This document shows positions 1 through 64,000 of a DNA stretch of 64,000 nucleotides, one piece after another. Source of the DNA: Mesodorylaimus sp. YZB2_4 (lineage: Eukaryota; Nematoda; Enoplea; Dorylaimida; Dorylaimidae); assembly GCA_030248295.1 (NCBI GenBank), contig JASANH010000705.1:37962-101961 (forward strand). Reading direction: 5' to 3'. Every line of letters begins with the position of its first letter. The stretch's first letter is position 1. Below the pieces are notes generated by a model that did no database searches, was not told where the DNA came from, and was given only the letters and a program-made list of their open reading frames with translations. The position numbers and the translations under genes are program-made.

Positions 1-1340
1 TGCCGTGATTTCATACCTGTGCCAGAGAAATGGACCCATCGGCGACTGGACTGCCTTCGCCCATGGATACACTATATGCGCCGAAGGCGCTGGATCGACT
101 GCTTAGACACACCACGGCGCTGAAAACGGATGTCACGAATGCTATTACCCATTTGTGGCGCGAATATACAAGATATCAAAAAACGGACAACGGCATTGAG
201 GAGGAAATAGGATGAGTTGGGCCATTGCCTACGGGGACCTCGAGTTGTTGAATTTAAAAAATTTTTAAATTTGCCGCTCCGCAGGTATAGTAGGCCACTT
301 ACGTCAGCAAGTTAATGTCTGCTGGAGACGGTACTGAAAGAATGACCAAAAAAGACTGAAAGCTGATAAAACAAGAATTAAAACTCATGCGAAGCGAGAC
401 TGAAATGATGCTGGTACGGCTTACATCGACTGTTAACGAAGAAAACGCCTGGGAGGGACTTCAAGGGTTGTATTTATGCAAAATGAATTATCTTGTGTTT
501 ACTATAATCCCGCACACATCTACAGTACGCTGCCCACCTGCAAACTTTGACACAGCGCGGGAAATTTAAATTCTTGAAAAATTCAACAACTCGAGGTCCC
601 CGTAGGCAACGGCCCAACTCATCGTATTTCCTCCTCGATGCCGTTGTCCGTTTTTTGATATCTTGTACATTCGTGCCACAAATGGGTAATAGCATTCGTG
701 ACATCCGTTTTTAGCGCCGTGGTGTGTCTAAGCAGTCGATCCAGCGCCTTCGGCGCATATAGTGTATCCATGTCTTCGCCCTCGCACAACAACAGTTGGC
801 GAACGTCCTCTTTCTGAGCGGCTGCAGAGTGTAGTGATAACGTGATGTTTACTTATAACTGGTTCTAATCATGCCTTTCAACCTTTTGTGTCTGGTCTCG
901 TCGTGTGTGCCGATGTGGACTAACTAAGTAGCCTTGTCCAGGGTCGCCGTCTAGTAAAGTCGCTTGGCGCGTGGCGGGTGAACATACTACAAGAGCAAGG
1001 TCATCGATTGTAACCAGTCGTTAAAGCAATCAGAGTGGAATGTGTGACCGCATCGCAATGCTTCAGCACCCGTTTGGCCCACCAGATCGCAACAAATGGA
1101 GCATCGGCACTTCAAGGTTGGCTGATCGACTAATTTGCAAGCTGATCGACAGGCTGTTGTTCGCCTGAAGAGCTCGGTACTGACAACGAACAAAATTTCG
1201 AGGCGGCAATACAATACGTCGTTCGATAACTGATCACAAAGCGAGGACGAACAACCACTCGGCTCGAAGACGTGCGACGAATGAGGAGGAGATGCTCGCC
1301 GCCCCAAAGCAAAACAAGGAAACAGAACCTGTGGTTTGTG
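1..1340 (-). pseudogene. TRAIP: Broken TRAIP-like RING-finger gene, copy A
   Basis: The minus strand at about 1000-1110 encodes the first half of a C3HC4 RING finger (CSIC, then LRCGHTFHSDC). This is the one copy in the window where the two RING halves are in the same frame. The start codon of the other copies is TTG here. The RING breaks off after about ten more residues, where unrelated sequence (about 829-1000) interrupts it. The downstream part continues at 772-828 and 1-62, separated by a mobile element (63-771). About 20 bases next to the splice donor region are also missing near position 15. TRAIP is an E3 ubiquitin ligase acting at stalled replication forks; assignment rests on the RING plus the following coiled-coil exons seen in copy B. 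The copy cannot make a full protein. Confidence 0.6.
63..771. mobile_element. Foldback DNA transposon with ~200-bp terminal inverted repeats
   Basis: The first ~210 bases (63 to about 275) reappear as reverse complement at about 560-771 with only scattered mismatches. The element interrupts the RING-gene copy. The flanking target sequence is present on both sides: CTTCGCCC at 55-62 and 774-781, or 10 bases with one mismatch (53-62 and 772-781). The uninterrupted site is visible in another RING copy near 10,286-10,300. Long inverted repeats with an 8-10 bp duplication fit Mutator-like or hAT-type non-autonomous elements. The short core (about 275-560) shows no recognisable transposase, so this is a non-autonomous derivative. 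The open frame 30-215 is only the repeat read in one direction. Confidence 0.75.
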
Positions 1341-1820
1341 TCCCTCTGAACTAATTTATTGCACCTAAAAATGCACTGATGAATTGGAACCGCTTTTTTT
1401 CTGCAGAGGGCTGAATATCTCGCCCATCGGTCAGGTCTAGTTTTTATTTTGTGTGAATACACAATTACCATTGACCCTTCTTGCCCCATGACGACCTGTT
1501 TCAAAGCAAATACTAAAGTAAAACTGAAGGAATCTTGTGCTTCGCGTATGACTTCCAAAAAAATTTGGAATGATTGCTGCGCAGATTGATTATTCGAGGC
1601 CTGCGAATAGGCCGACGTGAATGACGTCGTTTGCTGTCTAACTTGCCAGAGTTAGTCTAATCGTAAGTTCCCTGCCAGCAACCACTGTTTTCTCTGAACT
1701 TTAGGTCATAAAACAGCTGTGATATACGCGCAATATGAATTGGCACTAATACAGTGTGTACTGTTCAAAATTCGAGATGCAGGATACAATCTGCAAAGGC
1801 GTTCTGGTCGATTGGAGCGT
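1130..1820 (-). repeat. Upstream module of the RING gene, inverted copy
   Basis: This is the reverse complement of the block lying in front of the RING exon at about 7,075-7,760 and again at about 6,150-6,850. The copies share a long open frame (minus strand 1,130-1,558) because they are near-identical duplicates. The frame shows no protein family and is best read as 5' flanking or untranslated sequence of the RING gene. It marks an inverted segmental duplication of the whole 5' region. Confidence 0.7.
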
Positions 1821-3342
1821 ATTTGCGATTGGCCTGACAGAGCGATCGCGTCACCACTGTGTACAATAGACCTTTTCAGCGTGCGTCAACGTCTTCGAAT
1901 TTAAATTCCCGCTCAGACTGCTTATGACAAGACATCAAGGAACAAGCAGGTCTGTGTGCATAGCAAATTTATTGGTCAAAAGATTTGATATCACATTTTA
2001 GACCGTCTGTTCACCTAGAGTAATCGGCTAGAGATTGGTATCTACAGTGTCAGAAACTGCATTTGATTTTAGCCCTGATCACGATCATGATCGTGCCCAG
2101 ACCAAATAAGATTATCGATGTCCTCATTTGGACCCTTTGACTACGTCGGTTTGCAGTCCTAAGGGACTATACCTCGATCGGCATAGCTGGTAATGAACAG
2201 AAGGTTTTTTACAAGTTCCGTTTTGTTTTTCTTGGATAATTATTATTGCAGTACAGTGCACAGCTACTACAGACAAAGCCACTGCCCTCTTGTACGTGGT
2301 ACAGTGTCAGACTAGCGCCCCTTGATTATCAATTGAATCTGTTATAGATATTTTTAGGTCAACGCGCGCAGTGGCGCACATGTAAGTAGGTACCTACATG
2401 ATGTGGGCAAAAACCATCAGCCACCCTCTACAGTATACAGCAGAAAAATCCGAGGCAGTGTATCTTGCCTCATGTACTGTACCTACTGCATCTAGCGGGT
2501 AGCAAAGAAACTTCCGCAACCACACCTCCTCGCTTCCACAATCACACAACCACATCGAAGTCAGAAGGGCCCGACACATACAGTGGTGAAAAAAAATAAT
2601 GGGGCCGTGTTTTCGACACATATATGCATATGTAGTATTATGTGTACGGCAGACAAAGACAGAAACGAAGCTGCAGGGCCTGCTAGGATGCACTAAAGAA
2701 GCAGCACCATTGTGTGCGCTGATCATGAGGACGACTGCAACGGGGTGAATTGGGTGATGGAAGATCATGATATAATGATCTTCGACTGCCCTGTCGTTGC
2801 CTCTGCGTCATCTTAACTTAAGGTCTGCAATGTCTCAACCAGACTTTGTAAATTCTTACCTCTTACCCCATGGATACAGAATATCAAACCATGGATAGAT
2901 CCAACATGGGACACAAGTGGGGATTCTGATTTCGCTTTTAATAAAACATCCTCCAAGCGCATCAACGACAGAAGACGCAGGACAAATTTTCTGAAATTTA
3001 TGCACATTGTTTATTGAAATACGAGAAATCCTTGCATTTCTCATTGGTTTTGTCCTTTTATGCTTTTTGGCCACATTTCTCTTTTGAACTTCCGATCCTG
3101 ATTCATGCTGACTATGTAGCTCCGGCACAAAACCCCGGTCTTCATGTTTGTATCTGCTGTCAAGGTAAGTTTCCAGAAAAAGTGAGAAGTCGGCTATTCT
3201 ATTATATGCTGTACGGCTATTATATACTGCAGTTATCAGCGGAAAAGTCAAACTACACCACAGTTTTTCTGTATTAAACTGACTGTTAATTTTTTATTTT
3301 ATACAATTCCTTTAATTAACATTTAAAATATTCCTTTGCAGG
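1821..3342. other. Region without a recognisable gene
   Basis: Open frames here (for example minus 2,394-2,768 and minus 2,856-3,251) have no signal peptide, domain or supported splice sites. The segment 3,100-3,320 matches 12,390-12,570 (a dispersed repeat). AT-rich tracts surround 3,280-3,335. Nothing else could be supported. Confidence 0.5.
3100..3320. repeat. Dispersed repeat, copy 1
   Basis: The stretch from the TCAAGGTAAG region through CACAGTTTTTCTGTATTAAA and the following TTTTATACAAT motif recurs, in the same order and orientation, at about 12,390-12,570. The two copies are diverged by small indels. No coding content or terminal repeats could be delimited. Confidence 0.55.
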
Positions 3343-3626
3343 TTACTTGTAAAAATCGCAACTATGTGCTGTCGTAACGTGGACCTGTGTCGAGATCCGC
3401 ACTTGATTCACGAGACCAGCGAAACTTCAGAACAGTAAGCATAGCTGTTTGGTAATTTGGAAGGGTGTTCATGGTATTTGGTTTCAGGACAACTTGGCGA
3501 TGTGTTCACTGCAAAACGCCGTACGACGTTGCCGGAATTGAGAGCACTCTCGTCAAGCATGTCAACTGGCTTTCAATGACTTACGCTTTGCAAGATCTCA
3601 ATTGCAAATTTTTGCCAAATCAGGTG
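3343..3626 (+). pseudogene. POLE: Decayed C-terminal fragment of DNA polymerase epsilon catalytic subunit
   Basis: Two pseudo-exons (about 3,343-3,434 and 3,488-3,626, joined by a GT-AG intron of 53 bases) encode CRNVDLCRDPHLI and then WRCVHCKTPYD, STLVKHV and YALQDLNC. Order and spacing match the C-terminal zinc-binding region of polymerase epsilon (human CRDLDLC, then LCSNCQAPYD, then FTLQDLVC). Just before the first cysteine block the frame is broken: the VTCKN... stretch sits in another frame, apparently by a 4-base insertion, and one cysteine codon reads CGC. The last CxxC pair is also lost. Nothing of the polymerase or exonuclease domains is present, so this is a truncated, non-functional fragment. 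Confidence 0.75.
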
Positions 3627-3731
3627 GAACTATGATCAATGAGTCGTTCAATTGCCGTTGTTGAAGCGGGGATCTAACATTTAAAGTCTTTCCTGTATTT
3701 AACTGTAGAAAAGCATATATCATATTCTTAC

Positions 3732-4259
3732 AGACGATTGAAGTGCCTCATGGTCAGCAGGTTGTGCAACAATGCATCGACTTCGGTCGGCGACAGGTCG
3801 TATGCGGACTTAGCCATGGCTTGTTCGCAATTGATGAACAAACCCAACGCGTGAATCAACAATCTAAAAATGAAAATTAAATCCAAACTAACACGGAAAC
3901 CACTGATCGAACAAACCCAATCCTAAATCGTAGCATTCCGGCGAACAACGAGGGCTCCACTGTTGCAAAATGGCCCATCGCAAGGATCAGTTCCTGTTCG
4001 AATACAGCAGCACTCACATCGTGAGGCAAGCAAACTCGGAACAATGTTTCTTCGATCTCTTTCGGCGTAACTGGTTTTTCAATGTTCACTTCTTCGCGTC
4101 CAAATACTCCGATGGTCAACTGAAAAGGAACGTATTGTCATAAGCGTCCACGCAAATTCGTTCTATTAATTACCCTCTTTCATCGAACCAGGATGGACGT
4201 GACTGATGGTGCCAAACTGTCCACCACCTTGCGCAATAAATCAAAATCGTACGACCAGC
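3732..4259 (-). pseudogene. PHKA: Truncated pseudogene of phosphorylase b kinase regulatory subunit
   Basis: Three minus-strand exons (4,174-4,259; 3,917-4,119; 3,732-3,863) encode a continuous piece of the alpha/beta regulatory subunit of phosphorylase kinase, the complex that activates glycogen phosphorylase. Visible family blocks are DSLAPSVTSILVR, TIGVFGREEV, a KPVTPKEIEETL stretch, LFAGMLRFRIG and LSPTEVDALLHNLL. Joining the last two exons with a GTTTGT donor gives RIGLLIHALG, as expected for the family. In the first exon the family codon after ILVR is TGA, an in-frame stop. Upstream and downstream parts of the roughly 1,100-residue protein are absent. Alpha versus beta subunit was not resolved. 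Confidence 0.75.
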
Positions 4260-4359
4260 CTAAAAAATATGTCGTATATCTCTGGAACTGAGCCATACGG
4301 CCACCTACCAGTTTTTCATCGACGCCGACTGTCGACACAGACGATCGAGGTACTGACGG

Positions 4360-4797
4360 ATTGCTCCTAAGATGACCAAAATTTTTTATCCATCCTGGTC
4401 GTTCCAGAGGACGGTCAATTTTTTGGCCCTTTTTAGCGGACAGGGGGCTTTTAATTGACCCTATCTTGCTATCGACTAGGGTCTATCCGAGTGCATGCGA
4501 GGCAAGAGAGCGTGGGAGTTTCTAGTCAGCGAAGGCGGTGATTACCCCATGGGGCGACCCATGAGGGAGACCCGGATTCGAAAGCCTCCCACCTCAACAA
4601 GGTTTACGGGTGTAGACCCCCGAGGAATGAAGGATGAGTCACCCATCACCAGACCAGGCGTGCAAGGCGCAAAGAGAACTTCACCACGTTCTTAGACGAC
4701 CAGAGTTGAACCCGGGCTCACTAGTTTCCAGCTCTGCCAAGCAAACTGTGACACACGCCGTGACAAACACTGTTGCTTGCATCTTTGCGCTCTCCGC
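4360..4797. other. Sequence between kinase pseudogene and hAT-like element
   Basis: Overlapping short open frames (4,495-4,912) contain no known domain. The segment around 4,710 (GAACCCGGGCTC) faintly resembles a pol III B box, but no A box was found at the right distance. No gene is supported. Confidence 0.4.
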
Positions 4798-5785
4798 TAG
4801 ACACCGGATCAGGTCGGGTTCAACCCGACGGCGACCCGACCCGACCCGACCCGACCCGAAAGTCTCTGACCCGAAGTTTCGGGTCGGGTTGACCCGAATT
4901 CGTTATAAGTAGTTGAAGTTCCTCGCGATAAAAACCATTCACAAATGCTCAGAAAGTGGTGGCGTTGGTGTAAAGGTGACTGTGAGAAAATATGAAATGG
5001 AGACATCTCACGCACGCGAATCTTCATCTTTTGTTATTCCCCAGTTATCCTTAGTAAATGCAATAAGGTTCCCTTATATTTCCCACAATAGTGGTCAAAT
5101 AATTTTCTAAAAACCCTAGATCTAAAAGCGACGAGGGTCTGTCCACTAGAGACAAGATCCGAATAATAGGCGTGAATAATAGAGACAACTCTGTCACAAC
5201 TTTCGGAGTCTGAGACAGCTTATCCTTGGTTAAACAAAGAAATACCTAAATATATACGAGCCCCAAGCTAGAGTTGCATCTAGTCTTCACAAAAGATATT
5301 GCTTACAAAGTCATATTGTGCTGGACACTAGCTCCTGTCAGAACCTCCACTACTGATGGAGGGATGTGAGGGTACCTATCACTTTTGAACACAGCAAACT
5401 GTTCTGCAATGGTAACATGGATGGTGGTCAAGGGGGCTATTATTGGTACATATTTGGTTTTGGGTACAGACTATATTGCTCTTCCAGCCACGTATACCCA
5501 GGAAGTTATGTCATATTCAGGAATCAAATGTGATTGTAGAATGAAAGACTTTGTGCATGCATGCATAAAGCATACACTTGTGGCCAAAATTATGGATCCA
5601 CCTGTGTATACTGCAAATCTTGGAGCCGAACAACTACGAAAAGGTTTCTGTAGTTGCTTATAGCAGTAACTTGCAAAATTTCTGTATTTTTGACCCGTTT
5701 GATCCGATCTTTCAAAAAAGTGACCCGGCCCGACCCGAAATTTTGCTAACCCGACCCGAAAGGTCCTGACCCGATCCGGGGTCTA
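4798..5785. mobile_element. Non-autonomous hAT-like DNA transposon
   Basis: The element starts TAGACACCGGATCAGGTC and ends with the complement of TAGACCCCGGATCGGGTC, giving imperfect terminal inverted repeats of about 18 bases. It is flanked by CTCTCCGC (4,790-4,797) and CTCTTCGC (5,786-5,793), an 8-bp target duplication with one mismatch, as made by hAT transposases. Both subterminal zones are packed with ACCCG repeats (4,815-4,900 and 5,690-5,780). The interior holds a 92-codon frame (5,385-5,663) with no recognised domain. It may be transposase debris, but this cannot be shown. Confidence 0.7.
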
Positions 5786-5793
5786 CTCTTCGC

Positions 5794-6149
5794 AATCAAA
5801 GCCACTTAAACCACTAAATCGGTTACGCTGCCCTGAAATAATGGGAAGGATTGACAAAGTTACCAGATCGAGCAAGGTACAGTAGGGCGACACAATCAAA
5901 TTAGAAAGGCAGGCCTGTTTTTATATCTCTAAACCTTTACCACTCCGCAGAGTGAGGACTTGTTAGCGTGGTCTATACTCGATATTGGCCAGTTCCCATA
6001 ACGCCTCTCCTTGTTTTTTTTTTAATTTTTTTTGGTGGCCTGGACCACCGGTTTTGCCTGTAGACGGGCAGCAGTCACGATATGTCCAGCGAGGCGCGAC
6101 CAGCTCTCATGACAGGTTCCACCTGTGCGTTTCCTCCAGGAGCATCTCT
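5794..6149. other. Intergenic stretch, nothing recognised
   Basis: There is a T-rich tract at about 6,010-6,030. No gene, repeat boundary or regulatory element could be supported. Confidence 0.4.
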
Positions 6150-6850
6150 ACACGCCTTTGCAGATTGTATCCTGCATCTCGAACTTTAAAACAGCACACA
6201 CTGTATTAGTGCCAGTTTATTTTGCGCTTATATCACAGCTGTTTCGTGACCTTAAGTTAGCAGAGAACAGTGGTTGCTGGCAGGGAACTTATGACTCGAC
6301 TAACTCTGGCAAGGTAGATAGCAACCGACGTCATTCACGTTGGCCTATTCGCAGGCCTCGAATAATCAATCTGCGAAGCAATCAGTCCAAATTTTTTGTG
6401 GAAGTCATATGCGAAGCACAAGATTCCTTCAGTTTTACTTTAGTATTTGCTTTGAAACAGGTCGTCATGGGGCAAGAAGGGTCAATGGTAATTGTGTATT
6501 TACACAAAATGAAAACTAGACCTGGCCGATGGGCGAGATATTCAGCCCTCTGCAGAACAAAAGCGGTTCCGATTCATCAGTGCATTTTTAGGTGCATTAA
6601 ATTAGTTCAGAGGGACACAAACCACAGGTTCTGTTTCCTTGTTTTGCTTTGGAGCGGCGAGCATCTCCTCCTTATTCGTCGCACGTCTTCGAGCCGAGTG
6701 GTTGTTCGTCCTCGCTTCGTGATCAGTAAACGAACGACGTATTGTATTGCCGCCTCGAAATTTTGTTCGTTGCCAGTACCGAGCTCTTCAGGCGAACAGC
6801 AGCCTGTCGATCAGCTTGCGAATTATTCGATCAGCCAACCTTGAAGTGCC
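6150..6850 (+). repeat. Upstream module of the RING gene, tandem copy 1
   Basis: This block begins with the GCAGATTGTATCCTGCATCT motif and ends at the CAGCCAACCTTGAAGTGCCGATG junction. It is repeated in tandem at about 7,075-7,770 and inverted at 1,130-1,820. Here the RING exon that should follow is cut short after CCGATG and replaced by sequence of another module type (6,855-7,075). The shared open frame (6,125-6,844) is a by-product of near-identity and shows no domain. Confidence 0.65.
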
Positions 6851-6854
6851 GATG

Positions 6855-7759
6855 CCCACTGCAATAGAACCTGTTCAGAGACACCAAGTGCAGGTTTGGC
6901 CGCCTTGATCACTTTGATCTGGGCAGAGAGCATCTCCTGCTCATTCGTTGCTCTAGTCTCCGAACCAAGTGGTTGTTCGTCCTCTCTTCGTGATCAGTTA
7001 TCAAAGGAAGCCTTGTATTGCCGCCTCGAAATTCTGTTCGTGGTAAACTTTTCATCCGAGCAACGACCAGAACGCCTTTGCAGATTGTATCCTGCATCTC
7101 GAATTTTGAACAGCATACACAGTATTAGTGCCATTTTATATTTCGCGTATATCACAGCTGTTTCATGACCTAAAGTTCAGAGAGAACAGTGGTTGCTGGC
7201 AGGGAACTTACGATTAGACTAACTCTGGCAAGTTAGACAGCAAACGACGTCATTCACGTCGGCCTATTCGCAGGCCTCGAATAATCAATCTGCGCAGCAA
7301 TCATTCCAAATTTTATATGGAAGTCATATGCGAAGCACAAGATTCCTTCAGTTTTACTTTAGTATTTGCTTTAAAACAGGTCGTCATGGGGCAAGAAGGG
7401 TCAATGGTAATTGTGTATTTACACAAAATGAAAACTAGACCTGACCGATGGGCGAGATATTCAGCCCTCTGCAGAAAAAAAGCGGTTCCAATTCATCAGT
7501 GCATTTTTAGGTGCAATAAATTAGTTCAGAGGGACACAAACCACAGGTTCTGTTTCCTTGTTTTGCTTTGGGGCGGCGAGCATCTCCTCCTCATTAGTCG
7601 CACGTCTTCGAGCCGAGTGGTTGTTCGTCCTCGCTTCGTGATCAGTTATCGAACGACGTATTGTATTGCCGCCTCGAAATTTTGTTCGTTGCCAGTACCG
7701 AGCTCTTCAGGCGAACAACAGCCTGTCGATCAGCTTCGAAATTGTTCGATCAGCCAACC
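6855..7759 (+). repeat. Upstream module of the RING gene, mosaic copy 2
   Basis: The first part (6,855-7,060) matches, in reverse complement, the block in front of RING copy C (10,530-10,730). The rest (7,075-7,759) is the second tandem copy of the 6,150-6,850 module. It ends directly at the ATG of RING copy B. The join shows that two differing upstream variants have been recombined. Confidence 0.6.
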
Positions 7760-9965
7760 ATGAAGTGCCGATGTTCCATTTGTTTTGATCTGGTGGGCAA
7801 CGGGCGTTGCGGCATTGCGATGCGGTCACACATTCCACGCCGATTGCATCAACGACTGGTTATCTCGTCACAATCGATGCCCAATTTGCGCTGCAGCCGC
7901 CCAGAAAGACGACGTACGCCAGCTGTTCTTGTGCGAGGGCGAAGACAGTCCAGTCGCCAATGGGTCCATTTCTCTGGCACAAGCGAATCTGCTGCGAAAT
8001 CAGGTATGAAATCACTGTTATTATTCAGGGGGTCACTTCAGTCAGTTTGTTTTCAAGGGGAACTTTGATCAGCTTTTTGATCTAACTACGAATATTCAGT
8101 CTGGTCTTTCCTTACGGTTAGGCGAAGGCAAAAAGCCAAGCTAAGCATTTGTTAAGGGGACTGAAGCAAGATCGATTTTGACCCCGCAGAGAATAGGATT
8201 CGGAGGGGTCTGAAAAGGGAAAGTGACTTCAAACTCGTCTAGTGTGCATACCCCTGTGTGGAAGTACTATTATTGTACCAATGCAGCAGATGTACAAGTA
8301 GACCCGCATTCACAACTTTCGCCATTTCTGAGCAAGATCTGAATAATTTTCTCAGTTAGACTCACTCAGATCGTCATAAAGAAGTTAGTTAGTCTTATGT
8401 TGGTTAGAAACGTAGCAGAGCACTTCGCAGACTGTGCAAATACAGCGCTTCCGTTACTGACACCAAAGTTTATCAGGAAAAGCAAAGTACAAAAAATATA
8501 AAATGTATTGGCACTTTTCAGAGTTTTTAATCAGTGAAGTCGATAATATGAGAGGCCTGCAGACCCGGAGGATTAAACTAGTCAAATAATAAACACACTA
8601 TGTTGCTTTTTATGCCATAGATCAATATTCTGACAGACGATTTGAAAAAAGCTCAAGCCGACGCCGCAGCAGCCAAAACTCATTCCGCTGCTTTTCAAGA
8701 AAAGTTGAGTTGGCGGCTCTGCTTGTGATCCCCACCAAAGCTGGCGCAAGCGAATCTGCTGCGTAATCAGGTGTGAAATCACTTTTAATTGGGGGGGGGG
8801 GGAGGGTGGTGGAGGCCTGCGCTGGTCAATTTAGTCAGTTTGTATTCAAGGGGTACTTCAATCAGCTCTTTGATCTCCCAACGAATGTTTCGCCTGGTTT
8901 TTCCTTAGGCGTAGGCTAAAAGCCAAGCTAAAGATTTATTAAGGGACCAAAGCCAGCCCGCGTTTGCTTTGGTTCCCTTTGGGCCTTATGGTTACCCCGG
9001 AGGGTATAGGATTTGGAGGGATTTGAAAAGAATGATTCAACTGAGGGGCCTAAGCCTAAGCCAGCGTAAAGATTTCAGACAGGTCCGGCATACATGCGTC
9101 CATGCAGAGCTTACTACTATTATGTAGTTAGCCTTCACAGCAGCATGTAGGCTGGGCATATAAAGCACTTTTGTCACTGCCGCCAAAGTTTTTTGGGAAG
9201 GGCCAAGCAGAAAAAATAAAAACTTAGCGGCGCAGTTACATCATTGACTAGGCCTCGGATCTCACAAGTCGATGGGATCGGGGCCTGTAGACCAGAAGGG
9301 TAGGACACGTCAAATAAAGCTGCACACTATATTGCTTTATTTTCCACAGATCGACATTTTGACAGACGAGTTGGAAAAAGCTCGAGCCGACGCCGCAGCA
9401 GCCAAAACTCGTCCCTCTGCTTTTCAGAAAAGGGGAGTTGGAGGCTCTACTTACGATTCCCACCAAACTATTATTGTTGACGTTTCAGTTAGATCAGATG
9501 CAAAATTCGCACGCTACCTTACGACGTCGGTGTCAGGAGCTCCGGGCAGAAAATGCAAGCCTACTCCAGTAAGTTGTGTCGTTGCACCTGCTAGCATAAC
9601 ACACTAATTGCATCTTTGATTTCATGGGTAGGGTTTTCCTTTGTGTTATTGCCAGGGATTTCCCCAGAAACCCTTTCGACGGGTGGAGATGTGGGATATT
9701 TAACACGTCCAGGCCCCCTTTTATGCTAACCAAAAGCATCTGCATTCCATCCGCGCGCGCTGTGAACAGTAACTTGGTTCTGTTTCCTCGTTTAGGCTCC
9801 CTTCTCCTTATAATTTCCTGACCCCGAACCCATCAAAACAGTCCAGCGATATTTACGAAGTAAATTAAATTTATGTTTCTAATAAAAGCTTGTTTTAGAC
9901 ACTTCGCGAGCTACGAAAAAGAAAAGGCCGTTGTTATGGAGAAAAAAGTTAACAACATGCGCAAA
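7760..9965 (+). pseudogene. TRAIP: TRAIP-like RING / coiled-coil gene, copy B (frameshifted)
   Basis: Exon 1 (7,760-8,003) carries a C3HC4 RING: CRCSICFDL, LRCGHTFHADC, NDWLSRHNRCPIC, then an acidic linker ending LLRNQ at a GTATGA donor. The first half lies one frame away from the rest: compared with copy A, two bases are missing between DLVG and the ALRCGH block. Downstream exons (8,621 on, duplicated at 9,350; 9,489-9,569; 9,900-9,965) encode alanine- and lysine-rich coiled coil (ILTDELEKARADAAAAK; LRRRCQELRAENASLLQ), matching the TRAIP layout of RING followed by coiled coil. The two copies of exon 2 also run out of frame or into a stop, and no further exons were found. I call it a decaying copy. 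A sequencing error is possible but unlikely because copy C has the same lesion. Confidence 0.65.
7975..9480 (+). repeat. Tandem duplication inside RING copy B
   Basis: The segment from CAAGCGAATCTGCTGCG at about 7,982 through the intron and exon 2 (ATT[C/T]TGACAGACGA) near 8,621-8,735 is repeated from about 8,741 to 9,470, a period of roughly 740-770 bases. Both units keep the donor, the TTTGATCT intron landmarks and the acceptor. A poly-G run of about 11 bases sits in the second unit near 8,791. Confidence 0.7.
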
Positions 9966-10149
9966 GTAAGGTCTACATATTTTTTAGTATGAAGCTTACA
10001 GTCAAGACATCACTGTTTTCTTGGAGGGGCCAGGGATTCTAAGCATTGTCGAATAGGATACTATTTGAGCGGGGTCTTGTTTTCGCCATATTTTTTCGAG
10101 GATATATATTCTTTCTTTCTTCCTTTTTTTAAGCCTACTCTGCAGACTG

Positions 10150-10470
10150 CCGCACATGACCCCACTCTCCAACCTCAAGCCCAGCAACTTTCATGCAAAT
10201 GCCAAGCAAGCGAACAGATTGATTGAACCTGATTGCGCAGCAGATTCGCTTGTGCCAGAGAAATGGACCCATTGGCGACTGGACTGTCTTCGCCCTCGCA
10301 CAAGAACAGCTGGCGGACGTCGTCTTTCTGGGCGGCTGCAGCGCAAATTGGGCATCGATTGTGACGAGATAACCAGTCGTTGATGCAATCGGCGTGGAAT
10401 TTGTGACCGCATCGCAATGCCGCAACGCCCGTTGCCCACCAGATCAAAACAAATGGAACATCGGCACTTC
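10150..10470 (-). pseudogene. TRAIP: TRAIP-like RING exon, copy C
   Basis: The minus strand carries a full RING exon nearly identical to copy B, including the same 2-base loss that separates CSICFDLVG from ALRCGHKFHADC. It ends LLRNQV near 10,240. No coiled-coil exon follows on the minus strand. The shared lesion means B and C descend from an already broken ancestor. It is an isolated exon and not a gene. Confidence 0.65.
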
Positions 10471-10479
10471 ATGGTTGGC

Positions 10480-10866
10480 TGATCGAACAATTTCGAAGCT
10501 GATCGACAGGCTCGTTGCTCGGATGAAAAGTTTACCACGAACAGATTTTCGAGGCGGCAATACAAGGCTTCCTTTGATAACTGATCACGAAGACAAGACG
10601 AACAACCTCTCGGTTCGAAGACTAGAGCAACGAATGAGCAAGAGATGCTGTCTGCCCAAGATCAAAGTAATCAAGGCGGCTAAACCTGCAGTTGGTGTCT
10701 CTGAACAGGTTCTATTGCAGTGAAGATGCACTGATGAATCGAAACCGCTTTTGTTCTGGAAACGGTCGACTATCTTGCCGATCGCCAGGCCTTGTTTTTT
10801 TCTGTGTAAATACACAATTACCATTGACCCTTCTTGCCCCATGGCAACGTGTTTCAAAGCAAATAC
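10480..10866 (-). repeat. Upstream module of the RING gene, copy C
   Basis: The reverse complement of this block matches 6,855-7,060 and, further up, the TCAATGGTAATTGTGTATTTACAC segment of the other modules. It lies immediately upstream (in minus orientation) of RING copy C, so module and exon were duplicated together. Confidence 0.6.
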
Positions 10867-10869
10867 TCG

Positions 10870-13026
10870 TACTAGAATAAGGATGTAGATGTAGGTCTTG
10901 TAGAGTATGACCCCAATAAATATTAAATTTGGACTGGTTGTGGTGCTTCGGGGCCGTACAAATACGACGTCGCCCGCCAGAGGGGGGAAGGGGGTCGCCT
11001 AAAAAACGATCTTGTACGATAGGGGAGGGGGGTCAGGCCAAATACAGCGTCGTTTATGCACTGGATATTTCAAGGTCATATTGCCGCCTCTGCAGACTGC
11101 AAGCTGCTGAGAGCAAAACTAACCCAAGTCGTGCAATTGGTTCCAAACCCACCCAAACCCAGTGGGTTTTTGGGTTGCATTGATGTTATGTCCACGGGTA
11201 TCGGTTTGGGTTGGGTGGACTAGTGAATTGCCAGGCCAGGGTTGGGTCGAAAAGCCAAACCCAGATAAACCCAATTTTTTAAAATCCCGTGTGGATATTT
11301 AAGCGTTTTTGGGATCGGAAAATGGTTGTTTATTGCAAAAAAGAACCTGGTTTTTGTCGCTACGCCGCCATCCGTGGAGGACGTCGAGACCCGTGTGGTG
11401 GGTGTCACATGACACGACACAACTGACTGACTGACTTCTTGATTATCTGTCTGAGCTCCTATCAGAGCAGCGACAAAGAAATTTAAAGAAACAAAATAAA
11501 AAATGAGATAAAACTACAGTAGAGCATCTTCAGTTAGAAAAATTTGAAAAAAAGGTAGAAAAAAAATTCACGATTATTTCTGAGCTTCTAAGAGGGGATT
11601 GAGGGAAATTAGGGTGTGGCGCAAGGAGTCCCTACTTGTATATGACGGATATGCACCAGTGCAGCAACCTTGACTCTTCGCAGGATCCAAGTAACTTTCA
11701 CTCTAAGGTCAGCAAGTCCTTAGATTAGGGCAGCAATGTCGCTTTGATGTACAGTAGGATAGGACTTTCATTTATGCATGTCCTGCGGCTCATGATCAGA
11801 CACGTCTCATCTAATGGCGTCGTTGTGAAACTGGCTCATGCATACAAACTAGCTTGTTTATCTGCAGTGGTTGTTGCTGACCTCTCTAGACAAATTACAC
11901 TAGCGATCAAAAGTAAAGCACGTTTGGCACTCCCTATCAAGCTCAACTTCGTTACTCTCTGCAACATGAATACGACATGAATGCAGTTTCATTCAAGGTT
12001 TTAGATGCCAGGTTATTGTTAGCTTCAGGCTTTTAAGCTGAAAGACGTGTTTGTAGCGACATCCCTAGGAACAAGAAAACCATATTCAAAATAGACATTA
12101 TTCAGGCTTAGCGCTAAAGCATTTGGCTCAGATTATCGCTTCAAGAAAGTCTTCTATCTGCGATAGCGAATAAACTTTTGAATAAAAATTGATGGAATTT
12201 CGTTGAAAACTCTGGTTTTCTGTAATTATTTTCATGAATTGATTACATTTCTGTTTTTATACTCCACTCGAACATTTATCGAAAAGCCGGGTACGGGTAT
12301 GGGTATGGGTACACAGGTCGACCAGCGGGTACGGGTAGGGTACGATTTTCACACCCGTGCAGGCCCCTGCGTAGCCCTAACTCAAAACTTCAAGGTCTTT
12401 ACATCGGTCTGCTGTCCTGGCAGGTTTTCCAGAAAAAGTGGTCATTTTCTGTAGACGACGGCATTTCTTCTATTCACTTTATAGTTTTCGGCACAAAAGT
12501 CAAACCACACCACGGTTTTTCTGTATTAAACTGGCTATATCGATTTTCTGTTTTATACAATCCCTTTAAAATTATTCACTGAATCAGCTTTGATGAAAAT
12601 CCAGTAAACATAGTGCCACAAATTTCTGCTTTGTATTCTGAACAACACCGCACAACGAAACTACATATTAATCTTCCCACAACCTTCCTTCCTTACGTGC
12701 ACCTTCTCCAGTACACAATTCCTCTCACGTGCATCCGCCCACCATTCATGTTTTCCTATCGTCACTGCCATTTAAGGCGTTGAAACTCGCTTTGAGGAGA
12801 CAAAATTTTTGAAGCCCACACGAGTCCAGTTTCTTAACGTACAAACACGAGTTGTGCGCCTTAGGCGTGGGCGAGTTCGGATCCGGTCCCCGCACTCTCT
12901 TCATGCCCTCTCCCCTTCCACTCCACTTCGCTCGTACACGGGTCGATCACGCCGTTTTTGGTGTCGACAAGAGCAAGTAGAGGAAAACTTATTTTTGTCA
13001 ATTTTTGCATTGATTTCAATTTGAAA
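10870..13026. other. Intergenic, transposon debris
   Basis: No gene is visible. 11,115-11,280 is dense in AAACCCA / TGGGTTT motifs, and 12,290-12,375 in GGGTACGGGTA motifs ending at a CAGGCCCCTG-like terminus. Both look like ends of hAT-type miniature elements whose partners were not found. 12,390-12,570 is the second copy of the repeat at 3,100-3,320. Open frames such as 11,744-11,980 show no domain. Confidence 0.45.
12390..12570. repeat. Dispersed repeat, copy 2
   Basis: Same order of landmarks as 3,100-3,320: TTTCCAGAAAAAGTG, then GTCAAAC(T/C)ACACCAC, TTTTTCTGTATTAAACTG and TTTTATACAAT. Diverged copy in the same orientation. Confidence 0.55.
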
Positions 13027-16000
13027 ATGCAAAAAAATCACATCTTGTGGATATTATTGCTTGTTGACGTATTGGCATTGAATGCAAATGCCTATGATCC
13101 GTGTCAAGGAAGAAGTAATATTGGTGGCCAGTGCGATTGGAATCGAGATTGCAATGGATTCGGAGTCATTTGCAAAGAAGGCAAATGCGCGTGCCATTAC
13201 CATTATCAGCTAAGGAATGACAGCGATGGCTCCAAGTACTGCGTCAGATGTAAGTACAGTGCACTGGAGTGGACGGGTGAGCAGTGCGAGTGGGTGGGGC
13301 TGCTAGTCGATAGGCAACGGCATCATAGTCGTTATTTTTTTAAAACCGAGGCATACACTAAACTAAAATGGAACTGGCACGGGTTGCACGAAAAAGAACT
13401 CACAGTATGTCGCATGATTTCTGTGTGAGTACGGAGGATACCGCATACAAATATGTGCCCGTACAGCATTCGAGACAGGCCTAAATATACTTATCTGTTG
13501 TCATATGGTGGAAACAAAAGAATTGCAAAGCACGATACAAAACTAGAGGTGACATGGACACTGTGGATGCTCGTATAGCATGCGTCACCTCTGCTCGGAA
13601 CTGGCAGCCGGCAAGGTGACTGGTCAGGGTGGTTTCACAGCCATGGGTTTGGTCGGAAGACTTGATTGGCTGCCTTGGGTTTGGCGTGGCGCTCTACCAG
13701 TCATTCCTCAGTAATACAGACCCAAACGTAGTCAACATCGGCACATCGTGGGGCCATCAGTAGCGGTGACAAAGTATAGCCACGCCACTCAAGAGTGAGT
13801 TCTGTGAAAAGCTACTGGGGCCTCAGTGGGTCACACTCCCACAAAAATTGCTTTTTACCATCAGCTTCGCTTTGTGCTTTTCACCATCTGTGGTATTTGG
13901 GCTTACAGGTACAAGCTGTAACGTTATGCTAGGAGCTGGCTAAAAAATAACAAGATCACATCATAATCTGGCAGCATGCTCCCTTTTGGCCCCAGCTACT
14001 GTATGAATTTAATAGCGCAACATGTGAATGCTCGGCTAATAGAAAAACAACTGAAATGCGGACCAGTAATTTGCAATCAACGTAACAGCTAGTTTGACTT
14101 TTCAGTACCAGACACCATCGGCGCACCGTGCTCTGGCCAATGTCGCTTCCCCATGTTTTGCAATAATGGCAAGTGTGAATGTGTGCGAGCTACAAAAGAC
14201 GGCAACCAATGTTACCCGAGCACCAAGTTGGGCGAAGCGTGTTCACAAAACGCCGAATGCACTTTGCCCTTCTCGGCCTGCATCGGAGGTCGTTGCAGCT
14301 GCATTGCTGGCACTACGAATAGCAATGGACAGTGTGCGGCAGGTAAGCGCTGATTTACTAAATAATGAGCCAAGGTCTCATCTCATGTCATGTCATACTT
14401 TATCCATAGCCATGCGCCATAGGGATAAGGAACACATGGGTTGACAGTAATTTTTTACCCAAGTCAGAAGGGAAGATAAGGGCATGTAATGGAGTTTACC
14501 ACAAATATTTGGAAAGAATTTTAGAAAAAACTTTTTAAAAAGGGTCTTTAACGGGAAATCTATTCGAGGGTTACATATCCGCATTTTGGGGTTTATTTTA
14601 AAAGGAGCTGGTGTAAAACTAACTCAAAAGCACTTTTACAGCAGAGAGCATTCAACAGTTCCCACCGTCCGTCCCCAACATAAACATCATGACAGGGCGT
14701 TCTTGGATTAGCCATGGAATGTGTGTTCTCTCAGGACATACAGTAGGTGCAAATGTTCATAAACCCTAGAAGTGGTACAGTCGAGTCAACTTATAGTCAC
14801 ACCGGATAATGTCACACCCCGGTTATTATCGCATGTTTCTGAAGTCCCGAATTCTCGGCCCATACTTTGTGTGTATTTTGAGTTGGCTTATTATCACACT
14901 GAATTTTGGCCCAGTCCGCTAAATGTCACATAAATTTCTTTGCCAAGCAGGGAAAGTTTTAAAAAGGCGTCACATTTACACTCTTGGCAGTCTGAAATCG
15001 ACAAAAACTAGGACTTATCACTAGAAAACGTGTACAGTAAGCGCATGGCACGTTTATGATTCAGCTTTGATTTGACAGATCCTCATAATTTGGATTTCTT
15101 CAATCACAAAAACTGTCTGAATAGCGTAGCGTCTTTCAGTAGCTTAGGAATGCACGAATATGGTCTGAAATGTCGATAAAAAGAGTATACTGAACCAAGA
15201 TTCAATAAAGATAAAATATGTAAATACTGCAATGTAAACTTCGAATATTGTCACATTTCCTTCCCACCCAGGGCTGGTGATACTAAGCGGACCCGAATGT
15301 ATAAGGAAGAGAATTACAGTAAACCAGCCGGGTCCTAGGGGAAAATACTTGGGGGAAGAAATGAAAGAAAGAGTATTTGAATATTTCAGAGAAGCATTGT
15401 CCTGACGGATCGAAACCGGGTGGAAATTGTGTGCGATTGACCTATGATAGATCGGGTGTGGCCAACATGTTCTCCAGCAGGGACACGGACACATGCCCGG
15501 ACAATCAGTATTGTTACACGTCGGACCTATCGTTGGGTGGTCAATGTTGCCCCGTCACATGCCCCTACGACACCAAACCTGACACGTCCTACTCGTGTGC
15601 GCCCGGCTCCTCGAACGCGTGCCCGTTGACCACTCACTATTGCCATCGCCTGGCTGGGCAAGCGTTTTCCATTTCGGCTTGTTGTCGTCGTCCCTGTCTT
15701 GAACCGACACCAGTTTTCGTCAATGGCAAGTGCTGGCCCCGCGCCTGGCTGGGTGGTCCGTGCACTGTGAACGAGCAATGCGAAAGCGGGGATGGCATGC
15801 AATGCACAAATGGACGATGCGTTTGCAAGACCAGTTTCTCGCCACAATCGGGCAGTTTCATAACTGCTGAAAACCCGCCCCAAGTCTGTGTCCGTAGTTG
15901 CGCCAGTGGGGTATCGCGCGGTGGAGAATGCTTCGCAACAGCCAGCTTGGGCAGCCAGTGCGATGTGGATGACCAATGCCCATCAAACTCGAAATGCAGT

Positions 16001-16248
16001 CGGGGTGAATGCATTTGCAATTGCGATAATGGATACACAAAATCTGGCAATTCGTGCGTTAAGCCGCAGACGACTACAGCTGCTCCGGGCAGAGGAGGTA
16101 ACATCAGGGATCACAGTCTTTGTCACAGATGCGAAATGAGGGTTTTACATTTCCAGTGACCAACAGTGGTGGAGGCGGAATCATTGGTCTTTTGGGCGGA
16201 GTGCTGAAAGGAGGTGGCGGCGGCGGCGGTGGTGGTCTCTTGGGTTAG
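13027..16248 (+). CDS. Secreted cysteine-rich EB-module protein
   Basis: Four exons (13,027-13,249; 14,106-14,342; 15,390-16,097; 16,157-16,248) keep phase 1 throughout and give 419 residues. The ATG opens a signal peptide (MQKNHILWILLLVDVLALNA) cut near NANA-YDPC. The mature protein is almost wholly cysteine-rich. EB-like units of the form LG..C..N.QC......C..G.C.C occur at exon 1, twice in exon 2 and twice at the end of exon 3, with two further cysteine blocks early in exon 3. A short Thr/Ala/Pro stretch leads into a glycine-rich tail (exon 4: GGGGIIGLLGGVLK, then a Gly run). EB modules are extracellular and their function is largely unknown. No membrane anchor is seen. Neighbours give no hint of pathway. 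An exon-3 fragment is duplicated downstream at 16,484-16,580. Confidence 0.82.
13560..13760 (-). repeat. tRNA-related SINE family 1, diverged fragment
   Basis: Lies in intron 1 of the EB gene. Landmarks GTTTGGTCGGAAGACTTG and TTGGCTGCCTTGGGTTT recur in the same order at about 25,920-25,960 (fully preserved copy) and 26,265-26,290. Only part of the body is kept. Confidence 0.45.
14374..14460 (-). repeat. tRNA-derived SINE family 2, tail fragment
   Basis: In intron 2 of the EB gene. The ATGTCATACTTTATCC...TAGCCA segment followed by AAGGAACACAT matches the tail of the copies at 17,035-17,155 (opposite strand) and 49,146-49,260. The B-box part is missing here. Confidence 0.5.
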
Positions 16249-16483
16249 ACAGCCTGAAGACATGGAAATGAATGAAGTGATTGGCCGATTCATTCAAAAA
16301 TTTGATAAATGAAGAAGAGCTCAGCTTATAAGAGGACTGCATGTCAGTTGTAGCGCAGTAATACATTACAATATCCAGGCTGGTTTGGCAGATGTTTTCG
16401 GGAAGATAGAGACAGAAATTAAGAGCCAAGATAAGACATCAAATGCTAAATAAGCACTGAATCAACCCAAATCGATCAGTCGA

Positions 16484-16580
16484 TATTTCAGAGAAACGTC
16501 GTCCTAACAGATCGAAACAGGTGGAAATTGCGTGCAGTTGACCTATGTTAAATTGGGTGTGGCAATCATGTTCTCCAGGT
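16484..16580 (+). pseudogene. Duplicated start of EB-gene exon 3
   Basis: Matches 15,383-15,480 (acceptor TATTTCAG, then the coding start of exon 3) with about ten substitutions and a shortened end at CTCCAGGTACGC. It lacks the rest of the exon and the cysteine pattern is damaged (CATTGT became CGTCGT). It is a partial segmental duplicate. Confidence 0.65.
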
Positions 16581-17034
16581 ACGCGGATCAGTCGATTTGG
16601 TTACATATTTTGGCTGACTTGATGGTCACATACTGTAGTACCAGCATTACAGTAGGTCCGCTCGCTCACAAAGCGATACGGCAGCAACCGTACCCATTGG
16701 TAGCTACATGATTGCTGCCTGCTGACCTACTTAAACGTCCCAGTACTTATATGGATATATTACCACAACAGAAGGCAGCCAAGGTCGAGAACAAATCCTA
16801 GACGATCAAAAAACTTGCATGGAAAGGAGCCTTATTACAATGGTTAACAGTATGGTTTCGTATATCTCGGGGAAGGATGCCTTTGAGAGAACAAAAGAAA
16901 AACCACATTTCATCGGTTCTGGCTACGCGGTTCTCGTGACCCACTGGCCCAGCTTCACCAGAATCTAGTCATTTCGCTGTAGAATCAAGCAGTGAAGCTG
17001 AAACTCGCTTCTGCCTCTCACGCTGGGTGCGCAC

Positions 17035-17155
17035 TTAGAGGGGAGGGTTCGACTCCCGCCCCGGTACAAAATGATTGTCAAACATGTGTTCCTTAGCCAT
17101 CGAGTGGGCTGTATAGTGCTTGGCTGGATAAAGTATGACATGACATGGCATGACA
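17035..17155 (+). repeat. tRNA-derived SINE family 2
   Basis: GGGTTCGACTCCCGCCCC is a good pol III B box. It is followed by a body GGTACAAAATGATTGTCAAA ... CTTGGCTGGATAAAGTATGACATGACATGG shared with the reverse-strand copies at 49,146-49,260 and 14,374-14,460. The A-box end upstream is degraded. Confidence 0.6.
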
Positions 17156-18284
17156 TTCTGGAGTTCGGCAATTTACAGTCACGAAATTGCAGTCGCGGTG
17201 GCACGATTAACGTGGAGATTGGGCCCGATTTCGATCGCATAATCCCCAAGTCAAACGAGGACTTGTTCAGTCGAGTCAGTTTGTTCACAGTTTGAGTGCC
17301 ACCAATTGATGCCAGGGAATCGTAAAACCTCAATGGACAGTTGGATAGTTTATAGGCGGCATCGAAGCCCGCAGCCCATTCGCTGGGATCTCCTTAGTTG
17401 AACCTACTGTATTCACGAGTCAGTGCAGAAAACTCGACAATTTTCTGCTTAAAAAATATTCGGCATCTGTCACAAAAGATTCTCGATGTTTAATCAAATT
17501 AGAAACGCAAAGCTGCATCTGTATACAATACAGTAGAATGGAAGTGGGAAGAATGCAAGCGCTCAAGGTTTTGTTGCGGTCGCAGAAAGTCCGCAGTCTA
17601 AGCGAGCAAAAGCAAAGCATATTTTATAACACTGAAATAAAACCGTCATATTTTGAGTAGCTTTATCGTTTCCATTGTGCCTTTAGCCGCGAATCTGAAA
17701 GGGTCAACCTGCTGCAAAAGAGTTATCCAAGGAATATCAGCATTTGCAGGTTGCTCACACAAACTGAATCGCCGATGCATCGAAGCGTTGACAGATGGCG
17801 GCACCATTGGCCAAGGTGACACGCGGCTTGCTATGATGTCGGGAACCGTTTCTGTCGGCATAGAGCACATCGCGTCCTTGTAATGAAATACACTCAGCTG
17901 GCTTCTAAATGGCGCCCTGCATATATTTCATCTGAACTATCAACGTCAATGGCAATAAAAAGGGACGAAGAAGATGGGCACTCAAATTCTGATAAATGAG
18001 GAGATCGGCTCTCAGATCAAATTACCCCTAATCAGCCCGCTTCTTCCTTCATGGCTGTCATGAGATGCTGATTCATGCATCATAAGCTTCCATCTTTATC
18101 TCCATGCATCCATTTCTTGCCATCTGGACATGGTCTGGGCACCTAGTTACTAAAAGCTCATCTTCTCCATTTCATCTTTCAATTACCTCCACTTCATTTA
18201 TGGTTGCCGAGAAATACCCTAAACACTTCACACACTGGCACGAGATAGTCAGGCGTGCAGTTGATAATGTCCGAAATAGCCAAG

Positions 18285-21200
18285 ATGAGGAAAAAGGTAA
18301 AGCTATCTACTGAGGCAATCCGATTATTTCTGTGCGCTGTTTTCGTTTACTCCCTAATGTTCTTTTTCGTACTCGTTTCGGCAGGTAAGGCTTGAATTTC
18401 TTATGAATGCATACTGCCTTATTCGTAGGTACGTTTTCAGAACCTTGTCCACAGCCAAATACTGGTGCGGGAGGTAAGTTAACGGCCCCATGGTCGGAAC
18501 TTAGAGCTTGGTGCATTACCCGACAGGGTAGTGTTTCAGCCTAGGACTAGGCCAGAAGTCAGATTAGTTCCGTGGCATCGGCGATTTGTACTAAGAATAA
18601 GCCCTCTTACTTACAGTTTCGACTTGTCCAAGCGGCTACAGCAGAAATGGTGACACTTGTCTGTTATACACACAGTCACTAAATAACGTTACTCACCAGC
18701 AGGCTGTCACCCATTGCTCTGGCCAGGCTGGTCTCACATATTTTGCCAAAGACAACTCCGCTTGGTGTTACAACTACTGGTAAGCTGTTATCCAACATAA
18801 TCGCGTTGCCTTATGCTCCGTTAATCAAGATAGTGCGCTGTGCTTGCTAAAAACTTTCACCTTACATGGCTGGTACAAGATTCTTACCAACAAAGAAAAC
18901 AGTAGATCACAGAAAAGTCTTCAAGGATTTTGCTTTTGAACCAAAATGTCTTTAGTAGTTCTGGACCTCTAGTGAGAATTACAGTTTAGAAAAGCTATAC
19001 AAGTTATGTTCTAGGCCTAAAATATCTATGCTCTTATCCAGACTTCATTCACAAAACAAAATAGTATCGTCGAATCGATCAGAAAATGAGGATTTCTGCT
19101 TCTGACTAGACATAGCAGATATTAGCGCAATGCTTAAGCAGATTTTCCCGTCTAGGTTTTCTGGGGGTGGCTTTACAAATACGTGGTTTGGACTGTCTTA
19201 CAACTCAGCGACAAAATCTTTTCAATGGTCGGACGGGACGACCCTGTGCCACACTGATTGGGCGGCTTGGTGCGCTGGAGAGCCAGGGACGCCAGAAACC
19301 TGGAGCGGCGACTGCGTGGCGGTGAACGAAGACCCATATTGCTGGAAAATGGTCGACTGCAACAGCAAGATGGGCGTCGCGTGTGTACACTGGTGGCAAA
19401 GCAGTAAGCAATGCTACGTCCTTGCTTGCCCCTGGACCTATGTAGGTTAGGTTCCACCACTTCGCTGTCTCTTTCTTCCTCGAAGAACACAACGCTACAC
19501 TAGCGCCACAGCACCTCTCACTACTGAGCTTGGCCCAAATGAGCCAAGAATCGCCGATTCCAAACAGTTCACTGATACCATGTGCAAAGGGGCAAAATGA
19601 CCGATAAACCAACCTCCTCTCGGCATCCCTTAGTTCCAATGACAAACTGCCAGAAAGGAGCGGCTATCTTGAGATCGGGCCGCGGGACAGCTGACGATGA
19701 GACCTCCCCTCGAGAGCCTTGCCAATCACTTGCTGACCTGTTGTCTCCAGCAGTTGCTGTTGCCTGTGTTGTTGTTGTTGTCCGTTTGTGTTAGCGGAAT
19801 CGACCAATCGGATGGTGGGCCTGCTGCTCTTTCGTCACTGGTGTAATAGGGGTGGATACGCTTACCTACAGCAAGGCACTGGTTCAGAGAATCGGTCTGC
19901 CTCTCCTAGGTCGAGTGGCTGGTTTGGTTTGCAGGAATTAAGCGGCGACTGGTCTTGATTTCTTGGTCTGCATTGCCCTATGGGCAATTTGGGCTAAGAA
20001 CCACCAGAACCGCCGTCAGGATCGACACGTGTGGCCGCCCTTCGGATGGTGAGCCTAAACGGCCCTTGTGTGTGGTTGGCAATAAACTACACGAGGCGTC
20101 GTGGGCTCCGTGGGCGTCCAGCCAGAGTTTTTTCTAATTCTCTCCAATTCCCCACCCCCCCCCCCCCCCCGCCCTTCTTGCTCACAGGCTGCTCTGCTTA
20201 CGCGAACGTCCTAACCACTTTTTTCCTGTGAAAACAAGATCCATTTTTAAAGCTTTTAAGCTCAGAAAAAGAGAGGCGATTATCGCATGAAGCACAGTTG
20301 CTTTTGCCCCCTAGGATAGGTCAAGGAATTCACTAGTGTGGTTGCATATTTGGTGCAGTATACCCGTACACTTGACCATTCGCTACCCGCTTCCCCAGCG
20401 AGCAGTCGCTGTCTGTTGCACATTGTCATACCTGGAACTAGCATGAAGCCAACTATGGCCACTACCGTTCTAACGTCATCTCCAACCAAAAAGAGCAGCA
20501 TTAGCTCAGTTCTTGCGACTGACTCTGCGAGCTTGACCACAATTCTCGTAGGTGAAGGAGTTTCCACCATATCGACAGAGACAACTAGAACTCGAGCCAC
20601 CACAACTGCTGGCAAAACTGTGGCCAAAATAAGTAACAGCACTGGCCGTGCTATATCCACTGATATTTCATCAACAGCCGCAGGTGTCTTAGCTCTGGCT
20701 TGGGTCCAGACGAGGGATACAAGCTCGAATTTGGCTGTCTGATATTGTAGACTTGGCTCTGCTTTCAGGCCCCAGCACAGCTACAATCGCCGCACTGGCA
20801 GCTGGAACACCAGCATTTTCCGCATCCGCAGTGATTGCATTCTCTTCATTCAGCACTTCTCTGAAAACAGTCTCAGTAATCAGTTCATCATCGCTACAGG
20901 TGAGTATCCTGTCTGGACACCCTACTACCAAAATCCCAATGATCCGCTACTAAGTTGGCCCCGTCAGTAACAGCAGAATTTCTTTTGCGCAGACAACAGC
21001 AACTTTAGCTCGAAACGCGACGGCATCAATGTCAAATGAAGTTCCTCCAACCACGCCCACCACTCTGGTCACAACTACAGACGGACCTTCGGAATCAGTC
21101 AGCAGCAGCAGCGCCAGTAAGAGAGCTCAATTATCTAATCGAGATGACTGATGGTGTATTCCGGATGGCTCCTCAACATTCTTAGCAACCTTTGTCGATT

Positions 21201-21661
21201 AGCTGAATTTTTGATGTCCGTTTCAGCTGTCAACTCGAGTCAAACATCGCCACCCAAGATAACTTCAACATACTTCACTCAATCAAACACAGCGTCCGCA
21301 ACCACGCCTCAAAGCACTGGTATGGGCACTGCAGGTATACTATTATTGAGCCCCTCCGATTAAATGGTGTATCCTTTCAGAAGTGTGCCAGAAAACAAGA
21401 ATCGGCGATTTCTCTCCACTGCTAGTGCATGGAAAAATGTCCTACTGGCCGGTGAGATTTCTGTCGAACGCAACAGTCAACGACTGCGCGATAGCCTGTA
21501 TGGGAGAGGCGACGTGCAAAAGTTTCGATTGGAGCCAAGTGACAGGAGAATGTAAATTGCTGACGGCGCAGTTCAGCGAAGAAAACTGTTCCCACTTCGT
21601 TCTGGATGATAACTTTCACCATTACGATTATGTCAGGGTCCAGGAGGAATGCAATTGCTGA
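18285..21661 (+). CDS. Secreted C-type lectin / Ser-Thr-rich / PAN-domain protein
   Basis: Nine exons with matching phases (18,285-18,384; 18,429-18,473; 18,617-18,779; 19,156-19,403; 20,399-20,683; 20,769-20,899; 20,993-21,116; 21,227-21,319; 21,381-21,661) give 489 residues. A basic start and hydrophobic core (MRKKVKLS, then LFLCAVFVYSLMFFFVLVSA) form a signal peptide. Exons 3-4 are a C-type lectin domain: CPSGYSRNGDTC, WFGLSY, WSDG, AWCAGEPG, CW..VDC, GVAC. The usual calcium motif EPN reads EPG, so sugar binding of the mannose type is doubtful. Exons 5-8 form a Ser/Thr-rich, probably O-glycosylated stalk. The last exon is a PAN/apple domain (MSYWPVRFLSNATVNDCAIA, TCKSFDW, ECKLL) ending NC-stop. 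No membrane anchor is present. Exon 8 may use a second donor 15 bases downstream. Confidence 0.8.
20150..20171. repeat. Poly-C tract in an intron
   Basis: A run of about 17 cytosines lies in intron 4 of the lectin-PAN gene. Similar G runs occur at 8,791, 33,395, 41,571 and 55,405. Confidence 0.7.
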
Positions 21662-22498
21662 GAGAATATAAGTTGTTTGCACAGTTCCATGAGCAGTTCC
21701 ACTGCTGCTTCTTTTTTGTGAATGTTGTGTTGGTGGTGTTTGTACTGAGATATCATGAAGCAGCACGCCACACCCCAAAATGTGACTTGAAAAGTTTTGA
21801 TAAAATGCTTGCGGAACCGCTTGTCGCGCTTGAAGTGGGCATTGCAGTTTCTAGTATTCACCTTCGTTTCGGTTGCATCACCAGGAACTAGCCAAGAAAT
21901 ACATTTTGGGTCTTCTCGGACCATTCCTGATCGCTGGCTGAACCAGGATGTGTAATAGGCGTACTGTTCTCTGGCCTATTGGCGGACTGGCCCCTTGAAT
22001 TAGTGCACCAGTAGGCCCGTTCGAGAGACGATCAACAGCAGAAACACTGGCGCATGTGGCCAACAATGCAATTCATAATTTGAAAACCAGAATGCACGCG
22101 TAGAAGCCAACGAGTTTGCTAGGCCTCTCCCCTGGTGCGCGGCATAAATAGATCGGCTAGTGCAATGATCATATTTTGGTTTCGCAAACGGCAAAGTTTG
22201 TTCTCCAAAAGTTTCAGAAATCATATAATAGTTGATCGCTGCTTATCAAGATCTGCTGTAACTAACTGATGATAATGGGTGAGTCCATAGAGTGTAGCAG
22301 ACGACAGCGTAGTGCGAACAGCTAACTCCAGATTCCTATAGTCGACACGGTGCCTGGCACAGTTTGGACCACCACCTTAACAATAGACGAACTTTCGGAA
22401 ATTCTATTTTGGGCTTTTCGTCGAAAATTGATATTAGATGATAAATTACCTTATTTCGTGCAGCCTAACGACCGACGAAAATGTTCTGATCAGAGAAG
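21662..22498. other. Intergenic, nothing recognised
   Basis: No canonical polyadenylation signal close to the lectin-PAN stop and no gene was recognised. The last ~140 bases belong to the promoter homologous to that of the second astacin gene. Confidence 0.4.
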
Positions 22499-22578
22499 AT
22501 ATAAATACCAGTGCTCTGCCCCGACAGTCAGCGCATATTCCTTACGCCATTGGCCTGACCGGCTCGGTTGCTACCCGT
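22380..22578 (+). promoter_or_regulatory. Core promoter and leader of the astacin pseudogene
   Basis: TATAAATACCA starts at about 22,500 and GACAGTCAG, an initiator-like site, follows about 25 bases later. A noncoding first exon ends at a CCCGTAAGTG donor near 22,578. The block TAAATTACC...TGCAGCC...TATAAATACCAG is shared with the intact astacin gene at 27,640-27,730, so the promoter was duplicated with the gene. Confidence 0.6.
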
Positions 22579-24636
22579 AAGTGAGTGGTAAAGCGTGTCA
22601 ACGACGAATGGAGTCCGGATAGTAATGGCGGGCCTTTACTGGGTCCTGACGCCTTGATGTAACGTTTCAGAACGGCTACTGGCGAATAATTTATGCTAAG
22701 ATGCGGCGCCATCGGTGCTTGTATAAAATACCCGAGGAAAAAACATTTCAAGTGGGCAGACAATCTTGGCTCAATTTAAAAAAACCTGAATTAAAACAGA
22801 AATTTTTGGGTTTTGTTCATGTTTATATTCCGATTTAAGCGACTCAAAGTGGTCCATTTTTCTTATCGTTAGATCTGTCTCCTTGGTTAAAACACCTATT
22901 TGACTTTTTCTAGCTCTAAACTGACCCCACGCTCATTTAGAACGTGCCTTGATCATCGCTTGCGTGGTGCTACTCGCAGCACTAGCCAGCAATGCGAACG
23001 CGGCGCCAAGTCAAAATGGCAAATAAAAAGGCATAAGCGATGAGAACAAGCAAGTTCTGCTGGTAAGTGCCTCAACCCGATAAATATTGTAGTGTGGCGA
23101 CAGAGAGCTTACATTAAAAGTTCGAACCCACAGTGGCCTTTTCCTGTAGACCAGGCTGTCTCACGCAGCACTTCAAGGAGTTCATAAGCCAGTCCGAGTC
23201 TAGCCTTGGATAGTCCTCAGATGGAGGTTCTGGGTTTGCAATCAGCTGGTCTGAACTGATGATGATGAGGCTGCTGAGGAATTTTGAGTCAGTGTATCGA
23301 TATATTGGATTGCTGAAACAGAGGAGAGAGAGGAAAACACAGAAATGGAATGCAAGTAGCTGGTCTAAGCCAGGAACCTGAAGCCACCGTGTCGCCTAAG
23401 TTGCCACTAAACGAGGCTTGTTGCTGCATGTCTCCCATTTCAGAAGTTCGAAAACTGGCCCGGCTAAATAAAGGAAATAAGAGTTTTGCTGAGAGGTATA
23501 AATTTCAAAACACAATAGGGCTCTAAACTGTGTATGTACATTTTAAGAAAACTGCAAGAAGCAGACGGGTGGATGCAATTCCAATAAGGAAGTATACAAG
23601 AAGAAAAGAGATCAAATAAAGAAATCATTAGTCTATGAGTTTGAGTTCGAACTGGACTTGTCTGAGGAAGAGACGACAAACAATGCTGAAGAACGTTTGC
23701 AAAAGATCCAAGAACTCAAAACCCACATCCACGCTGAAATGGGGACCCCGAAATTCCACCCGCAGATGATGGCCTTTTCGGGGGCGACGTAATTATAACC
23801 ACGGAGCAAGCCCGAGCTTTGATCGACGAATTGAAGGGCAGGACCAAGCGTTCAGGGTCGGTCTTCTTTGAAAAGTTCGCAACGAGTCTTTGGACAATGC
23901 CGATCCGCTATTGGGTCAACTCGACTGAGTTCACTCCGGAAAAGCAAAACGCCTTCCACGACACGCTGAATACGATCACGCAGTCTGTGCCTTGCATCCG
24001 TTCCCAAAAGGATGATGCCCCCTCAAGTCCGGCTCTCAAATCATATTCCGCAGAACAAATGGTGGCTGTGCAGGAAGCTCGCCGATAGGGCACATAGGCA
24101 TAAACGAAATCGATATTGGCCTTGCCAGTACTGATTTTGCGCTGGCGATACTCTGAAGGGCCTCATTATCCACGAGGTCATTCACTCCTTTGGCGGCAGC
24201 CACGAACAAACACGCACTGGTCGTGACAAATACGTCGAGGGTGTGCTGGAAAATATCGACCCTCAATACGCCTATAACTACCGTATGTTCAATGGCAGTA
24301 CGTCCTACGGAGCGATTACAGCTCCCTACTGCGATTACAGCTCCCTACTGCACTACCTTAATGGCGACTTCGCATGAAAGGGTGGTTCGCCCATTATGAA
24401 AATACTGCAAGGCAATGTGACCCGATTGACCGATGACCATATGACCAACAGCGATGTACTTCAATTGAAACGTATGTACTGCTCGCCATGCAAAGACACC
24501 TTTTCTGAATGCGGCACTCAAGCTGTCATTGTCAGTGGCGGATGCAATCAAGGAGAGACACGCACCCAATGCCCTCGATCGTGCGGTCAGTGTGATCAGG
24601 CGAACAACAGCGTGGACTTGAACGAATGGCAATAGT
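22499..24636 (+). pseudogene. Astacin metalloprotease pseudogene
   Basis: This is a decayed duplicate of the astacin gene at 29,076-30,489. The signal-peptide exon (about 22,940-23,060; LIIACVVLLAALASNANAAP) has no ATG in place and an in-frame TAA shortly after the cleavage site. The main exon (from about 23,546) shows ENCKKQ, a shifted propeptide after HAEMG, the KRSGSVFF cleavage region, PIRYWVN, and further frame changes before the zinc site HEVIHSFGGSHEQTR. The following DRD reads GRD. A 20-base tandem duplication (24,312-24,352) disrupts the Met-turn region, and a stop interrupts soon after. The ShKT tail (CPRSCGQC) is still readable. No active protease can come from it. Confidence 0.85.
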
Positions 24637-25529
24637 GGGAAGTAAAGGGTGGCAAGGTGGCGGTTAGAAGGTTTCCATTTTTGCACTTTCGTATTAGTTT
24701 TTAGTCAAACAATATTGATATTTGGGGTCATGAAGTGTTGGGTTACACAGGTTATCTAGTTTCGTGCTCTGTTCATATTCACCTGGGCCACAAAAACATG
24801 TGCAACGTCATTAACATCACTTCAAACTGTAACGTGCTATCCCTCCGCTCTTCATAGTGCTCCTTTTTTATTGGTCCACTGAACAACTTTCTCAAAACTC
24901 GGCTTTAATCATCATCATTTTCCTGGCGTTGTCCTAACCCAACCCATTTTTTTGGGTTTTTGGGCTGAGTTGGGTCAGGTTTTTAGAGAGAGTGGTTTTG
25001 ACTTGTGGAGGTTGACCTTTTTTTAAACCCAACCCAAAAAAACCACTTTTCCACTTGGGTTCAGCCTTACTAGTCAGTGCGAGCATGTGGACCTGCGCAT
25101 GAGATCATTCCCGTGATCGAAGACCCTGGCCTTTCGAGTGCCCAGTGCCCCAGCTAGTCTGATTCGACATGTCAGTCTTACTGTGTCGGAAGTGAGAAAT
25201 CATCTATGATAGATGATATCGATCTCTGACCTAATCTCTCGTCGACTCGCAGTCGCTAGGATGCATTAGAAAACAGTGAGTCTTCCTTTTCGCAACGCAC
25301 TTCTCAAATATGTTCCATGTGAATATGTGTGTCCTTGTGATGCCTATTACTTTAGAAAACATTCTGAATGGACTAAGCTTGAAATAACTACGTATTACAT
25401 CGGGGTCAGGTTTGACCAGGTTACAGGTCCACATGCTTTTTTTACAGGCTTTTTTCTCTTCTCATTTTTTAAAAAATTTTGTGAGTTGGCCCTGTGCCGC
25501 CCCAGCTCCCCCATACATAGGACGTCCAA

Positions 25530-26015
25530 CCCGCTTTGCCTATAGCCACCCAGTGGTCATATTATGATAAGCGAGCCTGCGAGGTGACCAGCTCTCACAA
25601 CAGCTCCCCTCTGTGCGTTTCCACTGCAGTAGGAGCGCCTCCACACGAGGGCATCCTGTGCCAGCACCAGCGTCCCAGAATGATACTTGGTGAGAAGGGA
25701 GGGACCTTCCCGACCAGTCTTCCCTGACTTAATACTCGTTCGGCGTCCGCCAGTTATTGGTACCCGATGAGTCGCAAAGAGCCAGGTGTTCAAGGCCAGC
25801 GACCAAATCGCCGTCGAAGACCAGTTCCCATTGTAGAGGCTCGACTGGCAATCGATACTCTGCACGGAGCCTGCAGCTTGGGAGCATCAACCGTCAGGGT
25901 CACGTTTCGGCCATGTGCTGTACTAGGTCGGAAGACTTGGAAGCTGACCTTGGGTTTTTGGCCATAAGCAGTGCCAACCAACGCTATTACCAACTGAGCC
26001 ACCGCGGCCATTGTC
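25530..26015 (-). repeat. tRNA-derived SINE family 1, near full-length
   Basis: Read on the minus strand, the element starts CCGCGGTGGCTCAGTTGGTA, a tRNA-like 5' end with a good A box. It continues through a body shared with the plus-strand copy at 61,912-62,345 (GGTCTTCGACGGC, then AACACCTGGCTCT, GGCGGACGCC, CTGGTGCTGGCACAGGATG and CATAATATGA). The tRNA-like head implies pol III transcription and mobilisation by a LINE partner. Confidence 0.65.
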
Positions 26016-26184
26016 AACAAATTATTATATTTTGACAACAAGAATTAGCTTGAACAAAAGAACATCGAGTAAAGCAGTACAACTTAGAACTGCAACTGCT
26101 GCCTTGCTGTAATTGGCTTCAAGTATTCAAACGACTTACAGCACTTGTATGGGACCGAGAACAAGCGTCACTGATATGATTGCG

Positions 26185-26300
26185 TAGAGGCTCGACTGGA
26201 AGTCGATACTTTGCTCGCGACTGGCAACTGGGAGCTGCACCCATCAGTGTGATGGTTCAGCCATGGACTTGATCGAAAGGCTTGGTTTCGCCTGATGAGA
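26185..26300 (-). repeat. tRNA-related SINE family 1, internal fragment
   Basis: GAGGCTCGACTGGAAGTCGATACT and CATGGACTTGATCGAAAGGCTTGG correspond to 25,835-25,950 of the neighbouring copy. Ends are missing. Confidence 0.5.
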
Positions 26301-26314
26301 GTCGTGATTTGAAA

Positions 26315-27590
26315 CTAGAATGTATGTGCAAGCTAGAGAGCTAGCTAGGCAAACACACATTCACTGTGTTGTACACGTGGCAGAAACAGATCGGCGAATA
26401 GAATTCTGATCGTTAAGATTCTGGTTTCTGAAATGATGAAACTGATAAATCAAACGTTTTCGCCAAACCGAAAAAAGAAATAGCGGGCCGAAATAGGTAA
26501 TCGATGCTTATCATTCTTTTTGGCGATCTACACATACAGTAATTATTTTTGGGGCGTAGAAGCACTAGCCCAGCAAGATATTAGGACAAACTCAGCCAAG
26601 ATTTTGCTAGTTTCTGCACAGCGTGGACTACGCTAGGCTGTTGAAGACCCTTTCACTGAGTTGGGTTGGGTGTATGGATGCCCTGGGTTTTCGGCTTGGT
26701 CCACTGGTCACTCAATCAAGTAATACGAACCTAATTGTATTACAAATTCCATCGCCATCACAAACTCATACCCATTCTTTTTGGTGTGTGACCAAATCGA
26801 TGTGGGTCTCAATGGCAGTCAGTTAGCTTTTGTCAGACCGCAGGTGCCCCATTCGACGACAGACATCGGCATGGACTTCAAGACCAACATGTTGGATCGT
26901 CTGGGGAAATCAGAAATGAAAACGACGGGTTCAGGATGTTAGTTGGTTCGTAGTGAGACAGATTTTGGTAGCACATAAACCGAAACCAGGTCAAAAAGAC
27001 GATTCGCGTGTCAAGGCACCCCTCGCGTGCGAGCACGACAGCGCCAATCCGCGACTAAAGCGTTCCAATTGCTATTGGTGAAGAGAAGCATGGCTGAAAA
27101 AGCCGATAGGGAAAATATTCGAAGGTAGGAGCTGGAGCCATCAAAGGACAAGTTTTCATGCGAATCTATTTGGGCCCAGAGTCCGCGCATAGCATGGCGG
27201 TCTCCGCATGATGCGAAGTATGATTTGAAACTGGAATGCATGTACAAGCTAAAGAGCTACGTAGCAGGCAAATGCACATTCCCTGTGTTGTACACGTGGC
27301 AAAAACAGATCGGCGAATAGAATTCTGATCGTTCAGATTCTGGTTTCTGAAACGGTGAAACTGATAAATCAAAAGTTTTCGCTCAACTGAAAACAGATAT
27401 AGCGAAACGAAATGGGTTTCCGGTGCTCATCATTCATTGCTGTAATTTACTGATAATTAGTTTCTTGGGGTGCAGAAGCAGAAACTGGCCAAGCAAAACA
27501 TGGGAACAAACTCAGCCCAGATTTTGCTAGCTCCATACTGTGCCCAGCACAACTTGTACCATGCAGGGCTATAGAAGACCCTTTCAAAGA
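26315..27590 (+). repeat. Direct duplication upstream of the astacin gene
   Basis: About 340 bases starting TTGAAACTAGAATGTATGTGC at 26,308 recur at 27,222 as TTGAAACTGGAATGCATGTAC. The shared stretch covers the GTTGTACACGTGGCA block, the GATCGGCGAATAGAATTCTG block and the GAAGACCCTTTCA block near 26,643 / 27,571. The period is about 915 bases. The downstream copy adjoins the promoter of the intact astacin gene. Confidence 0.7.
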
Positions 27591-27619
27591 GCTTATTCTA
27601 TTTTAAGCTCCTCGTCCAG

Positions 27620-27775
27620 AGCTGTCTTTCGCTCATAAATTACCATGACTCCGTGCAGCCCAATGATTGACGGTAATGCTCTGTTCCAAAAAGGTATAAA
27701 TACCAGGGCTCTGTCCCGACAGTCAGTGTACCCTTATTCGGTTATTAAACTGCGGTTATCAGTTTGGGTGGTAAG
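27620..27775 (+). promoter_or_regulatory. Core promoter and leader exon of the intact astacin gene
   Basis: TATAAATACCA at 27,695 is followed about 25 bases on by CCGACAGTCAGTG, an initiator-like start. The untranslated first exon ends at GGTG/GTAAGTGAC near 27,770. The acceptor is at about 29,040 just before the coding ATG. TATA-initiator spacing and conservation in the pseudogene support the call. Confidence 0.65.
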
Positions 27776-28007
27776 TGACTGGAAAAGTTGGGGGCTCTAA
27801 GAGTCGGCCCACTGATGGGTTAGAGTATTGGCTTGGCGGCAGCTGTTCGGCATTCGTCTCTCCATGTTGCTTGGGAGCGAGCGGCAATCCCGGTAACGGA
27901 GGTCGGATTCCGAACCATAAACCCTTGCTGACCTGGTACTATCGAGTTGCTCTGACTGGAAAGATGGTCACAGCATATCCGTCATTATCCGTGGGAGTCG
28001 GTGCCTG

Positions 28008-28376
28008 GCCAGGGTCGACCGTACCACCGTACCGGTCGTACCATACCGCCGTACAAGCGGGTAGTACAGTGCGGTAGGGTACAGGTATGGCGCTAAAAGT
28101 AGGCCAGTACGGCCGCACCGACTTTTGTAATGATTTATGCGATAATTTGGTGTTGGCTGATACAGATTTTTGCTCCATACGGGCCAGTTAGGGGTATTTC
28201 AATTTTTAAACAGTCAGAAAGCCTTCGTAAAGCATCAAAAAACCTTTAGAAAATTTTTTTCAATTCATCAAATCCCCAAAAACGGGATTTGTGGCTGGTA
28301 CGAGTACGGTAAGGGTACGGGCTGTACCCGGCCCCAGGTACAGGTACGGCCAAAAAAGTCGGTATGGTCGACCCTG
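28008..28376. mobile_element. Miniature hAT-like element
   Basis: The ends are CAGGGTCGACCGTACC (28,010) and its imperfect complement GGTATGGTCGACCCTG (ending 28,376). Subterminal zones are filled with GTACCG / CGGTAC motifs. The flanks GGTGCCTG (28,000-28,007) and GGTGTCTG (28,377-28,384) may be an 8-bp target duplication with one mismatch, two bases away from the left end. No coding content. It lies in intron 1 of the astacin gene. Confidence 0.6.
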
Positions 28377-28734
28377 GGTGTCTGTTCCAGAATCCCCTCG
28401 AGTGGAGATGCTCCAAGTGTAGACTCCAAGAAGACTTTGCTGCCTTAGAGTGGTCGCACAGTCTCGCTTAGAAAGTTTGACCCGGCCATCTAGAGGCAAA
28501 ATAGCCTCCGGCTTAACCAAATTTTTAGAAAATGTTGGGTTACGCAGAAACAATGGCTTTCCTCCTCCCGATGAATGTGAAACCTTGCCGCTGCCACTGA
28601 CATAAATATGCTAATTTGTCGTCGGGCATGTCATTCTTGTACTGAAGATCTAATACCTCTCGTGGTCAAACTGCTTATAAGAACCCTGGTATTCTAGCTT
28701 CAGCATTTTCGGAAAACGGGTCCAACAATGATAG

Positions 28735-28910
28735 ATGTAAGGAGTCCTGGCAGGCATAGGAGGAAAGTGGGCCAAATACTCCGACTGAAACAGGCACCTC
28801 TTACGACTACCTACAGCTGGAACATTAACCCGAGGGGCTGACGTTTCCAAGCCAAGGGAGAGTATCGATTACTCTCTCTCACTCGCCATGGCCTATTAGT
28901 CACGATGGAT
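28735..28910 (+). mobile_element. MITE-like repeat family M, copy 1
   Basis: Shares with 43,997-44,187, 44,900-45,085 and 50,508-50,717 the order: GGCAGGCATAGG, ACTCCGACTG.A.CAGGCA, CCTAC...CTG.AACAT.AACCCGAGGGG.TGACGT, GAGAGTATCGATTACTC and CACTCGCCATGGCCTA. AACCCGAGGGGTTGACGTTTC contains a small palindrome. Sits in intron 1 of the astacin gene. Confidence 0.6.
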
Positions 28911-29075
28911 ACAGAACGAATGATCTAAATTGTACTCCTGACAGTCAAAATTTTATTTAAAAAAAAGAAATTAAAAAATCTTCGGCCAAGTTTTTTCCTA
29001 CTCTTTTCAGCCGATTTCGATGTTTCTGTCACTTTTTTTAGGTTCAACCAAAGTCGTGCAGTCTACCTCCCAAAA

Positions 29076-30489
29076 ATGTATCGCATCGTGTTGATCACTT
29101 TCGTGCTGCTAGCTGTAGCTCATAATGCTAACGCAGCTCCTAGTGGAAGCGGAAAAGGAAAGGGAAAAGGAAAAGGTATAACCGATGAGGACAGGAATAT
29201 TTTGAGGGTGAGTGATTCTTAAATTTTTTTCATCATCAAAATAGTGGAAAGATGGAGCTTCAGTCGATAAACCTGAGCAATGCCGGCAGTTAGGCAGAGG
29301 ACACTCACATACTGTACCCTCACAGGCATTTGAATTTTCAAATAAAAAATTATTATCAAGCAGCTGGACTTAAGGTTAAACTTTCATAGTGCTATCAAGC
29401 CTTGCAATAAGAAGCAGTAAAGAATTTAAGAACTCTTCTTTGCAGGAAAACTGCAAAAAGCAAGAAGGTGAATGTGATGCAAACAAGGAGGAATACAAAA
29501 AGAGACGAGATGAGGTGAAAGAAAATTTGATTGCGGAGTTGGAATTCGAAGAAGACCTGTCCGAGGAGGAAGCAACACAGAAAGTTGAAGAACGGCTGCA
29601 AAAGATCCAAGAACTTAAAGTCCTCCTCCACGCCGACATGGGAATTCCTGATATTCCACCTGCAGACGATGGCCTTTTTGGAGGCGATATAAAATTGACC
29701 ACAGAGCAAGCGCAAGCTTTTATTGACCAACTTAATAGCAGGTCAAAGCGATCCGCTTCGTATTTTTTTGAGCAGAACCCAGTTCGTCTTTGGAAAATGC
29801 CGATCCGCTATTGGGTGAATACCACCGGGTTCACTGCCGAAAAACAAAACGCCTTCCATGACGCGATGAACGCGATCACGCAGGCTGTGCCTTGCATCAC
29901 TTTTCAGAAAGATAATGCCCCTGTAAAAAAGGCGGATGGCGTCTCTCAAATCATATTTCGTCCTGATGTCGGCCAGGGATGTGGCGGGGGTTCGCCTTTG
30001 GGGCACACTGGCATCAACGAAATCGAGATTGTCGCAACCCCTGATTGGTGCTCGGGCGAGCTGTTAAAAGGTCTCATCATCCACGAAACCATTCACTCCT
30101 TGGGCGGCAACCACGAACAAACCCGCACTGATCGCGACGACTACGTCAAGGTCCTGTACGACAATATTCACCCTGGCTCCGCATACAACTACCATCTCTG
30201 GAACGGCAGCACGTCATACGGGGCCCCCTACGATTATAAATCCATCATGCACTACAAGCTGAATACCTTCAGCATGGGGGGGCCTACCATGCAAGTATTG
30301 AATGGCGGGGAGACCGAGTTGGGCGGCAGCGTGATGACCGCCAACGACATACTGCAATTGAAGCGCATGTACTGCTCGACTTGCCAAGATAAATACTCCG
30401 ACTGCGGTACTTTGGCTACCTGGCAAATATGCGACGATCAAGGTGTGGCCGACGATTGCCCTCGTTCATGCGGTCGTTGTGATCAATAG
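29076..30489 (+). CDS. Secreted astacin-family zinc metalloprotease with ShKT tail
   Basis: Coding exons 29,076-29,207 and 29,446-30,489 give 391 residues. A signal peptide (MYRIVLITFVLLAVAHNANA) is followed by a GKGKGKGKG stretch and an acidic, Lys/Glu-rich propeptide. The latter ends with the FxGD inhibitory motif (FGGD, about residue 122) and a furin-type site RSKR (143-146). The catalytic domain has HETIHSLGGNHEQTRTDRD (zinc site at 257-261) and SIMHY (Met-turn, 310-314). The family's GFxHE reads GGNHE. The C-terminus is a six-cysteine ShKT domain (about 357-389) after CSTC. Such enzymes are secreted zymogens that cut extracellular proteins in development, moulting or digestion. The upstream untranslated exon and promoter lie at 27.7 kb. 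A pseudogene copy precedes it. Confidence 0.9.
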
Positions 30490-31533
30490 AACGACAAGGT
30501 GTGATACAACTAGTGATATCGGGAATAGACATGGGGAGGGATGTGTTGGTGGCTGACGCTTCTTGTAGTATTTTATTCATCAAACTTTATATTTCTCTAT
30601 TCTTAACACTGGTTGTCGCCTGCGAAATAGATTTTGGTTCAATAACTACAACTTCGGGTTGCACTGGTCTGCTCAACATCAACGACCCGGGTTTCCAAGT
30701 TCGACTGAACCGCTTTTGTAGCCAAACCAAGACCCAAACTGGACCAAACCGGCCGAACCAGGACCAAACAAAGATCAAAATAAACCATAGTTTTCTTGCC
30801 GCTAGTCACCACAGGTCTGACAAGTTGAGCTCATGAGCTTGTGCGATTGCAGTGAAGATACAGAGTAACTCGACAAGTCCTTTGTCCTGGTTCGGTCGAA
30901 GCTGGCTGGGCTTCAATAGAGATCAATAGAGAAGGTGCCCGGGGGCCATCCACTGAAGTCGACCGCAAAAAATCTCGATTTTTGACCCACCTTGACCGCA
31001 TGCCGACCACTTCTCGCAGCCCCCCCTCAAAACAATGATCGACCACTTAGCCATACCCCACCCCCTTCCAACGCAATTTTGTGAAAATGCATCCTGCTCT
31101 CCAGCCCATTCCCCCTCGAGACCCAACCCGTTCCTGTGAGTAGCTGGACAGCAGTCATATGATAAGCGAAGCTATAAGGCGGTTCTGGTTCGGTCGAACT
31201 GGGTTACGGGTTACAGGAGGGATGGATTCTTTTTTGGACGTCCTTCATGGATCCCCCCAATTGCTCTGGTTAAAGCACTCCAAGTTGATTCGTTCTGTAA
31301 GTCAAAGTGTTGGCTTGCTGACAGCCAGATACGAGCCAGATGTTGGCTGATGTTGGCGGAGACAACCAGATGTTGGCTGATTTTCCAGCCAGATACGAGC
31401 TGTATGAGTTCTTACACAAAGGAAGATGGACAAAATGAGGACTGTCAAGCCCGTTAGTTTATTCCTGACCACCAAAGAGGCTCGAAACTAAACAGAGGAC
31501 TTCCGTTACACGAATCCTTTACCACTGCAAAAA
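30490..31533. other. Intergenic
   Basis: Contains AATAAA near 30,779 and an AACC-rich patch (30,690-30,770) resembling transposon subterminal repeats. Direct repeats of CCAGATACGAGC / CAGATGTTGGCTGA occur at 31,322-31,400. No gene is recognised. Confidence 0.4.
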
Positions 31534-32364
31534 TCATTGTTCCTCGAAGTCACGATAAACAGGCGGGCTGTCATCACGCTTGAAAGGCAGCGCAGTACAC
31601 GCACTAAAATAGTGCAAAGATTGATCACTAAACGCATTATCACCTTCATCAATCGCACATGGCAGTGGAACTTCTGTGCAAATGTCATTAGCCCCTCGCA
31701 GATATTTGAAACTATGGCTATCTTTTCTCAATTCGTCTCTTTCAACCATTTGCGAAAACGAATTACCCAAAATGAATACGAATTGCAAAGACGATTGATT
31801 CCAATTTGAATACAGCACATTGTTGTATAAGGCTCGATAACAATGCGGCATGTAGAACAGAGTCGGCGCAGTCACTGGTCGAAGACCTCGCTCATTCTCT
31901 TCAATAACGAGAACATCTTTTTTTGAGAGCCATGTTTTCTCTTCAGCGCTAAATACGGGATCATAGACAAAAAGCCGACTCTGCGACTTGTTTACAGATG
32001 AAAAATAATCTTTTAAATAAATCGCGAAAGCTAATTGAATAAGAGACGACAAAGATGTGGAAAACGAGCCCAGCCCGTATGCTACAATGTCCAAAAACGT
32101 TCCTGCGTGATTTGGTTCTTTATAATTTCGTTCATTCAAAATGGTAGAAAAAGTTCTGATAAATGTTTTAGAAAATACCGTATCGCTAATACGCAGTATC
32201 AATTCTGATGACATGAGTTTCAGATACGATTTATCATTTGACAATGACGACGAATAAACAGGAGCTACAAATTTTCGTATCCGTTTCGCGGACGCACATA
32301 ACTTATGTCCTTTCTTCACCGTGACAAATCCATCATCATTCGATTTTGCAGAAGTAGAAGCCAT
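31534..32364 (-). CDS. SRRD: SRR1-domain protein (SRRD-like)
   Basis: One uninterrupted frame of 276 codons from the ATG at 32,364. The central region carries the SRR1 domain hallmarks: LDIVAYGLGSFSTS, QLAFAIYL, VYDPVFSAEE, a glycine-poor VLVIEENERGLRP, TLFYMPHC, ALYNNVLYSNW and FILGNSFSQM. The N-terminus is short, Lys-rich and hydrophilic, and the tail is acidic with no membrane segment. SRR1 proteins are implicated in circadian regulation in plants and in heme or proliferation control in animals; the biochemical activity is not established. Length fits the family. No introns, unlike its neighbours, although a retrocopy origin cannot be shown. The frame is intact. Confidence 0.85.
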   Translation of the reverse strand: MASTSAKSNDDGFVTVKKGHKLCASAKRIRKFVAPVYSSSLSNDKSYLKLMSSELILRISDTVFSKTFIRTFSTILNERNYKEPNHAGTFLDIVAYGLGSFSTSLSSLIQLAFAIYLKDYFSSVNKSQSRLFVYDPVFSAEEKTWLSKKDVLVIEENERGLRPVTAPTLFYMPHCYRALYNNVLYSNWNQSSLQFVFILGNSFSQMVERDELRKDSHSFKYLRGANDICTEVPLPCAIDEGDNAFSDQSLHYFSACTALPFKRDDSPPVYRDFEEQ

Positions 32365-35300
32365 TAGCTTGCTAGTAAATGGCGAAGTGATAAACCTCTG
32401 ATCAAAATCATCGGTCTAACTCTGTCTCACTCTTTTCCCTCCTTCTAGCAGACATCCTAGACGCTTACGCCAATAAGCGCTTGATTTAAATCATAGTGTA
32501 AAGTACATGATCTTAAAATTTAACAAGGTTTCAACCTTGCTCACACAACGGATAAATTAAACCCACTCCGTGCCATGTCGATGATAATTTCATTTCGTGC
32601 GCAATTTCAGGTAATAAATGCGCGGTGTGTGGGATCTGAAAAGTGGAAGCGGGGATAGATTACGTCACAAAGTGAATGTCCGGAGTTCTGTGGATAGGAA
32701 GGGGCTGGCGGCTTCCTGTTTTCTTTATATGAAGACATTAACGGTCGGCTTGGAAGGCGGCCTCGATGCTTCTATCTACGGCCATCGGGTCGTCCATTTA
32801 GGTTGCGAGGTATCGCGGACGAGATGGTCGTAAAGCAAGGGACCACAGAGAGAAACATCAATGAACGATCTGCTAGGCTTGGTGGCTGGCCTTTTCTAAT
32901 CAGTATTAGGTAGAAGGAACAAAAAAGGGGCATCCAGCCAGCCTCGCAACTAGCATTAACGCATGAACGCTCGTTTTAGCTGACAGCTATACTCCTCCGC
33001 TTCTGACCAAAGCCTACCTAAAAACGTGTCCTATACGCCATTGCTGCCAGTATCGCCTTAATCATTTGGCTGGACAAGGTACGAGAGGATTCGACGCGAA
33101 TCCATTTCTTCGCCCGCCTTGCCATGCTCTTAGTGAGGAATTGGAGGAGTGAATAAAAAACTCCAAGGTGTACTTGTCAACCAGCAGGTGCTGGGCTCGA
33201 CGGCAGACGTAAGCACGGATTTCAAAGACGAGCATGTTGGTTGGATCGGAAACATTTCATTTTTCGCGACTATGCCTCGTTTGACAATGAGTTCGTGTTT
33301 TGTTGGAGATTTCATTGGATGAAGAGGGTCTGACGATGACGTAAGCAAATGCGAAACGTCAAACTTAAAATGCACCTGATGAGAGGAGGGTGGAGGGGGG
33401 GGGGGGGGGGTGAGAATGGGATGGGTGGTAGGTTCGGATCCGGGAATATCGGCCAATACGTCACTGCTGAGATTATTTTTAAGGAAAGTTTGCTATTGCT
33501 CGAAAGTGATTGGCGGGTGATAAGGCGATAAAATTATAAGGACAAAAGCGATATGTCGTGTAATTTATGGCGCGCAAGGTTAAGTACAAACCAATGGCAA
33601 CTGAAATTTGCAGATGATCTTTCCTTGATTTCTGACTCTTCCTTCTGATATATCTTTTTAGCCCGGTGGAAAATCCATCCACGTTCATTGAACTAACTCG
33701 ACTTCAATCACCGCAGCATTCCTATTTTTCAATGCAGCTTATCAAAATATGAATTCTACTCTCCCTTTTTGAATTGGCTTCCACTAGATTTTGCTGAAAA
33801 TATGCAAAGTGCTAATAACAAAGTCGAAAAAGCTTCTATTACAAAGCAAACATGGACGAGGCGCGAGTCCCAATAGGGGAGTGCCTAAAACTTTGGCCGA
33901 GGGGCCAGAGGATGAGGATGGTCAAGAACATTGATTTTTACTCTTAGGCTCTTATCCGCTCTAAGAATCCATGCACACTCTTGGTGCAGTGGAGCGTGTT
34001 TGGAGTGGCCGATTATGAATTAGTGAGGATTACCCAATTTCATTCCAGGCATGAAGGCGCGTCGGTTTTGGACCTTGCATTGTTCTTTGCCAGGTTCTAG
34101 TGCTCTTGCTGGCCGTCTTCGTTACAGGCTGGTGTTGGCTGGGAGGTATGGGAAGGGGTAGGTAGGGTGCGCAATGTGTAGAAGCTGTTCTCGATTTCGT
34201 TTTCGCCTCCTCTCTCCGCCGCGTCACCTCTGCGAGTCTCCGTCTTGGTGCCCTGCCTCTTTTCGAGTATATGAGGTGGCTCGTATAATGCGGCAAACGG
34301 TTGGCGGCGTTTGGCCGATGATGATGGCGACAGCTGCCGAGGCTAGTATGTAAGTGTGAGATGGAAAGGATGCACGGCCAGCACACTACCTCTGGTCCGA
34401 GCCTTCTACATTACGACCGAGTATACGGGCTATTATGTAGCCGAGGTGCAAGGCTTGCGGACGACGCAGCTCGCCCCACCAAATATTATAATCCAAATAA
34501 ATATGCCAACAAAAGAGATGCTCGACTCGGCCCGTCGCTGTCACCACCTGTGTCCACCACCCTTTCATTTCGGTACCCCTTTTGTCCGACTTACTCGGCT
34601 CGATATTGGAATACATTGAAATATTTAAGCTCGCTTCCGATCCATGTAACAATGCCAGCAGCTGTTCAAATTTGCCTCTATCCATCCTTTTTATGTGCCA
34701 GTGCTAATCCGTTGTTTCACCTGGCGGCGAGTGAAAATCTGAGCGAATATGGCGCAGTGAAGGGGGTCTTCTCGAGTTAACCTCGCTCTATCATTGGTGC
34801 CCAGCTATCCGTTGCTGTTAGTAGTCAGTAGAGATAAGGGTGGCGGTGGGAGTGATCGATGCAGCCCATGACAGCTCACCTTGTCTCTTCGACGTCACCC
34901 TTGTGGTCATGGTAGCTATTGTAGATGGGCACTCCGTCCAAGTCTAGCTAGTAATTTGGCCAGTGGCGCGCAGATCGTGGAGCTTAGTTTTTACGAGAAA
35001 CGGAAAAAATATTTATGATAACCGAATTTTCTTGATTTATTTTTTCTCAGAGAAAAGAGGAAAAGGACGAGTTTAATTGGATTTAGTCTTTTTTACTGCG
35101 AGCAGTGGACCACGTGCGGCTGTGCATAATAGCACTGGAAAAAGGGCCAAGTGGGCGTCGGTCGAACGCCGGAGGTCGCCATTGGGAGATCATTACTAGA
35201 GCCGCCTATATTACATAATATTAGCAGAACTCGCATCGTGCTGTTTGCTTGTGCTCAAGATTACGTCATCCCCCTCCATTGCCTGCAATGATACCACCGA

Positions 35301-35807
35301 GCCACAGCGATCCACGTCTCGACAGACAACTGCATACGTCCATCGACAGGACCGATGCGACCTTGGGCGACCTTGCAGAGGTGCGTTCTTGGGTGGGAAC
35401 TGCAAGGGTCCTTTCTTGACCACAGGATCGGTGCACAGTAGCATGTGCTCTGCGGATACTGTATTTCTTCGCTAGAGGCGCAAAAATACCAGATCGCAGG
35501 CCCTTCATGTGCTGTCTCTACCAGAAGATTTTGGTGTCTAAGAGAGACGAGGAAAAAATTGTGTCAGCATTCCTTCGAAAACGTGATGAGTCCTATGATG
35601 CGTCACTCTATTCCTGTGCCCATAAAAGGCATGGCACCACGGGGCCACTTTTAGGCTTGACTCACAGAAAATTTCTAATCAGAAACAGGACAGGGGTCGA
35701 TCCAGCAGATTTTTTGCAATCATGTTCCATGCAAATTTCGATGAGCAACCAGTTACAAAAAAATGCAAAAATGCATTCCAGTAAAAAATTAACATGTCCT
35801 TTTCTAG
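32365..35807. other. Region upstream of the calcium channel, no gene recognised
   Basis: The channel's start exon and promoter should lie here or further away, but no convincing exon ending in phase 0 could be picked. A poly-G tract occurs at about 33,395-33,411. The open frames at 33,130-33,456 and 34,030-34,780 have no domain and overlap on both strands. Confidence 0.4.
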
Positions 35808-38800
35808 GTGGCCAATGCGGCAGGTGGCAGTGGTTACACTTCAGGCCTCGCAGCAGATCATCTGGGCGACAATGGAACAAATGTTGAGCATCATCACGAT
35901 GAACAACAAAAACAACAACAAACCTCTCAGCAGCAACAACAACGCAAACGACAATACCAAAGAAGGCCAGTGAAAACGCCCGAGGAGAGACCCGAGCGGT
36001 CATTATTGTGTCTGGGATTAAAGAATCCATTACGACTTATGTGCATACGAATCGTGGAATGGAAGTGAGTTTTTGTGAACTTTACCACATTTTTACCTCG
36101 TTTCCGCCGAATTTCAAACAAAATGCTTGGACAGTGAAAAAATTGAGTGAAGACAATTTTAAAGTCAGGAAATAGAACTGACACTGCATTGAATAAGTGA
36201 GGAGCTGAATTAGGAGAGGAAGCCAAACGAAGCTTAGCACTGCGAGTTGATGCTGAAAGGAAATTTGATACAAATGGATCGTCTATTTGCAAAATCAAGT
36301 TTTGCTACATCCAAGATCCAAGCTCGCAAAAATTGATTTTAAGCTGTTTTTGTTTGTTGCTTTCATTTTCATCAGAAAGTTTTATTTCTAATTTTCCGTC
36401 ACTTGTAAGAATATTTCTTAAAATCAGTTTTATAATGCCATTCAAAAAGTCGTAAAATTTTTACAGTATTTTTCACTAAACCATCAAGTTCGTGTAGAAG
36501 AGGTCACAAAATCATAAAAGTTCATTCATTCCCCGTGGATAGTCAACGAGCTCGAACCGTGTCCTTGTCATAAACAGATCCATAGTGACTGTGAGTCAGA
36601 TATCGAGTACCATTAATGGTTTAGAAATTCGATTCATAGGGGATAGTGTTCGAGGTCGGGGCATCCTCTTTGTTTTCGTATTTTGAATGTGCTAATCAAC
36701 ATTTGCGTGTCGATTCCATTTCCATGAAAGGAGAGTGGGGGAGGGCGGGGCTGGTTTTATACATGGAAGCCAATGTTGAAAATGTGAATGACGTTGGTGT
36801 AAATGATAAATGAAGCGTCTCGACTAGGTTGGTTACGCATTTTTACCAAGCTTCTCGTTTGGTTTTAATGAGTTTCCGCTTCCACGAGGCGTCAGCAGTC
36901 GTGCAATGTTGTAAGGCAAAGGATGAGACTAGCTGGCTTCTACCGTCTCGTTTTCATCAAAACCCAAAACGCTAGAAGACTAGAAAGCTGTTATAACGGC
37001 TAGATCGCTCAGCTAAAAAGCCGGAAGGCATTCGCTGCGAAAATCATCTTCATTGCAAACGGTCACAGAGACACAAAAAGAGAAGAAACTGCTTCGGCTT
37101 ATTTCGTTTCTGCTTTTCTCACCACCCCTGACACCCAGTATGTATGACCATAGCCCCAACTGCGCGAAACAAGGGCTAAAATCGAAATACAGCTGCTTGA
37201 AACCCGTTGAAACATTAGCTGAGAAAAAGTCTTTGCAAAAGAGTAAAAGCCAAAATACTCTCTTTCCATTTTCTCCTTGGGAAATTGAGATAATTTTTAT
37301 GAAAATGCACCTCTTGATACTTCTGAAAGATAAAAAACGCTGCCTGATTCAACAGCCATTTGTTAAATTATTCATGTTTATTGAGATCTAAACAGAAATT
37401 AATGAAAAATCTGGTTACCTAAATTTAACTCTGCAGGAATTGGCCCCTTGGCTCCTGCCTTCTGTAATCGAACATCTTCACTTTCGGTTTTGTGACCGCG
37501 GATTAAAGAAGGCAAAAAAGTGCAAAGTATTAAATTAGAAAACAAAAGGTGATCAATTAGAATAAATTGGCACAATGACGCGCCAAAAAAGAAGCTGAAT
37601 TGGCTGCTTTGAAATGCAGATTCGAGAAGAAAGCTAAAAACTATTGCAAAAAAAGTTTTCATGCATTTTCACTTTGCATTTTTGTTTGTCAGGATTGTTT
37701 CAGGAAAATTAAACGTTATCTGTCCATCCAGAAAAAGCGAGCGCTTGCAAAAGTAGAGATGTACAATATATTATGCAAAAAAAGTGAACACTGAAATCTC
37801 TGACACCCAATTTTCTTCATTTAGGCCATTCGAATGGTTTATTCTGGGTATGATTTGCGCCAACTGTGTAGCCCTGGCTGTTTATAAACCATATCCAAAT
37901 GCGGACACGGATAACAGAAACCAAACACTGGTAAGTGCTGTTCCTGTTTAGGGAGTTTGGGAGTTCTATTTTTATGCGTGTGCCCCAGAAACACGACTCC
38001 CTTCAGTGTGCTTCAAGGAGGTGAGTGGTGCGACGAGATATCAAGCGCTATCACTGTATGTCGAGCATTAGCAGATGACCCCTTTCGTTACCATATCGAA
38101 TTCCCTCAGGGCACATCATCGCTGTTCATAGCACCTGCTTTATTCCCTGGGTTTTCTATATTTTGGACTGTGTCCCAATTTAATCTTGGACGCCAGAGAA
38201 TTATTCCGGACGACCCCTGCCCAGCGTCAACACCTTATCGTGCGGCCCGTAGACAACGAATTGCTTTTATACAGCAAGAATATAAAAGTCCAAGATTATA
38301 TTTTCCTTAACGGCATGCCTTTCGTTTGAAAGATTAGTCAACGCAAATGGCATCATCTTTTTTTTCTTTTATACACGATAAAAAAACAAGGCTTTTATCT
38401 TGCTACTGCTTCTCCATCATTTTATGTTAGCCTTAGCTCGCCTTAGTCTAGGTTTCCAATAAAAATGAGTGGCGCGCCTTTTCGAATAAACGTTCTTCTG
38501 ATAAGACGGTGCTTTGATGAATGACCACTCCAGCTTGTCTACGCTTGCTTTTATTCGTCAGCGAGGGAGTCGGGTGCTCGTTTATGTTACACCAATGAAA
38601 AACTCACAAAATATACTAAATTGTTATGCAAAAAAACTCTTTACGGATTAATTTTTTAAAATAATGATACTCTGTACATAATAGATTCTTTACTTTTGGT
38701 ATCTTTACTTTGGGTATACTAAATAGTCTTGCCATCCACTCATCCTCCTCTTCTCCCCGCCCGCAATACTCGCATATTCATAGACACGTGCCCGAGCTCA

Positions 38801-41800
38801 GAACAAGCCCTGTGGCACTCGAGAAAGGAATTTAGTCAACAGTCAAAGCTGCAGAAAAGATTCAAGTACCTTGGCTAAACTTTTAGCAGCACGAAAACGA
38901 CGATGCACTGACGCCGACTCCGTATTAGCTTGGCTTGTGTCTCTGAACATTTCCCGCGCTGACGATGAGTCCACCTGCCAAGAGGGAGAGTCTAGAAATG
39001 AAAATCGCTACTCGTTTGTCTGGCAGCATGTTCAAAAGAAATTTATTGCACTGCATTGAAAAATTGTTACACAAGAATATGAGTTTTTCAAAATCAAAAA
39101 ATATTAGAATGCCTGTGAATCGAACTTAGATTGATAATTAAAACCGAGTATATGGATTGGGTATTAAAAAAAATTTAATGCAGCAGCACTTCTAAAGCGG
39201 TTACAGTAATCCTTTTAGTCATGCGTAATCCTGAACCAGATTTGTTTCGTGCCAAAGTTGACACTTGTTTCACCTTTCAGGAAATCCTAGATACCTATGT
39301 ATTTATTGTGGTATTCACCATAGAATGTATATTAAAAATTATCGCCTATGGTTTCCTGCTACATCCTGGCGCCTATTTACGAAATCCATGGAATATACTC
39401 GATTTTGTAATTGTAGTCGTTGGGTATGTTTTCATGTTTTCTGATGGAATCGAATGATCATCACAAATGTTTGACTCATTTTATGTTCATATAGGCTTCT
39501 AAGTACTCTTATGGCCCAATGGAAAACCACATGGTTCGACGTGAAGGCGCTAAGAGCTTTTCGCGTACTAAGGCCTCTTCGGCTCGTATCCGGTGTTCCA
39601 AGTGAGTTTTTGCTGATAAAAAGAAGAAACGAGTCAGCTGCCAGCCCTATGCCTCTTGTTTTTAGGTTTGCAAGTGGTGCTAAATTCGATCATGCAAGCA
39701 ATGGTGAGTGATGTCTTGGAGACTGGCTTGGAATGCGGGAGTTGTCAGGGCGTGGTGCTGGGGATGGGGTTGTGATTTGTAATCAGTGGACTGACGACTG
39801 ATAAACAGAACCACTTGTAGCATAGCGATAAGGCTGATTATTCTGATCACTTTGGTGGTTGAGAACATCAGCTTACACATTGGACTTACAACTTACCAGA
39901 GGAAGACTAAAAATAACAGGAAAAGAATCCATCACAACATCACTCACAAGTTTGATTTGTAGGCATGGCATAAGCCTGAGCATGTACCAATACTTTATGA
40001 CTATCAGAATTTTCTGATATAATCTGATTGCAAACTTACTGATACGTTATTTTTTGATCTCCGGAGTTTTTTGCTTTGTGCCACAATATGTCAAGCTTAT
40101 CACCTCTTTCAGGTGCCTTTGTTCCATATCGCTCTGTTGGTCTTATTTGTCATAATCATCTACGCTATCATGGGACTTGAATTATTCTCTGGAAAAATGC
40201 GGTGGACTTGTGTTTCGAAAGAGAGTAACCGAGCATCTTTCGCCATCTGATCCATGCATTCATGAACTGATTTGCAGGTGGCGAACCAGAGGATGACCCG
40301 AACACTTGCGGTGAGCCACCGACTGCCCGGCACTGCGATGAGGAGACCCAGTTGTGCACGACCAATCACACGTGGGAGGGCCCCAACTGGGGGATAACCA
40401 ACTTCGACAACTTCGGGTTGGCTATGTTGACCGTGTTTCAATGCATTTCGATGGAAGGGTGGACGGATGTCATGTACTGGGTGAGTGGTCAGTGGGGGTC
40501 ATACTGTATCACTGGCCATGTCGAACAGGGGACTTTTCAGCTGAACGACTCGGTGGGTCAAGAGTGGCCTTGGATTTACTTCCTCAGTTTGGTTGTGCTT
40601 GGATCGTTTTTCGTGCTGAATCTCGTATTGGGTGTCTTGAGCGGGTACGCCACATTTTCGCGCTGTTAATAATTTGGATCTTATCATCTGATTAGATCCA
40701 TTTCTAGCGTACAATTTGTTCTCTTATAGGGAGTTTTCCAAGGAACGAGAAAAAGCTCAAAAGAGGGGCGATTTCAAAAAGAACCGAGAATTGAATCAGT
40801 TAGATGAGGATTACAGAGGTTATTTAGAATGGATTCAACAGGCTATTGGTAAGGGTTGATTTGCAGGGCACCTTGTGCCATCAAGCATCGTGGCTTGAAT
40901 AGTACGTGTCCAACGTGTGAGAAATCTCCCCTTGTCGACTCATCTAATTACCTAAATGACTGAAAGGCGGTGTTTTTTCAGACGCGGAGGAACAAGAAAA
41001 AGATGCAGTGGAAGCCGGTAATATTTTTGCGCACTAAAATCTTTTTATGACCCAACAATGTGATAACTTGGTTTTAGCTGTTAGCGAAATTCTAGAAGTA
41101 GGCGAAGATGGGAAGGTTAGAAAACGCTTTGTAAAAATGACCTGGTGCGCATGGTTAGCCATAAAATGGAAAGTTTTCAAAAGTAAAAACCGAAAAGCGA
41201 GGCATTTATGTCGACAATTTATTAAATCTCAATTATTCTATTGGATTGTCTTATTATTGGTGTTTTTAAATACAGTCGTGCTCACGTCTGAACACTACGG
41301 CCAGGAACCCTGGCTGGATGAGTTTCAAGGTGAGTCTGACTATGAGCATCATACGCTGGCTGTGAGTGTTTGCTGATCAATATATCCACATTCCCGGGAA
41401 CAGTATTTTTCAAATCTGTCTGAGGCGGGAACTATTTATGGGGAAATTATAATTTCGAAAGTACGAGGACAGAATGTTTGTGGAGGTCATAGCGCGTTGT
41501 CTCAAGGCAATGTGCTAGGCATCTGCAACAGCGTCGCTGCCGTAAGTAAGGCATAGCCTATCCTGGGATGGGGAGGGGGGGGGGAAGTAACAGTAAAACA
41601 TTGCAGTGACGACTGAACCAGTGGATGCAAAAGTACAATGCTTACAACTTTTTAGATATGGCTAATATAATATTTGTAATCCTATTCACCCTGGAGATGT
41701 TTCTCAAACTGTACGCGGTTGGCTTCACGAGATATTTCTTGTCATTATTTAACCGGTTCGATTGCGTGGCTGTGGTCAGCTCCATCATTGAACTATCTTT

Positions 41801-44800
41801 GGTCAGAGCTAAACTGATGAATCCATTGGGCGTGTCCGTTTTGAGATCGGCGAGATTGCTGCGATTGTTCAAAGTGACTAAGTAAGCCGACTCTGATAGA
41901 GAACAGTACAGCGCATGTGTTATCCCCTCTCATTGATGAATTCCAAGAAAACGAGTTATCGGTAGCAGATTCCAGCTTCTATAAAAAAAGCAAAGCCAGT
42001 TTTTAAGCGTAGCGAAATGTAATTTTGTCAACCCACTTTAAATTAAAAAACTGGCGGGAAAATTTGCATATGTAAATAAGTATACATTCTTACATGGTTT
42101 TAAAGTACTGGTGTAAGACCACAAAGGGGTAATCTATACTCGACTCATCTGGTGCGTGCACATGTGTATGACCACACTCGTTGCAGATACTGGAACTCAC
42201 TGCGGACATTGGTCACATCGTTGTTGAATTCGCTACGTTCAATCGTCTCTTTGTTGCTTCTACTGTTTTTATTCATCGTCATTTTTTCCTTACTGGGCAT
42301 GCAAATATTTGGTGGCAAATTTAACGACTTGGATCCAGGTATTGATCGGAGGCCGAATTTCGATAGTTTCCCGCAGTCATTGCTCACTGTCTTTCAGGTA
42401 TGTAAACTTGATCTTGAACGACTGCTATATTCTACTGCGAACCTTTAAGGATCAGAGTCCTTCACTTCACACTCTTCGCAAAAGATAGATGACTAAATGC
42501 TAAGAACAAATCGATCGATTTCTCATCGCTTTTTGTCGCAATTTTTTTTCAAATTCGTCCACTGGCCACTTCTGTGCGACAAAATGATCACAATCTGATC
42601 TCAGAACATGCAGTATACTGTAGAAAACTGACTGGAGTAGAGTTTGCTCTTGACGAGGAGAAAAATGTCAATCTCGTCTCCAGTGCATAAAAGCCAAGAC
42701 GCCTACTGGTTAGGACGACTACTGTACATGTCTTGAGTGTATTCGTGCTATGACAGGTTCAAGGACCAGGTCAACTGCTGCGCAGGACAACTAGCCAAGT
42801 GAACAGAAATTTCTCCTATGCTGGGTGATATGGATGAGGAGTCAGTCATCGTCAGCGCTTCTGCATGAGCGAAGCTGTGTTAAAATTTGTCCTAAACAAG
42901 TTGGGTTCTGCTAAGTTTTATGAAATCTTACAACAGTTTTAGTTTACAGCAGGTTTTTATGCAGTTGTATACCTTTTAAAGTCTTACCAAGCATCCAAGG
43001 TAGGAGGGTACCAGACCACGTGAATGTCAAGGGATGTTCCTCTATTTTGTAGTATATCAGGTAGTCACAATTTCCCATTTTAGATTCTGACAGGCGAAGA
43101 TTGGAACGCGGTCATGTACAGTGGTATCCTCAGCTACGGTGGTGTCACCTCGCCAGGCATGGCCGTCTGTGTTTATTTCATAGTGCTATTCGTGTGCGGA
43201 AATTACATTCTGCTCAATGTATTCTTGGCCATCGCAGTCGATAATTTAGCCGAGGGTGACGAACCTCAAAAAGAAGAAGAAGCTGCTGGTGAGCCTAAAA
43301 CGGGTGAAGGTGGCGAAGAGGGCGAAGGCGAAGGCGAGGGTGATCACGAGGACAAGGATGAACATGATATCGAGCACGAAGAGCCTGCTGTGCAAGTCGA
43401 CGAGCCTAAAACGGAGGAGCCTCCAGATACCAGAAAAATTAGTCGAAAGTAAGTGTCCAACCAAGGTCCCTGTTTCGGCTGATCCCCGTTTCCCTTCGGC
43501 TAGGCTCCTTTCACGGCTAGGCCTAGTAAGCACAGGCTTTCTGGTTCAGGGAACCTGAGCAACTGGAGAACGAGTTCCAGACATCAATACAAGGCGAAGA
43601 GGAAGATGAATCGTTGAAATTGCAAAGAAAGGAGTCGAGGAAGAAAACACTCCTGGATTACACAAGACGAGAATCGCAGTTAGATATCAAAGTGCCCAAA
43701 CTGCAGAAACCCATACCACCATACTCCTCCTTATTTCTCTTATTGCCGAAAAACAGGTTAGTGGTTTCATGGCTGTTCTGCTACTATGTGAGCTGCCATG
43801 CGAGATCAGGGGACACAGTATATGCTCACAGATGGAGTGATCGATTATAATCATTCGATGTGATTGGCCAGTATTCTATAAGTGTCTGATTGTGTCATAT
43901 TAGCACATATCATCATGCAAATCATATATCCCTGATCATTAATCAGTTTGATCGATCAACTAATGATCACTCACACTGATCAATGCTTATAGTAAACCAG
44001 CCTGGCAGGCATAGGAGAGAGGAGGCGACCGAAGTCGGCGGGACAAGAACCCCGGCTGGAGCAGGCAAGTTTTACGACTGTACCTACTGCTGAAACATCA
44101 ACCCGACAGGTTGACGTCTCCCATCCAGGAAAGAGGATCGATTACTCTCTCTCACTCGCCACGGCCTACCAGGCACGAGGGTTACATTATCATTACTGAT
44201 CAATGCTGATCATTGCTGATCAATGCTGATCATTACAGATCATTGCTGATCATTGCTGATTAAGGCTGATCATTGCAGATCAATCCTGATCATTGCTGAT
44301 TAAGGCTGATCATTGCAGACCATTTCACATACGGTGAAGTGATCATTATCAGCGTGAACCATAAATAACATTTGATCAGCATGACAAGGTCTGACTGATC
44401 GAGTCCTGACAAATGTATGCGTAGTCTGTCGGTCAACATAACTATCACAAAACTTTGCCAATAGTCCTTTAGTCATCTCACAATCTGATGGAGGCCTGAA
44501 AAGAGATGGTGTGAGTCATAGTCGCTCAAAACAGCATAAGTTCATTGATAATATTGCGATACACGTACATAATTTGCATATTTCTGCTGATGACACAGCA
44601 GAAAATGTTATCCGTGATTATTTTAATAGCGTTTCTCCTGTTTTCTAAATACCTGTATGTGAACTAGCCGATATCCGTCCATGATCGAACAGATCAGTGA
44701 TCTGTTGGTGCCTACAGCCTACACATACAGAACATTGGCAAGTATAGATGGACAGTAATCACAATCCAAAAACAACAATCGTCTTTGATCTGATCATTAA

Positions 44801-47800
44801 TCGAGTTTGATCATGATCTCATCAAACTCGCTGTTCGAGTTTGATCTGATCATTATCGAGTACACAGTGCAAGCAGTCCAATCGTGCAGCCAAGCATCGC
44901 AGGCGCAGGAAGGAGTGCGGCAGGCTGAAGTCGGCGGGACAAGAACTCCGACTGCAGCAGGCTAGTCTTGCGGGTGAAACATCAACTCTGGGAAACTAGG
45001 AAAACCGAGGGGTTGACGTTTCCCAGTCAGAGGAGATCGATTACGCTGCCCCACTCGGCGTGGCCTACCAGGCGCGAGGGTTAGAGTCACCAATCACCTG
45101 AAATCGATATTTTCCCGATTTGCAGTATCTTTATCCCTGACTCTTGATGTTCCAGATTTCGGCAATTCTGCAACAACGTCATTCATCATTCATACTTCAC
45201 CAATCTTGTATTGATTTGTATCCTCGTTTCCAGTGCCTTTCTCGCGGCCGAAGATCCTACTGACACTGACGAAACCAGAAACAGCGTAGGACTGCTGATC
45301 TCGGATTATAGCTACCCGATTCTAGAAGAATTATTTTTAGATTTTAAACAAATTCGATTATTTTTTTACGGCCATCTTCACCATCGAAGTGTCATTGAAA
45401 ATCATAGTGTACGGATTCGTCCTTCACAAAGGAGCCTTTTGTCGAGACGCCTTCAATTTGCTGGATCTGCTGGTCGTGGTTGTGGCTATAATTTCTATCA
45501 TTTTGGAGTAAGTGTATTGGCCAGCAGGGTATGTCTGGTCAGTCGTCGAAGGAAATACTCAGCACAGTCGGGATGATGGGAGTGGCCACTGTCCTTAACA
45601 GACGCAGACGAAGCCAATTTTAGGCAAGCTACGTCGGTGAAAGGCAATGTCCTCAGTGTGATCAAGGTACTCCGAGTTTTGCGCGTTCTTCGACCATTGC
45701 GAGCTATCAACAGAGCTAAAGGGTTAAAGGTAAGTTTTTCCAACTTTTTTGGTCTCACTTTCTCGTCGTTTTACGTTTCTGCATTTAGCACGTTGTTCAA
45801 TGCGTAATCGTGGCTGTGAAGACCATCGGTAACATTATGGTCATCACATTCATGCTGCAGTTCATATTCGCTATTGTGGGTGTCCAACTGTTCAACGGCA
45901 CTTTTTTCCGATGTTCAGACTCGAATGTCCATAGCAGATGGGACTGCGTGTAAGTTTTCTGGCGAGCTCCCTCTGTGCACATTCAGGAATCAATCGAGGC
46001 CACAGCGGGCAAGAACTCAAAGGTCAAACTGATTGCTTTCCGTTTTTATAGAGGTACCTATTACGAATTCGGTGGCGACGGGGCTACTGGTCCGAAAGAA
46101 GCGAAAACGAGGGAATGGGAACTTTATCCGTTCAACTTCGATGATGTGCGCAATGCTATGATCACCCTGTTCGTTGTGGGTACATTCGAAGGGTGGCCGG
46201 GGTAAGTGAGCTGTAATTCGCCACCCTTACCTCCGAGATAGCGAGAGTCAGAACGACCGTTGGTTAGCAAGGCCGCAGGGGAGCTAACGCATCGCATTTA
46301 AGTCCCTCAGTGCAGTAGTCTCTGACTTCTAGTAGTCAAAGCCTGGTGAAACATCAACCTGACAGGTTGACATATCACCGCCCGCCCTTATGAGAGCGAT
46401 CACGGACAGAAACATTGCCGGGTCTGTGGGGTTCCACGTGGGGCTTAACGAGCTCACATGGTAACTGGTGGGCACTTATGGGACCCACGGGGCCCATATA
46501 AAATCCCATGTGAGATTTTACACAGGCCCACAGGGCACACGTGAGGCCCATGATGGGATTCTCGATTTTGGCAATCCGAGTTACAGAGTCTTGAGGTTTC
46601 ATCGAGCCCGAATTTTAACAAAGATTCAATTTAGATTGCTCTACACAGCAATCGACTCGACCAAGGAGGACCACGGGCCGAAATATGATAACCGACAATT
46701 CGTCGCCATCTTCTTCATCGCCTATATCATCGTATTCTCATTTTTTATGATGAATATCTTCGTCGGTTTTGTCATCGTTACTTTTCAACAAGAGGGAGAA
46801 CGCGAGTATGAGAACTGCGAATTGGATAAAAACCAAGTGAGTGCTGGTTCACAGGGATGAGGGACCGTCTCGCAAAGTGACCAGACTTTTAGTGGTACCG
46901 AACGTATAAAATACTCGTGCATTTGCTGTAGTGGGTTGAAAGACACGACGGGTAGAGTATTAAGGAATAATCACCAAAGGGATCAGGGAGTGTATCATAA
47001 CAAGTGGTAGTTTTGTGCAATTTGTGTAACAAGGTGTTGAGTTGTGTGAAACTACACAACTCAACACAGGGGCCGTATCATATTGCTGACTTTACTGCTT
47101 CTTGAGTGGCCCAGGTCAATCAACAAATTGACTCAAAACAAATAAAATACCCTTGACCGAAAATGTCACTTTTACCAAATAAGCAAATTATCTTATTTTA
47201 CAGAGAAAATGTATAGAATTTGCTCTGACCGCCAAGCCGCAACGTCGATACATTCCTAGCAGTCGCATCCGATACCGTGTTTGGTGGTTCGTAACATCGA
47301 ATTATTTCGAATACGGAATTTTAGCCATTATTATAATGAATACTGTGGCACTGGCCATGAAAGTAAGTGCCATGATCAAAGGAGCACTCAAAACCATTTC
47401 TACCATGGCTAATCATATTTCAGCACGAAGGATCAACAAAGCCATTCGACGAAGCCATGGACATGGTCAATTTCGTGTTTACATCAATCTTTTTCGTCGA
47501 GTTTCTATTGAAAATTGTAGCATTCACCTTTCAAGTGAGTAAAATCGACATGTTAATATTCTATCTATCGATCGATTGATTATAATTTTTAGAACTATTT
47601 TGGCGATGCATGGAATGTATTCGATTTTATCATCGTCTTGGGCAGTTTTATTGATATTATTTATGGCAGAACGTTTGTAAGTTGGCGCCACATTTTGTGA
47701 TATGATTTCCTCAGGATCCAAACAATTTGGTGCTGGTTGCCTTATGCAAAACCCAGAACCCAGACTTAGGGCCCGGAACATAGGTAATTTTCTGTCCCCC

Positions 47801-50800
47801 CAAAAAATCTTGTTCTGCCCAGAAGATCCAAGTTTCGCAGGCGAAACATAGTGCATATGAAAACTCATGCCCAACCTTGCTGCTCAGAAATCTGAAAAAT
47901 ACTGACGTGCGAAAATACTTTCAAGGGCGGCGGACAAGGGACAATCAGCATCAATTTCTTTCGTCTATTTCGAGCATTACGATTGGTCAAACTACTGGCT
48001 CGTGGGGAAGGAATCCGCACCCTTCTTTGGACATTTCTGAAATCCTTCCAAGCCTTACCCTACGTTGTCTTATTGATAGCCTTGTTGTTCTTTATTTATG
48101 CTGTGATTGGGATGCAGGTAAGCTGCATTTGCTGAAAGATCACGCAAAGTAGTGGCTGATTTTTCACTCCTTTCAGATGTTTGGCAAGATAGCTCTGGAT
48201 GAGGATACGGAAATTAAAAGAAACAATAACTTCATGATGTTTCATTCCGCCTTGTTGGTTTTGTTCAGGTATGTGGCTAGGGTGCAGGCTTTGAGGACAG
48301 CGGAAAATAACACAAAAAGTTAGCTGGATGGAAGCCAGGTTGAGGTTGTGTTGAATGTTTCTGGTCTTTGATGGCAATCGTCGATTTTATCCTACAATAT
48401 TGTAGTTTGATACATGACACCCTTGCCTCCCTCCGGCATGGCCACTAAGCCTTTAAAAAAACCTAGGTAACTGAGTACAGGCTCTGTCCTACTGGGTATC
48501 ACGCGGGTTCTGAAGCAACACTTTGCCTGGTCAACGTCAGCACTTTGGCGTGCCCACCCCTTTTTCCTGTTTCTATGATACGGGCCCTGCATCACCTTTC
48601 ATTTTGTCTTTTCCTATTCTCGCATTCTCTTAGCAACAAGGCTTTTCCATTTTGTAGATGCGCCACTGGTGAAGCATGGCAAGAAATCATGCTCTCATGT
48701 TCAAATACGGAAAAAGTGAAGTGTTATGTGGAATCGGAAGGGGACCAGTGTGGCAACAATGTGGCCTACCCCTATTTCATCTCTTTCTTCATGCTAAGCT
48801 CATGCTTAATTATCAATTTGTTCGTGGCCGTCATTATGGACAATTTCGACTACCTAACTCGCGATTGGTCAATCCTCGGTCCGCATCATCTCGAAGAATT
48901 CGTTCGTCTTTGGTCAGAGTACGATCCTGATGCTAAAGGAAGAATCAAGCATTTGGATATCGTCACGTTGCTGAGAAAGATATCACCACCACTCGGATTT
49001 GGTAATTTCTGTCCCCATCGACTAGCTTGTAAGGTATGTGCCAATAGGCAGAAAATGGTTATTGCAGATCTGATGAGAACAGGAAAACGCGAATGCGGTG
49101 CTCCTTAGGTCACTGCTGTGTGGTTTTACAGTGTGAAGAAGTTATATCATGTCATACTTTATCCGTAGCCAAGCACTATACAGCGCACTCGAGGGCTAAG
49201 GAGCACATATTTGACAATTATTAGGTACCGAGGCGGGAGTCGAACCCTCCCCTGTAAGTTACGCTAGCATTTCAAGGCGGCATAACAAATGCTGCAGGAC
49301 AGCGCAAATGTCATTCATGAAATGATCTTTGATTACATCCGGCTAAGAAAGGCAGCGTTTCTTCCTGATTGTGTCCACAAAATATCACACAAATCCAACT
49401 TCCTGGGGCCAAATTTTACCCCTAAATAGTACTGTATACTTCATCTTCCATTTTCAGAGACTGGTATCCATGAACATGCACCTGAATCCCGATGGCACAG
49501 TGGCCTTCAATGCCACCCTCTTCGCCTTGGTCAGAACGAATTTACAGATATACACGAATGGTAAGCATGCATAGAAGACCATCAGTCGTTTAATTGGTTC
49601 GTTTTCAGAGAATTTGGGAAGTATCGACGAAGCCAATGCAAAACTGAGGATTGTCATTAAAAGTATTTGGAAAAGGACTCCAACGAAAATCTTGGACGAT
49701 GTGCTTCCTATTGACACAGGTAATACACAGTGTTCCTGGAGATGGGTATAATATTTTTTAAAGCAGAAGAGGGCTTACCATGTTAAAAATTGTGAGCAGT
49801 TTTTCTTGGGGAGGGGGGGCGGCGGTGAACATGATTATTTTAATGGTTTGGTACAACGAGCTTGTTACGTCATAGGATTAAATCTTTGGCACTTCACAAA
49901 AAGGTAGGATAACCGTAAGGGCAACCTGCAAGCAAGAAAGCAGGAAAGTCCGAGTGGTGTACTGCACAGTGGTAAAGGAGTGTTCCGATCATAGGCTTAT
50001 CTTTTTGGATCCCCTACTTGAGCCTTTTTTCAGTTGACCTAGCAAACCGTAGTGAAAACCTTGACTCGGCATAGGGCTATCACTGACTGACCAGAGGATG
50101 GCTTGATTGCCACAGCAACAATTCCACGCAGTCCACGGGCCCTTCGTGTTATAGTTTACTAGCCACCTCACCACAAGGGCCATGTGGACTCAATTCGGGG
50201 GGCAGCTACACGTGTCGGCCGTCGAAGAGGTTCTGACGGACCTGAGCCCGGAGTGCTCATAGAGCAGGCCCAGACCAACTCAAGACCAGTCATCTACTGA
50301 TGCCTGCAAACCAAACTGGACACTCGACCTCGTTCTCGCTCTCGTTTCGCGCCAGCCCAGGAGTGGTGGACCAGTTTTCTGAGCCAGAGTACCGATAGGG
50401 GAGAGACTAGGCCATGCCCATTACACTAACAAGCATTGTGGGGATCCTCACGGAAGATTCCATCTCTGTGTCCATCTGACGATGAGCACCTCCACACAGG
50501 CAGTATGTGAGCATCCTGGTGTAACCAGTCCTTGTAGGCGTAGGAGGGAGGCGGCCGACCGAAGTCGGCGGACAAGAACTCCGACTGGAGCAGGCAAGTC
50601 TTGCGTCTACCTACGGCTGAAACATCAACCCGAGGGGTTGACGTCTTTCAGCCAGGGGAGAGTATCGATTACTCACTCCCACTCGCCATGGCCTACCAGG
50701 AATGAGGGTTACACTGGATAGGGCATCAGTTTTGTCGGGCACTCCACTCTTGTGGACTAGCGTCGTCGGACAAGGGGGTGGGTTGTGATGTTCCCCGCTG

Positions 50801-53800
50801 TTGTTTGACAGCCGAGCCTGCCCTCGTTTAGCCACATCTCACTTCGATAACATCGGCCCATCGGGACACTGGTCAGGTTTTTCCCAGGCCTGGAGTGCAA
50901 AGCCAGAAAGGTTTTCTCTTTCACAAACCCGGGACGAGTCCAGCCGCTTTATTGAAAAAATGACCAACTCTAGAAGCAGATTATCCAGTGAGCAAAACCA
51001 GTGTCATGCGGTCACTGCACGGCAAAAGATGGCGGTATGACCCATTGACAGGAAGTGCCTTCAGACCGATCCTGTAGTTTAACAAAAGCAGCCTGCTCAG
51101 CCAATCAGTTTTTCGCATCTGCAGATGCTTATATTCCACCAGCTCGTGCTGACGGGTGCCATTCACTTTCAGACGACGACGACGTGACAGTAGGCAAGTT
51201 CTACGCCACCTACTTGATCCAAGATTACTTCCGACGTTTCAAACGGCGTCAAGTCCGCGAACAGCGAAGGTCTCTTATGAAAAATTCCAATTCGACCCCC
51301 GGCCTACAAGCTGGTTTGCGACAAGTGCCCGAAAAGGAACCACCATTGGTCAGATCGAATTCGGGTGAAATCAAAACTGATTGGATCAAAGAATTTGAGG
51401 AACCCCAACACAGAGTGAGTAGGGGCTGCAGGAGGATGTTAATCAGTTTGAAATGGAAGAGTGCCTTTTTCTAGAGAGAGCATCATTTTCTGTTCAACAA
51501 TTGGTCGCACCTGCTCTCGTCTCGTTTCAATCAGCCTCAGCCACAACACAGTTATGAGAGAAGGAACAAAGCTAGCTTGCACTATGGAATTAGGTAAGAC
51601 CCCGACCAAAGGCTGATCAAAGCTAGCTTCTTGGCTTAGCTGCCTGTCTTCCCTAATTGGCTCGGACTTACAGTATGGTAACTGGCTAACGCTATCTTCT
51701 CTTAGCGTATTGTCTGCTGTGAACTGTGCCAATCAAATGGTTGCTGCTTCTGCTAACAATTCTACACTAACAGCTAATAACCTGTCGATGACGGATGGCG
51801 TTGATGGGCGACCTAAATTGAAATCACAGCATTCAAAAATGGCTTCGTTAGCTGCAACTAAACTTTTGCTTAAGCCATCTCTTGACGACTGGAAACAGAA
51901 AAGAATGCCTAAGGCTGTATTCTTGTCCCGAAAGTACGTCTTGCACGTGACTGCTTATGATGGTATTGTGGTGCATGGGGAAAGGCTAGCTTATGCTTTG
52001 CTCTGGAAGTGTGAGAAGGGGACCATTTATGACATGGCGCAGTGCTAGCTAAACTCTTTTCTTCAGTGTCCCAGCTGATGAAGACGAGCTCGACGTCAGG
52101 CGTTCCAAGGCTTTGTCGCACAGTTCGATCAAACCACCGAAAAGGTCAATTTTCAAATCGATTGGTCGTTTCTTGAGTTTTGGCGGCGATAAGCATCGAA
52201 TCGACGAAGAATTGGGTCGAGCCTCATTAACTACGACTTTAGCCCCTAGAGGGCTCAGTCCATCCATGACTAGTTTATCGACTCGAGGTGACGCCCAGAC
52301 TCCAGAGGCAATCACCTCGCCTGGCCGTCCACTCACAGCAGCCCGAGTTACCAAGAGAGGTCTCATACCAGCGTGGTCCAACGAAACAACCGCAGGGAAT
52401 CCGCCAAGAGCGCAAATGGAAGCCACCACTGAACTGGACGGTGATGTTGTTGGGCATCGAGATTCAGAGACTTCGGCTGGTCGTGTGGCGCTAGCGACGA
52501 AGGAACGACGGATCTCAGAAGTAGTACCCGCCATTATGGAAGAGGAGAAACAACCAGCTGATAAGGGGGACAGGCAACCGTGGCGACCAGCACCAGCTGG
52601 ACGAGTTGTCTTGTTAAGTGGATCGAGTAGATCCAGCGCCAGTCGAAGTCCATCTCAAGCACTCATATCAACGGGATCGAGGAATCAGAGCGAAGATCAC
52701 CAGCATTTGCCGCCCAGGTCACTCCAGCTGCCCGTTTCCTACGCTGGTAGCCACACAACGACATCAGAAACTGGAACGCCGGTATGAAACCAAAGTAAAC
52801 GTAGATGCTTTGTAGTTCGGGTTAGAACGCATAGGCTGAAGCACGGATAGCATGCTGGTGTAGGAGGAGGCAGCCAGCGCATGCTGACATCATGGCAGGA
52901 TATAACCGAATAAGTCACTGAACGAGTGCAAGGCTAAGCTCCTCCCATACAAGTCTGATACGCTAATCTACGACTAATGGTAGACTAAACTTTCTGGCAG
53001 CACGTGGAGAAATTCTGGTAAGGTGAAGACTTGATGTGTGCACGTTAGAATGTGACAACATCGTTGGCCGTAGTTGCTGTAGCACTCTGCATGGCCTTAT
53101 GCATGCCATTGTGTAGTGCATGAATAATGTGAAATGCACTCATGTGGCATTGGCAGGCTATTGGCCACTGGTCCCTCCTGGTCGCAAATCCCACCTAGCT
53201 ATCTCGGGGTCCTGCGAATTAAGAATTAGTTAATCCTTTTGATTTGGCCCAGAAAAACTCCAAATTTCTTAGTAAGGGTAACGCATTTTATGTTTTTCGT
53301 CCAGCTTTTGCAGGGTAAAGCAGCATTCAGTCATCAGCTTTCACAAAAATGTTTTTTCCCCTGTTGTAAAGCAACCAGCCGCAACGAGTTGCGCGCATAA
53401 CATGCAAGAAGCCTCGGCCCCAACTTTTAAGATTGCTTTGCTAAAATCAAGCTCTGATGTCACTCGGTGCTCGCAATCAGTGAGCATGTGGGAAATCGAG
53501 AAAAATCGCTGGCTTTTTTAAGGACTTCAGTGGGTTATTTTTTATGTCAGAGGCCTTAGCTCAGAGAAGTAATTGCACAACACTTTTGACGAGCCTTCAT
53601 TACTGCCTGCTGCCTTTTTCTATGGCAATAAAATTGCCTGGTTCTGAAGTCTGTGCAGAAAAAAACCCCATCGTGAGCAGGCGGAGCAACCATGCTTGAT
53701 TTGATCCCAATGATGTTGAGTAGCAGTAACTGATCATAACTACCTGGCGGCCAGTTGCACCAAACAGAATTTGGGAGGTCTTATTTAGCCATTTGGACAA

Positions 53801-54390
53801 TCTTGTCACGTCCCCCTCCACCCCCTGACAATAAGTCGATGTGGTGGGGTAATCGACGCCTAATCAGTGGGGAAGGTCTCTAAACCTTGGGACTGGCGAC
53901 CAGAAGGGACACGTATGCTAGTGCCACCATGTTCCCGTGGCACTGGCCACCATGGCACGTGATGGTTGCGACGGACATGACATCCCCATTCACCCCACCA
54001 TGCACTCACATCACCAATCTTTTTCAGATGCTTGACTATGTCGCCAACAATGACGCAGACGCATATGAGGGACGTGATTATTACAGTCCATCCGATGACC
54101 ATTATAATCATCACGTGCACTTTCGGTTCGATAATCCACCCTCCGCCTATTTGGCTTCGCCATCAACCGATGAGAAACAGCCACTTTTACAAAACGAAGT
54201 CACTCAACGAGGTGATTCGTCACACGAAAATTCTCGAACATCGAATAAGCCCAACAGACAACAACAGCGGACTGTAAACGGCGGACTGGCGCCGGCGTCG
54301 GGTATTGATTACGGGAAATCGAATGGTGATTTAATGGTCGTGACGCCGGCATCAAAACCAGGGTCAACAGTGAGAATTACTGCCGTCTGA
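35808..54390 (+). CDS. Cav1: L-type (Cav1) voltage-gated calcium channel alpha1 subunit, 5' end missing
   Basis: 34 phase-consistent exons encode about 2,089 residues: 35808-36064, 37825-37930, 39281-39423, 39495-39601, 39666-39703, 40113-40209, 40278-40480, 40541-40644, 40730-40848, 40982-41017, 41078-41329, 41656-41881, 42187-42397, 43084-43448, 43550-43756, 45156-45285, 45341-45507, 45624-45729, 45789-45949, 46052-46201, 46635-46836, 47204-47362, 47424-47534, 47593-47676, 47926-48117, 48177-48268, 48658-49033, 49458-49560, 49609-49719, 51125-51414, 51535-51593, 51706-51933, 52067-52781, 54028-54390. Four six-helix repeats are present, with filter glutamates in SMEGW, TGEDW, TFEGW and ATGEAW (EEEE, calcium-selective). 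The I-II loop has the beta-subunit site [13 protein letters not shown]. The C-terminus has an EF-hand-like region, the IQ segment [17 protein letters not shown], and ends RITAV, a class I PDZ ligand. WSILGPHHL and GRIKHLD favour Cav1 over Cav2. The N-terminal part has a Gln-rich run (QQQQQ). The first coding exon was not identified. Confidence 0.93.
36065..37824. other. Calcium-channel intron (1.76 kb)
   Basis: AT-rich. The 112-codon frame at 37,053-37,391 has no domain and no splice support. No repeat family from elsewhere in the window was recognised. Confidence 0.5.
37931..39280. other. Calcium-channel intron (1.35 kb)
   Basis: Separates the IS1 exon from the IS2-S3 exon. Nothing recognised in it; short open frames lack domains. 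Confidence 0.5.
42398..43083. other. Calcium-channel intron (0.69 kb)
   Basis: Lies between the IIS5 exon and the exon with the domain II filter. No feature recognised. Confidence 0.5.
43905..44335. repeat. TGATCA-rich tandem array (10-11 bp unit), interrupted by a MITE
   Basis: 44,190-44,330 consists of about a dozen imperfect units of GCTGATCATT. The related block 43,905-43,985 is denser in GATCA palindromes, and 44,790-44,865 is a third patch. The family-M element at 43,997-44,187 lies inside the array and probably inserted into it. Confidence 0.7.
43997..44187 (+). mobile_element. MITE-like repeat family M, copy 2
   Basis: Starts AAACCAGCCTGGCAGGCATAGG and ends GGCCTACCAGGCACGAGGGTT. 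It contains AACATCAACCCGACAGGTTGACGT. The ends are roughly inverted (AACC...GGTT). Confidence 0.65.
44900..45085 (+). mobile_element. MITE-like repeat family M, copy 3
   Basis: Same landmarks: GCAGGCGCAGGAAGG, GAAGTCGGCGGGACAAGAAC, AACATCAACTCT, GAGGGGTTGACGTTTCCC and CTACCAGGCGCGAGGGTTA. A ~20-base insertion interrupts the palindrome. Confidence 0.6.
46335..46385 (+). mobile_element. MITE-like repeat family M, fragment
   Basis: Only GTGAAACATCAACCTGACAG and the GTTGACATATCACC that follows are kept, in a calcium-channel intron. Confidence 0.4.
49146..49260 (-). repeat. tRNA-derived SINE family 2
   Basis: The reverse complement gives GAGGGTTCGACTCCCGCC (B box), then GGTACCTAATAATTGTCAAA, CTTAGCCCTCGAGTG and GATAAAGTATGACATGA, matching 17,035-17,155. 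It lies in an intron of the calcium-channel gene, antisense to it. Confidence 0.6.
50275..50430. repeat. Dispersed repeat shared with 61.0 kb, copy 1
   Basis: ACTCAAGAC.AGT, then GACACTCGACCTCG, CGCTCTCG, GGAG...GGACC and a final GGGAGAGACTAGGCCATGCC match 61,000-61,170 in order and orientation. No coding content. Confidence 0.5.
50508..50717 (+). mobile_element. MITE-like repeat family M, copy 4 (best ends)
   Basis: Runs from GTGTAACCAGTCCTTGTAGG to ATGAGGGTTACAC, so the terminal GTGTAACC is inverted at the two ends. About 210 bases. The interior has AACATCAACCCGAGGGGTTG, a palindrome, and GTATCGATTACTC. No coding capacity. Confidence 0.65.
52782..54027. other. Last calcium-channel intron (1.25 kb)
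   Basis: The donor GTATGA follows ACGCCG. If it is not used, the frame reads one valine and stops at 52,785-52,787. No repeat or gene was recognised. Confidence 0.5.
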
Positions 54391-55789
54391 TTGCAATGAA
54401 AAATATAAAATCGTCGGCAGCGAAGAACGGCTCATTCCACTCAAATTGCTGACATACAGTACTGTACTCGTGTATTTGGGTAAAAGAGTTGATGATGTTT
54501 TTATGCCCTCTGACGTCGTGTGTGTACAAACTTCTAGTCAAAGTCTAGTCTTTTTTTATAGTTTTACAAATTGTAGTTAGAATGCTTTTGTAAATTATTT
54601 TTTGCTAAGAAATCTGCTTTTGCTCATTGCATTGGCCGTCCATGCCCTTTGTGCTTTTTTGAGAGTGCAGAATTTAAGAAATGCAACGATACTTTTGTTA
54701 TTTTTTGTTTTTCTTTCGTTGTGCATTGTGCTTGTAACTGAGAAGGCAGAAATATATATTTGGCAATTTAAAGAGGTTGAAAAACACGGCTTTTTACGGC
54801 TTAAAACCGTTGCAAAAAAGCAATTTTTTTTTGCATTATCTACACACGATTCTATGCCATGTCTGTCTTGGTTCTTCCGAATTAGGGCGTCTATGAGAAA
54901 TATTCAGTCCATCCACTCTGGATCCAAGGTCTGTTCCATGTGGAACTTTGCAGAGTCCAGAGTGATTCCATGTGGACTTGCATGGTACCTTGTGGAATCC
55001 ACTTGTAGTGTGCATTCGTGTGCATAGCGTGGAATTCTAATTTCCACTATCCTGGAAACGGATGGAATGCGTGGAGTCAGGGATAATGAAAAGCAGAGTG
55101 TAATAATTGGAGCCTGCTCATCACACATTGAAAACAACTAGATATAACTCTTTCTCTGAACTTGATAATTCTCTCTCTACCGCACGTTTATTTCCTGTGA
55201 ACAGTTAGCATGAACTTGTTTCTGATTCGCAGTCCAGTCTTTGCAGTCATCGAAGCGACTAATGATGTAATTTTTCATTCTTTCTCTGCTTTGCGTTGCC
55301 TTGATTTAAATGATGAGTTGCTAAACTGCGCTAGTGGGAATAGGAGGGTGAGGAGTGCGCGATAGCGTGGGAAAGCGGATTGCGCCTTTGATTTATGGGA
55401 CGGGGGGGGGGGGAGCGGGTGGGTGGTAAACTGATGTAGCGTTGTGCAATCGGGTGGAAAATGAGGTGTGGCTTAGCCTGGACCACAAAACAACTGATGT
55501 GCACATTTTCTGAGAAATACAATTGCTGGTGCAAAATGAGGCAAAGAGGCTCTGTAATCCATGGTGTACTCTATATGTACCTTCGAGACTATGCTGATGG
55601 CAAGTCTTTTGGTGAAGGGCACTTGATGAATGGCTGCTATGGTGTGCGTATGGCTACGAGGTAGGCACTGTTCATAGTATACACATCTGAAACGAGACTA
55701 TCTACAGTATATTACAATGTTACAGTGTCTACTGCACACAGCGCGTACTACACTGTACAGACAAGCGTCATTAATCCGCTGTACACAAT
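54391..55789. other. 3' region between the calcium-channel and bHLH genes
   Basis: T-rich sequence directly after the channel stop probably includes its 3' untranslated region. A CCATGTGGA-type motif cluster lies at 54,930-55,060, and a poly-G run at about 55,405. No gene recognised; tail-to-tail arrangement with the bHLH gene. Confidence 0.45.
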
Positions 55790-56287
55790 TTATTGCCCAT
55801 ACCAAGCGTAATCATTCGAAAAGAAATCACCCAAGTCAAATTTATTAGAAAAACAGTCCTTGCTTCCTGACTCACTGATAGTGGGGGCGGCGTTGACGTC
55901 TGTTGACGATCCCCTTGAAATTGTGGCACTTTCTATCCCAGTCCCCATTGCCAGGCCAGGCAATCCTCGATCAGCCCATTGTATTACGAGTCTCAAATCG
56001 GCGATGTACTGATAAGCAGTTCGCAAAGTCTCAATTTTGCTCATTCTCTGATTGCCCTGTCCATCGTCGTCGGAGTAAGACGGTAGAATGTTGCGTAGCG
56101 TTTCCATGGCTTGGTTCAAGTTTTGCATTCGATTGCGTTCGCGATTATTGGCACGTAACCGACGAGCACGATGGAGGTGCTGCATAGATTCTGGATCCCT
56201 AGGGATGCGAATTCGTGGACGATACTTGCGTTTGGGTCGATCGGGAGCAGCTGCAGCTGATTGGGTTCGCATTGGAGGCGAAGACAT
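55790..56287 (-). CDS. NEUROG: Neurogenin-like bHLH transcription factor
   Basis: Single exon, 165 residues, ATG at 56,287. After a basic, proline-rich start (PKRKYRPRIRIP) comes the bHLH domain (about residues 40-103): basic region RRLRANNRERNRM, helix 1 QNLNQAMETLRNILPSY, an extended loop SDDDGQGNQRM, then helix 2 SKIETLRTAYQYIADL. ANxRERNRMxNLN and the tail RLVIQWADRGLPG point to the neurogenin/Tap group, not NeuroD or atonal. These nuclear factors bind E-boxes (CANNTG) as dimers with E-proteins and drive neural-precursor fate. The C-terminus is acidic/aromatic (DLGDFFSNDYAWYGQ), a plausible activation segment. The loop is about five residues longer than in vertebrate neurogenins. Confidence 0.8.
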   Translation of the reverse strand: MSSPPMRTQSAAAAPDRPKRKYRPRIRIPRDPESMQHLHRARRLRANNRERNRMQNLNQAMETLRNILPSYSDDDGQGNQRMSKIETLRTAYQYIADLRLVIQWADRGLPGLAMGTGIESATISRGSSTDVNAAPTISESGSKDCFSNKFDLGDFFSNDYAWYGQ

Positions 56288-56619
56288 TTGAGGTGCAAGA
56301 AAAAGGGTAAAAAGGAAGTAGGAATATTTATCGTTGACTTCAGATATTTGGACTAGAGGTCTATATGTAAACAGTGCACAATTTCGTGCACCTTATACTC
56401 CCCAAAACTAGCAGTCACCACTCTCACTCACGCAGCTCCACAAGAAGGAGAGATTCGAGAGTGCACGGAGCCTGATCGCCTTGTGGCCTGCCGGCCTGCT
56501 GGCTAAAAGCGGCCAGCCGACCTAGAGGCGGGGCTGTGAAAAATGACCGCGAACATAAGCTTGGCTACAGCGTGCGACTAACAACAGCTTGAGCGAGGCA
56601 TTTATTAAACTTCTTCAGC
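56288..56619. other. Short intergenic region between bHLH and channel genes
   Basis: Upstream of the bHLH start on the minus strand is GGAGTATAAGGTGCAC (about 56,386-56,402), a possible TATA box. It is not otherwise supported. Confidence 0.35.
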
Positions 56620-59600
56620 TTAGCTTGTAATAATCTTGAAAACGTATAGCATAGTGACAAAAAATAACGAGCTGGTGAAAGTCAGACAAAAACATATGAA
56701 ATCGCTCGTAGTCGTTGTTTCAGCGACCAATCTCATGAGTGACCGCTTATTTCGATCTCCTGTTTTTGACTTGTCGAAACATTGAGCAATTAGTTCGGCC
56801 ACGAGAAAACCGAATTCGAAAATGGTAATGATACAAAAGCCATTCAGATTGCCCGTCATGCCCGAAATGTCCGAGAGCAGAAACATAATCTGAAAGCAGG
56901 CAGTAGGGACCTTCTGCTATCAACATGGACAGGTGACCAGGGCACTTTTATGGCCAAAAACTGGGGTAGGCGCAGCGCTGTAGTATATTCCGTACATGCA
57001 GGACAGGACTGAGGAGATCATAGAGGCAGGACAGTAAGTTATCACCTCGCACCTACCTTTTTGCATCATCGTCCCCCCCCAAAAAAAACTGCAACGCATA
57101 TTTCTCATTCCCTCTATTACACAGGGCGTATGGAAAATATGAGTCTTACATCGATTGCTGGTTGCTCTGTAAATCGATACAGCTGAACCCGATCGAAATA
57201 GATCTCCAACAGAGCGTAGTGCTTTCTAAATCAAGGCACTGGAACTAACGCCAATGACACAATCAATTAATCAAATCATAACTTACGATAAGGCAGCGGC
57301 ACATGTGGTCTCTGATGTGCAGTTAACTCCCTGGAAAAAAGTTCAGTCCAGCCACAGACGTTGTCATCGCGAGACAGTATTGCATTTTAAAGAATTCACT
57401 GCCGACTTTCATGACTCATGCCAGATCACAACACGACTGCAGAGTTGAGATACTTTAAATTCTTACTCATATTCGTAAGTCGAACTTGAAATCCCATGTG
57501 TTGGGAACATGAGGATTTTAAGGCATACAGACTTTGGCAGATTTTAACGTGAAACGCGTTTGATGCGAGCAATTAAGTGGAAGGGGATCATTAACGAAGA
57601 ATGCACGAGCTAAATACAGCAGATTTTCTACCGTAGATCCATCTAGATCGTACAGTCCACGACATGTTATTATCTAATTTCATAGCTGTCCGAGTGGTTT
57701 TACTTCTGTGGACTCCCTAAAGATGGTGAAAAGGATCTCTGTTGGGGAGGCCTTGCGGCGAAATCTGCTGAGTTCACAACTATATTCTTATTTTTCGGAA
57801 TCTGGGTCCACAGTGCAATAGTGACACTCAGGGAAGACTATCCTACCTGCTATCACCTAACGATACTGGAAATATAGTTCGATAATCGATCACCAGCACT
57901 CACCTCGAGATCACTGCTCCTCAACACCGCAGTGCTGATCACGGCGTCGTAGAAAATACGCTCACACGGACTGTGGCAAGGACAATTGACTCTGGCGCTG
58001 TAATCTGGTATACAAGTGACGTTTTGATAATAGTCAGGACATCGTGCTGAAAATTAGCGGAGTAACAGTCCTCATCACTTGATGTGCAATCACGCCTACC
58101 TTGCTGATCAAAGCAAAAGCTGGCATTGGCAGGCTTGCCATATCTTGGGTCAGCGCAGTCGCACGACTTGATGACATAGTCTTGAATGCAGGATCTAATG
58201 CAACCCTATTTTAAAAATACTGGGAAACGTAAACCATAGGCAAGGAAACAACAGTGCATATGGTACGTACCTCAGTTGTGTAGATGCCGTCGTAGTAGTA
58301 AGTCAAGTCAGGGTATTTTGGGTCGTCGATTGAATCCACACACTTGTTACTTCCATAGCCAGTATTGAGTTTCTGTATGCTTGTCTGAAAATGTAGTAAG
58401 CTCCAGTGTGATAAATATTAGCTTATGAATACAGTACTTCTATGAGCCCTTTACAGCTCGTGACCGGCGGGGGTGGTCTCACTTGAAAAACTCCGACTGG
58501 AACAAGGCAAGTCTCGCGACTATACCCGCGACTGAAACATCAACCCGAGGGGTTGACGTCTCCCAGCCTGTGCTTCTTGTACAGTCTAGGAATAATCAAG
58601 CACAATTAGCCAATCTCACGCAGCCTTTTATGAATAGTATTCATCAAAAAAAGCAGATCTTAAAGTATTTTATCTCCTTATCAGTGCCTGGCTACTGCGC
58701 GGGCTAAGAATAATATTTCATACCATAGTGAGCGACATTGAGGTAACAGTGCCAGGCGCGATGTTTTGACCGAACGTCTCCACGAATGCGTGTTCTGATT
58801 GTGGGTGCACATGCACCTTGAAGCCAACAGTCTCCGTCGAGCACAGGTATTCATCTTGTTGTACTGACAGAAGGATTCGAAACCCTACGGTCAAAGAAGG
58901 CATACAGCATTAACCTGCCAAATACTTTACACATCCTAGAAAGTCTTGATGCCTTCTCGAAAACCACGCTCCAGTATAAAACGTGTTGGCCTGCAGATGA
59001 GATAGCGTATTCAGTTGCTTTGGTCTTTCACAGAAAGTTATGCATTCTCAGTTGGAGAAGCGGGCAAACGAAACAGAAAACTGAACTTATGCTTCACTCT
59101 TCTTTCTGCGACTGCCTGCGGGTTTCATAGCAGAGACCCCCGCTAACAAATACAGTTTCAAGTAAACTCGCTTGGTTTTCCTTTCCCGCGACCCATTGGT
59201 TTAATTCCCGCTCGAAGTCGTGCAGTGTAGGTAGTGCGGGGTACCCGTACTGCGACAGTATGTGGTAAAGAGCACTTATCGACATTCTGTCAGTCTTATT
59301 GCAGGTAGAGAGTGGGAAAGGAGACAAGCAGGGCTCATTGAGTAAATGCCATGTACCTACTGCAAGGGTCTTCAGGCTGCACAGGGAGTGAATTATAATT
59401 CTTCGTTGAATGCTAGCAGAAATGTATCGCACGTTCAAACCACCACCCTCCTCCTTCGCTTGAAGTATTCTTCTCATAGAGTTTCCCTACCTCAGACCCC
59501 ATACAGAGATTGAATTGTAGTAATTTCCCCTGTGATACTATTTGAGTATTCGCTGCCTGTATTCTTGCATGTGTTGTGGCTCCGTGTGGGACCCGTGCAG

Positions 59601-62600
59601 GTCACTCCACCTGATCCCCAGAGTGTGCAAAAGGTTTGCTTCAGTGCAGATTAAAATATAAAAATGCTGCAGCACAGTGCCGTGCAATCTTACCGCCATG
59701 GGGTCCACCTCTGGTCACATCGTATGCTTCTGACTCATTAGTATTAAAAGCGAAACAGTTGCCCATATAAGGATTGACAACGATATCAAAAGTCCTGGAA
59801 TAGTCAATTGTTTTTATTATTGCTCTAATAACAGGTTTTACTCACCGATCAATATCGCATTCGTGATTGGCATACATGCACATTTGCACAGCGGCACTCA
59901 GCTGATGACCAATGACCAAGCCATTTCTACTTTTGTTATAAGTTGAAAATAGACCTGGCATTGTGTTGGATATTGAAGCCGAACGTGATGCAGCATCAGA
60001 AAGAGTATCCTAAAAATTAAGCGGTAGCTAAGGAGTCAGGGGACATGTCAGGATTTTACGAACTGCTAGATCCAAAGCTTACCAACATCCCAGCTTCTTC
60101 CAAACTGGTTTCGAGCACGTCCACTGAAAACCGGTGACTAACGTACTGTGACTAACTTTAAAAGGTAACCATTACCAGGTGGTAAGCAATCTCGAATCCA
60201 GCAGTCTTTCACTTCATCCAGGATTTCACACAGACCTGATCCAACTTCGGAAGTGATCTTAGATCGATTTCGTTGCATAAATCCTTGATCACACGTGGTT
60301 GAACATTCAGACCAATCACTCCAATTTGTTAAAGTGCAGTCTGAAGGGAAATTGAAGATCTCAGTGTGCTCTGATCGTGATCCTGGGACAATTAATGGCT
60401 GCTGGCTGGTAATGGTGACATCAGTGCTAATCACTGATAAGGTGGTCGGTTTAGTGGAAAGTGATAGCGCATCATGGTCATCGCATGGCACAACGGTATC
60501 GCCTGCCAGTGCATTTGCGCACTTACTGAATGGACTTGAGTAGATGGGTCGCAAAAACATCAGACATGCCTCCTAGCGTGAGCCAGAAACGTCACCCAAA
60601 CGGCCAACTTGTACCAATCTTCGATTGCTTTTTATCAGGCGTCTATGTACCTAGGTAAAGCTACCAAGTACGGGTACACAGCCTTAAATGAGCCCAACGC
60701 TGTTACCCTTGCGCAGTATGACATGTGTAAGAGTTACTGTGCTACTTATTCAGTTTCCAATGTCCTCCTGCTGGTGTCTCCATGGTCACCCCAGACTGGC
60801 ATGAAAGTGTCGACAGTGAATTGGGTTTGGGGCATTTGAGGACGTATGCGCGCGACATTGGGAACAAGTACACCATTATTTGCAAAGCCGACGCCAAAAA
60901 GTGCTAGAAATTTAGCCTACCTTTAAAAAATCCTGTCAAGTCAGGTACATTTCTCGAGAGGTGTGAAATCTCACAGAGCAAATTCAGATCAGGCACTCAA
61001 GACTAGTTCTCATCCGATGTCTGCCATCAGACCAGTCACTCGACCTCGACCTCGCTCTCGGTCTCGTGCTGGCCCTGGCCCTGACTTAGGAGAGGCGGAC
61101 CGGTTCCCTGAACCAGTGCACACATAGGCCAGAGGGAATAGCACATGCCTAGTCCATGCCTATTACAGGTGCTTAGCCCTGGGCCCACCCAAAGTTTACT
61201 GGATTCGGGAAGTCACGCATTTGGCTTTGCCCAGCTCGACTGATTCCTACCATGCCCGCTGGTCTTCAATCAGACCTTCAACCTGTTCTGCGCAGTGTCT
61301 TCTCCCTTTCATCCTCATATGATTCTTGCCGATAATCTTACCTTTTTCCAGCGCGCAGGTTCCATTGTCCAATTGCTTCGTGAAGAAAATTAGTTCTCCC
61401 ATTTTCTTCCATCCCCAGTCCACAGTCAATCTGGTCTGCTCTGCATCGTTTCCAGACACGATCGTGTCACTCGGTGGGTCAAATGACCAGAAGAGAGGTC
61501 TCTCAACCACATTCGTCAAATTCGAATCATATGGCAAGTACATCAGGATGGATCTCAGTGTGTAATTGAACTTTTGGATCAGTTTATTCAGGTCAACATC
61601 GCCCAGGACCATGGAGATGTGGCTGTTGGACAATGAACGAGGGCTGAGCATTTCGTAAAGTGGGATAGTAAGTCCTGGTTTATGGATGGTAGCTGCGTAG
61701 ATTAGGCCATCCGATTCCAGTTTGCTGGTCTCGTTAATGCGAAAATTGCGAACCAGATTGTTGACACTGTTTGTGGTTATAATATGGACCCAGCCCGCAT
61801 TCAGTCGATGAACAATGGCGCAAGGGATGTTCGGAGTGGAGGCTTAAACAGGAGGGCCATAATTAGCGATGAAGATAGGAAAAGGCACGGATGAGAATGA
61901 CAGATTCAAGGAGCCGCGGCGGCTCAGTTGGTTAAGGCGTTGGTCCCGCACTGCTTGGGCCAGCAACCCTGACCGGGAGGGCGCAGTTCTGTTCCGACTT
62001 TGGGCGGCAGTTTAGTAAGTCCGTTCCCAGAGTGGGAACCGGTCTTCGACGGCAGTTTCGTAAGTCCGTCGCTGGCCTTGCACACCTGGCTCTGGGTGAC
62101 TCACCTGTAACCGCCATGTGGCGGACGCCAAACGAGTAGAGAATCAGGAAACTGGTTCGCGAACACCAGTCGGGACGGTCCTTCCCTTCTCGCCCGGTAT
62201 CATCCTGGAACGCTGGTGCTATCACAGGATGCCCTCGTGTGGAGGTGGTACTAGTGGAGACACACAGAGGGAAGCTGCCGTGAGAGCTGCTCAACCCCGG
62301 CCTCGCTTATCATAATATGACTGCTGGCTGGCTATAGGCAAAACGGGGGAAATCCCGTAGGGAACTGGGGCGTCCCAAGACTCAACCCACAAAAATTTTA
62401 AAAAATACAGATTAAAGTTCGAAAAAGTGGCATCATACGCGCCGGTATACTGTATGGCACGATCAAGGACACTACGTCACCCACTGTCCATGTAGTGCAA
62501 GAGAAAGCTTTTGTGCGTTTAGAACGCAAATTTTGGCGGGAAACTAAGTTTTCAAATTAGCGGCAGACAACACGTAGATCATACCCACAATGACTAACCC

Positions 62601-63736
62601 GAAGTCAGTAGGTTTATTGATTTGCCAACAGCACAGACGACTTACTATCGAGAGTGCCTTGCTGGCACACGGGAGTCAATGTCGGTGTGATATCACCACT
62701 ATGAACATTGATCCATCCATTATCACTCCTCACAACGCACGATCTTGCAGGGTCTCGATGAGGGGCTCGCTGACTGCCATTTTCCCATTTCACAAAACCA
62801 GTTGGTGCGCCCGAATCTACCCACGTTGTCTGTTCGCCACTGGCATTGATGTAAACCTCGATGCCCAGTGCAATGACCAAATTGGGATGGCGCTTTTTCC
62901 TAGAATTAAAAATCTCATGTAGTGCTGTACGTAGTGTGTGCAGCCATGGTGACATCGGGCTCGCTGACATGGAAAGAGCGTTTGTGATGCCGATTTAGGT
63001 TGGAAAGATAATGTGTGTAAAGTGCTAGAATGTCACGTGTTGTTGCTGTGATTAGTGATAAGATTAGTAACAGTCGCCGTCTGTGACGCGACTGGTTTAG
63101 TATCATGGAATGTCGGGTCACAAGAGGAGAGTGAGTGCTTCTGCTCCACCACTCACTCTCCTCCTGCTACTCGGTTTGTGAACACGTGGGGCTAGAAGTA
63201 GAAGGTGGTGCATGAATACGGTATGCACACTCGATGTTGGAAGGCGTAACATTATAAATCTCGAAACCATCATCAGCGGGAGAAGCAGATGTTAAAAAGC
63301 TAATTTCGGGCAGTTTTTACAGAACCGCCTAAAATGTGGTGAAAAAATGTGCCTTGTGATGATCACAAAAATACACATCAGATTGTATTCTCCTTCTCGC
63401 AAGCTCCTTGTCTGGTGCAGGAACACATAGAATATGACGTTTTGTTTGGCGGTGTAACTATATACGGACATCAGAGCATGACAGTGTAACTTACATGGCT
63501 TCATCAAAAGCATCATAATCTCGACCATTCAAAAATCCAGGCAGTCTGGCCTTTCGAAACGCACAGGCGATACGCGCATCATCGCAGTTGGTCAGAGTGT
63601 CCCCAATCACCAAATAACAATAATCCTCGATCTGAATCCAATCCTTGGCACATTGGCCATGGATCAGGCTCAGTTGGAGCAGATTACAGGCAAGAGCCAG
63701 GAGGAAAAACCAGCTCGGAAGGGAGCGAAAGTTCAT
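56620..63736 (-). CDS. C-type lectin / TSP1 / DEG-ENaC channel fusion protein
   Basis: Thirteen minus-strand exons with matching phases: 63495-63736, 62646-62899, 61342-61842, 60176-60502, 60083-60123, 59846-60009, 59694-59794, 58724-58884, 58271-58384, 58100-58205, 57904-58046, 57150-57221, 56620-56889. They total 2,496 bases (831 residues). Residues 1-27 are a signal peptide (LPSWFFLLALACNLLQLSL). Residues 28-165 form a C-type lectin domain (CAKDWIQIEDYCY, NCDDARIACAF, W.D....GFVKWENG, SCVV, PVC) without a calcium EPN motif. An unrecognised domain follows (166-332), then a Thr/Ser stretch and TSP1 (NWSDWSECSTTCDQG, CWIRDC; to about 440). From about 455 the DEG/ENaC ectodomain is clear: IGHQLSAAVQMC, MGNCFAFN, QQDEYL, APGTVTS, GCIRSCIQDYVIKSCDCADP, CPCHSPCEERIFYD. 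The second transmembrane helix follows (about 743-775). No first helix was found. DEG/ENaC proteins are trimeric sodium channels. Nematode EGAS proteins also fuse extracellular modules to this domain. Confidence 0.78.
58478..58566 (+). mobile_element. MITE-like repeat family M, fragment
   Basis: AACTCCGACTGGAACAAGGC, ACTGAAACATCAACCCGAGG and GGTTGACGTCTCCCAGCC match the centre of family M. It lies in an intron of the lectin-channel gene. Confidence 0.55.
60503..61341. other. Intron of the lectin-channel gene with repeat
   Basis: Intron between the unrecognised domain and the TSP1 exon. Contains the repeat at 61,000-61,170. A plus-strand frame at 60,609-60,839 has a few spaced cysteines but no supported exon. 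Confidence 0.5.
61000..61170. repeat. Dispersed repeat shared with 50.3 kb, copy 2
   Basis: Second copy of the CACTCGACCTCG...CGCTCTCG block (see 50,275-50,430), ending near GCACATGCCTAGTCCATGCC. Confidence 0.5.
61912..62345 (+). repeat. tRNA-derived SINE family 1, near full-length
   Basis: Begins GGAGCCGCGGCGGCTCAGTT, with GGCTCAGTTGGTTAAGGCG as a strong tRNA A-box region. It then follows the same body as the minus-strand copy at 25,530-26,015 through CCAGTCGGGA, GGTATCATCCTGG, GATGCCCTCGTGTGGAGG and TCATAATATGA. It lies in an intron of the lectin-channel gene, antisense to it. Confidence 0.7.
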
Positions 63737-64000
63737 ACTTGCAGGAAAAGCTTTCAGTTTTAGGTTTTCCTGACTGACGTTGAGAAGAAAACGATGGATT
63801 GAATATGTGTTAGCCACAGGGAAGGGAGAGAGGGAGGGAGGCATTACCATGGATGTAAATTATGGGTTAGCATGCTTCCTGGAGATAAGTATGTGCCTAT
63901 TTCGAGTAGATACCTTGAGCCTGTTGGTATCTGGAGTCATAAAAGGCTCCGCCGCGCAATGGAAAAATCTTGCTTTGCTTGTGTCTGCCAGCCTTGCCGC
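63737..64000. other. Upstream of the lectin-channel gene
   Basis: Putative 5' flank or leader of the minus-strand gene. The ATG at 63,736 is preceded on the minus strand by TTTTCCTGCAAGT, whose CAG or AAG could be a splice acceptor, so the true first exon may be noncoding and outside the window. Confidence 0.4.

Follow-up and report, generated by a model that had tools for sequence, protein, structure and literature searches.

Subunits of the DEG/ENaC family (ASIC, ENaC and degenerin proteins, PF00858) are two-helix proteins in which TM1 comes first and both ends are cytosolic. Nematode relatives of these channels with an extracellular add-on have been described, namely EGAS-1 to EGAS-4, in which EGF repeats are joined to an ASC domain (PMC10424705). 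A gene with an add-on of another kind was studied here in a window of 64,000 nucleotides from the nematode Mesodorylaimus sp. YZB2_4 (contig JASANH010000705.1, positions 37,962 to 101,961), to which all positions below refer. Compared with the EGAS proteins by domain content, the window protein and its paralog on another contig of the same genome (C17) carry a C-type-lectin-like domain (CTLD) and a thrombospondin type 1 repeat (TSP1) instead, and no EGF family was among the Pfam matches of either. The first-pass annotation knew of no lectin-TSP1-DEG/ENaC protein; likewise, none was found in the literature searched, most subscription papers being outside the reach of that search.

The window gene lies on the minus strand. 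Its start at 63736, its stop at 56620 and the single frame kept across GT-AG introns had been placed correctly in the first-pass annotation. The count of 13 exons and 832 codons had to be corrected, as the spliced model has 14 exons and an open frame of 848 codons including the stop (847 amino acids), with all introns GT-AG. It is probably a gene of the worm: 133 matches to Col_cuticle_N in the genome indicate a nematode. A search for SL1 RNA, in which no control responded either, gave 0 matches.

Features of the window gene and its surroundings, in window positions
Feature	Position	Strand	Content	Basis
Exon 1	63495..63736	-	Signal peptide (predicted, about residues 1-27); N half of CTLD	Hydrophobic start, phmmer
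Exon 2	62646..62899	-	C half of CTLD	Gene model, phmmer, C17 exon 2
AATAAA	62613..62618	-	In intron 2, at the stop reached by exon 2 if its donor is unused
Exon 3	61342..61842	-	'E3' domain	Pfam-unmatched; genome E3 candidates after CTLD; AF2 model; VIA-align
Exon 4	60176..60502	-	Linker rich in Ser/Thr, then TSP1 repeat (residues 388-438)	Pfam TSP_1
Exon 5	60083..60123	-	41-nt micro-exon linking to DEG/ENaC finger	C17 47-nt counterpart, same place and phase
Exon 6	59846..60009	-	DEG/ENaC finger; Pfam ASC match begins here, residue 482
Exon 7	59694..59794	-	DEG/ENaC ectodomain	Gene model
Exon 8	58724..58884	-	DEG/ENaC ectodomain	Own open frame: Pfam ASC E 1.2e-7, 31.6 bits (cut-off 23.6)
Exon 9	58271..58384	-	DEG/ENaC ectodomain	Gene model, C17 comparison
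Exon 10	58100..58205	-	Cysteine-rich DEG/ENaC segment	Own open frame: ASC E 7.4e-5, 22.4 bits, slightly under cut-off
Exon 11	57904..58046	-	DEG/ENaC ectodomain, segment with CPCHSPC	Gene model, phmmer
Exon 12	57287..57330	-	DEG/ENaC ectodomain, 44 nt	Gene model, C17 comparison
Exon 13	57150..57225	-	Final ectodomain segment ahead of TM2	Gene model, C17 comparison
Exon 14	56620..56889	-	TM2, loop with K/R, second hydrophobic helix, stop	Hydropathy
TM2 core, residues 775-793	56785..56841	-	Starts with GFC (775-777), the GxS filter position
Second hydrophobic helix, residues 823-841	56641..56697	-	Hydrophobic helix	Hydropathy
AATAAA	56601..56606	-	Directly past the stop codon; likely gene end

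The C17 gene has the same domain order, also in 14 exons, and encodes 806 amino acids. The two proteins are 39% identical over 850 columns, intron phases are equal at 13 of 13 introns and the alignment columns of the introns are identical at 10 of 13; chance architecture is thus excluded. Over 773 codon pairs amino-acid change is well under synonymous change (pN 0.39 vs pS 0.84). By region, pN is lowest in TM2 (0.26) and the DEG/ENaC ectodomain (0.33), and the tail past TM2 gave pN 0.40 vs pS 0.95. Judged by this comparison, the window gene and the C17 gene are a maintained pair of real genes. Exon 6 of the C17 gene ends at a weak donor, GTCAGC.

The pair also bears on whether two neighbouring genes were wrongly joined in the window. 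The first-pass annotation had named a polyA site between 62.6 and 60.5 kb, followed by a new start with a first membrane helix, as a sign of two genes. AATAAA does occur there, at 62618 and, inside exon 3, at 61588, and introns 2 and 3 measure 803 and 839 nt; these points speak for two genes. The identical join recurs on the C17 contig, where the intron phases are equal and the introns short (57, 55, 144, 56 and 59 nt from exon 1 through exon 6). The two-gene model was rejected because C17 has the same architecture and phases and the pair is under constraint, and we consider it very improbable. A short secreted CTLD form ending at the AATAAA at 62618 is possible from the sequence; in the 55-nt intron 2 of C17 no AATAAA was seen by eye. 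A tRNA search of 60500-63500 found none.

The order CTLD, unassigned domain, TSP1 and DEG/ENaC behind a signal peptide, predicted by hydropathy and by eye, had been proposed earlier and proved genuine in the Pfam search of the joined protein and in C17. The TSP_1 profile scores over its cut-off (21.6 bits) in both proteins, with 24.2 bits in the window, where six cysteines lie within residues 388-438, and 31.3 bits in C17, which also matches TSP1_spondin (47.5 bits, cut-off 41). The CTLD of C17 passes the Lectin_C profile (24.5 bits, cut-off 22.6). That of the window protein was not reported as Lectin_C in the Pfam search; it has a sub-cut-off match to UL45, a C-type-lectin-like family (17.7 vs 27 bits), but phmmer relates it to LY75/DEC-205 (E 8e-5) and it aligns with the C17 domain, of whose cysteines it lacks one. 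C-type lectins that bind sugar in a Ca2+-dependent manner carry the motifs EPN or QPD plus WND. A pattern scan of residues 1-170 found none of these motifs in either copy, WIN and WKN being present instead, and the sugar sensing suggested earlier is therefore unsupported.

E3, the 160-residue domain of exon 3, has no Pfam match, and a sequence search of the PDB returned none. A profile search recovered one metagenome protein, P0001 (E 7.2e-30), which is 56% identical to the E3 copy of another locus of this genome, C161, itself a row in the query profile. An AF2 model built from seven sequences reached pLDDT 75.7, against 30.9 from two sequences; Foldseek with the E3 model gave 52 matches at E<=10 and none at E<=0.001. 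The C-terminal domain of the Aegerolysin-L pore (PDB 9uj0) was considered as a fold for the predicted structure. Membership in DUF5648 (PF18885), which has 10 matches elsewhere in the genome, was considered on a three-repeat look by eye and seems doubtful: there was no profile match, hhalign against one genomic DUF5648 gave a probability of 1.8%, and the PDB comparison was of no help.

E3-like domains follow a CTLD at three further loci of the genome. These are C177, with two copies, C59 and, as judged by eye, C161, in which CTLD-E3 is succeeded by TSP1 repeats. They share the CTLD-E3 order with the window gene, but lack a DEG/ENaC part in the stretches read, and the sequence likeness of their E3 domains is weak (E 0.005-0.1, the query being the window or the C177 domain). 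CTLD-E3 thus seems, from these sequences, to be an extracellular module that already existed in the genome before the fusion.

The DEG/ENaC ectodomain recognised in the first-pass annotation was confirmed by Pfam ASC in both proteins (cut-off 23.6 bits) and by phmmer, which paired window residues 543-798 with chains of ENaC beta/alpha and of ASIC1/2 (E 1.6e-19 for the best). The window match (154.6 bits, E 5.7e-45) covers profile positions 139-454 only and the C17 match (161.9 bits) 138-453 only. In both copies the ectodomain, with its cysteine-rich segments, runs into TM2. The finger-to-TM2 part is common to the window protein and PF00858 subunits, but where the latter have a cytosolic N-tail and TM1 the window protein has an extracellular head behind a predicted signal peptide. 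The absence of profile positions 1-138, TM1 among them, had been overlooked earlier.

By Pfam match start and hydropathy, a cytosolic N terminus with the HG motif and TM1 is absent from both exon models. The first palm strand, FPAVTICN, is absent from both proteins by pattern and Pfam match start; the pattern alone is not decisive, because a scan of 10 DEG/ENaC loci for a looser form found it in no more than 5 (L001, L002, L004, C29 and C1). C29 and C1 are examples of other DEG/ENaC genes of this genome, which keep HG, TM1 and FPAVT[IV]CN. An ordinary channel whose TM1 went undetected, in an alternative exon or behind another start, might draw on hydrophobic stretches lying off the model. In the window these are weak at 63073 (intron 1) and 62609 (intron 2) and strong (2.55) at 59792, where the stretch overlaps exon 7 in a different frame and lies behind two stops; in C17 they span introns 4 and 6 (1.64 and 1.68), each behind a stop. 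We find this reading hardly credible: in both copies a predicted signal peptide comes first and is followed by an extracellular head, and the C17 introns ahead of exon 6 leave no room for a hidden TM1, a hydropathy scan of the 144-nt intron having found no stretch >1.6.

At the C-terminal end both copies keep a second hydrophobic helix beyond TM2, which had escaped the earlier reading. The GxS selectivity filter was found in neither copy: the position reads GFC in the window and GFD in C17, against GFS in C1 and C29, and GIC in a further DEG/ENaC gene, C206. Altered filter and additional helix both set the pair apart from PF00858 subunits. All N-X-S/T sequons lie ahead of TM2 (13/13 in the window, 16/16 in C17), and in the loop past TM2 K/R outnumber D/E by 6 to 4 and 10 to 3, respectively. 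Signal peptide, charges and sequons together suggest a topology with the N terminus outside and both helices C-terminal, in canonical directions but reversed order. Outside the genome, 11 candidates for relatives of the exon 14 pair gave none at E<=1, so that its conservation is seen between paralogs only; for the full window protein, 7994 candidates from elsewhere were scored, with none at E<=0.001.

In the origin that we propose, a secreted CTLD-E3-TSP1 module would have existed already when a DEG/ENaC subunit gene became joined to its downstream end, and the junction would have removed the cytosolic N-tail, TM1 and, to judge from where the profile match begins, the first palm strand. Entering the ER via the signal peptide, the product would keep its lectin-like head, its TSP1 head and the larger part of the DEG/ENaC ectodomain on the outside. 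TM2 would cross into the cytosol and the C-terminal helix return through the membrane in both copies. The protein would form trimers via its DEG/ENaC ectodomain, either by itself or together with ordinary subunits of the family, and ligand binding or pull on the heads would act on the gate or on complex assembly. The fusion origin, this topology and a role as matrix- or ligand-tethered accessory subunit are together given about an even chance, the role less firmly than the topology. That the protein is a channel subunit we infer, since TM1 is gone, the filter altered and a C-terminal helix added; with TM1 missing and another helix at the far end, a rearranged channel or a channel-built receptor is therefore possible.

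A close rival of the accessory subunit is a non-channel receptor, in which the DEG/ENaC ectodomain and C-terminal helices would do no more than hold a lectin/TSP1 adhesion head in the membrane and oligomerise it, without ion flow or partnership with channel subunits. With GFC or GFD at the filter and the TM1 part lost, channel function may indeed be gone. C206 offers a parallel: its finger is preceded by a long mucin-like stretch, the part that was read contains no TM1, and at the C-terminal end there is only TM2 with a five-residue tail; but its TM1 may lie further upstream. In oocytes EGAS-1 to -4 gave no current above water controls, and the same is reported for 15 further constructs of the family listed there, but the authors note that absent partners may explain the EGAS result (PMC10424705). 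Against a pure receptor, TM2 and the ectodomain are more constrained than an anchor should need, and neither copy has lost the second helix. We hold the pure receptor to be a real but doubtful possibility.

The other arrangement would be a permuted channel. The number of helices and their predicted directions equal the canonical pair, and a 13-mer ahead of the second helix, aligned with three pre-TM1 segments, scores 20.0, the highest of 761 positions (runner-up 19.7); but the motif was chosen after sight, the win is narrow and, by eye, motif and helix lie closer together than in ordinary TM1, by a dozen residues or more. Descent of the helix from a displaced TM1 found no support in sequence, as whole-stretch alignment to TM1 was no better than shuffles (reached by 148/300 and 244/300). 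The filter is altered and the first palm strand apparently missing. An autonomous channel with the C-terminal helix in TM1's place, the two canonical helices reversed and a working pore is thus judged quite improbable. A homomeric or mixed DEG/ENaC channel of permuted topology, in which the post-TM2 helix would functionally replace TM1 and pulls by matrix or ligand would gate directly, is unlikely; loss and replacement of TM1 would there leave the N terminus free for the extracellular lectin/TSP1 head.

A pair without TM1, with its N terminus outside, an adhesion head and a helix after TM2, would test how much of the DEG/ENaC fold trimerising and conducting need. Such a pair would also provide, in covalent form, the kind of matrix tether that has been suggested for touch channels.

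In the 145 Mb genome (1067 contigs), the minus-strand gene at 63736 to 56620 of the window (contig C305) encodes 847 amino acids in 14 exons with GT-AG borders, including a micro-exon of 41 nt. The first-pass annotation had the ends and borders right and was slightly off in its count of 13 exons and 832 codons. When the joined protein was searched against Pfam, TSP_1 and ASC (the DEG/ENaC family, PF00858) passed, whereas the C-type-lectin-like domain (CTLD) gave a sole match, to the C-type-lectin-like family UL45, under the cut-off. The AATAAA in intron 2 overlaps the stop reached by exon 2 if its donor is unused, and through it a short secreted CTLD isoform is possible; no such AATAAA was seen by eye in intron 2 of the paralog described below. 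The tRNA-like stretch of the same intron (GGCTCAGTTGGTTAAGGCG, plus strand) gave no tRNA with ARAGORN.

Features of the window and regional divergence between the window gene and its paralog on contig C17
Feature	Position	Basis	pN/pS
Astacin-type protease with ShK-like end	window 29380-30489	by eye
Part of voltage-gated calcium channel	window 48467-49108	by eye
bHLH gene just downstream of the gene	window 55790-56392	by eye
AATAAA, 3′ of the stop	window 56606
tRNA-derived repeat-like stretch, intron 2	window 61905-62386	by eye
AATAAA, intron 2	window 62618
Predicted signal peptide	residues 1-27	hydrophobic core 7-25 in hydropathy scan
CTLD	residues about 28-161	UL45 match below Pfam cut-off; phmmer to LY75, E 8e-5
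Exon-3 domain (E3)	residues 166-333	no Pfam match	0.44/0.78
TSP1	residues 388-438	Pfam TSP_1 24.2 bits, cut-off 21.6	0.49/0.71
ASC	residues 482-786	Pfam E 5.7e-45, profile positions 139-454 only
TM2 core	residues 775-793	hydrophobicity
Loop with K/R	between TM2 core and second hydrophobic helix
Second hydrophobic helix	residues 823-841; protein end at 847	hydrophobicity
Signal peptide plus CTLD			0.45/0.81
DEG/ENaC ectodomain			0.33/0.90
TM2			0.26/0.75
Tail after TM2			0.40/0.95

The spliced protein was compared by tblastn with 28 loci, 20 of them hand-picked by eye around lone TSP1 exons. A single locus, L027 on contig C17 and one of these 20, carries the parts in order, so that the fusion proposed earlier was found again with a matching gene structure. 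The C17 gene encodes 806 amino acids in 14 exons, with 39% identity to the window protein over 850 columns. All 13 intron phases are equal and 10 of 13 intron columns identical; the remaining three are offset, by 54, 4 and 10 columns, next to places where the proteins differ in length. Lectin_C, TSP1_spondin, TSP_1 and ASC are all above Pfam cut-offs in the C17 protein. When exon 3 and exon 14 were each searched against the same genome, either query gave six matches at E<=1, strong only at C305 itself and C17. Overall pN was 0.39 and pS 0.84 (saturated) over 773 codon pairs. Since pN is below pS across the regions, tail included, both genes are under constraint, and so is the extra helix. Lone TSP1 exons are scattered, several per contig, on C83, C39, C62 and C589, like one repeated gene family; the loci fetched there gave no CTLD-E3-ENaC match by tblastn. 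A dense array of C-type lectin matches lies at C21:899552-951506.

The channel half lacks its beginning. The ASC profile match starts at 139 in the window protein and 138 in C17, and the FPAVTICN pattern is absent from both. A looser pattern of this type was found in just 5 of 10 other DEG/ENaC loci scanned, so loss of the first palm strand was judged more by the profile start. Neither protein has HG at the pre-TM1 position (HG occurs at residues 26, within the signal peptide, and 542 of the window protein, and at 680 of C17). In C17, the five introns that separate exons 1 to 6 measure 57, 55, 144, 56 and 59 nt, and the 144-nt intron has no hydrophobic stretch above 1.6 in the hydrophobicity scan; therefore no TM1 exon is hidden there. 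DEG/ENaC genes on contigs C29 and C1 retain HG, TM1 and FPAVTVCN. The GxS filter position reads GFC (window), GFD (C17), GFS (C1, C29) and GIC (C206). With the TM1 part missing and GxS altered, the two proteins are classed as DEG/ENaC-derived and not as ordinary DEG/ENaC channel subunits.

The DEG/ENaC set of this genome is very large: scoring 93 of 1085 candidates gave at least 114 ASC matches, and several of these lie in open frames that run without a break for 450-600 codons. Another such gene lies at C206:62860-70983 (L051, L050, L037), where long open frames of 670 aa and 234 aa, mucin-like and rich in Ser/Thr, precede the finger exon; neither TM1 nor FPAVTICN was seen in the part read, and a TM1 may lie farther upstream. 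Col_cuticle_N, a mark of nematode cuticle collagen, gave 133 matches (137 candidates scored), and the genome is taken to be that of a nematode. An SL1 RNA family search of the genome gave 0 matches, and the controls gave none either.

The predicted signal peptide would place the N terminus outside. All N-X-S/T sequons (13/13 in the window protein, 16/16 in C17) are N-terminal to TM2, and K/R exceed D/E in the post-TM2 loop (6 to 4 and 10 to 3, respectively). These features predict an out-to-in TM2, as in canonical DEG/ENaC proteins, and an in-to-out last helix, which would have the direction of a normal TM1 but comes after TM2. Among 11 other DEG/ENaC loci scanned as a control, the pattern detected TM2 in three: C206 has a five-residue tail and C1 a 53-residue tail without a hydrophobic peak, neither with an extra helix, and the C29 open frame, only putatively coding, shows a weak peak (1.15). 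No such helix was seen by eye in the C-terminal open frame of L001, one of the eight loci without a pattern-detected TM2. A 13-mer ahead of the last helix (MRLVAETTTTSDF / VRLLADDTTMTDF) resembles pre-TM1 segments (FRDFCEETTAHGF), ranking first of 761 positions, narrowly (20.0 vs 19.7) and with a motif chosen post hoc. Whole-stretch alignment of the region to TM1 did no better than shuffles, which reached the score in 148/300 and 244/300. The resemblance is thus only suggestive of a displaced TM1, and an autonomous permuted channel is considered improbable.

The E3 alignment comprises seven candidate copies (window, C17, two on C177, C59, C161 and part of C215). By sequence, the window copy is weakly linked to those outside C17 (window query: E 0.007 for C59, 0.03 for C215, 0.05 for C177 and 0.1 for C161; C177 query: E 0.005 for C17 and 0.05 for C305), but their position after a CTLD supports the link. 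Pfam Lectin_C halves lie directly 5′ of E3 at C59 and one C177 copy, by eye CTLD-like frames precede it at C161 and at the second C177 copy, and six TSP1 matches follow it at C161; a CTLD-E3(-TSP1) module therefore seems to occur without the channel part. A metagenome protein (P0001) has an E3 of the C161 type (56% identity), suggesting that E3 also exists outside this genome. DUF5648 has ten matches here (12 candidates scored) and matches in 2 of 14 control genomes, both bacteria. By eye, the channel-half exon break before 'G-[FL]R-LL' is common to the window gene, C1 and C206, and that before 'GCIRSC' to the window gene and C1. An economical account would have a CTLD-E3-TSP1 module joined to a DEG/ENaC gene that was broken after its first palm strand and before its finger, together with a duplication.

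Ca2+-dependent sugar-binding C-type lectins carry EPN/QPD and WND motifs. Since EPN/QPD is absent from residues 1-170 of both proteins and WIN/WKN stand where WND is expected, sugar binding is unlikely, and the sugar sensing put forward in the first-pass annotation is not supported. No lectin- or TSP1-bearing ENaC or ASC protein was found in the literature searched, which left most subscription papers out of reach; this agrees with the earlier statement that none was known. EGAS-1 to -4 of C. elegans are the nearest named analogues. In PMC10424705 these, and likewise 15 other listed constructs, gave no current above controls, which decides little here. Functional readings start from the observed architecture, constraint and lost parts. 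The product may be a membrane protein with an adhesion head outside, on a DEG/ENaC body. A pure receptor is a serious though less probable reading. Because divergence is lowest in the ectodomain and TM2, while neither TM1 nor the filter is canonical, a tethered accessory subunit is favoured over both the receptor and the permuted channel, and stands an even chance of being the role of these proteins.
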